Origin: Triglochin maritima
Lineage: Eukaryota; Streptophyta; Magnoliopsida; Alismatales; Juncaginaceae
Assembly (NCBI GenBank): GCA_963682175.1
Contig: OY821789.1
Span: 34,326,150-34,390,149 of the forward strand
DNA length: 64,000 bases
Direction: 5' to 3'
Shown here: positions 1 through 64,000 of the stretch, piece after piece
Layout: each line of letters opens with the position of its first letter
Numbering within the stretch: the stretch's first letter is position 1
Translations under genes and position numbers: made by a program
Notes under the pieces: model-generated
The model's input: only the letters and a program-made list of their open reading frames with translations
Database searches by the model: none
Told to the model about the DNA's origin: nothing

Positions 1-2007
1 TCAATCGTGGACATCTGTTGGCATTTGGCAACAAATACTAACCTTGCTCTTGTTGAAACTTTTGTGGTTATCAATCACATAAAGTGTTAAGGTGGGTATT
101 TTCTTGCTAACCGGACACACAAAAAAGAGTTGTCGCTTTCCACAAAGGAAACAAAACTAGTCTGTTGGAAGATCCTGAATCGTAGTGGCAAATTTTGATG
201 AGTTAGACAGACGGAGATGCATGGAAGAGATGATCGTATGACCTGATGAGCTGTTGATATGGACTTCAACCTTGGTGGTAGTCATAGACGTCTTTCTGTT
301 TATTTTGGTACTATGGCTATACAATACAAAGGTTCATGTTCAATTCCGCTAAAACATGAAACTCATGTTTGCTTAGTTCTATTTTGAATTCAACAAAAAA
401 AAGAGTGAACCAACCTATCTCATAGTTTCACGTACCAATATTTAACATGTAAATCAGCTTGCAAAAGTATCTTTCTTAGATTTAGGTTTAGTTAACGATA
501 TCTCTTTAAGCTCGGCTATCATCACCACTTTTAACATCCATTAAAACTCACATGCAATACGGTTCCACTGAGAAATTGGAAAAAAAAATTATGAGCTTGA
601 AGAAAAAATTTGATTACCCAATGTGAATTTTGCAAGAAAGGAAATCAATTTGTTACTTAAATTCTTTTGTCACTTCTGCACTTCCATTAGAAGTACAAAT
701 TAGAAATTCCTTATTCAAAACAAACTCTTCATAGATTTGTTTACTGACATCAAATCATTAACAATTGGTTAACCTCTATTCAATAATGCATTTTTCCAAC
801 ACAAAGAATACAGGTTAAATAGAAATAGATCTTAAGGTTGAAAAGCATTTGGTTTTATCACCCCACAGCTAACCTAAAAAAACTCGGGGTTGACCTGCTC
901 AATCTCAAGCAACCTCCTGCAACTTGAGATCTCTTCACGGGTTCAAGTAGAACCCAATAAGAAGCTAACGAATTAGATCAAGAACCACTTCCATTTTTAT
1001 GCCAAGTCTGCAAAACAACTTGACACCAAAAACACAAAGACCAAGTGAGGGTATAAAGGAGAGTTCAAATTTCAAGTTTACAACAAATCTCATGTTCAAA
1101 ATCTAGCTATCAGAATATATACCTAATTTTCACTTTTCATCTTAAAACACTAAATAAAATAAGATGGATTAACAATTTCTCATCTAAATAAGCTTTACAA
1201 TCATTACACCTCTAATGCAAAGAAAAAATATCATGAATTTTGAATTCTAAAATTTTATCAAATTTCGTGTGTTAGATGCATTAATAACGCAATGTATACA
1301 TAATTTTTTCACTTTTCATCTTAAAATATTAAAAAGTATCTGCACACCTCTTATGGAATGAAAAACATCATGAATTTTGATTTTTTGATTTTTTATCAAA
1401 TTTCGTGAGGTATATTTTTTATAATCAAAAGCGATAAAATCATAATATATATGAATATACATAATTTATCACTTTTCTTTTGCAAATACTAAAAATTACC
1501 TACACACCTCTCGTGGATTGAAAAACATCCTGAATTTTGAAATTTAGATTTTTTTATATCAAATTTCGTGTGCTAGTCTTTGATTTTTTTTAATCCAAAA
1601 CGATAAAATCTTAATATTTTAATCGAAAAACGCTCATTATATAAATGTCATGATATTATGTCATTTCTTCAGAGGATTAATTATACTAATTAAGATTAAG
1701 GTGATGCTGGATCGATTTTCCGGAGCCATTTTCCATTTGCGGCCCAACTACCATTGTTGCAACTTGACTCTTTTTTGTTTGACTGGATCACAAGTAGAAA
1801 CATCAAACAAACATCTAGTTACAAGATCACAAGATAACATGCAGTTATACAGTACTTAGCGACAACAACTTCAAACACACGAGTGCTTCTGCCAAAACAT
1901 CTTGTATGCAGTATGCCAAGATGCCATGTTTGAAAATTCCGACAAGAGACCTTATATTAAACAATTTATCTTTTGCTACTTGGACATATATAAGTCTTTA
2001 AGTTTAT
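1..2007. other. Low-copy DNA with no supported gene
   Basis: No open reading frame here has recognisable family content or a credible splice structure. A 60-codon minus-strand frame at 87-269 resembles nothing I can name. The stretch is AT-rich and carries one short degenerate tandem repeat, listed separately. It lies beyond the 3' end of the nuclease pseudogene, so the part close to 2008 may be former 3' UTR. Confidence 0.5.
1121..1620. repeat. Three-copy AT-rich degenerate tandem repeat
   Basis: Three copies begin near 1121, 1298 and 1459, with spacings of about 177 and 161 bp. Each copy has, in order, a block like ACATAATTTTTCACTTTTC, a block like CACCTCTNNTGNANTGAAAA, then CATGAATTTTGA and CAAATTTCGTG. 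No coding potential is visible. The sequence is not obviously related to the 166-bp satellite further right. Confidence 0.6.
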
Positions 2008-5000
2008 TCATGAAACAGAGATGTAAGCATGGCTAGAAAAGATACAATTGAGAGTGGCAGCCAAACGAACCCCACCTTGGGCCAACCTCTTTTTCACAAC
2101 CGGCAGCCTCGACAGAAAGTAATCATCTGTAATGGGAAGGCATCCATATGAGAAATAATTTGCACTCACAGAGATCTAGTAACTACAGTCTGCATTTCAG
2201 GAAATATCAGGGGGATTTTCAGCATATAAATGACGAAATATGACAAGCAACCACCTTTGCATTCTTGTAGAGCAAGTAGCATACCTTGTAAAGTGCTTCC
2301 CGGTGTGGTGTTTCTATAGGCGAACTGGCAGGCCATAGTGATGCTTTCAGAAGCATACCTGAAATTTCGGTTCATCAAAAACTTCTTATCATTTAAGTAG
2401 TCAAGCAAGCAAAAATGAAACAGTCCGAACAAACTATTGTGTTATTTTTATTCTGCGAAAGAAATTAGCATATTGTTGCACAAATCAAAGAATGATACAT
2501 TAAATCGGAAGGAAGAATGGCTCACGGATTTGGACAAGCAGTTTGATTCAAGGCACAGTTTTCCCATAAAGAAACATCTGCAGCAGAATCCCCCTGTGAT
2601 AGAAGTAAAAACAAACATGACGACAAGCAATAACAGAAAGTTATTCTAACTTAAAGGAACTTTGGCCTCAGCACATGACATAGTTGGCTTATTGTGCTTC
2701 AGATGACCCATTTATGTAAAATGGTACATATCCATTTTTGACATTTCAATGTTCATATCTTGATTATCTCAGTGATTTATAATTGCATTGTGATCTTAAT
2801 TTACAACTCCAATCTGCGAATGCATTTTATTTCAATAATTTAAAGGGTTCAAAGAAACATACAAACCATAATATCAGCCTCAATGGCTTCTATCATGTTT
2901 GTTAGGTTGGAGTCACAGAATTGCTTCAAGGCGTGCTCAATTATCAAGTTATCCTATAACTGGAAGATTAGCAAATCTCTTATAAAAACAAAAAAACTGC
3001 AAGATTGTAAACTAAAATTTGGATTATAAACAACTCATTATTTGGATTATAAACTAAAATTCAATTGGTCTGTTAAGGAACCACCATCTCGTAAAACACA
3101 ATAAACTAGCTTTACTTAACAATATAGAATAACAGAACTTTCCACAAACAATAACACTCCATAACCCATTTTAAACCAAACGATCTGCAATCCGGGATCA
3201 TGGGTAGATTTGTTGGATAGAAACATTGGGCTGAATTAGTCTAATGCCCACACACAGTCAACATTGACTGATAAAAAATTAAATCACTCTTGGAAGAGCC
3301 TACAATACCTCTAGCTCCAACCGAATCAATTGCGGTAAAGCAATATTGTATCACAACTGTTTATATGAAGAGCAATTTTCACACATACCATTCCACATAA
3401 AATTCAAAAATAAAGTCAAACGCAATTTTTTGTGAACTAAAAATGAAAATGAAAGAAGAAAAAAGTGACTTTAAACCTTTGATTCATAAGATTTACCATG
3501 TTGAGATTTTGGAAAAGAGATCTTCAAACTTTTTTAATTAATTTACATGAGAAAGCAGTAATGAATGCTTACATAATGTAAATTCGTTTTGCGCCCGTAC
3601 CAATGGAGAATGATTATGTTTCCATCTTCATCCCTAGTGAAACCAACATGTAGAGGCTGTTATTATCGGAAGTACAGGTTAGACTGTAAGACTAGTAAAA
3701 AATGTTAGAACAGTCAACAGAATCATTCTTTTATTGATTCTCTTTATAGCTATGTCGTGCAGAATAAGTTAGCTCAATAAAACAGAAACCAAACATTATT
3801 GTGTTTGAGACAAAATATTTGGGCTGCTTAAACCAATTGACGACTTTATGAAGTCGAGTTACATAGAAAGACGAGACAATAATAACTATCAATATTCATA
3901 TTCTCTTCTGTTATTAGAAGTTATGTGGATTTTGAAAAGTTATAAATGCCATTTATCATCTTTAGAAGCTAAATTCACTTCAAAAGAAAATGATAACCAA
4001 TAATTCTTTCAACTAAAGCCTCATGAATAATCAGACAATAATTAAAAGTAGATGATTACAAAGCATTATTCTAGTAATACAAACTCATTTTGAAGTTCTT
4101 TGGGAAAAAATACAAACCCATGATGCATAATATATATCGTAATTTCTGTACTTTTACAAGGAGAGAAAAAGGTTTTAAACTTTCATATATTGTTTAGGTG
4201 TTTGGTTGTCGACTTCTCCCCACACGGTGGATAATTTTCAGATTCTCCACGTAAGTTGGTATGTTTTGAGAAAATCTGAAAAAAGTTATTTAGCTAATGA
4301 AAATCTTCTGTATCATAATGAAATGAGTGCAGCATGCACGTACATGGAGCACTGTTTGCACATTTGAATGACAAAAAAATTCTGAGCATTACATTCCTTA
4401 CATATACGTGAGCTATCATCCACGATATTGACATATAGTGAATTATGCTTGAAATTTAAGAGAGCCTGTGTTACTTGCAAGTGGAGTCCAACCTGGTGGA
4501 TATCCCCAACGTAATGAGACAAGAACAAGAGTGCTTGTGTGAGATTATCTGCCCCCAAGAAGATCTTAGCATTGTACATCCAATAGGAACAAATAGTTGT
4601 AGATCCCAAATATGGATAAATTGCACTTACAGTTGTGTTGAGAATCAGATGCTCGATAAATTGCACTTACAGTTGTATATAGCTCCAGAAACACACCTGC
4701 CCAAGACTCGAGCTCTGTCATGGCAATCTCCTGTCAACAGTATCGTAATGCATAAAGGACTATAACAATATATTTTCATAAGATTTGCAGCAGAAATTAA
4801 TCCAAGAAGATGAACTCAGTAAGTAGCATAAACACGATCCAGATGATGTTTTGAATCATGTTGGACAAAAAGAGACTTAAAGTGAAGACCGACGGCAGTA
4901 AGCATAGTTGCATCTGTAATCTGGCGTATCGATGTAGTGTAGAGGGCCAATCCAATGCCAACCGAAGCGAAGTATCATCGAGCCAGGAACAAAAATAAGC

Positions 5001-5067
5001 TAGGCCACCTCCTGCGTAATCCAGAAGTAGCATTCTAGCGGCCTTAGATGCCTCTTCGCAGAAGTTT
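2008..5067 (-). pseudogene. S1/P1-type nuclease (plant ENDO/BFN family) pseudogene, 5'-truncated
   Basis: Working exons are 5067-4894, 4730-4671, about 4548-4493, 3656-3573, 2959-2867, 2593-2526, 2358-2285 and 2126-2008 (stop TGA). Family signatures include LHYIDTPDY and CNYAYCR, DCHD...GRCVSGAIYN, NLTQALLFLSHYVGDIHQ, PLHVGFTRDEDGN, DVSLWENC, and the terminal DYFLSRLP and RLAQGGVRLAATLN. Living members are secreted zinc-dependent nucleases that degrade RNA and single-stranded DNA in senescence and programmed cell death. Damage is extensive. The exon with the signal peptide and N-terminal zinc-binding Trp is absent upstream. A one-base frameshift near 4975 separates CSWLDD from LHYIDTPDY. The expected HVWD motif (His and Asp bind zinc) reads as a TAG stop at 2956-2954 unless splicing shifts to 2953. 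The splice donor at 4670 is duplicated about 40 bp downstream, at about 4631. The family call is firm and pseudogene status is likely. Confidence 0.85.
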
Positions 5068-5136
5068 CTGAAAAAAGGAAAAATATATCAACAAGTGTTG
5101 TTTGATCGAGAAAGTAGCATTCTAGCAGCCCTGTTT
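5024..5136. repeat. Short direct duplication at the nuclease exon 2 boundary
   Basis: The stretch AGTAGCATTCTAGC with its flanks occurs at about 5024-5047, inside the first surviving nuclease exon, and again at about 5111-5136 in the sequence just upstream of that exon. The copies differ by a few bases and a short indel. This is a local duplication that accompanies the decay of the gene's 5' side. Confidence 0.6.
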
Positions 5137-5803
5137 TCCCCATGAATAATTTTGACAAGAAAACCATAATAACCAACCCCACCCAATTAGAAGAAAGAAC
5201 ACAATAATATTCCTTTGTGGGAACCATGATGAGAAACACCAAAGAGATCATTGCATCACAGTGCATTAAGATCGTATCATACATCATTTGTTCCTTAACT
5301 TTAGTACCAATGATTCTACCGCATTCATTTCATTCAAATGCTCAACAATCACAAACTAGTCATACACATAAATGCAATCTTAGAGTAGATGATAATCATC
5401 AACTAGTTAAATGGCAAAAAACTCTCAAGTTTGTACAGAATTCTGAGAAACTTAAAACAAAATTTAAACATGATACTAATTGAATCCTGCCAATAGCAAA
5501 CAGAAACATTAAGACCTAACAAGTCTTCTATAAGTAGCTCAGCTCGGCTCAGACCACAACAGCCCGAAGGAAAAAACATTGAAGGCCTAATATCAGACAT
5601 TTTACACTACATTAATAGATAATGCTAAAGCCAAATCCATAATATTACAACGTTGGATCCATCTTCGTTTTAATTTTTGGAGGGAGAGGGCATAATACAT
5701 TCCATGATTTCCATTTACTTGAGAAACCAATAAAGCCCTTCGAAGGTTAAGTTGATGTATATGTCAACTGCCAGTACATAAATAAACTCCCCTACTCTCA
5801 TTG
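5068..5803. other. Spacer between the nuclease pseudogene and NAF1
   Basis: I searched the minus strand for the missing first nuclease exon (signal peptide followed by a mature end like WGxxGH) and found none. The part near 5804 should contain the NAF1 3' UTR and polyadenylation region, because NAF1 is transcribed leftward and stops at 5804. No other gene is visible. Confidence 0.5.
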
Positions 5804-8355
5804 TCAGCCTCTTCTTCCGAAGGGTGGTCTGCCGTTTGAACGGTGAGCTGATCCTCCAGGATTTGGTGGCAATCCCATGTTGAATTGCATTGGCAGAGGT
5901 ATGCTTGATGGAAGAGAAACTGATGGAATTCGCCTGTCAAATGGATTGCCGTTGCTTACGCCGGCAGTTCCAACTCCCGGGTCGGTAGTTTTGCCAGGAA
6001 CAAACATCTGGTTAAAGCTTTCATGCCCTGTCTGTAGTCCTGAAGAATGGGTGGTGCCAAGGAAAGGGTTTGGTAATAGTCCATTGAGGCCGTGAGTTGG
6101 CAAAACCCCCTGATTAGAAGCAAGTTGCTGATGGAACGGAACTCCATTGGGAAATCCAGTAGCTAGTTGATGTTGCTGAAGCTGCTGATAATTATGGTGC
6201 ATGAAGCAATCTAATGGTTGCTGGAATTGGGAGGGATTCGGAAGCAATCTTCCGAACAAGCTCAAGTTTTGCTGTTGTAGCATTGGAGCTCCATATGCAG
6301 GAAAAGCATTTTGATGTTGGGCCAACAGATGCTGCTGTTGTCCAGCAAAAAAGACATTAGATTGCATTGCATGTGAAATAGCAGGGACCGTAGGCGATCC
6401 ACTCCCAAAAGCACCCGAGGTAGGTCCAAAGACACCCACAGGGCCAAAGTGACTTAAATTTGGAACCGGAGGCTGGATCAAATTAGTCGTGGCAAGTTGT
6501 TGTATAACCCCACCAGCATCAGGTACCTGATGCTGTGCATTCTTTTGAAATCGTGCACCCTTTGAGTGAGCTTTTTTAGAATTAGCTCTTTCTGGATTAA
6601 AGTGCTTGTCACTGCCTGATCCTCTCTTTGATTGTTTCTGTGCTCTTCGATATTCTGCTTCTTTCTCATCGTCGGAGAATTCAATCTCATCGCTGAGTTC
6701 TTCATCATTCTCCCCAGATGCATCATATCCTTTCTTGTGCAAAGAATTCTCATTTATGATATGAGAACAAAAGTCAGGAACAAAAGAGACTGTTGTTCCA
6801 ACATGGACTCCATCAGGAATCTCTTCGTCCAAATTGTACCTGACAATGTAGTAAGGGTTCTTCACAGGCCCAAATATTTCATCCACCCAACCTAAAGGCG
6901 ACTTTGTCTCGGTTATCCAAAGAATAGAACCCTCATTGAGGGGGTTATGCTTGACTGAACCATCAACAATGACTTTGCAACCTATTACCTGGAAAAAAAT
7001 CATCAATCAGTAGCTGTTCTAAGCTTCCATTGTAAGTAATTGAAATAACATTTATGTAATTTGAGATAGTTCCAAGGAAAAAACAGAAGAAAAGAAATAC
7101 GAACTTTTGCTAAAACTAGATTGCAATAGAAGTATCTATATTTTCAGCTTCATAAACTGCACTACAAAGTACAAACCAACATAAAATGAAGACATAAAAG
7201 ACAAGCTATTAAGCTTTTAATATTCTGATAATGTTCAGAAAGAATAGCATGGCCATGAATTTTTGGAGTCACCAAATTATTCGATGTATTTTGCATAATA
7301 ACATCTCACTGGTAAGTTATCATGCAAACAAAAACTATGATGCAATATACAATTTGTTGGTGAGGAGAAGAAGACTATATAACCATGATTATTACTACAT
7401 ATTTCTAATTGCTTCATACAAAATCAGAGGGTACACGAAGATTGAACAGGGGCTGGACCCTTTGCATGTTAAATACAGTTAACATGAAAATTTAAACTAG
7501 GAAGACAACCATGAGAAGTAGTATAACCTCTCTTTGATTTCGACTAGACAAATGAGTTAAAAGCATTCATCAAATAAATAGCAAGCACTAGTATGAAAAA
7601 GTTGGTTTGCATTTGATCATCACATGTGTTGTGCTAACCAATACAATTAGGGTTCCATACAATTAATGTCCATAGTCCATCATAGCATTGAAAAACATAA
7701 GTGATGAAGAGAACAAAGTTATGAAGAGAGAAGTTACAGAAGAAACAAGTCCGACAGGCAAGGTTTGATGATGCGGCTCCAAAATAGCATCGACAGGTGG
7801 AACGGCCGGGAGGGACTGGAGTTAAAATTAAAATCATCAACAAACACATATAATTATAAATAAAAATTAAAAGGAAAAGGTTACCTGAGATTCGTTCTTG
7901 GAACGGATGGGTCCCTTGGGAGCTCCCGCTTCGTCTTCTTCTTCTTCGCTTAAAAAAGCAAATTCGGGTTCCACGTCCTTGACGGAATCAACATCGGAGG
8001 AATCGGAGGAGGAGGAGGAAGCAGTAGACGCAGTGGTTGTGTTGGAATTCTCCTCGTCAGACCCAGAGGAATCGTTCTGGAGTTGCGGCTCCTCATCCTC
8101 CTCCTTTTTCTTCTCCTCCTCTTGTTGGAGTTGGAGTTGGAGTTGGAGTTGGAGTTGGAGTTGGAGTGGCTCCTCTTTTATTGTTTCGGTTCGGTTGCCG
8201 GAACCATCATCTACGGAGAAAAAAAGGTGAAATCAGACCCAAAAAAAGAAAAAAATTAAAATAAGAGCAACTGAAACCTTTGAACCTTTAATATTGTGGT
8301 CGACGGCGGACAACGATTCCATGTCCTCCACTCTTCCACTACTCATACCATTCAT
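5804..8355 (-). CDS. NAF1: H/ACA ribonucleoprotein assembly factor NAF1
   Basis: Four exons join in frame: 8355-8286, 8210-7885, 7815-7738 and 6988-5804, giving 552 residues. All introns are GT-AG. The start ATG at 8355 opens an exon that joins exon 2 in phase 1. NAF1 is a nuclear chaperone that binds dyskerin (Cbf5) during H/ACA snoRNP assembly and is later exchanged for GAR1. Residues 1-130 are acidic and serine-rich with a (Leu-Gln)7 run near 39-52. The Gar1/Naf1 beta-barrel spans about 140-235 and shows PPVDAILEPHHQTLPVG and VIGCKVIVDG across the exon 2/3/4 joins, then LNEGSILWITE and the FGPVKNPYYIVRY signature. A basic stretch follows, then a low-complexity Gln/Pro/Gly/Phe-rich tail ending in RPPFGRRG. 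No internal stop is seen. The protein is shorter than Arabidopsis NAF1 as I recall it. Function is inferred from the family. Confidence 0.9.
8125..8166. repeat. Hexanucleotide microsatellite (TTGGAG)7 in NAF1 exon 2
   Basis: Seven perfect TTGGAG units on the plus strand read CTCCAA on the coding strand and encode seven Leu-Gln dipeptides in the acidic N-terminal part of NAF1. Loss or gain of units keeps the reading frame. Confidence 0.95.
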
Positions 8356-8440
8356 CAGCACCACACTCGGGGAGGTCGAACGTCGGAAGAGAGAGGACTG
8401 CTGCTTTTGATTAGGACTTAGGTTTTCTTCTTCTTTGGCT

Positions 8441-8467
8441 TAGGGTTTGGGTTTAGGTTTAGGGTTA
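8441..8467 (-). promoter_or_regulatory. Telo-box cluster upstream of NAF1
   Basis: The plus strand reads TAGGGTTTGGG followed by TTTAGGTTTAGGGTTA. In the NAF1 sense this is a run of AAACCCTA-type telo-boxes about 90-110 bp before the ATG, probably in the 5' UTR or core promoter. Telo-boxes are a known element of plant ribosome-biogenesis and translation genes, which fits NAF1. A degenerate relic of telomeric repeat is the alternative. Confidence 0.65.
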
Positions 8468-8591
8468 GGAAAGTTGAAAGGGAAGTGGGAAGTTGGAGCT
8501 GGCTTGCTTGCTTGGCAACTTAACTTAAGAGAACCAGGATTGAGGATAAGAGCAATTTCTTGAACCTTTTCTTGCAAGGATACAAGAATAA

Positions 8592-8704
8592 CAAACGAAT
8601 AGAGGGTAAACCATGCAAATTAACCAATGTGCAACGGAAAATAGCTTTAATTACGTGCAATATCAAACGAATAGAGGATAAACCATGCAAATTAACCCAA
8701 TGTG
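8592..8704. repeat. Imperfect direct repeat in the divergent promoter
   Basis: Two copies of about 40 bp, at 8592-8631 and 8664-8704, share CAAACGAATAGAGG and AAACCATGCAAATTAACC. The spacing is about 72 bp. The copies are nearly identical, so the duplication looks recent. Confidence 0.8.
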
Positions 8705-8796
8705 GTTATATAAAGGATGCGTTTGTCGTGATTTTTTATATAACGGAGAGAAGAAAAAAAATAAAGTATCGTCGATCGTCTGAAGGCAGGATCTAA

Positions 8797-8805
8797 CTAG
8801 GGTTT
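8797..8805 (+). promoter_or_regulatory. Single telo-box-like motif on the SRP54 side
   Basis: CTAGGGTTT occurs about 400 bp upstream of the SRP54-like start codon. It matches the telo-box core in reverse orientation. One copy alone is weak evidence. Confidence 0.35.
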
Positions 8806-9070
8806 CGTGTACCCGAGGTAACTAAATCTTCTCGTTGTTGAAGGCTTAGATGTTATATACTGAGATATATATTCTGATTTATGACCAATCACTCTTGCAT
8901 ATACATGCGTTTTCAGTAATAAATATGTCAACTTTTATATAATCTTGTTTTTAATAGTTTCTACTTATGAGCATGATTAACGTGACATAATATGAATCAC
9001 ATATTTATGAAGTCATAAATATATGCATTCATGAATCAATTTGTTCAAAATAAAGAAATCGAATCACATC

Positions 9071-9180
9071 AAGGAAATATTATTTTAACCCTATAGTACG
9101 CATTGGGAATTAACAAAGGAAATATTATTTTATCAAGGAATTAACCCTATATTAACCCTATATTACGCATTGGGAATTAA
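9071..9180. repeat. Direct repeat just upstream of the SRP54-like start
   Basis: Copy one (9071-9113) reads AAGGAAATATTATTTT, ACCCTAT and ACGCATTGGGAATTAA in order. Copy two (9116-9180) repeats these blocks with about 20 extra bases between them that duplicate TTAACCCTATA. The second copy ends about 20 bp before the ATG, so it is probably transcribed as 5' UTR. Confidence 0.75.
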
Positions 9181-9201
9181 TGTTGTGGGTTGTAGTTAGT
9201 T

Positions 9202-10606
9202 ATGGTGTTGTCGGAACTCGGTCGGAGCATGTGTGATGCGTTGAAGCGTATGAGCAGCTCTACCGTCGTAGATGAGAAGGTGTTCAACGATTGCCTCAAC
9301 AGTGTCTCCCGCGCACTTCTTCAGGCCGACGTACAGTTTAAGATTGTCTGTGACATCAAGAACAACATCAAACGCATTGTCAACTTCAACAATGTCGCTG
9401 CGGGCCACAACAAGCGCCGAATCATTGAGAATGCGGTGTTTGATGAGCTTTGTAGGATGCTTGATCCCGGGAAGCCCTTGTATGTTGCCAAGAAAGGGAA
9501 TACAAGTATTGTGTTGTTCGTTGGTTTACAAGGTACATACATACATTTTAATTATTATAATTGAAAAATTAAATGTAACTAACAATTAAATGTGACCTCT
9601 TGTAGGTAGTGGAAAGACAACAACGTGTACAAAATACGGACATTATCATCAAAAGAGGGGTTGGAAACCAGCTTTAGTTTGTGCGGATGCTTTCCGAGCC
9701 GGTGCTTTCGATCAGTTGAAGCAAAACGCAACCAAAGTCAACATCCCATTCTATGGGAGCTACACTGAATCCGATCCTGTGAAGATTGCTGTGGAAGGTG
9801 TGGAGAGATTCAAAAGGGAAGGTCATGATCTTATTCTCGTGGATACAAGTGGGCGTCACAAACAACATACTGCACTGCTTGAGGAAATGCGTCAGGTGTC
9901 TGAAGTCACAAAGCCAGATCTTGTTGTACTTGTCATGGACAGTAGCATTGGGCAGGCGGCTTTTGATCAAGCGCAGGCATTCAAACAGAATGTTGGTGTT
10001 GGAGCCGTGATCATTACCAAATTGGATGGACATTCCAAAGGAGGTGGCGCACTTAGCGCCGTTGCAGCAACCAGGAGTCCTATTGTGTTTGTGGGGACTG
10101 GAGAACATTTCGGCAAGCTTGAAAATTTCGATGTCAAGCCGTTTGTTAGACGGCTTCTGGGCATGCCAGACTTGTCGGGATTGAAGAGCAAAATCATTCA
10201 ACAAACCAATGCACCTGAACCATTTGACTTGATGCGAGGGAATAACTGGTGCCTTAGGAGTCTATACCAATTATTTCAGTATTGGCTCGCGGAGGGCATG
10301 ATAGACATTCTCGCATCCTATTTCCCGAACGTGGACGTTAGCAAAGCGAATATCAAAATTTATATGGTCACAATGGATTCCATGACAGATTCTGAATTAG
10401 ACAGTGGAAATCCTAATCGATTGCTTGACACATCTCGTGTACTGCGGATAGCACGGGGCTCTGGTCAGCTTCCTCAGCAGGTCATGTTGCTGTTGGAAAT
10501 CAGCAAAAAATTAAAGGACTGTTGCAGTAGCTTTTCAAAGATCAAGAATCCACGACAAATTATCCGATTTCTTTCACCTCAAGTGCGGAGTTTGATCAAG
10601 TTTTAA
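9202..10606 (+). CDS. SRP54-like GTPase with a short, divergent M domain
   Basis: Exons 9202-9532 and 9606-10606 (GT-AG, phase 1) encode 443 residues. SRP54 binds signal peptides and 7S RNA in the cytosolic signal recognition particle and docks with its receptor through paired GTPases. The N domain (about 1-90) and G domain look functional: GLQGSGKTTT spans the splice near residues 108-117, DTSGRHKQ lies near 190, [10 protein letters not shown] near 248, and [17 protein letters not shown] and [18 protein letters not shown] are kept. From about residue 298 the match weakens. The finger-loop part (usually GPIGQVFSMLPGF) is unrecognisable. [18 protein letters not shown] and RIARGSGQ survive, but the rest is poor in methionine and the protein ends about 50 residues before the usual length of about 495. 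Most plant SRP54 genes have more introns. It may be a degraded or neofunctionalised duplicate. Confidence 0.85.
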
Positions 10607-11220
10607 TGCAACAATGGCTATGCCATCCTATGATAATATATAATCACTTCACATTTAAACTATTCTGAAAGTATTTGTTGGGATTGTAGCGGAATAAATA
10701 TATTGCAGAAATAGATAACAGTTCGGTAGTAGATACCGTTATATTAGCGAATAAGTAGTAAAGTTTGATTGAATGCGAATTTTGATAAGATTTTCTAGGT
10801 AAAATTTTATATGCGTTACTTTAATTTATTTGAGAATCAAAGATATATTATTGGTTAAAAATTATTCGTGTTCATTTCTTGCGAACAACGTACAGGATTT
10901 GTAGTTACATTCTTAATTTTATAACAAGGCAATAATATGAATATATATGATATATGATTTGGTAATAATATAATGTTTCATTATATTGTCCAATGATTAT
11001 GTGTTTTGTGGTATTACATTGTATGTTTGGATTAACTTTTGGCAATTCATCTTAATCTCAAAAGAATTGGAAACATTGTTTTACTTTTTTGCAACCCTCC
11101 CTCAATTTCCCTATGGATTGGGAACTTTATTGCACTGTATTACTGTAACATCCCGAAACAACAAAAATTTAAAAATTTAAACAATCAAGAGATTATCAGA
11201 ATAAACTCATCTAAACATAA
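10607..11220. other. AT-rich spacer between the last gene and the satellite
   Basis: This should contain the 3' UTR of the SRP54-like gene and then non-coding AT-rich DNA. Short frames at 10986-11180 and 11039-11278 lack family features and the second runs into satellite. The first satellite monomer sequence (GTGTCGAGAGAGGTATTT) appears at about 11223. Confidence 0.5.
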
Positions 11221-14200
11221 GGGTGTCGAGAGAGGTATTTGGATTATATTGTTTCTAGAGAAAATACAAAGGCTATAGCTCACGTAATTTGATAAAAATA
11301 CTTTAGCGCTCTGACGATACAAATGATTATTATAACTGTGAAACGTTAAACATTTGCGCGTCGACAGAGGTATTTAGATTATATTTTTTCTTGAGAAAAT
11401 AAAAAGACTTAGTTTTTAAAATTCTAACTGTTCTAATTTTTTGAGTGCTCTGATGATACAAATAATTATTATAACAGGGAAACGTTAAACATATGCGTGT
11501 CGAGAGCGGTATTTAGATTATATTTTTCTGGAGAAAAGTCAAAGGCTATAGCTCACGTAATTTGATAAAAAGACTTAGTTGTCAAAATTCTAACTTTTCT
11601 AATTTTTTGAGCGCTCTGATGATATAGATGATTATTATAACATGAAAACGTTCAACATATGCGTGCCAAGAGAGGTATTTAGATTATATTTTTTCTATAG
11701 TAAAGCCAAAGGCTATAGCTCACGCAATTTGATAAAAAGACTATGTTTTTAAAATTCTCATTTTTCTAATTTTTTGAGCGCTCCGATGATACAAATGACT
11801 ATTATAACATGGAAACGTTAAACATATGCGTGTTAGGAGAGGTATATAGATTATATTATTTATGAATAAACTCTGAAGGCTATAGCTCACATAATTTATA
11901 AAAACACTCATTTAAAAATTCTAACTTTTTTAGTTTTTTGAGCGCTCTAAAAATACAAATGATTATTATAACATGGAAATGTTTAACATGAGTGTCCAGA
12001 GAGGTATTTAGATTATATTTTTTCTGGCGAAAATACAAAGCCTATCGGTAACATAATTTGACAAAATGACTTATTTTTAAAATTCTCATTTTTCTAATTT
12101 TTTGAGCGCTCCGATGATACAATTGATTGTTATAACAGGGAAACGTTAAACATATGCGTGTCGGGAGAGGTATTTAGATTATATTTTTTCTGAATAAAAT
12201 CCGAAGACTATAGCTCACATAATTTGTTGAAAACCCCTTAGTTTTTGAAATTCTAACTTTTCTAATATTTTGAGCGCTCTGATGATACCCATGATTATTA
12301 TAACATGGATACAGTAAACATATGCGTGTCGAGAGAGATATTTAGATTTTATTTTTCTGGAAAATATCGAAAGACTATAGCTCACGAAATTGTATAATAA
12401 AGACTTCGTTATTAAAATTCTCACTTTTCTAATTTTTTGAGGGCTCGGATGATACAGATGATTATTATAACATGGAAACGTTAAACATATGCGTGTCGGG
12501 AGAGGTATATAGATTTTATTTTTTCTGAATAAACTCCGAAGGCTATAGCTCACATTATTTGATAAAAACACTCATTTTAAAACTCTAACTATTTTAATTA
12601 TTTGAGCGCTCTGAAGATACAAATGATTATTATAACATGAAAAGGTTTAACATATGCGTGTCGAGAGAGGTATTTTGATTATATTTTTTTTGGAGAAAAT
12701 CAAAAGCCTATAGGTCACGTAATTTGATTAGATGACTTCTTTTTAAAATTCTCAATTTTCTAATTTTTTGAGCGCTGTGATGATACAATTGATTGTTATA
12801 ACCAGGAAACATTGAATATATGCTTGCCGAGATAGATATTTAGATTATATTTTTTCTGGAGAAAATACATAGCCTATAGCTCACCTAATTTGATAAAATG
12901 ACTTATTTTTATTTTTCTAACTTTTCTAATTTTTTGAGCGCTCCGGTGAAACAATTGATTGTTATAACAAGCAAACATTAAACATATGCGTGTCGAGAGA
13001 GGTATTTAGATTATATTTTTTGTGAATGAAATCCGAAGACTATAGCTCACATAATTTGATGAAAAAGGCTTGGTTATTAAAATTCTCACTTTTCTAATTT
13101 TTGAGTGCTCTGATGATACAAATGATTATTATACACATGGAAATGTTAAACAAATGCGTGGCGAGAGAGGTAAATAGATTTTATTTTTCTGAATAAACTC
13201 TGAAGGCTATAGCTAACATATTTGATAAAAACACTCATTTTAAAACTCTAACTATTTTAATTATTTGAGCGCTCTGAAGATACAAATGATTATTATAACA
13301 TGGAAAGGTTTAACATATGCGTGTCGAGAGAGGTATTTAGATTATATTTTTTTGGGAGAAAATCCAAAGCCTATAGGTCACGTAATTTGATTAGATGACT
13401 TCTTTTTAAAATTCTCATTTTTCTAATTTTTTGAGGGCTCTGATGATACAATTGGTTGTTATAACCAGGAAACGTTGAATATATGCTTGTCGAGATAGAT
13501 ATTTAGATTATATTTTTTTCTGGAGAAAATCCACAGCCTATAGGTCACGTAATTCAATAAAATGACTTATTTTTAAATTCTCACTTTTCTAATTTTTGAA
13601 CTCTCCAATGATACAATTGATTGTTATAACAGCGAAACGTTAAACTTATGCGTGTCGGGAGAGGTATTTAGATTATATTTCTTCTGGAGAAAATACAAAG
13701 CCTATAGGTCACGTAATTTGATTAGATGAATTCTTTTTAAAATTCTCAATTTTCTAATTTTTTGAGCGTTATGATGATACAATTGATTGTTATAACCACG
13801 AACGTTGAATATATGCTTGTCGAGATAGATATTTAGATTATATTTTTTCTGGAGAAAATCCACAGCCTATAGGTCATGTAATTCGATAAAATGTCTTATT
13901 TTGAAAATTCTCACTTTCTAATTTTTGATTGCTCCGATGATACAATTGATTGTTATAACAGGGAAACGATAGACATATGCGTGGAGAGAGAGGTATTTAG
14001 ATTATATTTTTTCTGGAGAAAATCCAAAGGCTATAACTCACGTAATTTGATAAAAATGCTTGGTTATTAAAATTCTCACTTTTCTAATTTTTTGAGTGCT
14101 CTGATGATAAAAGTATTATTATAACATGAAAATGTTAAACATATGCGTGTCGAGGGAGGTATATAGATTTTATTTTTTCTGAATAAACTCTGAAGGCTAT

Positions 14201-16028
14201 AGCTCACATTATTTGATAAAAACACTCATTTTAAAACTCTAACAATTTTAATTATTTGAGCGCTCTGAAGATACAAATGATTATTATAACATTTAAACAT
14301 TTAACATATGCGTGTCGAGAGAGGTATTTAGATTATATTTTTTTTCGAGAAAATCCAAGGCCTATATAGGTCACGTAATTTGATAAAATGACTTCTTTTT
14401 AAAATTCTCAATTTTCTAATTCTTTTAGCGCTTTGATGATACAATTGATTGTTATAACATGGAAATGACATATGCGTGTCGGGAGAGGTATTTAGATTAT
14501 ATTTTTTCTAGAGAAAATCCACAGCCTATAGGTCCCGTAATTCGATAAAATGACTTATTTTTAATATTCTCAATTTTTTAGTTTTTTGAACGCTCCGATG
14601 ATACAATTGATTGTTATAACAGGAAACGTTGAATATATGCTTGTCGAGATAGATATTTAGATTATATTTTTTATGGAGAAAATCCACAGCCTACAGGTCA
14701 CGTAATTCGATAAAATGACTTATTTTTAAAATTCTCACTTTTCTAATTTTTTGAACGCTCCGATGATACAATTGATTGTTATAACAGGGAAAGTTAAACA
14801 TATGCGTGTCGAGAGAGGTATTTAGATTATATTTTTTCTGGAGATAATGCAAAGGCTATAACTCACGTAATTTGATAAAAAGACTTGGTTATTAAAATTC
14901 TCAATTTTCTAATTTTTTGAGCGCTCTGACGATACAATTGATTGTTATAACCAGGAAACGTTGAATATATGCTTGTCGAGATAGATAATTAGATTATATT
15001 TTTTCTGGAGAAAATCCACAGCCTATAGGTCACGTAATTCGATAAAATGACTTATTTTTAAATTTCTCACTTTCTAATTTTTGATTGCTCCGATGATACA
15101 ATTGATTGTTATAACAGGGAAACGTTAAACATATGCGTGTCGAGAGAGGTATTTAGATTATATTTTTTCTGAATGAAATCCGAAGACTATAGCTTACATA
15201 ATTTGATGAAAAACCTATAGTTTTTAAAATTCTAACTTTTCAAATTTCTTGAGTGCTCTGATGATACCAATGATTATTATAACATTGAAATGTTAAACAG
15301 ATGCGCGTCGAGAGAGGTATATAGATTTTATTTTTTCTGAATAAACTCTGAAGGCTATAGCTAACATATTTGATAAAAACACTCATTTTAAAACTCTAAC
15401 TATTTTAATTATTTGAGCGCTCTGAAGATACAAATGATTATTATAACATGGAAAGGTTTAACATATGCGTGTCGAGAGAGGTATTTAGATTATATTTTTT
15501 TGGAGAAAATCCAAAGCCTATAGGTCACGTAATTTGATAAAATGACTTCTTTTTAAAATTATCAATTTTCTAATTTTTTGAGCGCTTTGATGATACAATT
15601 GATTGTTATAACATGGAAATGACATATGCGTGTCGAGAGAGGTATTTAGGTTATATTTTTTCTGGAGAAAATCCACAGCCTATTGGTACCGTAATTCGAT
15701 AAAATGACTTATTTTTTAAATTCTCACTTTTTTTAATTTTTTGAACGCTCCGATGATACAATTGATTGTTATAACATAAAATTTTGAATATATGCTTGTC
15801 GAGATAGATATTGAGATTATATTTTTTCTGGAGAAAATCCACAGCCTACAGGTCACGTAATTCGATAAAATGACTTATTTTTAACATTCTCACTTTTATA
15901 ATTTTTTTGAACGCTCCGATGATACAATTGATTGTTATAAAAGGGAAAGTTAAACATATGCGTGTCGAGATAGGTATTTAGATTATATTTTTTCTCGAGA
16001 AAATCCAAAGGCTATAACTCACGTAAAT

Positions 16029-16888
16029 CGCTATAAATAGAACTCTTCACCATCTATTGTAATCACTCTATGCTTTGTGGTCATTCTCCCTAATTGAAGT
16101 GAAAGCCTTGAAGCAAGAAACTCAAATGGGGAGATGCTACTAGTATTGTGAGTCTTGAATCAATAAAGTTTTCTTTGTTTTGTGCTTCTTTTATTGTTTT
16201 TTGCATGTTTAGTTTAATTGTCTTTTATTAAATCTAGCTTAGTTAATATGTCTTGTTATCTTAGTGTAATAGTTAGTTTAATGTTTAGTGAGTAAAACCA
16301 CTCCCCTTTTAGGGGGTGGAGATGATACTTATATATGCAATTGAGAAAGGAAGAATGTTTTATTTTGAAATGTGTTGATTAATATGAATGCATGCTTTCT
16401 TGTTAGAATAGAACACTTCACTAGATGAGTTTTGCCACAAGTTTTAAGATACCTCCCATGCTTGTTTAGTTTCTTAGATAACCAGCTTGTGTTTATGAAT
16501 GTTAATCAAATAGGTTAGTGATTTAATTGATGAGTTTTGTCATGATAAGTAGACACCTCCCATACATGAAAACACTACCTCCACTTGGGCCTATAAGAAG
16601 GCATTCTTACCTCCTTATTGTGTATGTGTGGTCACTCCACCCCCTAAGGGGTCTCTCTCTTACCTGATTCCAACAAACTTATCAAGTTCTTAGTTCAGTT
16701 TTTATAGTTCATCGCTTGTTGCTTGCTTGTGCATGTGTTACGTCCTAGTTTAGTGTAGGGCAGATTAGTATAATCAATCTCTCTTCTCTTTTTGTTGCCA
16801 CTTCATTTCGTGCAAACGAGAGACTGCTCACCTCCCTGTGGACGACCCGTATTTGCCACGTCTTCACCGACGCCGTGCACTTGCTGAA
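16029..16888 (+). mobile_element. LTR-retrotransposon fragment (LTR or leader-like) inside the satellite
   Basis: About 860 bp of non-satellite sequence replaces part of a monomer: the left side stops after CTCACGTAAAT and the right side resumes at TAAACATATGCG. It starts with a TATA box (CTATAAATAG), has an AATAAAG signal near 16163, and ends with CTCCCTGTGGACGACCCGT and TTGCCACG, wording that I associate with the U5/leader region of Tat/Athila-type Ty3 elements. No gag or pol frame is present and no clear target-site duplication or TG...CA ends were found, so it is probably a truncated solo-LTR-like relic. The lineage is inference. Confidence 0.45.
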
Positions 16889-19800
16889 TAAACATATGCG
16901 TGTCGAGAGAGGTATTTAGATTATATTTTTCTGAATAAAATCTGAAGACTACAGGTCACATAATTTTATAAAACCCCCTAGTTTTTAAAATTCAAACTTT
17001 TCTAATTTTTTGAGCGCTCTGATGAAACCAATGAATAATATAACATGGAAATGTTAGACATATGCGTGTCGAGGGAAGTATTTAGATTTTATTTTTTCTG
17101 GAGAAAATCCAAAGACTATAGCTCACGTAATTCGATAATAAAGACTTAGTTTTTAAAATTCTCACTTTTCTAATTTTTTGAGCACTCTAAAGATACAAAT
17201 GATTATTATTACCTGGAAACGATAAACATATGTGTGTCGAGAGAGGTATTTAGAGTATTATTTTTCTGGAGAAAATCAATAGGCTATAGCTCACAAAATT
17301 TGACAAAAAATCTTAGTTTTTAAAATTCTTACTTTTCTATGTTTTTGAGCGCTCTGATGATACAAATAATTATTATAACATAACAACGTTAAACATATGC
17401 GTGCCGAGAGAGGTATTTATATTATATTTTTTATGGATAAAATCCAAAGGCTATAGCTCACGTAAATTGATAAAAACCCTTAGTTTTTAAAATTCTAATT
17501 TTCTAATTTATTGAGCGCTCTGATGATACCAATGATTATTATAACATGGAAACGTTAAACATATGCGTGTAGAGAGTGATATTTAGATTATATTTTTTCT
17601 GGAGAAAATTTAAAGCCACCAGCTCACGTAATTTGATAAAATGACTTATTTAAAAAATTCTCTGTTTTCTAATTTTTTGAGTGCTCTGATGATACAAATG
17701 ATTATTATAAGCTAGAAGCGTTAAACATATGCGTGTCGAGAGAGGTATTTAGATTTTATTTTTTCTGGAGAAAATCGAAAGACTATAGCTCACGTAATTT
17801 GATAATAAAGACTTAGTTTTTAAATTCTCACTTTACTAATTTTTTGAGTGCTCTGATGATACAAATGATTATTATAACCTGGAAACGTTAACATATGTGT
17901 GTCGAGAGAGGTATTTAGATTATATTTTTTCTTGAGAAAAATAATAGGCTATAGGTCATATAATTTGATAAAAATACTTAGTTTTAAAAATTCTAACTTT
18001 CCTATGTTTTTTAGCGCTCTGATGATAGAAATAATTATTATAACATGCCAACGTTAAACATATGCGTGTCGAGAGAGGTATTTAGATTATATTTTTTTTC
18101 TGGAGAAAATCGAAAGTCTATAGTTAATGTAAATTGATAAAAACCCTTAGTTTTTAAAATTCTAACTTTTCTAATTTATTGAGCGGTCTGATGACACTAA
18201 TGATTATTATAACATGCAAACGTTAAACATATGCATGTGGAGAGAGGTATTTAGATTATATTTTTTTGGAGAAAATCCAAAGCCTATAGCTCACGTAATT
18301 TGATAAAATGGCTTATTTTTAAAATTCTCACTTTTCTAATTTTTTGAGTACTCTGATGATAGAAATGATAATTATAACACCGAAACGTTAAATATATGCG
18401 TGTGGAGAGAGGTATTTAGATTATATTTTTTCTGGAGAAAATCCAAAGCCTATAACTCACGTAATTTGACAAAATGACTGTTTTTTAAAATTCTCACTTT
18501 TCTAATTTTTTGAGTGCTCTAATGATAGAAATGATTATTATAACACAGAAACGTTAAACATATTCGTGTGGAGAGAGGTATTTATATTATATTTTTTATT
18601 GAAAAAATCCAAAGGCTATAGCTCACGTAAATTGATAAAAACCCTTTGTTTTCAAAATTCTAACTTTTCTAATTTATTGAGCGCTCTGATGATACCAATA
18701 ATTATGATAACATAGAATCGTTAAACATATACGTGTAGAGAGAGATATTTAGATTATATTTTTCTGGAGAAAATCCTAAGTACATCTCACGTAATTTGAT
18801 AAAATGATTTTTTTTTTAAATTCTCACTTATCTAATTTTTTGATTGCTCCGATGAAACAAATGATTATTATAACCTGGAAACGTTAAACATATGCGTGTC
18901 AAGAGAGGTATTTAGATTTTATTTTTTATGGAGAAAATCCAAAGACTAGCTCACGTAATTTTATTAGAAAGACTTAGTTTTTAAAATTCTCACATTTCTA
19001 ATTTTTTAGCGCTCTAATGATACAAGTGATTATTATAACCTGGAAACGTTAAACATATGTGGGTCGAGAGAGGTATTTATAGTATATTTTTCTGGAGAAA
19101 ATCAATAGTCTATTGCTCACATAATTTGATAAAAACACTTAGTATATAAAATTCTAACTTTTCAATGTTTTTGAGCTTTGAAGATACACAAAATTATTAT
19201 AACATGCCAACGTTAAACATATGCGTGTCGAGAGGTATTTATATTATATTTTTTCTGGAGAAAATCGAAAGCCTATAAGTCACGTAATTCAATAAAATGA
19301 CTTATTTTTAAAATTCTCACTTTTCTAATTTTTTGAACGCTCTGATTATACAATTGATTGTTATAACACGGAAACGTTAAACATATTCGTGTCGAGAGGG
19401 GTTTTTAGATTATATTTTTCTGAATAAAATCTGAAGACTATAGGTCACATAATTTTATAAAAAACCCTTGTTTTTTAAAATTCTAACTTTTATAATTTTT
19501 GGAGCGCTCTGATGATACCAATGATTAATGTAACATGGAAACGTTAGACATATAAGTGTCGAGAGAAGTATTTAGATTTTATTTTTTCTGGAGAAAATCC
19601 AAAGACTATAGCCCACGTAATTTGATAATAAACACTTTGTTTTTAAAATTCTCACTTTTCTAATTTTTTGAGCGTTCTAAAGATACAAAGGATTATTATA
19701 GCCTGGAAACGTTAAACATATGTGTGTCGAGAGAGTTATTTAGAGTATATTTTTTCTGGAGAAAATCAATAAGCTATAGCTCACAAAATTTGACAAAAAA

Positions 19801-22800
19801 TCATAGTTTTTAAAATTCTTACTTTTCTATGTTTTTGAGCGCTTTGATGATACAAGTAATTATTATAACATGCCAACGTTAAACATATGCGTGCCGAGAG
19901 AGGTAGTTATATGATATTTTTATGGATAAAATCCAAAGGCTGCTCACGTAAATTGATAAAAACCCTTAGTTTTGAAAGTTCTAACTTTTCTAATTTATTG
20001 AGCGCTCTGATGATACCAATGATTATCATAACATGGAAACGTTAAACATATGCGTGTAGAGAGAGATATTTAGATTATATTTTTTCTGGAGAAAATCCAA
20101 AGCCTACAACTCACGTAATTTGATAAAATGACTTATTTAAAAAATTCTCTGTTTTCTAATTTTTTGAGTGCTCTGATGATACAACTGATTATTATAACCT
20201 AGAAACGTTAAACATATGCGTGTCGAGAGAGGTATTTAGATTTTATTTTTTCTCGAGAAAATCCAAAGACTATAGCTCACGTAATTTGATAATAAAGACT
20301 GAGTTTTTAAATTCTCACTGTTCTAATTTTTTGATTGCTCTGATGATACAAATGATTATTATAACCTGGAAACGTTAACATATGTGTGTCGAGAGAGGTA
20401 TTTAGATTATATTTTTTCTTGAGAAAAGTAATAGGCTATAGGTCATATAATTTGATAAAAATACTTAGTTTTAAAAATTCTAACTTTCCTATGTTTTTTA
20501 GCACTCTGATGATAGAAATAATTATTATAACATGCCAACGTTAAACGTATGCGTGTCGAGAGAGGTATTTATATTATATTTTTTCTGGAGAAAATCCAAA
20601 GGCTATAGCTCACGTAAATTGATAAAAACCCTTAGTTTTAAAATTCTAACTTTTCTAATTTATTGAACGCTCCGATGACACTAATGATTATTATAACATG
20701 CAAACGTTAAACATATGCGTGTGAAGAGAGTTATTTAGATTATATTTTTTGGAGAATATCCAAAAGCCTATAGCTCACGTAATTTGATAAAATGACTATT
20801 TTTAAAATTCTCACTTTTCTAATTTTTTGAGTGCTCTGATGATACCAATGATTATCATAACATGGAAACGTTAAACATATGCGTGTGGAGAGAGGTATTT
20901 AGATTATATTTTTTCAAGAGAAAATCCAAAGCCTACATCTCACGTAATTTGATAAAACGAATTATTTAAAAAATTCTCACTTTTCTAATTTTTTGAGTGC
21001 TCCGATTATACAAACGATTATTATAACCTGGTAACGTTAAACATATGCATGTCGAGAGAGGTATTTAGATTTTATTTTTTCTGGAGAAAATCCAAAGACT
21101 AAAGCACACGTAATTTGATAATAAAGACTTAGTTTTCAAAAATTCTCACTTTTCTAAATTTTTGAGTGCTCTGATGATACAAATGATTATTATAACATGG
21201 AAACGTTAAACATATGTGTGTGAAGAGAGGTATTTAGATTATATTTTTTTGGAGAAAATCCAAAGCCTGTAGCTCACGTAATTTGATAAAATTAATTTTT
21301 TTTAAAATTCTCACTTTTCTAATTTTTTGAGTGCTCTGATGATACAAATGATTATTATAACACGTAAACGTTAAACATATGCGTGTGTATAGTGGTATTT
21401 AGATTATATTTTTTCTGGAGAAAATCTAAAGCATGTAGCTCAGGTAATTTGATAAAATGACTTTTTTTTAAAATTCTCACTTTTCTAATTTTTTGAGTGC
21501 TCTGATGAGACAAATGATTATTATAACACGGAAACGTGAACCATAGGTGTGTCGAGAGAGGTATTTAGATTATATTTTTTATGGAGAAAATCCAAAGCCT
21601 ATAGGTCACGTTAATTAATAAAATGACTTATTTTTGAAATTCTCACTTTTCTAATTTTTTGAGTGCCCTGATGATACAGATGATTATTATAACACGGAAA
21701 CGTTAACACATGGAGAGAGGTATTTACATTTTATTTTTCTGGAGAAATTCCAAATACTATAGCTCACGTAATTTGATAATAAAGACTTAGTTTTTAGAAT
21801 TCTCACTTTTCTAATTTTTTGAGTGATGAGACAAATGATTATAATAACCTGGAAACGTTAACCATATGTGTCGAGAGAGGTATTTAGAGTATATTTTTTC
21901 TGGAGAAAATCAATAGGCTATAGCTCACAAAATTTGACAAAAAATCTTAGTTTTTAAAATTCTTACTTTTCTATGTTTCGAGCACTCTGAAAATACAAAT
22001 AATTATTATAACACGGAAACGTTAAACATATGCGTGCCGAGAGAGGAATTTATATTATATTTTTTTTTGGAAAAAATCCATAGGCTATAGCTCACGTAAA
22101 TTGCTAAAAACCCTTAGTTTTTAAAATTCTAACTTTTCTAATTTATTGAGCGCTGTGATGATAACCATGATTATTATGACATGGAAACGTTAAACATATG
22201 CGTGTGGAGAGAGATATTTAGATTATATTTTTTCTGGAAAAAATCCAAAGCCTACAGCTCACGTAATTTGATAAAATGACTTATTTAAAAAATTCTCAGT
22301 TTTTTAATTTTTTGAGTGCTCTGATGACCCAAATGATTATTATAACCTCGAAACGTTAAACATATGTGTGTCGAGAGAGTTATTTAGATTATATTTTTTC
22401 TGGAGAAAATCCAAAGACTACAGCTCACGTAATTTGACAATAAAGACTTAGTTTTTAAATTCTAAATTTTCAATTTTTTGAGCGCTCTGATGATACCAAT
22501 GATTATTCTAACATGGAAATGTTAAACATATGTCTGTGGAGAGAGGAATTTAGATTATATTTTTTCTGGATAAAATCCAAACCTTATTACTCATTTAATT
22601 TGATAAAATGACTTATTTTTAAAATTGTCAATTTTCTAATTTTATGAACGCTCCGATGATACCATTGATGGTTATAACAGGGAAACGATAAATATATGCG
22701 TGTCGAGAGAGGTATTTAGAATATATTTTTTCTGAATAAAATACGAAGACTATAGCTCACCTAATTTGATAAAAACCCTTCGTTTTTAAAATTCTCACTT

Positions 22801-24139
22801 TTCTGATTTTTTGAACGCTCCGACGATACAATTGATTGCTATAACACGGAAACGTTAAACATATGCGTGTCGAGAGAGGTATTTAGATTATACTTTTCTG
22901 AATAAAATGTGAAGACTATAGGTCACATAATTGTATAACACCCCCTAGTTTTTAAAATTCTAACTTTTCTAATTTTTTGAGCGCTCTGATGATACCAATG
23001 ATTAATATAACATGGATACCTTAGACATATGCGTGTCGAGCAAAGTATTTAGATTTTATTTTTTCTAGAGAAAATCCAAATACTATAGCTCACGTAATTT
23101 GATAATAAAGACTTAGTTTTTAAAATTCTCCCTTTTCTAATTTTTTGAGCGCTCTAAAGATACAAATGATTATTATAACCTGGAAACATTAAACATATGT
23201 GTGTCGAGAGAGGTACTTAGAGTATTAGTTTTCTGGAGAAAATCAATTGGCTATATGTCACAAAATTTGACAAAAAATCTTAGTTTTTAAAATTCTTACT
23301 TTTCTATGTTTTTGAGCGCTCTGATGATACAAATAATTATTATAACATGCCAACGCTAAACATATGCATGCCGAGAGAGGTATTTATACTATATTTTTTA
23401 TGGAAAAAAATCCAAAGGCTATAGCTCACGTAAATTGATAAAAACCCTTAGTTTTTAAAATTCTAAAATTTCTAATTTAGTGGGTGCTCTGATGATACCA
23501 ATGATTATTATTACATGGAAACGTTAAACATATTCGTGTGGAGAGAGGTATTTAGATTATATTTTTTCTGGAGAAAATCCAAAACCTAGATCTCACGTAA
23601 TTTGATAAAACGAATTATTTAAAAAATTCTCACTTTTCTAAATTTTTGAGTGCTCCGATGATACAAATGATTATTATAACCCGGAAACGTTAAACCTATG
23701 TGTGTCGAGAGAGGTATTTAAATTATATTTTTTCTGGAGAAAATCCAAAGACTATAGCACACGTAATTTGATAATAAGGACTTAGTTTTTAAAATTCTCA
23801 CATTTCTAATTTTTCAGCGCTCTAATGATACAAATGAATATTATAATCTTGAAACGTTAAACATATGTGTGTCGAGAGAGGTATTTAGATTATATTTTTT
23901 CTGGAGAAAATCAATAGGCTATAGCTCACCAAATTTGATAAAAACACTTAATTTTTCAAAGTCTATATTTTCAATGTTTTTGAGCGCTCTGATGATACCA
24001 ATGATTATTAAAGCAAGGAAATGTTAAACATATGCGTCTGGAGAGAGGTATTTCGATTTTATTTTTCTGGAGAAAATCCAAAGCCTATAGCTCACGTAAT
24101 TTGATAAAATGACTTATTTAAAAAATTCTCACTTTTCTA

Positions 24140-27100
24140 ATTTTTTGAGCGCTCCGATGATACAATTGATTGTTATAACACGGAAACGTTAAACATATGC
24201 GTGTGTAGAGAGGTATTTAGATTATATTTTTCTGAATAAAAGCAGAAAACTATAGGTCACATAATTTTATAAAACCCCCTAGTTTTTAAAATTCTAAGTT
24301 TTCTAATTTTTTGAGCACTCTGATGATACCAATGATTAATATAACATGGAAACGTGAAGCATATGCGTATCGAGAGGGGTATTTAGATTTTATTTTTTTC
24401 TGGAGAAAATCCAAAAACTATAGCTCACGTAATTTGATAATAAAGACTTAGTTTTGAAAATTCTCTCTTTTCTAATTTTTTGAGCGCTCTAATGATACAA
24501 ATGATTATTATAACCTGGAAACGTGTACATATGTGTGTCGAAAGAGGTATTTACATTATATTTTTACTGGAGAAAATCAATAGGCTATAGCTCACATAAT
24601 TTGATAAAAATACTTAGTTTTTAAAATTCTAGCTTTGCTATGTTTTTTAGCGCACTGATGATAGAAATAATTATTATAACATGCCAACGTTAAACATATG
24701 CGTGTCGAGAGAGGTATTTATATTATATTTTTTCTGGAGAAAATCCAAGGGCTATAGCTCACGTAAATTGATAAAAACCCTTAGTTTTTAAAATTCTAAC
24801 TTTTCTAATTTATTGAGCGGTCTGATGACACTAATGATTATTATAACATGCAAACGTTAAACATATGCGTGTGGAGAGAGGTATTTAGATTATATTTTTT
24901 CTGGAGAAAATCCAAAGCCTATAGCTCATGTAATTTGATAAAATGACTTATTTTTAAAATTCTGACTTTTCTAATTTTTTGAGTGCTCCGTTGATACAAA
25001 TGATTATTATAACACCGAAACGTTAAACATATGTGTGTTGAGCGAGGTATTTAGATTATAATTTTTCTGGAGAAAATCCAAAGACTATATAGCTCACGTA
25101 GTTTAATAAAATGACTTATTTTTTAATTTTTCACTTTTCTAATTTTTTGAGTGTTCGGATGATACAATTGATGGTTATAACAAGGAAACGTGTATATATG
25201 TTTGTCAAGAGAGGTATTTAGAGTATATTTTTTCTGGAGAAAATCAACAGGCTTTAACTCACAAAATTTGACAAAAAAACTTAGTTTTTAAAATTCTTAC
25301 TTTTCTATGTTTTTGAGCGCTCTGATGATACAAATAATTATTATAACATGCCAACGTTGAACATATGCATGCTGAAAGAGGTATTTATATTATATTTTTT
25401 ATGGAAAAAATCGAAAGGCTATAGCTCACGTAAATTGATAAAAACCCCTGGTCTTTAAAATTCTAACTTTTCTATTTTATTGAACGCTCAGATGATACTA
25501 GTGATTATTATAACATGGAAACGTTAAACATATGCGTGTGGAGGGAGGTATTTAGATTATATTTTCTGGAGAAAATCCAAAGCCTACATCTCACGTAATT
25601 TGAAAATAGAGACTTTGTTTTTAAAATTCTCACATTATTAATTTTTTAGCGCTCTAATGATACAAATGATTATTATAACCTTGAAACGTTAAACAGATGT
25701 GTGTCGAGTGAGGTATTTAGATTATATTTTTTCTGGAGAAAATCAAAAGCTTATAGCTCACCTAATTTGAAAAAAACCCGATTTTTAAAATTCTAACTTT
25801 TCTAATTTTTGGAGCGCTTTGATGATACCAATGATTAATATAACAAAGAAACGTTAAACATATGCGTGTGGAGAGGTGTATTTAGATTTTATTTTTTCTG
25901 GAGAAAATCCAAAAACTATAGTTCACGTAATTTGATAATAAAGACTTAGTTTTTAAAATTCTCACTTTTCTAAAATTTTGAGCTCTCTAATGATACAAAT
26001 AATTATTATAACCTGGAAACGTTAAACAAATGATTGTCGAGAGAGGTATTTAGATTATATTTTTTCTGGAGAAAATCAATAGGCTATAGCTCACATAATT
26101 TGATAAAAATACATAGTTTTTAAAATTCTAACTTTCCTATGTTTTTGAGCGCTCTGATGATAGAAATAAATATTATAACATGCCAACGTTAAACACATGC
26201 GTGTCGGGAGAGGTATTTGTATTATATTTTTCTGGAGAAAATCCAAAGGCTATAGCTCACGTAAATTGATAAAAACCCATCGTTTTTAAAATTCTAACTT
26301 TTCTAATTTGTTGAGCGCTCCGATGATACCAATGATTATTATAACTTGGAAACGTTAAACATATACGTGTGAGGAGAGTATTAGATTATATTTTTTCTGG
26401 AGAAATCCAAAGTCTATAGCTCACGTAATTTGATGAAATGACTTATTTAAAAAATTCTCACTTTTCTAATTTCTTGAGCGCTCCGATAATACAATTGAGT
26501 GCTATAACACGGACACGTTGAACATATGCGTGTCGAGAGGGGTATTTAGATTATATTTTTCTGAATAAAAGCAGAAGACTATAGGTCACATAATTTTATA
26601 AAACCCCCTAGTTTTTAAAATTCTAAGTTTTTTAATTTTTTGAGCATCTGATGATACCAATGATTAACATAACGTGGAAACGTGAAGCATATGCGTATCG
26701 AGAGGGGTATTTAGATTTTATTTTTTTCTGGAGAAAATCCAAAAACTATAGCTCACGTAATTTGATAATAAAGACTTAGTTTTGAAAATTCTCTCTTTTC
26801 TAATTTTTTGAGCGCTCTAATGATACAAATGATTATTATAACCTGGAAACGTGTACATATGTGTGTCGAAAGAGGTATTTACATTATATTTTTACTGGAG
26901 AAAATCAATAGGCTATAGCTCACATAATTTGATAAACATACTTAGTTTTTAAAATTCTAGCCTTGCTATGTTTTTTAGCGCACTGATGACAGAAATAATT
27001 ATTATAACATGCCAACGTTAAACATATGCGTGTCGAGAGAGGTATTTATATTATATTTTTTCTGGAGAAAATCCAAGGGCTATAGCTCACGTAAATTGAT

Positions 27101-28860
27101 AAAAACCCTTAGTTTTTAAAATTCTACCTTTTCTAATTTATTGAGCGGTCTGATGACACTAATGATTATTATAACATGCAAACGTTAAACATATGCGTGT
27201 GGAGATAGGTATTTAGATTATATTTTTTCTGGAGAAAATCCAAAGCCTATAGCTCATGTAATTTGATAAAATGACTTATTTTTAAAATTCTGACTTTTCT
27301 AATTTTTTGAGTGCTGCGTTGATACAAATGATTATTATAACACCGAAACGTTAAACATATGTGTGTTGAGAGAGGTATTTAGATTATAATTTTTCTGGAG
27401 AAAATACAAAGATTATAATTTATCACGTAGTTTAATAAAATGACTTATTTTTTAATTTTTCACTTTTCTAATTTTTTGAGTGTTCCGATGATACAATTGA
27501 TGGTTATAACAAGGAAACGTGTACATATGTGTGTCGAGAGAGGTATTTAGAGTATATTTTTTCTGGAGAAAATCAACAGGCTTTAACTCACAAAATTTTA
27601 CAAAAAAACTTAGTTTTTAAAATTCTTAATTTTCTATGTTTTTGAGCGCTCTGATGATACAAATAATTATTATAACATGCCAACGTTAAACATATGCGTG
27701 CTGAGAGAGGTATTTATATTATATTTTTTATGGAAAAAATCGAAAGGCTATAGCTCACGTAAATTGATAAAAACCCCTGGTCTTTAAAATTCTAACTTTT
27801 CTATTTTATTGAACGCTCTGATGATACCAGTGATTATTATAACATGGAAACGTTAAACATATGCGTGTGGAGGGAGGTATTTAGATTATATTTTCTGGAG
27901 AAAATCCAAAGCCTACATCTAACGTAATTTGATAATAGAGACTTTGTTTTTAAAATTCTCACATTATTAATTTTTTAGCGCTCTAATGATACAAATGATT
28001 ATTATAACCTTGAAACGTTAAACAGATGTGTGTCGAGTGAGGTATTTAGATTATATTTTTTCTGGAGAAAATCAAAAGCTTATAGCTCACCTAATTTGAA
28101 AAAAACCCGATTTTTAAAATTCTAACTTTTCTAATTTTTGGAGCGCTCTGATGATACCAATGATTAATATAACAAGGAAACGTTAAACATATGCGTGTGG
28201 AGAGGTGTATTTAGATTTTATTTTTTCTGGAGAAAATCCAAAAACTATAGTTCACGTAATTTGATAATAAAGACTTAGTTTTTAAAATTCTCACTTTTCT
28301 AATATTTTGAGCTCTCTAATGATACAAATAATTATTATAACCTGGAAACGTTAAACATATGATTGTCGAGAGAGGTATTTAGATTATATTTTTTCTGGAG
28401 AAAATCAATAGGCTATAGCTCACATAATTTGATAAAAATACATAGTTTTTAAAATTCTAACTGTCCTATGTTTTTGAGCGCTCTGATGATAGAAATAATT
28501 ATTATAACATGCCAACGTTAAACATATGCGTGTCGGGAGAGGTATAGGTATTATATTTTTTCTGGAGAAAATCCAAAGGCTATAGCTCACGTAAATTGAT
28601 AAAAACCCATCGTTTTTAAAATTCTAACTTTTCTAATTTGTTGAGCGCTCTTATGATACCAATGATTATTATAACTTGGAAACGTTAAACATATGCGTGT
28701 GGGGAGAGGTATTAGATTATATTTTTTCTGGAGAAATCCAAAGTCTATAGCTCACGTAATTTGATGAAATGACTTATTAAAAAAATTGTCACTTTTCTAA
28801 TTTCTTGAGCGCTCCGATAATACAATTGAGTGCTATAACGCGGAAACGTTAAACATATGC
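24140..28860. repeat. Tandem higher-order duplication, unit about 2.33 kb (14 monomers)
   Basis: The block around 24.14-26.48 kb is repeated immediately at 26.48-28.81 kb. The marker ATGCGTATCGAGAGGGG occurs at 24363 and 26691, an offset of 2328 bp, and AATACAATTGAGTGCTATAAC lies near 26.49 and 28.82 kb. Rare variants such as AACATGCAAACGTTAAAC recur in the same order in both copies, which shows duplication of a multi-monomer unit rather than of single monomers. Confidence 0.85.
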
Positions 28861-29430
28861 CTGTCGAGAGAGGTATTTAGATTATATTTTTCTGAATAAA
28901 ATCTGAAGACTATTGGTCACATGATTTTATAAGAAACCCTAGTTTTTAAAATTCTAACTTTTCTAATTTTTTGAGCGCTCTGATGATACAAATGATTATT
29001 ATAACCTAGAAATGTTAAACATATGTGTGTCGAGAGAGGTGTTTAGATTATATTTTTCTGGATAAATTCTGAAGACTATAGGTCACATAATTTTATAAAA
29101 ATGCCTAGTTTTTTAAATTCTAACTATTCTAATTTTTGGAGCGGTCTGATGATACAAATGATTAATATAACATGGAAACGTTAAACATATGTGTGTCGAG
29201 AGGGGTATTTAGATATTATTTTTTCTGGAGAAAATCCAAAGACTATAGCTCATGTAATTTGATAATAAAGACTTAGTTTTTGAAATTCTCGCTTTTCTAA
29301 TTTTTTGAGAGCTCTAATGATACAAATGACTATTATAACGTGGAAACCTTAAACATATGCGTGTGGAGATAGGTATTTAGATTATATTTTTTCAGGAGAA
29401 AATCCAAACCCACACGTAATTTGATAAAAA
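28530..29430. repeat. Satellite segment duplicated at 52.86-53.76 kb
   Basis: TCGGGAGAGGTATAGG occurs at 28532 and 52861, and CCAAACCCACACGTAATTTG at about 29404 and 53732, a constant offset of about 24.33 kb. The monomer order in between is the same. Thus the distal satellite block carries a copy of this internal segment. Confidence 0.8.
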
Positions 29431-31402
29431 AACTTAGTTTTAAAAATTCTAACTTTTCAATGTTTTTGAGCACTCTGATAATACACAAAATTATTATAAG
29501 ATGCCAACGTTAAACATATGTGTGTCGAGAGAGGTATCTAGATTATATTTTTTCTAGAGAAAATCAATAGGCTATAGCTCACCTAATTTGATAAAAACAC
29601 TTTGTTTTTCAAATTCTATCTTTTCAATGTTTTTGAGCGCTGTGATGACACCAATGATTATTATATCATGGAATTGTTAAACATATGCGTGTGGAGAGAG
29701 GTATTTAGATTATATTTTTTTGGAGAAAATCTAAAGCCTATACCTCACGTAATTTGATAAATGAATTATTTAAAAAATTGTCACTTTTCTAATTTTTTGA
29801 GTGCTCCGATGATACAAATGATTATTATAACCTGGAAACGTTAAACATATGCGTGTCGAGAGAGGTAATTTAGATTTTATTTTTTCTGTAGAAAATCCAA
29901 AGACAACTCACGTAATTTTATAATAAAAATACTTAGTTTTTAAAATTCTCACATTTCTTATTTTTTAGCGCTCTAATGATACAAATGATTATTATATCCT
30001 TGAAACGTTAAACATATGTGTGTCGAGAGAGGTATTTAGATTATATTTTTTCTGGAGAAAATCAAAAGCCTAAAGCTCACCTAATTTGATAAAACGACTT
30101 GTTTAAAAAATTCTCACTTTTCTAATTATTTGAGCGCTCCGATGATACAATTGATTCTTATAACACGGAAACGTTAAACATATGCGTGTCGAGAGAGGTA
30201 TTTAGATTATATTTTTCTGGATAAATTCTGAAGACTATAGGTCACATAATTTTATAAAAATGCCTAGTTTTTTAAATTCTAACTATTCTAATTTTTGGAG
30301 CGGTCTGATGATACGAATGATTAATATAACATGGAAACGTTAAACATAATGCGTGTCGAGAGAGGTATTTAGATTATATTTTTTCTGGAGAAAATCCAAA
30401 ACCTACATCTCACGTAATTTGATAAAACAAATTATTTAAAAAATTCTCACTTTTCTAAATTTTTGAGAGCTCCGATGATACAAATGATTATTATAACCCG
30501 GAAACATTAAACCTATGTGTGTCGAGAGAGGTATTTAGATTAAATTTTTTCTGGAGAAAATCGAAAAACTATAGCACACGTAATTTGATAATAAGGACTT
30601 AGTTTTTAAAATTCTCACATTTCTAATTTTTCAGCGCTCTAATGATACAAATGAATATTATAACCTTGAAACGTTAAACATATGTGTGTCGAGAGAGGTA
30701 TTTAGATTATATTTTTTCTGGAGAAAATCAATAGGCTATAGCTCACCAAATTTGATAAAAACACTTAATTTTTCAAAGTCTATATTTTCAATGTTTTTGA
30801 GCGCTCTGATGATACCAATGATTATTAAAGCAAGGAAATGTTAAACATATGCGTGTGGAGAGAGGTATTTCGATTTTATTTTTCTGGAGAAAATCCAAAG
30901 CCATAGCTCACGTAATTTGATAAAATGACTTGTTTAAAAAATTCTCACTTTTCTAATTTTTTGAGCGCTCCGATGATACAATTGATTCTTATAACACGGA
31001 AACGTTAAACATATGCGTGTCGAGAGAGGTATTTAGATTATATTTTTCTGAATAAAAGCTGAAGACTATAGGTCACATAATTTTATAAAACCCCGTAGTT
31101 TTTTAAATAATAACTTTTTCTAATTGTTTGAGCACTCTGATGATAGCAATGATTAATATAACATGGAAACGTTAAACTCATGCGTGTCAAGAGAGGTATT
31201 TAGATTTTATTTTTCTGGAGAAAATCCAAAGACTATAGCTCACGTAATTTGATAATAAAGACTTAGTTTTTAAAATTCTCATATTTCTAATTTTTTAGCG
31301 CTCTAATGATACAAATGGTTTTTATAACCTTGAAACGTTAAACATATGAGTGTCGAGAGTGGTTTTTAGATTATATTTTTTCCGGAGAACATCAATAGGC
31401 TA

Positions 31403-31440
31403 GACTGATGTTCACTTTCCTATACAAGTACAAGAGAGGA
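31403..31440. other. 38-bp non-satellite insertion in one monomer
   Basis: The monomer text GGCTA|TAGCTCAC is split exactly by 38 bp that starts GACTGATGTTCACTTTCC and ends CAAGAGAGGA. No satellite base is lost at the junction. The insert has no visible repeat structure. It may be filler DNA from break repair or a transposon remnant. Confidence 0.7.
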
Positions 31441-33199
31441 TAGCTCACCTAATTTAATAAAAACACTTAGTTTTTCAAATTCTATCTTTTCAATGTTTTT
31501 GAGCTCTCTGATGATACCAATGACTATTATAGCAGGGAAATGTTAAACATATGCGTGTGGAGAGAGGTATTTAGATTATATTTTTTCTGGAGAAAATCCA
31601 ATGCCTACATCTCACGTAATTTGGTAAAATGAATTATTTGAAAAATTCTCATTTTTCTAATTTTTTGAGTGCTCCGATGATACAAATGATTATTATAACC
31701 GTGAAACGTTAAACATATGCGTGTCGAAAGAGGTATTTAGATTTTATTTTTCTGGAGATAATCTAAAGACTATAGCTCACGTAATTTGATAATAAAGACT
31801 TAGATTTTAAAGTTCTCAATTTTCTAAATTTTTGAGCGCGCTGATGATACAAATGATTATTATAACATGGAAATGTTAAACATATGCGTGTCGAGAGAGG
31901 TCTATAGATTATATTTTTCTGAATGAACTCCGAAGGCTATAGCTCACATTATTTGATAAAAACACTCATTTTAAAATTCTAACTATTTTAATTATTTGAG
32001 CGAACTGAAGATAAAAATGATTATTATAACATGGAAAAGTTTAAAATATGCGTGTCGAGAGAGGTATTTAGATTATATTTTTTTTGGAGAAAATCCAAAA
32101 CCCATAGGTCACGAAATTTGACAAAAAATCTTAGTTTTTAAAATTCTTACTTTTCTATGTTTTTGAGCGCTCTGATGATACAATTGATTGTTATAACATG
32201 CCAACGTTAAATATATGTTTGTCGAGAGAGGTATTTATATTATATTTTTATGGAAAAATCCAAAGGTTATAGCTCACGTAAATTGATAAAAACCCTTAGA
32301 TTTTAATATTCTATCTTTTCTAATTTAGTGGGTGCTTTGATGATACCAATGATTATTATAACATGGAAACATTAAACATATGCGTGTGGAGAGAGGTATT
32401 TAGATTATATTTTTTCTAGAGAAAATCCAAAGCCTACATCTCACGTAATTTTACAAAACGAATTATTTAAAAAATTCTCACTTTTCTAATTTTTTGAGTG
32501 CTCCGATTATACAAATGATTATTATAACCTGGAACCGTTAAACATATGCGTGTCGAGAGAGGTATTTAGATTTTATTTTTTCTGGAGAAAATCCAAAGAC
32601 TATAGCACACGTAATTTGATAATAAAGACTTAGTTTTTAAAATTCTCACTTTTCTAAATTTTTGAGTGCTCTGATGATACAAATGATTATTATAACATGG
32701 AAACGTTAAACATATGCGTGTCGAGAGAGGTATTTAGCTTATATTTTTTCTTGACAAAATCAATATGCTATAGCACACTTAATTTGATAAAAAACTTAGT
32801 TTTTCAAATTGTATCTTTTCAATGTTTTTGAGTGCTCCGATGATACCAATGCTTATTATAGCATGGAAATGTTAAACATATGAGTGTGGAGAGAGGTATT
32901 TAGATTTTATTTTTCTGGAGAATATCCAAAGCCTATAGCTCACATAATTTGATAAAATGACTTATTTAAAAAATTCTCACTTTTCTAATTTTTTGAGCGC
33001 TCCGATGATACAATTGATTGTTATAACACGGAAACGTTAAACATATGCGTGTCGAGAGGGTTATTTAGATTATATTTTTCTGAATAAAAGCAGAAGACTA
33101 TAGGTCACAAAATTTTATAAAACCCCCTAGTTTTTAAAATTCTAAGTTTTCTAATTTTTTGAGCACTCTGATGATACCAATGATTAATATAACATGGAA

Positions 33200-34720
33200 A
33201 CGTGAAGCATATGCGTATCGAGAGGGGTATTTAGATTTTATTTTTCTGGAGAAAATCCAAAAACTATAGCTCACGTAATTTGATAATAAAGACTTAGTTT
33301 TGAAAATTCTTTCTTTTCTAATTTTTTGAGCGCTCTAATGATACAAATGATTATTATAGCGTGGAAACGTGTACATATGTGTGTCGAAAGAGGTATTTAG
33401 ATTATATTTTTACTGGAGAAAATCAATAGGCTATGACTCACATAATTTGATAAAAATACTTAGTTTTTAAAATTCTAGCTTTGCTATGTTTTTTAGCGCA
33501 CTGATGATAGAAATAATTATTATAACATGCCAACGTTAAACATATGCGTGTCGAGAGAGGTATTTATATTATATTTTTTCTGGAGAAAATCCAAGGGCTA
33601 TAGCTCACGTAAATTGATAAAAACCCTTAGTTTTTAAAATTCTAACTTTTCTAATTTATTGAGCGGTTTGATGACACTAATGATTATTATAACATGCAAA
33701 CGTTAAACATATGTGTGTGGAGAGAGGTATTTAGATTATATTTTTTCTGGAGAAAATCAAAAGCCTATAGCTCATGTAATTTGATAAAATGACTTATTTT
33801 TAAAATTCTGACTTTTCTAATTTTTTGAGTGCTCCGTTGATACAAATGATTATTATAACACGGAAATGTTAAACATATGTGTGTTGAGAGAGGTATTTAG
33901 ATTATAATTTTTCTGGAGAAAATCCAAAGACTATAGCTCACTTAGTTTAATAAAATGACTTATTTTTTAATTTTTCACTTTTCTAATTTTTTGAGTGTTC
34001 CGATGATACAATTGATGGTTATAACAAGGAAACGAGTACATATGTGTGTCGAGAGAGGTATTTAGAGTATATTTTTTCTGGAGAAAATCAACAGGCTTTA
34101 ACTCACAAAATTTGACAAAAAATCTTAGTTTTTAAAATTCTTACTTTTCTATGTTTTTGAGCGCTCTGATGATACAAATAATTATTATAACATAACAACG
34201 TTAAACATATGCGTGCCGAGAGAGGTATTTATATTATATTTTTTATGGATAAAATCCAAAGGCTATAGCTCACGTAAATTGATAAAAACCCTTAGTTTTT
34301 AAAATTCTAATTTTCTAATTTATTGAGCGCTCTGATGATACCAATGATTATTATAACATGGAAACGTTAAACATATGCGTGTAGAGAGTGATATTTAGAT
34401 TATATTTTTTCTGGAGAAAATCCAAAGCCACCAGCTCACGTAATTTGATAAAATGACTTATTTAAAAAATTCTCTGTTTTCTAATTTTTTGAGTGCTCTG
34501 ATGATACAAATGATTATTATAAGCTAGAAGCGTTAAACATATGCGTGTCGAGAGAGTTATTTAGATTTTATTTTTTCTGGAGAAAATCCAAAGACTACAG
34601 CTCACGTAATTTGATAATAAAGACTTAGTTTTTAAATTCTAAATTTTCAATTTTTTTGAGCGCTCTGATGATACCAATGATTATTCTAACATGGAAACGT
34701 TAAACATATGCGTGTCGAGA
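33200..34720. repeat. Satellite segment duplicated at 41.83-43.35 kb
   Basis: The markers ATGCGTATCGAGAGGGG (33211 and 41838) and CATAACAACGTTAAAC (34191 and 42819) keep an offset of 8627-8628 bp. The same CATAACAACG marker also occurs at 17379, an offset of 16812 bp, so this segment exists at least three times. Near 34.72 and 43.35 kb the copies part company. Confidence 0.8.
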
Positions 34721-37700
34721 GAGGTATTTAGATTTTATTTTTTCTGGAGAAAATCCAAAGACTATAGCTCACGTAATTTGATAATAAAGACTTAGTTTTT
34801 AAATTCTCACTTTTCTAATTTTTTGAGTGCTCTGATGATACAAATGATTATTATAACTGGAAACGTTAACATATGTGTGTCGAGAGAGGTATTTAGATTA
34901 TATTTTTTCTTGAGAAAAATAATAGGCTATAGGTCATATAATTTGATAAAAATACTTAGTTTTAAAAATTCTAACTTTCCTATGTTTTTTAGCGCTCTGA
35001 TGATAGAAATAATTATTATAACATGCCAACGTTAAACATATGCGTGTCGAGAGAGGTATTTAGATTATATTTTTTCTGGAGAAAATCGAAAGTCTATAGT
35101 TAATGTAAATTGATAAAAACCCTTAGTTTTTAAAATTCTAACTTTTCTAATTTATTGAGCGCTCTGATGACACTAATGATTATTATAACATGCAAACGTT
35201 AAACATATGCGTGTGGAGAGAGGTATTTTGATTATATTTTTTTGGAGAAAATCCAAAGCCTATAGCTCACGTAATTTGATAAAATGGCTTATTTTTAAAA
35301 TTCTCACTTTTCAATTTTTTTGAGTACTCTGTTGATAGAAATGATAATTATAACACCGAAACGTTAAATATATGCGTGTGGAGAGAGGTATTTAGATTAT
35401 ATTTTCTGGAGAAAATCCAAAGCCTATAACTCACGTAATTTGACAAAATGACTTTTTCTTAAAATTCTTACTTTTCTAATTTTTTGAGTGCTCTTATGAG
35501 ACAAATCATTATTATAGCACGGAAACGTTAAACATATGTGTGTCGAGAGAGGTATTTAGATATATTTTTATGGAGAAAATCCAAAGCCTATATGTCACGT
35601 AAATTAATAAAATTACTTATTTTTAAAATTCTCTCTTTTCTAATTTTTTGAGTGCTCTGATGATACAAATGATTATTATAACACCAAAACGTTAAATATA
35701 TGTGTGTGGAGAGAGGTATTTAGATTATATATTTTCTGGAGAAAATCCAAAGCCTATAGCTAACGTAATTTGATAACGTGACTTTTTTTTTAAAAAATCT
35801 CACTTTTCTAATTTTGTGAGTGCTCTAATGAGACAAATGATTATTATAACACGGAAACGTTAAACATATGTGTGTCGAGAGAGGTATTTAGCTTATATTT
35901 TTTCTGGAGAAAATCCAAAGCCTATAGGTCACGTAATTTAATAAAATGACTTATTTTTAAAATTCTCACTTTACTAATTTTTTGAGTGCTCTAATGATAG
36001 AAATGATTATCATAACACATAAACGTTAAACATATTCGTGTGGAGAGAGGTATTTATATTATATTTTTTATTGAAAAAATCCAAAGGCTATAACTGACGT
36101 TAATTGATAAAAACCCTTTGTTTTCAAAATTCTAACTTTTCTAATTTATTGAGCGCTCTGATTATACCAATAATTATGATAACATAGAATCGTTAAACAT
36201 ATACGTGTAGAGAGAGATATTTAGATTATATTTTTTCTGGAGAAAATCCTAAGCCTACATCTCACGTAATTTGATAAAATGAATTTTTTAAAAAAATTCT
36301 CACTTTTCTAATTTTTTGATTGCTCCGATGAAACAAATGATTATTATAACCTGGAAACGTTAAACATATGCGTGTCAAGAGAGGTATTTATATTTTATTT
36401 TTTATGGAGAAAATCCGAAGACTAGCTCACATAATTTTATCAGAAAGACTTAGTTTTTAAAATTCTCACATTTCTAATTTTTAGCGCTCTAATGATACAA
36501 GTGATTATTATAACCTGGAAACGTTAAACATATGTGGGTCGAGAGAGGTATTTATATTATATTTTTCTGGAGAAAATCAATAGTCTATTGCTCACATAAT
36601 TTGATAAAAACACTTAGTATATAAAATTCTAACTTTTCAATGTTTTTGAGCTTTGAAGATACACAAAATTATTATAACATGCCAACGTTAAACATATGCG
36701 TGTCGAGAGAGGTATTTATATTATAGTTTTTCTGGAGAAAATCGAAAGTCTATAAGTCACGTAATTCAATAAAATGACTTATTTTTAAAATTCTCACTTT
36801 TCTAATTTTTTGAACGCTCTGATTATACAATTGATTGTTATAACACGGAAACGTTAAACATATTCGTGTCGAGAGGGGTTTTTAGATTATATTTTTCTGA
36901 ATAAAATCTGAAGACTATAGGTCACATAATTTTATAAAAAACCCTTGTTTTTAAAATTCTAACTTTTCTAATTTTTGGAGCGCTCTGATGATACCAATGA
37001 TTAATATAACATGGAAACGTTAGACATATGCGTGTCGAGAGAAGTATTTAGATTTTATTTTTTCTGGAGAAAATCGAAAGACTATAGCTCACGTAATTTG
37101 ATAATAAAGACTTAGTTTTTAAAATTCTCACTTTTCTAATTTTTTGAGCGTTCTAAAGATACAAAGGATTATTATAACCTGGAAACGTTAAACATATGTG
37201 TGTCGAGAGAGTTATTTAGAGTATATTTTTTCTTGAGAAAATCAATAAGCTATAGCTCACAAAATTTTACAAAAAATGTTAGTTTTTAAAATTCTTACTT
37301 TTCTATGTTTTTGAGCGCTTTGATGATACAAGTAATTATTATAACATGCCAACGTTAAACATATGCGTGCCGAGAGAGGTATTTATATGATATTTTTATG
37401 GATAAAATCCAAAGGCTGCTCACCTAAATTGATAAAAAACCTTAGTTTTGAAAGTTCTAACTTTACTAATTTATTGAGCGCTCTGATGATACCAATGATT
37501 ATCATAACATGGAAACGTTAAACATATGCGTGTAGAGAGAGATATTTAGATTATATTTTTTCTGGAGAAAATCCAAAGCCTACAACTCACGTAATTTGAT
37601 AAAATGGCTTATTTAAAAAATTCTCTGTTTTCTAATTTTTTGAGTGCTCTGATGATACAACTGATTATTATAACCTAGAAACGTTAAACATATGCGTGTC

Positions 37701-40039
37701 GAGAGAGGTATTTATATTTTATTTTTTCTCGAGAAAATCCAAAGACTATAGCTCACGTAATTTGATAATAAAGACTTAGTTTTTGAAATTCTCACTTTTC
37801 TAATTTTTTGATTGCTCTGATGATACAAATGATTATTATAACCTGGAAACGTTAACATATTTGTGTCGAGAGTGGTATTTAGTTTATATTTTTTCTTGAG
37901 AAAAGTAATAGGCTATAGGTCATATAATTTGATAAAAATACTTAGTTTTAAAAATTCTATCTTTCCTATGTTTTTTAGCACTCTGATGATAGAAATAATT
38001 ATTATAACATGCCAACGTTAAACGTATGCGTGTCGAGAGACGTATTTATATTAAATTTTTTCTGGAGAAAATCCAAAGGCTATAGCTCACGTAAATTTGA
38101 TAAAAACCCTTAGTTTTTAAAATTCTAACTTTTCTAATTTATTGAGCGCTCCGATGATACTAATGATTATTATAACATGCATACGTTAAACATATGCGTG
38201 TGAAGAGAGGTATTTAGATTATATTTTTTTAGAGAATATCCAAAAGCCTATAGCTCACGTAATTTGATAAAATGACTTATTTTTAAAATTCTCACTTTTC
38301 TAATTTTTTGAGTGCTCTAATGATACAAATGATTATTATAACACGGAAACGTTAAACCTATGCGTGTGGAGAGAGGTATTTGGATTATATTTTTTCTAGA
38401 GAAAATCCAAAGCCTACATCTCACGTAATTTGATAAAACGAATTATTTAAAAAATTCACACTTTTCTAATTTTTTGAGTGCTCCGATTATACAAATGATT
38501 ATTATAACCTGGTAACGTTAAACATATGCGTGTCGAGAGAGGTATTTAGATTTTATTTTTTCTGGAGAAAATCAAAAGACTATAGCACACGTAATTTGAT
38601 TATAAATACTTAGTTTTTAAAATTCTCACTTTTCTAAAATTTTGAGCGCTCTGATGATACAAATGATTATTATAACATGAAAACGTTAAACATATGTGTG
38701 TGAAGAGAGGTATTTAGATTATATTTTTTTGGAGAAAATCCAAAGCCTGTAGCTCACGTAATTTGATAAAATGACTTATTTTTAAAATTCTCACTTTTCT
38801 AATTTTTAGAGTGCTCTGATTATACAAATGATTATTATAACACGTAAACGTTAAACATATGCGTGTGGATAGTGGTATTTAGATTATATTTTTTCTAGAG
38901 AAAATCCAAAGCCTATAGCTCAGGTAATTTGATAAAACGACTTTTTTTTTAAAATTCTCACGTTTCTAATTTTTTGAGTGTTCTGATGAGACAAATGATT
39001 ATTATAACACGGAAACGTTAACCATATGTGTGTCGAGAGAGGTATTTAGATTATATTTTTATGGAGAAAATCCAAAGCCTATAGGTCACGAAAATTAATA
39101 AAATGACTTATTTTTGAAATTCTCACTTTTCTAATTTTTTGAGTGCTCTGATGATACAGATGATTATTATAACACGGAAACGTTAACACATGGAGAGAGG
39201 TATTTACATTTTATTTTTCTGGAGAAAATCCAAATACTATAGCTCACGTAATTTGATAATAAAGACTGAGTTTTCAAAATTCTCACTTTTCTAATTTTTT
39301 GAGTGGTGAGACAAATGGTTATAATAACCTAGAAACGTTAACTGTGTCGAGAGAGGTATTTAGAGTAAATTTTTTCTGGAGAAAATCAATAGGCTATAGC
39401 TCACAAAATTTGACAAAAAATCTTAGTTTTTAAAATTCTTACTTTTCTATGTTTTCGAGCACTCTGAAAATACAAATAATTATTATAACACGGAAACGTT
39501 AAACATATGCGTGCCGAGAGAGGAATTTATATTATATTTTTTTTTTGGAAAAAATCCATAGGCTATAGCTCACGTAAATTGCTAAAAACCCTTAGTTTTT
39601 AAAATTCTAACTTTTCTAATTTATTGAGCGCTCTGATGATACCCATGATTATTATAACATGGAAACGTTAAACATATGCGTGTGGAGAGAGATATTTAGA
39701 TTATATTTTTTCTGGAGAAAATCCAAAGCCTACAGCTCACGTAATTTGATAAAATGACTTATTTAAAAAATTCTCAGTTTTCTAATTTTTTGAGTGCTCT
39801 GATGACCCAAATTATTATTATAACCTAGAAACGTTAAACATATGCGTGTCGAGAGAGTTATTTAGATTATATTTTTTCTGGAGAAAATCCAAAGACTACA
39901 GCTCACGTAATTTGATAATAAAGACTTAGTAATTAAATTCTCACTTTTCTAATTTTTTGAGTGCTCTGATGATACCAATGATTATTCTAACATGGAAACG
40001 TTAAACATATGCGTGTGGAGAGAGGAATTTAGATTATAT

Positions 40040-41160
40040 TTTTTCTGGAGCAAATCCAAACCTTATTACTCATTTAATTTGATAAAATGACTTATTTTTA
40101 AAATTCTCACTTTTCTAATTTTATGAACGCTCCGATGATACCATTGATGGTTATAACAGGGAAACGATAAATATATGCGTGTCGAGAGAGGTATTTAGAT
40201 TATATTTTTTCTGAATAAAATACGAAGACTATAGCTCACCTAATTTGATAAAAACCCTTCGTTTTTAAAATTCTCACTTTTCTAATTTTTTGAACGCTCC
40301 GACGATACAATTGATTGCTATAACACGGAAACGTTAAACATATGCGTGTCGAGAGAGGTATTTAGATTATACTTTTCTGAATAAAATGTGAAGACTATAG
40401 GTCACATAATTGTATAAAACCCCCTAGTTTTTAAAATTCTAACTTTTCTAATTTTTTGAGCGCTTTGATGATACCAATGATTAATATAACTTGGAAACCT
40501 TAGACATATGTGTGTCGAGAGAAGTATTTAAATTTTATTTTTTCTGGAGAAAATCAAAATACTATAACTCACGTAATTTGATAATAAAGACTTAGTTTTT
40601 AAAATTCTCCCTTTTCTAATTTTTTGAGCGCTCTAAAGATACAAATGATTATTATAACCGGAAACGTTAAACATATGTGTGTCGAGAGAGGTATTTAGAG
40701 TATTAGTTTTCTGGAGAAAATCAATTGGCTATATCTCACAAAATTTGACAAAAAATCTTAGTTTTTAAAATTCTTACTTTTCTATGTTTTTGAGCGCTCT
40801 GATGATACAAATAATTATTATAACATGCTAACGCTAAACATATGCATGCCGAGAGAGGTATTTATACTATATTTTTTATGGAAAAAAATCCAAAGGCTAG
40901 CTCACGTAAATTGATAAAAACCCTTAGTTTTTAAAATTCTAATTTTTCTAATTTAGTGGGTGCTCTGATGATACCAATGATTATTATAACATGGAAACGT
41001 TAAACATATGCGTGTGGAGAGAGGTATTTAGATTATATTTTTTCTGGAGAAAATCCAAAACCTACATCTCACGTAATTTGATAAAACGAATTATTTAAAA
41101 AATTCTCACTTTTCTAAATTTTTGAGTGCTCTGATGATACAAATGATTATTATAACCCGG
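40040..41160. repeat. Satellite segment duplicated at 43.37-44.49 kb
   Basis: GAGCAAATCCAAACCTTATT occurs at 40048 and 43375, an offset of 3327 bp, and the following seven or so monomers correspond one to one. A related copy with GATAAAATCCAAACC lies at 22567. The junction near 43.37 kb therefore joins a 34.7-kb-type left part to a 40-kb-type right part. Confidence 0.75.
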
Positions 41161-44100
41161 AAACATTAAACCTGTGTGTCGAGAGAGGTATTTAGATTAT
41201 ATTTTTTCTGGAGAAAATCCAAAGACTATAGCACACGTAATTTGATAATAAGGACTTAGATTTTAAAATTCTCACATTTCTAATTTTTCAGCGCTCTAAT
41301 GATACAAATGGATATTATAACCTTCAAACGTTAAACATATGTGTGTCGAGAGAGGAATTTAGATTATATTTTTTCTGGAGAAAATCAATAGGCTATAGCT
41401 CACCAAATTTGATAAAAAACACTTAATTTTTCAAAGTCTATATTTTCAATGTTTTTGAGCGCTCTGATGATACCAATGATTATTAAAGCATGGAAATATT
41501 AAACATATGCGTGTGGAGAGAGGTATTTAGATTTTATTTTTCTGGAGAAAATCCAAAGACTATAGCTCACATAATTTGATAAAATGACTTATTTAAAAAA
41601 TTCTCACTTTTCTAATTTTTCGAGCGCTCCGATGATTCAATTGATTGTTATAACACGGAAACGTTAAACATATGCGTGTCGAGAGGGTTATTTAGATTAT
41701 ATTTTTCTGAATAAAAGCAGAAGACTATAGGTCACATAATTTTATAAAACGCCCTAGTTTTTAAAATTCTAAGTTTTCTAATTTTTTGAGCACTCTGATG
41801 ATACCAATGATTAATATAACATGGAAACGTGAAGCATATGCGTATCGAGAGGGGTATTTAGATTTTATTTTTTCTGGAGAAAATCCAAAAACTATAGCTC
41901 ACGTAATTTGTTAATAAAGACTTAGTTTTGAAAATTCTCTCTTTTCTAATTTTTTGAGCGCTCTAATGATACAAATTATTATTATAGCGTGGAAACGTGT
42001 ACATATGTGTGTCGAAAGAGGTATTTAGATTATATTTTTACTGGAGAAAATCAATAGGCTATGACTCACATAATTTGATAAAAATACTTAGTTTTTAAAA
42101 TTCTAGCTTTGCTATATTTTTTAGCGCACTGATGATAGAAATAATTATTATAACATGCCAACGTTAAACATATGCGTGTCGAGAGAGGTATTTATATTAT
42201 ATTTTTTCTGGAGAAAATCCAAGGGCTATAGCTCACGTAAATTGATAAAAACCCTTAGTTTTTAAAATTCTAACTTTTCTAATTTATTGAGCGGTCTGAT
42301 GACACTAATGATTATTATAAAATGCAAACGTTAAACATATGTGTGTGGAGAGAGGTATTTAGATTATATTTTTTCTGGAGAAAATCAAAAGCCTATAGCT
42401 CATGTAATTTGATAAAATGACTTATTTTTAAAATTCTGACTTTTCTAATTTTTTGAGTGCTCCGTTGATACAAATGATTATTATAACACGGAAACGTTAA
42501 ACATATGTGTGTTGAGAGAGGTATTTAGATTATAATTTTTCTGGAGAAAATCCAAAGACTATAGCTCACTTAGTTTAATAAAATGACTTATTTTTTAATT
42601 TTTCACTTTTCTAATTTTTTGAGTGTTCCGATGATACAATTGATGGTTATAACAAGGAAACGAGTACATATGTGTGTCGAGAGAGGTATTTAGAGTATAT
42701 TTTTTCTGGAGAAAATCAACAGGCTTTAACTCACAAAATTTGACAAAAAATCTTAGTTTTTAAAATTCTTACTTTTCTATGTTTTTGAGCGCTCTGATGA
42801 TACAAATAATTATTATAACATAACAACGTTAAACATATGCGTGCCGAGAGAGGTATTTATATTATATATTTTTTGGATAAAATCCAAAGGCTATAGCTCA
42901 CGTAAATTGATAAAAACACTTAGTTTTTAAAATTCTAATTTTCTAATTTATTGAGCGCTCTGATGATACCAATGATTATTATAACATGGAAACGTTAAAC
43001 ATATGCGTGTAGAGAGTGATATTTAGATTATATTTTTTCTGGAGAAAATCCAAAGCCACCAGCTCACGTAATTTGATAAAATGACTTATTTAAAAAATTC
43101 TCTGTTTTCTAATTTTTTGAGTGCTTTGATGATACAAATGATTATTATAAGCTAGAAGCGTTAAACATATGCGTGTCGAGAGAGTTATTTAGATTTTATT
43201 TTTTCTGGAGAAAATCCAAAGACTACAGCTCACGTAATTTGATAATAAAGACTTAGTTTTTAAATTCTAAATTTTCAATTTTTTTGAGCGCTCTGATGAT
43301 ACCAATGATTATTCTAACATGGAAACGTTAAACATATGCGTGTCGAGAGAGGTATTTAGATTTTATTTTTTCTGGAGCAAATCCAAACCTTATTACTCAT
43401 TTAATTTGATAAAATGACTTATTTTTAAAATTCTCACTTTTCTAATTTTATGAACGCTCCGATGATACCATTGATGGTTATAACAGGGAAACGATAAATA
43501 TATGCGTGTCGAGAGAGATATTTAGATTATATTTTTTCTGAATAAAATACGAAGACTATAGCTCACCTAATTTGATAAAAACCCTTCGTTTTTAAAATTC
43601 TCACTTTTCTAATTTTTTGAACGCTCCGACGATACAATTGATTGCTATAACACGGAAACGTTAAACATATGCGTGTCGAGAGAGGTATTTAGATTATACT
43701 TTTCTGAATAAAATGTGAAGACTATAGGTCACATAATTGTATAAAACCCCCTAGTTTTTAAAATTCTAACTTTTCTAATTTTTTGAGCGCTTTGATGATA
43801 CCAATGATTAATATAACTTGGAAACCTTAGACATATGCGTGTCGAGAGAAGTATTTAGATTTTATTTTTTCTGGAGAAAATCAAAATACTATAGCTCACG
43901 TAATTTGATAATAAAGACTTAGTTTTTAAAATTCTCCCTTTTCTAATTTTTTGAGCGCTCTAAAGATACAAATGATTATTATAACCGGAAACGTTAAACA
44001 TATCTGTGTCGAGAGAGGTATTTAGAGTATTAGTTTTCTGGAGAAAATCAATTGGCTATATCTCACAAAATTTGACAAAAAATCTTAGTTTTTAAAATTC

Positions 44101-45518
44101 TTACTTTTCTATGTTTTTGAGCGCTCTGATGATACAAATAATTATTATAACATGCTAACGCTAAACATATGCATGCCGAGAGAGGTATTTATACTATATT
44201 TTTTATGGAAAAAAATCCAAAGGCTAGCTCACGTAAATTGATAAAAACCCTTAGTTTTTAAAATTCTAAATTTTCTAATTTAGTGGGTGCTCTGATGATA
44301 CCAATGATTATTATAACATGGAAACGTTAAACATATGCGTGTGGAGAGAGGTATTTAGATTATATTTTTTCTGGAGAAAATCCAAAACCTACATCTCACG
44401 TAATTTGATAAAACAAATTATTTAAAAAATTCTCACTTTTCTAAATTTTTGAGTGCTCCGATGATACAAATGATTATTATAACCCGGAAACATTAAACCT
44501 ATGTGTGTCGAGAGAGGTATTTAGATTATATTTTTTCTGGAGAAAATCCAAAGACTATAGCACACGTAATTTGATAATAAGGACTTAGATTTTAAAATTC
44601 TCACATTTCTAATTTTTCAGCGCTCTAATGATACAAATGAATATTATAACCTTGAAACGTTAAACATATGATTGTCGAGAGAGGTATTTAGATTATATTT
44701 TTTCTGGAGAAAATCAATAGGCTATAGCTCACATAATTTGATAAAAATACATAGTTTTTAAAATTCTAACTTTCCTATGTTTTTGAGCGCTCTGATGATA
44801 GAAATAATTATTATAACATGCCAACGTTAAATATATGCGTGTCGGGAGAGGTATAGGTATTATATTTTTTCTGGAGAAAATCCAAAGGCTATAGCTCACC
44901 TAATTTGATAAAAACACTCTGTTTTTCAAATTCTATCTTTTCAATGTTTTTGAGCGATCTGATGATACAAATGATTATTATAGCATGTAAATGTGGAACA
45001 TATGCGTGTGGAGAGAGGTATTTAGATTATATTTTTTCTGGAGAAAATCCAAAGCCTAAAGCTCACGTAATTTGATAAAATGACTTGTTTAAAAAAATTT
45101 CAGTTTTCTAAATTTTTGAGCGCTCCGATGATACAATTGATTGTTATAACACAGAAATGTTAAACATATGTGTGTCGAGAGAGGTATTTAGATTATATTT
45201 TTCTGAATAAAAGCTGAAGACTATAGGTCACATAATTTTATAAAACCCCCTAGTTTTTTAAATTCTAACTTTTCTAATTTTTTGAGCACTCTAATGATAC
45301 CAATGATTAATATAACATGGAAACGTTAAACGCATGTGTGTAAAGAGAGGTATTTAGATTTTATTTTTTCTGGAGAAAATCCAAATACTATAACTCACGA
45401 AATTTGATAATAAAGACTTAGTTTTTAAAATTCTCACATTTCTAATTTTTTAGCGCTCTAATGATACAAATGATTATTATAACCTTGAAACGTTAAACAT
45501 ATGTGTGTCGAGAGTGGT

Positions 45519-45647
45519 TTTTTAGGGTTTAGGGTTTAGGGTTTTTTTAGGGTTTAGGGTTTAATTTTTTTAGGGTTTTAGGGTTTAGGGTTTAGGGTTT
45601 TTTTTAGGGTTTAGGGTTTAATTTTTTTAGGGTTTTAGGGTTTAGGG
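45519..45647 (+). repeat. Interstitial telomeric repeat tract 1, T-rich variant
   Basis: TTTAGGG units alternate with units in which the T run is expanded to seven or eight. A module of about 60 bp, with TTTAATTTTTTTAGGG in it, occurs twice. The left junction with satellite is abrupt, after GTCGAGAGTGGT. The right junction is a T8 run leading into a LINE-like block. Orientation is the same as in the terminal telomere. Confidence 0.9.
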
Positions 45648-47428
45648 TTTTTTTTGGGGCCCGAAAGTTTATAGAGGCCAGGTTTACGTCTGCCTGCATT
45701 TCATGAATAAGTAGTACATGCTATGATCCTAGAGGCCACAGGCGGCCCGAATACAAGTATGCCAAGGCCAAAAGGCCTTTAGAGTATGCTAATGGGCCTA
45801 AGCCCAATGAAAGAAAAGCTATGGACAACATGGCCTTTTTTTATCTATTAGAAAGGGAAAATTCGATCGGCCGAAAATAATATCGGTCGACCGAAACTGC
45901 TGAATCAAAAGGAGGTTTGATGAAAACCTTACCCCACTTCATCCTATGTTTGACAAGCTGTCTACTCGTGTTCGTCCACCCGTCGACTGCTTCAAGAACG
46001 TAGAAGACCCACTTCGTATTCTAGATGCTCCAAGGTACGCTCGACGATAGGTCTTCATCCAAAGTCGCCCACAAAGCTGAGAAATGAGTAGACAACAAAC
46101 CAAACACATGTACCTCCCTCCATCTGAAGTATGAGTTTGGTTTCTGAACGTACCACTCCAGTTGATCCAAGAAGTGATGCCAAGATGAAAAATGGGGAGA
46201 TTTTGTGTCTTTCAAGTCCTCGCCACCTATACTGTCCATTTAGAAGTCAAACATGACTCCATTTTCTTCAAGAGCTTTCGCCGGCGTGAGGCACCTTTCC
46301 AAAGAGCGGCTACTAACTGGAGATACTCATGAAGCCAAGATTCTTCACCATTTAAGCAAAGGGGACAAGCCTCAAAATAACCAATCTCCACTGTGAATTG
46401 CACCCGACAAATGTTCATGATGGGTTCGACCAAAGATGACAGAGGACTTCGCGCATTCCAGACATTCCCCCTCAGTTTCTACTTAGAAGTCACCAACATT
46501 TTGCTCAATCCACATTCACCATCCGTAGGCTTGAGATGGAGGTCAACCGATCAAATTTCCGTGCTAGCGATCCTCCGTGATCTCCCATCTTGATGTCGGC
46601 TAATGTGGAGGAGCCCGGGCTGGATTCTTCACCATAGAAACTGCTGGTTCGGTGTGAATTGCATGAAGGAACCCCGAATTTGCCACAATTGACCGAAATT
46701 GCCACAGTTGACCCGAAATTGGGCTGCCGTTGACCGAAAGTCAACCCAAAATCCAAGGTTGCAATCAGCCAATTGGTTGATGTTGATGTGGAATTGAGGG
46801 GCCAACAACCTTGCTGTGATGCTGTGGGAATGGATTAGGGTGGGATTGGAGCCCGAAATGCGGAGGTTCGCGCCGGCGAACCCAAAGTCGCGCGGAGGTG
46901 ATGTTGGAGTTCAAGCATGATTCCGGCGATGCAATGGAGCCCAATGTCGCTTGGAAAAGGATGCCCTAGCCATGATGCACGTGTAGGATGCCCGGATTTA
47001 ATTTTGGGGTGCGTTTTGGCCGGGATTGCAAAATCGCGATTCGCCGGAACCCGGAAAATCGCAAATCCAATCCGCGGATTCTTTGGTGTTGGGGCTGAAT
47101 TGATGGGTCCCCAAGCTTGCTGCAGTGATGTGGGAGTGGAATGGGGTGGAAGTGCGGCTTGAGATGCGGAGTTGTGCGCCCAAATTCCAGAAATCGCGCG
47201 GATGCGACTGTGAAGGTTTGAAGCTTCAAGCTTGAATCCGGCGAATGGCTGCGACCTTGAGTGGTCTGGGAGGATGGAGGGTGATGTCCTTGCCTTGATC
47301 CACGAGTATGACGCCCTAAGTTCCTCGTGTGGTGGAGATCTTGGCCGGAAATTGAGAGGCGAATTTTGGGCGAAAATATCGCCAAAATCGCGAGAGCAAA
47401 AAAATTTGTTCGTGGAATGGGCTGGGCT
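45648..47428 (-). mobile_element. LINE-like element 1, internally deleted, embedded in telomeric repeats
   Basis: About 1.78 kb. Read on the minus strand it begins AAGCCCAGCCCATT at 47428, where telomere repeat abuts, and ends in GGGCCCC followed by an A8 run (T8 on the plus strand, 45648-45655) joined to TTTAGGG repeat. It is far more GC-rich than the satellite. Minus-strand frames of 60-140 codons (for example 47385-46966 and 46433-46227) do not resemble the LINE ORF1 next door or any reverse transcriptase I can recognise, and stops interrupt them. Sharing its 5' end with element 2 and ending in oligo(A) suggest a non-autonomous relative of that LINE. The family link rests on the 5' terminal motif and layout only. 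Confidence 0.6.
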
Positions 47429-47908
47429 TAGGGTTTAGGGTTTAGGGTTTAAGGTTAGGGTTTAGGGTTTAGGGTTTTTTAGGGTTTATGGTTTAGGGTT
47501 TAGGGTTTAGGGTTTATTTAGGGTTTATGGTTTCTTTAGGGTTTAGGGTTAGGGTTTAGGGTTTATTTTAGGATTTAGGGTTTAGGGTTTTTTAGGGTTT
47601 TTAGGGGGTTTTATGGTTTTTTTAGGGTTTAGGGTTTAGGGTTTTTAGTGGTTTTTTAGGGTTTAGGGTTTATGGTTTAGGGTTAGGGTTTAGGGTTTAG
47701 TTAAGGGTTTAGGGTTTAGGGTTTAGGGTTTTTTTAGGGTTTAGGGTTTAGGGTTTTAGGGTCTTAGGGTTTAGGGTTTAGGGTTTTAGGGTTTTAGGGT
47801 TTATGGTTTAGGGTTTTAGGGTTTAGGGTTTTTTTAGGGTTTAGGGTTTAGGGTTTAGGGTTTTTTTTAGGGTTTACGGTTTAGGGTTTTAGGGTTTAGG
47901 GTTTAGAG
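47429..47908 (+). repeat. Interstitial telomeric repeat tract 2, highly degenerate
   Basis: About 480 bp of TTTAGGG with many variants: TTTTAGGG, TTTTTTTAGGG, TTTATGG, TTTACGG and TTAGGG. It lies between LINE-like elements 1 and 2 in the orientation of the terminal telomere. It is much more degenerate than the terminal array, which fits an older, internalised end. Confidence 0.93.
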
Positions 47909-50900
47909 TTTTTTTTTTAACAACCAACCTTCTATTTCTTGGCAAAAGAAATTACAAGTATGTAGCCTATTTGTGTGTGGGTCATAGAAGCCCAACACAC
48001 CTTACATCATATGTGTCTAAGGTATTTTGTAAAGTGAATCTGTGCTAATGGGCTCGCAGGCCCAATTACTGGTCCTAAATCAATTTTTACCCATGTTTCT
48101 CTGAAAATGGCGTAGTGGGCTGAAAAAAGTTCAGCAGGAGATAGGCCCACAACGTTCGGCCATCAAGACTGGACTTGCATGACTAATTGCTCGGGCACTG
48201 TTCATGCAGACTGGTTCTTGCACCTGTGCAGCAAATTCTAGCATAGTGAATTATTTACACTACTTGCTTAATTTACCTTAGATCTCCAAAATCAATCAGA
48301 ATGAACCCTTGCGCATATGGAGTCTTTGGGATCTTCTTGGTTCAATTTGCACATGTAGTGGAGTTTTCAGCATTTCTTTCAAGGAAATTTCAGGTTCATA
48401 CTCACTTTCTTCTTGATTTCCTTTTGCATTATCAACATATGAGTCTTCACTTTCAAAGTCTTCTTCATCTTTTTCTTCTTGCTGCAAATCAGATTGAGTA
48501 GTGTCTGATTTCTCCATTTCCTTGTCAATTTCGGAATCTCCTTTTCCATCAGCTGCATCCATTTTTTTCCAAAAAATATGTTGTTTTCGTGCTTCTACAA
48601 TGGCTTCCTTTTTTTTTCATGTTACTTTCTTTCATGAGACGTGTGACTTCTTCTTCCAAATTTACTTCTTCCCTCCTTCCTTGGATTTTAACCATTTGTG
48701 TGGTGGAGTAGGTGACATCATCTTCTTCACTTGAGTTGAGTCTAATGATTCTTGTTCCTCCTTTTTTCCTTCTTTTACTCTTTGTGTTTGTTCTCCCACT
48801 CTTGCTTCTCCTGATCTTGTGTGCATCATGATATTGTTGCTCAATTAATTCTTCTTTATTTGGTGTGTGTTCCTTGTCCTCCGATGTTTCTCCCCTTTCA
48901 ACTTGAGTATTAAACGCACACATGGGATGATACTCCAATGCTTGTGCAGATAAAGATGCAGCACTTCTCTTTTCTTCTAGTGGTTGGGCAAGTTGTGGTT
49001 GTGATGATGAGAGCACACTCATTGCTTCTGATGCTAATTCTGAAATTCTGTTTTCCTCAATGGACAACACAGAATTTCTGTTTGCTGCATGTGAAGTTTG
49101 CTGAATTTCCTCACCTTGTTTCTGAATTTGCTGTCCCATGTGTTCAAGTGTGGGATTAATTAGTGGCGAGACTTGTGGTGTATCTGCTGGTTTTTGTCTT
49201 GCTATATTTGACACTTGATTTCCCAATTCAGCCCCATCTTGTGACCTTGCATCTGCATTTACTTGTGCAAGTACTGGTATAAACTTAGGCCTCCATTCTT
49301 GCCGTGTGATTGTTGGTGCTGTTATTGTAGTTTTCTGGTGTAGAGATGTGGCAGGTGCTGCATCTTGAGTTTTGCTTTTCTCATTTTCTTCCACTCGAAT
49401 TCTGCATTTTGCTTCCATGTGTCCAATTTTCATGCAAAAGTTACAAAAAGGTGGCACATTCTCATAGTGAACCGGTTGTATGTAAGTTTGCTCACCATTG
49501 TGGATGGTTATGTGATCAGGCTTTGGCTTTGAAAGGTCCATTTCTACACAAATTTTGCAAACTCCCGGCCTCATGAAATCCATATCATCTCTTGAACTGC
49601 ATATATATTTTCCGAATCCGGTGGCAATAGATTTCAAAGCATCGGGGTGGTGAAGATGTAAGTCCAAAGCAGGAAAATTAATCCAAATTGGTGCCTGTAT
49701 GGGTTCTAATCCCACTTTAAAATATGGAGACCAATTGAACACTCACATTTTTTTCTCCCCAAAGTACCAGTTGTGTAACCAAACTTTCACAAAGCTTTCT
49801 TCATCAAATAATCTGATACTAACATGTCGAGGTGCAAGTGCTCCAACTTCACAAAAATCTTTTTTGCCAAGAGTTTCTTCCAAATGATTTTGGATGTCGA
49901 GAAGTTCTGGTCTAGGACTCGAGAATTTTCCAATCAAGCACCATTCAAAATCATGACCCATGGTTTTGATTTCAGACACTGAGAAAGTAATACTTGGATT
50001 TCCTTCATCATCAAAACTAGCATTTCTGGCTGGAATTCGTGTTACATATTTAGGGGGTCTACATCTGGGACGCACCACACTAGCATATGATTTTTTCTGA
50101 GTATAATGTGTATTAGGACCAAAAAAATTCCTAATTGGTGATTCTGGTGGTCTAGGTTGGTCTTGTGCATTATCAATTGTGGCCATGTGAACAACAAATC
50201 CACTAAATAAAAATGCAGTCACCTTCGTGAGTCACCCGCGAGCCCATTTTCTTCCCCGAATCCACCAAGGTCGTTGCGCAGCTCCGCCGCACAATCAACC
50301 AAATTGAAGCCAAAGGAGTGTCCCACAGGAGCAGCCGACTGTTCTGAAGTGCGGAATTTAGGTGATTTCCCGTCCAGCTCGCGTAATGGGAGAGGGGGCC
50401 GTCGACGTCAAAATCGCCAACTCGACCCACGAATTCGCTCAGTAATCGATCAAATTGAATCCACCGGAGTGTTCCACATAGACCACAGGAGGTTGGAGGA
50501 GGTTTAATTGAAATATGGATGCCTCTAGCGAGCCAAAGAAGGGGCGGTTTCCGGTGCCAGCGTAGATCGACGAACTTGAGTTTCCTTGCAAATTCGAATT
50601 CAATTGACACCACAGGAACTCTCCTTGATAACCACTGAGCGTAGGAAGATGAAGAATCGAAGCACGACACCACTCAGCAAACCGATTCAAATTAGGTCGC
50701 CGGCCGGTGAAATTTCCGAACACTCCGAGAAGATGAACCGAAATCAATGCACCAGAAAGCGTTTGAACACTTCTCTGAATGTTCCCCACACGTTGCTGGA
50801 GGATTTTGGAGCTCCGGCAAGTTAGCAACGTTAATGGAACAGTGACCGTCGGAGTTCAACCGGCCGCAAAGGTAGTCGACTGAGATCTTAAACGAAAGGG

Positions 50901-51089
50901 GAGACTGAGGGGAGTTCGGAACGACCAAGAGCAAGCCCAAGAACCTCTTGGTGTGTCCTAGATCTGAGATGAAAGGTAGTGGGGGGGTGAGAGGTGATGA
51001 CGTGGCGTGGAAAAAAAGGATTAGCAGAATCACACTTTTTCGCCAGAGCGGCTGAGGAGAGAGAAATTTTTTCTCAAATGGGCTGGGCT
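47909..51089 (-). mobile_element. LINE element 2 with ORF1 but no ORF2, embedded in telomeric repeats
   Basis: About 3.18 kb. On the minus strand it starts AAGCCCAGCCCATT near 51089, has a 5' leader of about 900 bp, an ORF1 of the plant L1 type (listed separately), about 380 bp of 3' sequence, then GGTTGGTTGTT and an A10 run (T10 at 47909-47918) fused to TTTAGGG repeat. No endonuclease or reverse-transcriptase sequence follows ORF1, so the element could not move by itself and would need enzymes from an intact relative. Both ends adjoin telomeric repeat. Short frames at 50203-51033 are 5' leader sequence. Confidence 0.85.
48296..50186 (-). pseudogene. LINE ORF1 (DUF4283 plus CCHC zinc knuckle), nearly intact
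   Basis: ATG at 50186 opens a frame with the DUF4283-type region (SYASVVRP near residue 30, then DFEWCLIGKFSSPRPELLDI). A TGA at 49745-49743 interrupts it, where Arg (CGA) is the likely original. The frame then continues without shift through FNWSPYFKVG, PIWINFPALDLHLHH, and a zinc knuckle CNFCMKIGHMEAKC (C-x2-C-x4-H-x4-C). A long charged tail follows. At 48549 the frame ends after a run of seven A; a one-base slip there would extend the frame through an acidic segment to 48296. ORF1 proteins of plant L1 elements bind element RNA. Only two lesions are visible, so the insertion is not ancient. Confidence 0.85.
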
Positions 51090-51208
51090 TAGGGTTTAGG
51101 GTTTAGGTTTTTTTTTAGGGTTTAGGGTTTAGGGTTTTTTTTAGGGTTTAGGGTTTAGGTTTTTTTTTTTAGGGTTTAGGGTTTAGGGTTAGGGTTTAGG
51201 GTTTAGGG
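51090..51208 (+). repeat. Interstitial telomeric repeat tract 3
   Basis: About 120 bp of TTTAGGG with three units whose T run is expanded to eight or more. It separates the 5' end of LINE 2 from the T run of LINE fragment 3. Orientation matches the terminal telomere. Confidence 0.92.
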
Positions 51209-51478
51209 TTTTTTTTTGCCCCAAAAAGACCACACTCTTTTATATCATTTTGAAAAAATACAAAAGTTTGCTCATTGTGAGCAGATTTAGTGTAGTCTAA
51301 ATGAAAGCCACAGACGGCTATCCAGACCTTAGAGAAGCGATAAAAAAACCTACGGGGTTATAGGAAAAACCACTTCTCAAGGCGTACAAATATGGAAATA
51401 ATGCGATTTTCTCTACCACCTTATCATAGTGATTTCTCCTTTTCTCCCAAAGTTGTTCGAGCAAGTCATCCAATTGCG
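51209..51478 (-). mobile_element. LINE fragment 3, 5'-truncated, with poly(A) end on telomeric repeat
   Basis: About 270 bp. The plus strand goes from GGGTTTAGGG into a T9 run, then GCCCCAAAAAGACCACAC, so the minus strand ends GTGTGGTCTTTTTGGGGC plus oligo(A), a common ending of plant LINE 3' UTRs. The other end (CATCCAATTGCG) runs straight into TTTAGGG. No coding sequence is visible. It looks like a 5'-truncated copy of a LINE family different from element 2. Confidence 0.65.
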
Positions 51479-51530
51479 TTTAGGGTTTTAGGGTTTAGGG
51501 TTTAGGGTTTTAGGGTTTTAGGGTGTAGGG
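51479..51530 (+). repeat. Interstitial telomeric repeat tract 4
   Basis: About 50 bp of TTTAGGG and TTTTAGGG, ending GGGTGTAGGG, directly fused to satellite sequence TAAAGAGAGGTATTTAG. It closes the telomere/LINE block. Confidence 0.9.
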
Positions 51531-53775
51531 TAAAGAGAGGTATTTAGATTTTATTTTTTCTGGAGAAAATCCAAAGACTATAACTCACGTAATTTGATAA
51601 TAAAGACTTAGTTTTTAAAATTCTCACATTTCTAATTTTTTAGCGCTCTAATGATACAAATGATAATTATAACCTTGAAACGTTAAACATATATGTGTCG
51701 AGAGTGGTATTTAGATTATATTTTTTATGGAGAAAATCAATAGGCTATAGCTCACCTAATTTGATAAAAACACTTAGTTCTTCGAATTCTACCTTTTCAA
51801 TGTTTTTGAGCGCTCTGACGATACCAATGCTTATTATAGCATGGAAATGTTAAACATATGCGTGTGGAGAGAGGTATTTAGATTATATTTTTTCTGGAGA
51901 AAATCCAAAGCCTAAAGCTCACGTAATTTGATAAAATGACTTGTTTAAAAAAATTTCAGTTTTCTAAATTTTTGAGCGCTCCGATGATACAATTGATTAT
52001 TATAACCTGGAAACGTTAAACATATGCGTGTCGAGAGAGGTATTTAGATTTTATTTTTTCTGTAGAAATCCAAAGACTATAGCACACGTAATTTGATAAT
52101 AAACACTTAGTTTTTAAAATTCTCACATTTCTAATTTTTAGCGCTCTAATGATACAAATGATTATTATAACCTTGAAACGTTAAACATATGTGTGTCGTG
52201 AGAGGTATTTAGATTATATTTTTTGTGGAGAAAATCAATAGGCTATAGCTCACCTAATTTGATAAAAACACTTAGTTCTTCGAATTCTACCTTTTCAATG
52301 TTTTTGAGCGCTCTGACGATACCAATGCTTATTATAGCATGGAAATGTTAAACATATGCGTGTGGAGAGAGGTTTTTAGATTATATTTTTTCTGGAGAAA
52401 ATCCAAAGCCTAAAGCCCACGTAATTTGATAAAAGGACTTATTTAAAAAATTCTCACTTTACTAATTGTTTAAGCGCTCCGATGATACAATTGATTGTTA
52501 TAACACAGAAACATTAAACATATGTGTGTCGAGAGAGGTATTTAGATTATATTTTTCTGAATAAAAGCTGAAGACTATAGGTCATATTATTTTATAAAAC
52601 CCCCTAGTTTTTTAAATTCTAACTTTTCTAATTTTTTGAGCACTATGATGATACCAATTATTAATATAACATGGAAATGTTAAACTGATGTGTGTCAAGA
52701 GAGGTATTTAGATTATATTTTTCTGGAGAAAATCCAAAGACTATAGCTCACGTAATTTGATAATAAAGACTTAGTTTTTAAAATTCTCACATTTCTAAAT
52801 TTTTAGCGCTCTAATGATACCAATGATTATTATAACATGCCAACGTTAAACATATGCGTGTCGGGAGAGGTATAGGTATTATATTTTTTCTGGAGAAAAT
52901 CCAAAGGCTATAGCTCACGTAAATTGATAAAAATCCTTAGTTTTTAAAATTCTAACTTTTCTAATTTGTTGAGCGCTCTTATGATACCAATGATTATTAT
53001 AACTTGGAAACGTTAAACATATGCGTGTGGGGAGAGGTATTAGATTATATTTTTTCTGGAGAAATCCAAAGTCTATAGCTCACGTAATTTGATGAAATGA
53101 CTTATTTAAAAAATTGTCACTTTTCTAATTTCTTGAGCGCTCCGATAATACAATTGAGTGCTATAACGCGGAAACGTTAAACATATGCCTGTCGAGAGAT
53201 GTATTTAGATTATATTTTTCTGAATAAAATCTGAAGACTATTGGTCACATGATTTTATAAAAAAACATATTTTTTAAAATTCTAACTTTTCTAATTTTTT
53301 GAGCGCTCTGATGATACAAATGATTATTATAACCTAGAAATGTTAAACATATGTGTGTCGAGAGAGGTGTTTAGATTATATTTTTCTGGATAAATTCTGA
53401 AGACTATAGGTCACATAATTTTATAAAAATGCCTAGTTTTTTAAATTCTAACTATTCTAATTTTTGGAGCGGTCTGATGATACGAATGATTAATATAACA
53501 TGGAAACGTTAAACATATGCGTGTCGAGAGGGGTATTTAGATATTATTTTTTCTGGAGAAAATCCAAAGACTATAGCTCACGTAATTTTATAATAAAGAC
53601 TTAGTTTTTGAAATTCTCACTTTTCTAATTTTTTGAGAGCTCTAATGATACAAATGATTATTATAACGTGGAAGCCTTAAACATATGCGTGTGGAGATAG
53701 GTATTTAGATTATATTTTTTCAGGAGAAAATCCAAACCCACACGTAATTTGATAAAAAAAACTTAGTTTAAAAAA
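51531..53775. repeat. Distal subtelomeric satellite block (about 13 monomers)
   Basis: Same 166-bp family as the main array, with the same subtypes. The first 178 bp (51531-51708) differ from the last 178 bp of the main array (45341-45518) at about four positions by my count. The final part copies 28.53-29.43 kb. It ends at AACTTAGTTTAAAAA where the MULE begins. Confidence 0.95.
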
Positions 53776-55734
53776 GGGAACTACTATTCGTCGCCGAAAA
53801 ACTACTTAAATCGCCCCAAAAATGACCTTTTTGACCCTAACAAATCAATTAATACCGATTTCGTCCCGTGTCTTTAAACAAGGTGTTTGACTCAGTTTTA
53901 CTCACATTCCCAGTACAAACACCACGAAAATGTCCGGCGAAGCACCAGAATCCGGCGAGGTAACGGGGGCGGAATTTTTTTTCCGACTCGGGCGTCTGGC
54001 TAGGCCGCCTCCACATAGGTGGAGGCGTCTGTCTAACACGCCCGTTTTTTTTTTAATTTTTTGTTAAATTCAAAATTTTCAGGTTCCGTTGCAAGATTTC
54101 GGTGGTGATGGAGTAGATTACAGTGAGCTTTTTGACAGTAAAGAAATATTTACAACAATCGAGGAAGGTTGTAAATGGGCGAAACAAATTGCGATAGGAG
54201 CCGGATTTTTTTTGGTTATATCATCGTACAAACCAAAAGCAGATAACCGGATGGATTGTTACCTCAGATGCGATCGCAGACGTGAGATGAGTTCTCGTGA
54301 TACGAGTATTGCACTGCGAAAGAATACGAAAAGAAAAGGTTGCGGTTGTCGGTTTTTGGTAAAAGTGGTGGAGCGACGAGATCGTGATGGATGGGTTATT
54401 GTTTCTAGTAGCATGTTTGGGCAGCACAACCACCCATTGGCAGTTTATTCAGAGGGTCACCGACAGGTCAGCGGACTTAGTGCTGGGGCAAAGCAAATTG
54501 TTCGGGATATGACAGAGGCACAAGCAAGGCCCCGTAACATTTTGTTGGCGGTAAAGAAGAAATTTCCGGACGATAATCCTAATCAAAGGCACATTTACAA
54601 CTTCAGAGAGTACATGAGGAGGACGAAATCTGAAGACAGGAATCCCACGCAGCAGTTTCTCAGAGAGGCAGTGCAGCATAAGTATTTGCATTGGATTGTG
54701 GCAGATGAAGAAACTAATGTCTTGACTCATGCATTTTTGGCACATCCGACTTCAGTTCAGTTGTTGCGTACATACCCATTCGTGATCTGTATGGATTCGA
54801 CGTATAAGACGAACAAGTACAAGATGCCTTTGTTTGAGATGGTTGGGGTTACTCCAACAAATATGAATTTCCTCGTCGGATATGCGATTTTGCAGGATGA
54901 GACCGAGTCTAGTTACCGGTGGGTGTTGGAGAGGTTGCGAGATCTGTTATTGGATATTGTTAGCCCGACAGCAATAATTACGGACCGGGAGATGGGTCTG
55001 ATGCGACCAGTGGCAGAGGTTTTTCCTGAGTCAGCTCATTTACTATGCACCTCGCATATCAACAAAGACGTGTACAACTACGCATACCACGTATTCGGCA
55101 GGAGAAGCAGCTTGCAGAGAGTTTTAGACGTGGAAGATGGAGGAGAGTCATGCTTTCTGATTCACAGACGGATTATGATAGAGCAGTCCGTAATCTGAAG
55201 GATTCTTACAGTTCCTGGCCAGTGCTGACGAAGTATGTGGAAGACACGTGGTTGGTGCATAAGGAAAAATTCGTGTTGAATTGGACGAATCAAGTTCTTC
55301 ATTTCGGCAACACTACGAACTGCAGGGTGGAAAGTGCACATTCGGCTCTGAAAGAGTGGATCACTACATCGACTGCCGTTCTCGACACTCTTTTCGACCG
55401 CGTGAACTCGTCTATTGAAATGCAGCTGACAAATATTCGGAACTTTCTTGAAGATTCGAGACGTCGAAATTTGGCACATTACATAGGTCCTCTGTTTCAG
55501 CATATAAATGGCCGAGTTTCGCATCACTGCTTGTCGTTAATGACTCAGGAGTTGAAGAGAATGCAGGACTTAAGTGATGAAATTGAATATCGTTGTGGGT
55601 GTGCTTTCCTGACAACACATGGGATTCCTTGTGCCTGTACCATGTACGAGTGTTTCGCGTCAGGTGATGGAATTTATTTAGAGCAGATTCATCCATTCTG
55701 GAAAACACTTGTTATCGGAGAAGGAGTCCAGATG
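53776..55734 (+). mobile_element. Mutator-like (MULE) transposon, right part lost to the telomere
   Basis: The element seems to begin at GGGAACTACTATTCGTCGCC (53776), a plausible terminal end sequence placed directly after satellite. A GC-rich leader contains the transposase start. The element continues to 55734, where the sequence switches without spacer to TTAGGG and the terminal telomere. The C-terminal transposase coding part and the right terminal inverted repeat are missing, so neither the inverted repeat nor the usual 9-bp target duplication can be verified. Confidence 0.8.
53930..55734 (+). pseudogene. MULE transposase, frameshifted and truncated by telomere addition
   Basis: Exon 1 is 53930-53959 (MSGEAPESGE), followed by a GT-AG intron and exon 2 from 54083, which continues VPLQDFGGDG. 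The N-terminal MuDR/FAR1-type zinc-binding region shows KGCGCRFLVKV and SSMFGQHNHPL. The MULE transposase domain follows, with the first catalytic Asp in FVICMDSTYKTNKY and the second in AIITDREMGLMRP, then HLLCTSHINKDV. Near 55085-55105 the frame slips by one base; the other frame continues RQEKQLAESFRRGRWRRV, HFGNTTNCRVESAHSALKEW and a SWIM-like CGCAFLTTHGIPCACT. Coding sequence stops at KTLVIGEGVQM where telomere repeat starts. A functional enzyme is not expected. Confidence 0.85.
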
Positions 55735-58700
55735 TTAGGGTTTAGGGTTTAGGGTTTAGGGTTTAGGGTTTAGGGTTTAGGGTTTAGGGTTTAGGGTTTA
55801 GGGTTTAGGGTTTAGGGTTTAGGGTTTAGGGTTTAGGGTTTAGGGTTTAGGGTTTAGGGTTTAGGGTTTAGGGTTTAGGGTTTAGGTTTTTTTTTAGGGT
55901 TTAGGGTTTAGGGTTTAGGGTTTAGGGTTTAGGGTTTAGGGTTTAGGGTTTAGGGTTTAGGGTTTAGGGTTTAGGGTTTAGGGTTTAGGGTTTAGGGTTT
56001 AGGGTTTAGGGTTTAGGGTTTAGGGTTTAGGGTTTAGGGTTTAGGGTTTTTTTTTAGGGTTTAGGGTTTAGGGTTTAGGGTTTAGGGTTTAGGGTTTAGG
56101 GTTTAGGGTTTAGGGTTTAGGGTTTAGGGTTTTTTTTAGGGTTTAGGGTTTAGGGTTTAGGGTTTAGGGTTTAGGGTTTAGGGTTTAGGGTTTAGGGTTT
56201 AGGGTTTAGGGTTTAGGGTTTAGGGTTTAGGGTTTAGGGTTTAGGGTTTAGGGTTTAGGGTTTAGGGTTTAGGGTTTAGGGTTTAGGGTTTAGGGTTTAG
56301 GGTTTAGGGTTTAGGGTTTAGGGTTTTAGGGTTTAGGGTTTTAGGGTTTAGGGTTTTAGGGTTTAGGGTTTTAGGGTTTAGGGTTTTAGGGTTTAGGGTT
56401 TAGGGTTTAGGGTTTAGGGTTTAGGGTTTAGGGTTTAGGGTTTAGGGTTTAGGGTTTAGGGTTTAGGGTTTAGGGTTTAGGGTTTAGGGTTTAGGGTTTA
56501 GGGTTTAGGGTTTAGGGTTTAGGGTTTAGGGTTTAGGGTTTAGGGTTTAGGGTTTAGGGTTTAGGGTTTAGGGTTTAGGGTTTAGGGTTTAGGGTTTAGG
56601 GTTTAGGGTTTAGGGTTTAGGGTTTAGGGTTTAGGGTTTAGGGTTTAGGGTTTAGGGTTTAGGGTTTAGGGTTTAGGGTTTAGGGTTTAGGGTTTAGGGT
56701 TTAGGGTTTTTAGGGTTTAGGGTTTTAGGGTTTAGGGTTTAGGGTTTAGGGTTTAGGGTTTAGGGTTTAGGGTTTAGGGTTTAGGGTTTAGGGTTTAGGG
56801 TTTAGGGTTTAGGGTTTAGGGTTTAGGGTTTAGGGTTTTTTTAGGGTTTAGGGTTTAGGGTTTAGGGTTTAGGGTTTAGGGTTTAGGGTTTAGGGTTTAG
56901 GGTTTAGGGTTTAGGGTTTAGGGTTTAGGGTTTAGGGTTTAGGGTTTAGGGTTTAGGGTTTAGGGTTTAGGGTTTAGGGTTTTAGGGTTTAGGGTTTTAG
57001 GGTTTAGGGTTTTAGGGTTTAGGGTTTTAGGGTTTAGGGTTTTAGGGTTTAGGGTTTTAGGGTTTAGGGTTTTAGGGTTTAGGGTTTTAGGGTTTAGGGT
57101 TTAGGGTTTAGGGTTTAGGGTTTAGGGTTTAGGGTTTAGGGTTTAGGGTTTAGGGTTTAGGGTTTAGGGTTTAGGGTTTAGGGTTTAGGGTTTAGGGTTT
57201 AGGGTTTAGGGTTTAGGGTTTAGGGTTTAGGGTTTAGGGTTTAGGGTTTAGGGTTTTTTAGGGTTTAGGGTTTAGGGTTTAGGGTTTAGGGTTTAGGGTT
57301 TAGGGTTTAGGGTTTAGGGTTTAGGGTTTAGGGTTTAGGGTTTTTAGGGTTTTAGGGTTTAGGGTTTAGGGTTTAGGGTTTAGGGTTTAGGGTTTAGGGT
57401 TTAGGGTTTAGGGTTTAGGGTTTAGGGTTTAGGGTTTAGGGTTTAGGGTTTAGGGTTTAGGGTTTAGGGTTTAGGGTTTAGGGTTTAGGGTTTAGGGTTT
57501 AGGGTTTAGGGTTTAGGGTTTAGGGTTTAGGGTTTAGGGTTTAGGGTTTAGGGTTTAGGGTTTAGGGTTTAGGGTTTAGGGTTTAGGGTTTAGGGTTTAG
57601 GGGGTTTAGGGTTTAGGGTTTAGGGTTTAGGGTTTAGGGTTTAGGGTTTAGGGTTTAGGGTTTAGGGTTTAGGGTTTAGGGTTTAGGGTTTAGGGTTTAG
57701 GGTTTAGGGTTTAGGGTTTAGGGTTTAGGGTTTAGGGTTTAGGGTTTAGGGTTTAGGGTTTAGGGTTTAGGGTTTAGGGTTTAGGGTTTAGGGTTTAGGG
57801 TTTAGGGTTTAGGGTTTAGGGTTTAGGGTTTAGGGTTTAGGGTTTAGGGTTTAGGGTTTAGGGTTTAGGGTTTAGGGTTTAGGGTTTAGGGTTTAGGGTT
57901 TAGGGTTTAGGGTTTAGGGTTTAGGGTTTAGGGTTTAGGGTTTAGGGTTTAGGGTTTAGGGTTTAGGGTTTAGGGTTTAGGGTTTAGGGTTTAGGGTTTA
58001 GGGTTTAGGGTTTAGGGTTTAGGGTTTAGGGTTTAGGGTTTAGGGTTTAGGGTTTAGGGTTTAGGGTTTAGGGTTTAGGGTTTAGGGTTTAGGGTTTAGG
58101 GTTTAGGGTTTAGGGTTTAGGGTTTAGGGTTTAGGGTTTAGGGTTTAGGGTTTAGGGTTTAGGGTTTAGGGTTTAGGGTTTAGGGTTTAGGGTTTAGGGT
58201 TTAGGGTTTAGGGTTTAGGGTTTAGGGTTTAGGGTTTAGGGTTTAGGGTTTAGGGTTTAGGGTTTAGGGTTTAGGGTTTAGGGTTTAGGGTTTAGGGTTT
58301 AGGGTTTAGGGTTTAGGGTTTAGGGTTTAGGGTTTAGGGTTTAGGGTTTAGGGTTTAGGGTTTAGGGTTTAGGGTTTAGGGTTTAGGGTTTAGGGTTTAG
58401 GGTTTAGGGTTTAGGGTTTAGGGTTTAGGGTTTAGGGTTTAGGGTTTAGGGTTTAGGGTTTAGGGTTTAGGGTTTAGGGTTTAGGGTTTAGGGTTTAGGG
58501 TTTAGGGTTTAGGGTTTAGGGTTTAGGGTTTAGGGTTTAGGGTTTAGGGTTTAGGGTTTAGGGTTTAGGGTTTAGGGTTTAGGGTTTAGGGTTTAGGGTT
58601 TAGGGTTTAGGGTTTAGGGTTTAGGGTTTAGGGTTTAGGGTTTAGGGTTTAGGGTTTAGGGTTTAGGGTTTAGGGTTTAGGGTTTAGGGTTTAGGGTTTA

Positions 58701-61700
58701 GGGTTTAGGGTTTAGGGTTTAGGGTTTAGGGTTTAGGGTTTAGGGTTTAGGGTTTAGGGTTTAGGGTTTAGGGTTTAGGGTTTAGGGTTTAGGGTTTAGG
58801 GTTTAGGGTTTAGGGTTTAGGGTTTAGGGTTTAGGGTTTAGGGTTTAGGGTTTAGGGTTTAGGGTTTAGGGTTTAGGGTTTAGGGTTTAGGGTTTAGGGT
58901 TTAGGGTTTAGGGTTTAGGGTTTAGGGTTTAGGGTTTAGGGTTTAGGGTTTAGGGTTTAGGGTTTAGGGTTTAGGGTTTAGGGTTTAGGGTTTAGGGTTT
59001 AGGGTTTAGGGTTTAGGGTTTAGGGTTTAGGGTTTAGGGTTTAGGGTTTAGGGTTTAGGGTTTAGGGTTTAGGGTTTAGGGTTTAGGGTTTAGGGTTTAG
59101 GGTTTAGGGTTTAGGGTTTAGGGTTTAGGGTTTAGGGTTTAGGGTTTAGGGTTTAGGGTTTAGGGTTTAGGGTTTAGGGTTTAGGGTTTAGGGTTTAGGG
59201 TTTAGGGTTTAGGGTTTAGGGTTTAGGGTTTAGGGTTTAGGGTTTAGGGTTTAGGGTTTAGGGTTTAGGGTTTAGGGTTTAGGGTTTAGGGTTTAGGGTT
59301 TAGGGTTTAGGGTTTAGGGTTTAGGGTTTAGGGTTTAGGGTTTAGGGTTTAGGGTTTAGGGTTTAGGGTTTAGGGTTTAGGGTTTAGGGTTTAGGGTTTA
59401 GGGTTTAGGGTTTAGGGTTTAGGGTTTAGGGTTTAGGGTTTAGGGTTTAGGGTTTAGGGTTTAGGGTTTAGGGTTTAGGGTTTAGGGTTTAGGGTTTAGG
59501 GTTTAGGGTTTAGGGTTTAGGGTTTAGGGTTTAGGGTTTAGGGTTTAGGGTTTAGGGTTTAGGGTTTAGGGTTTAGGGTTTAGGGTTTAGGGTTTAGGGT
59601 TTAGGGTTTAGGGTTTAGGGTTTAGGGTTTAGGGTTTAGGGTTTAGGGTTTAGGGTTTAGGGTTTAGGGTTTAGGGTTTAGGGTTTAGGGTTTAGGGTTT
59701 AGGGTTTAGGGTTTAGGGTTTAGGGTTTAGGGTTTAGGGTTTAGGGTTTAGGGTTTAGGGTTTAGGGTTTAGGGTTTAGGGTTTAGGGTTTAGGGTTTAG
59801 GGTTTAGGGTTTAGGGTTTAGGGTTTAGGGTTTAGGGTTTAGGGTTTAGGGTTTAGGGTTTAGGGTTTAGGGTTTAGGGTTTAGGGTTTAGGGTTTAGGG
59901 TTTAGGGTTTAGGGTTTAGGGTTTAGGGTTTAGGGTTTAGGGTTTAGGGTTTAGGGTTTAGGGTTTAGGGTTTAGGGTTTAGGGTTTAGGGTTTAGGGTT
60001 TAGGGTTTAGGGTTTAGGGTTTAGGGTTTAGGGTTTAGGGTTTAGGGTTTAGGGTTTAGGGTTTAGGGTTTAGGGTTTAGGGTTTAGGGTTTAGGGTTTA
60101 GGGTTTAGGGTTTAGGGTTTAGGGTTTAGGGTTTAGGGTTTAGGGTTTAGGGTTTAGGGTTTAGGGTTTAGGGTTTAGGGTTTAGGGTTTAGGGTTTAGG
60201 GTTTAGGGTTTAGGGTTTAGGGTTTAGGGTTTAGGGTTTAGGGTTTAGGGTTTAGGGTTTAGGGTTTAGGGTTTAGGGTTTAGGGTTTAGGGTTTAGGGT
60301 TTAGGGTTTAGGGTTTAGGGTTTAGGGTTTAGGGTTTAGGGTTTAGGGTTTAGGGTTTAGGGTTTAGGGTTTAGGGTTTAGGGTTTAGGGTTTAGGGTTT
60401 AGGGTTTAGGGTTTAGGGTTTAGGGTTTAGGGTTTAGGGTTTAGGGTTTAGGGTTTAGGGTTTAGGGTTTAGGGTTTAGGGTTTAGGGTTTAGGGTTTAG
60501 GGTTTAGGGTTTAGGGTTTAGGGTTTAGGGTTTAGGGTTTAGGGTTTAGGGTTTAGGGTTTAGGGTTTAGGGTTTAGGGTTTAGGGTTTAGGGTTTAGGG
60601 TTTAGGGTTTAGGGTTTAGGGTTTAGGGTTTAGGGTTTAGGGTTTAGGGTTTAGGGTTTAGGGTTTAGGGTTTAGGGTTTAGGGTTTAGGGTTTAGGGTT
60701 TAGGGTTTAGGGTTTAGGGTTTAGGGTTTAGGGTTTAGGGTTTAGGGTTTAGGGTTTAGGGTTTAGGGTTTAGGGTTTAGGGTTTAGGGTTTAGGGTTTA
60801 GGGTTTAGGGTTTAGGGTTTAGGGTTTAGGGTTTAGGGTTTAGGGTTTAGGGTTTAGGGTTTAGGGTTTAGGGTTTAGGGTTTAGGGTTTAGGGTTTAGG
60901 GTTTAGGGTTTAGGGTTTAGGGTTTAGGGTTTAGGGTTTAGGGTTTAGGGTTTAGGGTTTAGGGTTTAGGGTTTAGGGTTTAGGGTTTAGGGTTTAGGGT
61001 TTAGGGTTTAGGGTTTAGGGTTTAGGGTTTAGGGTTTAGGGTTTAGGGTTTAGGGTTTAGGGTTTAGGGTTTAGGGTTTAGGGTTTAGGGTTTAGGGTTT
61101 AGGGTTTAGGGTTTAGGGTTTAGGGTTTAGGGTTTAGGGTTTAGGGTTTAGGGTTTAGGGTTTAGGGTTTAGGGTTTAGGGTTTAGGGTTTAGGGTTTAG
61201 GGTTTAGGGTTTAGGGTTTAGGGTTTAGGGTTTAGGGTTTAGGGTTTAGGGTTTAGGGTTTAGGGTTTAGGGTTTAGGGTTTAGGGTTTAGGGTTTAGGG
61301 TTTAGGGTTTAGGGTTTAGGGTTTAGGGTTTAGGGTTTAGGGTTTAGGGTTTAGGGTTTAGGGTTTAGGGTTTAGGGTTTAGGGTTTAGGGTTTAGGGTT
61401 TAGGGTTTAGGGTTTAGGGTTTAGGGTTTAGGGTTTAGGGTTTAGGGTTTAGGGTTTAGGGTTTAGGGTTTAGGGTTTAGGGTTTAGGGTTTAGGGTTTA
61501 GGGTTTAGGGTTTAGGGTTTAGGGTTTAGGGTTTAGGGTTTAGGGTTTAGGGTTTAGGGTTTAGGGTTTAGGGTTTAGGGTTTAGGGTTTAGGGTTTAGG
61601 GTTTAGGGTTTAGGGTTTAGGGTTTAGGGTTTAGGGTTTAGGGTTTAGGGTTTAGGGTTTAGGGTTTAGGGTTTAGGGTTTAGGGTTTAGGGTTTAGGGT

Positions 61701-64000: not shown

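Follow-up and report, generated by a model that had tools for sequence, protein, structure and literature searches.

LINE-like elements in fixed orientation within telomere repeats of the flowering plant Triglochin maritima

The telomeric elements HeT-A, TART and TAHRE of Drosophila form tandem stacks of a single polarity, in which HeT-A, a gag-only element, stands beside the RT-encoding TART. Plant L1-type LINEs combine a DUF4283/CCHC ORF1 with an ORF2 in which endonuclease, reverse transcriptase, zf-RVT and RNase H follow in that order. TRAS and SART work by insertion into telomere repeats; TRAS1 of the silkworm inserts within the repeat, which its endonuclease nicks at the T-A junction (PMC7265360). 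The fungal MoTeR and FoTeR elements are LINEs stacked at chromosome ends, and their target duplications are undecidable because telomere repeat lies at both ends of the element (PMC12857005, excerpt). For the green lineage, the portion of a 2023 paper available here names only Zepp of Chlorella (PMC10088271). A 2025 review of plant transposons describes telomere-associated elements as rare in plants, gives the Penelope-like elements of Selaginella and the subtelomeric Retand of Silene as examples, and states that no Drosophila-like telomeric retrotransposon has been found in this group (PMC12477314). We found no telomere LINE of a flowering plant in the literature searched, which covered few subscription papers and preprints and leaves absence unproven.

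The sequence described here is the right end of C21, a 34.4-Mb contig of the 1.06-Gb assembly of Triglochin maritima, analysed as a single stretch of 64,000 nucleotides (the window). The set of telomere elements in this genome includes a LINE with an intact ORF2, an ORF1-only family and a 2-kb element that is non-coding. Represented in the window are the ORF1-only family (E2) and the non-coding element (E1), together with a LINE 3′ fragment (E3). These elements resemble TRAS1 and SART1 of Bombyx mori, as the latter are described in the accessible text, in their position inside telomere repeats, fixed orientation, poly(A) tail and APE-type endonuclease (PMC7265360), and their polarity, as in TRAS, is consistent with a G-strand primer. 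They differ in having an ORF1 with sub-threshold DUF4283/CCHC matches and an RNase H in ORF2, whereas TRAS and SART are of R1 type (PMC10088271, in part), and in their plant host, TTTAGGG repeat, and ORF1-only and non-coding companions. The Drosophila elements are matched in the stacking and single polarity and in the pairing of a gag-only family (here that of E2, with preserved ORF1) with an RT-encoding one (here represented by R4, an element described below); in contrast to Drosophila, TTTAGGG repeats and a TERT domain match are present, telomerase repeats have not been replaced, the endonuclease is retained and internal copies have target duplications. The likeness to Zepp, a LINE-like element at green-lineage telomeres, is by description alone, from the available part of the source (PMC10088271). 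A comparison by text with MoTeR and FoTeR shows LINEs that are stacked at chromosome ends and bounded by telomere repeat on either side, where duplications are undecidable for the same reason as here, but FoTeR was analysed with a REL domain and the Triglochin set has an APE-type endonuclease (PMC12857005).

Elements and telomere tracts in the window

The window holds a block in which the three elements alternate with tracts of telomere repeat (Table 1). All three lie antisense to the TTTAGGG strand within the stretch given in the earlier note, with plus-strand T-runs directly following telomere units: in E1, T8 (45648-45655) follows AGGG; in E2, T10 (47909-47918) follows TTTAGAG, a variant unit; and in E3, T9 (51209-51217) follows AGGG. 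The description of all three as LINE-like applies to E2, an ORF1-only LINE, and to E3, whose identity to the 3′ ends of other LINEs is 69-71% across 111-172 bp, but E1 is a non-coding poly(A) element. The view that E1 is a LINE stripped of its ORFs was rejected, because the LINE ORF1 and ORF2 sequences used as queries revealed no coding similarity in it. LINE ORF queries found ORF1 pieces and no ORF2 in E2, and comparison of this ORF1 with Pfam gave sub-threshold matches to DUF4283 (26.7 bits, curated cut-off 27.2) and zf-CCHC_4 (17.6, curated cut-off 27).

Table 1. Elements and telomere-repeat tracts in the window
Feature	Position	Strand	Description
Telomere-repeat tract A	45520..45647	+	TTTAGGG units, some of them T7-T8 variants; centromere-proximal to E1
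E1, non-coding poly(A) retroelement	45648..47429 (body 45656-47429)	-	complete 5′ end, sense AAGCCCAGCCCATT
Telomere-repeat tract B	47430..47908	+	TTTATGG variants numerous
E2, ORF1-only LINE	47909..51090 (body 47919-51090)	-	complete 5′ end, sense AAGCCCAGCCCATT
E2 ORF1, C-terminal piece	48296..48562	-	different frame
E2 ORF1, main piece	48549..49742	-	DUF4283 and zinc-knuckle matches, sub-threshold
E2 ORF1, first piece	49743..50222	-	N-terminal part and start of the DUF4283 match
Telomere-repeat tract C	51091..51208	+	T8-T11 variants, AGG units
E3, 5′-truncated LINE 3′ fragment	51209..51478 (body 51218-51478)	-	similarity to LINE 3′ ends
Telomere-repeat tract D	51479..51531	+	outer edge of block; satellite resumes beyond
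Terminal telomere of today, TTTAGGG	55735..64000	+	contig end = window end

E1 and E2 share the terminus GGGCTGGGCTT before AGGG, and the box GCTCTGGCGA, exact or one base off, occurs in the first ~90 bases of E1, E2, R2, R3, R4 and Lf3. At the 5′ ends of E1 and E2 (47420-47440 and 51080-51095) the element and the adjoining telomere together read, in sense, CCCTAAGCCCAGCCCATT, which we take to be a telo-box beside site II-like TGGGCT motifs. This adjacency suggests that the telomere target could contribute part of the promoter for E1 and E2.

A satellite with a 166-bp unit and a 333-bp double unit flanks the block on both sides (11399-45522 and 51534-53736). The block is therefore an old telomere stack that is internal today, the present telomere starting at 55735. 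At 53780-55735 the terminal telomere truncates a MULE transposase gene (PF10551), and the start of this telomere, ATG|TTAGGG, resembles a broken end healed by telomerase; 152 bp of the terminal telomere precede its first T-run. TTTAGGG arrays at chromosome ends measure 8-11 kb, and C6 carries a match to the TERT RNA-binding domain in an open frame. A second match to this domain, at C5:52387571-52387951, has one in-frame stop.

T-runs without any element are also present inside telomere tracts, as the earlier note had rightly cautioned, yet the T-runs at element junctions extend up to T31. Five scanned terminal arrays contained 46 runs of T7 or longer, mostly T7, which in four of the five lay no more than 1.9 kb from the inner edge; these four are the arrays of the window (55887-56836), the right end of C1 and the left ends of C4 and C21, and the fifth had no such run within its outer 10 kb. 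A reading of these T-runs as tail-only scars is weak, given that most are T7 and confined near the inner edges of arrays.

Families, polarity and junctions across the assembly

Both ends of C1 show an arrangement like that of the window, including R4 and Lf3. R4 is an 8.4-kb copy with an unbroken ORF2 frame of 1384 aa that comprises Exo_endo_phos (an APE-type endonuclease), RVT_1, zf-RVT and RVT_3 (RNase H); its ORF1 contains stops and is similar to that of E2. Lf3 is 8.8 kb long with broken frames. The R4 ORF2 has 24-35% identity to the 20 public proteins listed. It shares its domain order with plant L1-type LINEs, its best named relative among the matches listed being from Paulownia, and the set resembles these LINEs further in its poly(A) tails (T-runs to 31) and in the target duplications of internal E1 copies described below; it is set apart from them by its telomeric location and fixed polarity. 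Copies on C13 and at the right end of C28 have an E2-like build of ~3.2 kb, and the ORF1 of the C13 copy is intact at 633 aa. The dN/dS of this ORF1 is 0.24-0.29 among the C13, C28 and C1-left copies (three overlapping pairs), which indicates that selection has maintained it in the lineage that made them.

The 3′ ends of E1, E2, R4 and the Lf3 type were used as four queries against the assembly, whose 24 chromosome-scale contigs (1055 Mb) have 48 ends. Copies in the expected orientation, one or more per end, were found at at least 35 of the 48. Near chromosome ends (a limit of 60 kb for E1 and 65 kb for the Lf3 type), the expected and opposite orientations were counted at 30:1 for E1 (44 rows, best 40 of 48 candidates scored; 6 further copies internal and 3 on contigs unsized at the time), 24:1 for E2 (44 rows, 34 of 34 copies scored; 7 internal and 2 on contigs then unsized), 24:0 for R4 (best 40 of 88 rows; 15 internal and 1 on a contig then unsized) and 22:4 for the Lf3 type (best 40 of 54 rows; 14 internal). 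Copy numbers are lower bounds, because a subset of candidates was scored in the E1, R4 and Lf3-type searches, and the R4 and Lf3-type counts are not additive, because one internal locus and seven or more loci at ends are common to the two result sets. C26 is a chromosome (33,371,825), on which an E1 copy fits the expected orientation and, after sizing, one further E2 copy is internal; the class assigned in the R4 search is unchanged by this length.

The opposite E1 copy, on C15, still reads AGGG, T8 and element locally, and the opposite E2 copy is one half of a palindrome. At the left end of C17 (L101/L102, ~18.1-19.1 kb) the 3′ end of an E2-family element with its telomere flank occurs twice, inverted, forming a palindrome of the genome or of the assembly. 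At four ends, an Lf3-type copy of opposite orientation is ~2.7 kb away from one in the expected orientation; these account for all four opposite copies, and owing to this equal spacing they look like one inverted block that has spread between ends. The inverted pair of Lf3-type 3′ ends occurs at the right ends of C13, C14 and C19 and the left end of C16, 40-62 kb from the chromosome ends, and looks like a subtelomeric block common to the four. The arrangement seen in the window is genuine and exemplifies a pattern that extends across the genome. Nearly all near-end copies point the expected way, which is more than would be given by chance, one of the cautions attached to the original observation; copying between ends, which relates to the other caution, later duplication, is also seen.

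We tabulated the 52 telomeric 3′ junctions that were retrieved, a sample of the copies from which L103 (with the flank of Lf0), L102 (palindrome of L101) and L094 (tandem duplicate of L077) were excluded before counting. In all 52, G-strand telomere units are followed by T3-T31 and then the element. Tails of T22-T31 occur in copies at the left ends of C5 and C28 and the right ends of C9, C18 and C27. No telomere repeat was found in the 3′ flanks of nine non-telomeric copies (6 E1, 1 E2 and 2 R4). The last unit before the T-run is AGG at 7 of the 52 junctions versus 2 of 153 among the preceding three units (p 0.001), and AGG makes up 37 of 1717 units in telomere tracts at large. Where read, the telomere spacing between stacked elements ranges from about 20 to 660 bp. 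Short spacing was considered as proof of end attachment and set aside for want of a sound null model. At L146 (right end of C4) an R4-type LINE follows a LINE stub of <100 bp, the two being separated by roughly three telomere units, the last of which ends in AGAG.

Target duplications of 12-16 bp are present at four of the six non-telomeric E1 copies; a duplication was looked for at the remaining two and none was found. A full-length internal E1 copy with a duplication reads GGGC, TT and then the duplication, from which it follows that the TT before AGGG at telomeres is the element's own; this copy also predicts AAGCCC as the 5′ end of E1 RNA. At telomeric copies the check for target duplications suggested in the earlier note gave a different outcome: flank pairs of 22 copies matched over at least 12 bp in 11 cases versus 11.2 (sd 1.2) when shuffled, and variants in the last unit of the left flank recurred on the right in 0 of 7 copies, which speaks against variant-containing duplications. 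Exact TTTAGGG units are enriched on the left flank at positions -1 and -2 (79/106 versus 189/356 at -3 to -9, p 8e-5; counts reconstructed from rounded fractions, in a sample without L107, L120, L121 and L126, which lacked the anchor, and with L143-L147 added). On the right flank they are enriched at +1 to +3 (56/69 versus 69/116 at +4 to +9, p 0.003), an effect that is gone when AGGG only is scored (59/69 versus 95/116, p 0.68). Both footprint tests were devised post hoc on data already seen.

Insertion into the repeats or attachment at the end

We narrowly prefer TRAS-like insertion to priming at the chromosome end, and put at about an even chance the reading that telomere-specialised L1-type LINEs and their non-autonomous companions have inserted into telomere repeats in the manner of TRAS. 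We infer a nick by the element endonuclease at TTT|AGGG in telomere repeat that is double-stranded and, over a short distance, clean; the TTT end so released would prime on the poly(A) tail, and gap closure would leave a short duplication made of clean repeats. The RNA would be copied poly(A)-first, starting at a 3′ end of the G-rich strand, and the copies would for this reason lie antisense to TTTAGGG. ORF2 from autonomous copies would serve the non-autonomous elements, and repeated rounds, together with telomerase acting outside and exchange with satellite arrays, would build stacks at many ends; the window block is an old stack of this kind, internal today.

L1-type endonucleases have the nick consensus TTTT|A, to which TTT|A is a near match found on the G strand only. 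A nick there gives the same polarity as attachment at an end; orientation is thus not diagnostic and was rejected as proof of tip attachment. From the earlier account of priming by the G-strand end, copying of the poly(A) tail from a G-strand 3′ end and a near-absolute polarity are supported, and the exposed tip as the primer is its less favoured part. Telomere repeat on both sides, which in the form of target-site duplications the earlier note counted against tip attachment, is expected under insertion and attachment alike.

Insertion is favoured by the polarity counts, the uniform reading of the 52 junctions, the endonuclease of R4, the duplications of internal E1 copies, the clean repeats at junction flanks and the precedent of TRAS and SART. 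An endonuclease that chose clean repeats, followed by a two-unit duplication, would place clean units at the junction and mask the duplication. Against insertion stand the flank matches equal to shuffled pairs, the failure of all seven left-flank variants to recur, the loss of the right-hand footprint under AGGG scoring, and the seven AGG ends, which are unexpected after a TTT nick unless the end was trimmed.

The strongest alternative, which we consider a serious contender of lower probability, is the route proposed in the earlier note: priming on the poly(A) tail by the free 3′ overhang of a telomere, perhaps a short or damaged one, after which the cDNA would form the new end and be recapped by telomerase. 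This route is like that of HeT-A, yet with telomerase present. The lack of any sign of duplication at telomeric copies, in both the shuffled comparison and the variants, fits this route, as do the AGG-ended primers and the presence of different families separated by just ~20 bp of telomere (L146 on C4 right; L068 on C16 right). Mammalian L1 RNPs favour 3′ overhang primers and prime at dysfunctional telomeres (PMC3649969, PMC4700185). Of the possible primer ends, however, mammalian L1 uses a terminal G least well (PMC3649969). The elements have moreover retained an endonuclease, and the non-telomeric E1 copies with duplications have ordinary ones. Clean units are also restricted to the junction, whereas beyond a fresh telomerase cap the right flank should stay clean for longer, as in the 152 bp that begin at 55735. 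Evidence in both directions is thin, and we lean to insertion at even probability with end attachment at roughly one chance in three. A fuller version is possible but doubtful, in which a flowering plant with telomerase would also extend or repair its chromosomes by copying LINEs directly onto open ends of the G strand, the ORF1-only family corresponding to HeT-A and its RT-bearing partner to TART, with some T-runs of the inner tracts being tail-only scars.

It is improbable that no special mechanism operates and that a few insertions were spread among ends by exchange, tandem duplication and inversion. Such copying is visible in the three copies at 3.46 kb spacing on C20 left, the 3.37 kb unit on C28 right, the C17 left palindrome and the inverted pair at four ends, but the 52 junctions, counted after removal of the duplicates L103 and L102, comprise four kinds of 3′ end with varied truncation points, tails of 3 to 31 and varied flanks. 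Least probable of all, by a little, is that these are ordinary L1 elements which insert without preference and persist at chromosome ends alone: internal copies exist (at least 6/40 for E1, 7/34 for E2, 15/40 rows for R4 and 14/40 rows for the Lf3 type), but 30 of the best 40 E1 copies lie no more than 60 kb from ends, where a random spread would place very few, and the 3′ flanks read for near-end E1 copies are telomere repeat.

Bearing on plant telomeres

One-way habitation of telomere repeats by LINEs is known in insects, fungi and algae; for plants it has been described as unseen. With several LINE families at 35 or more of 48 ends, telomere targeting in a plant becomes directly testable, and so does a sharing of tasks between elements with ORF1 only and those that carry ORF2. 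The system is also relevant to the construction of subtelomeres and inner telomere tracts.
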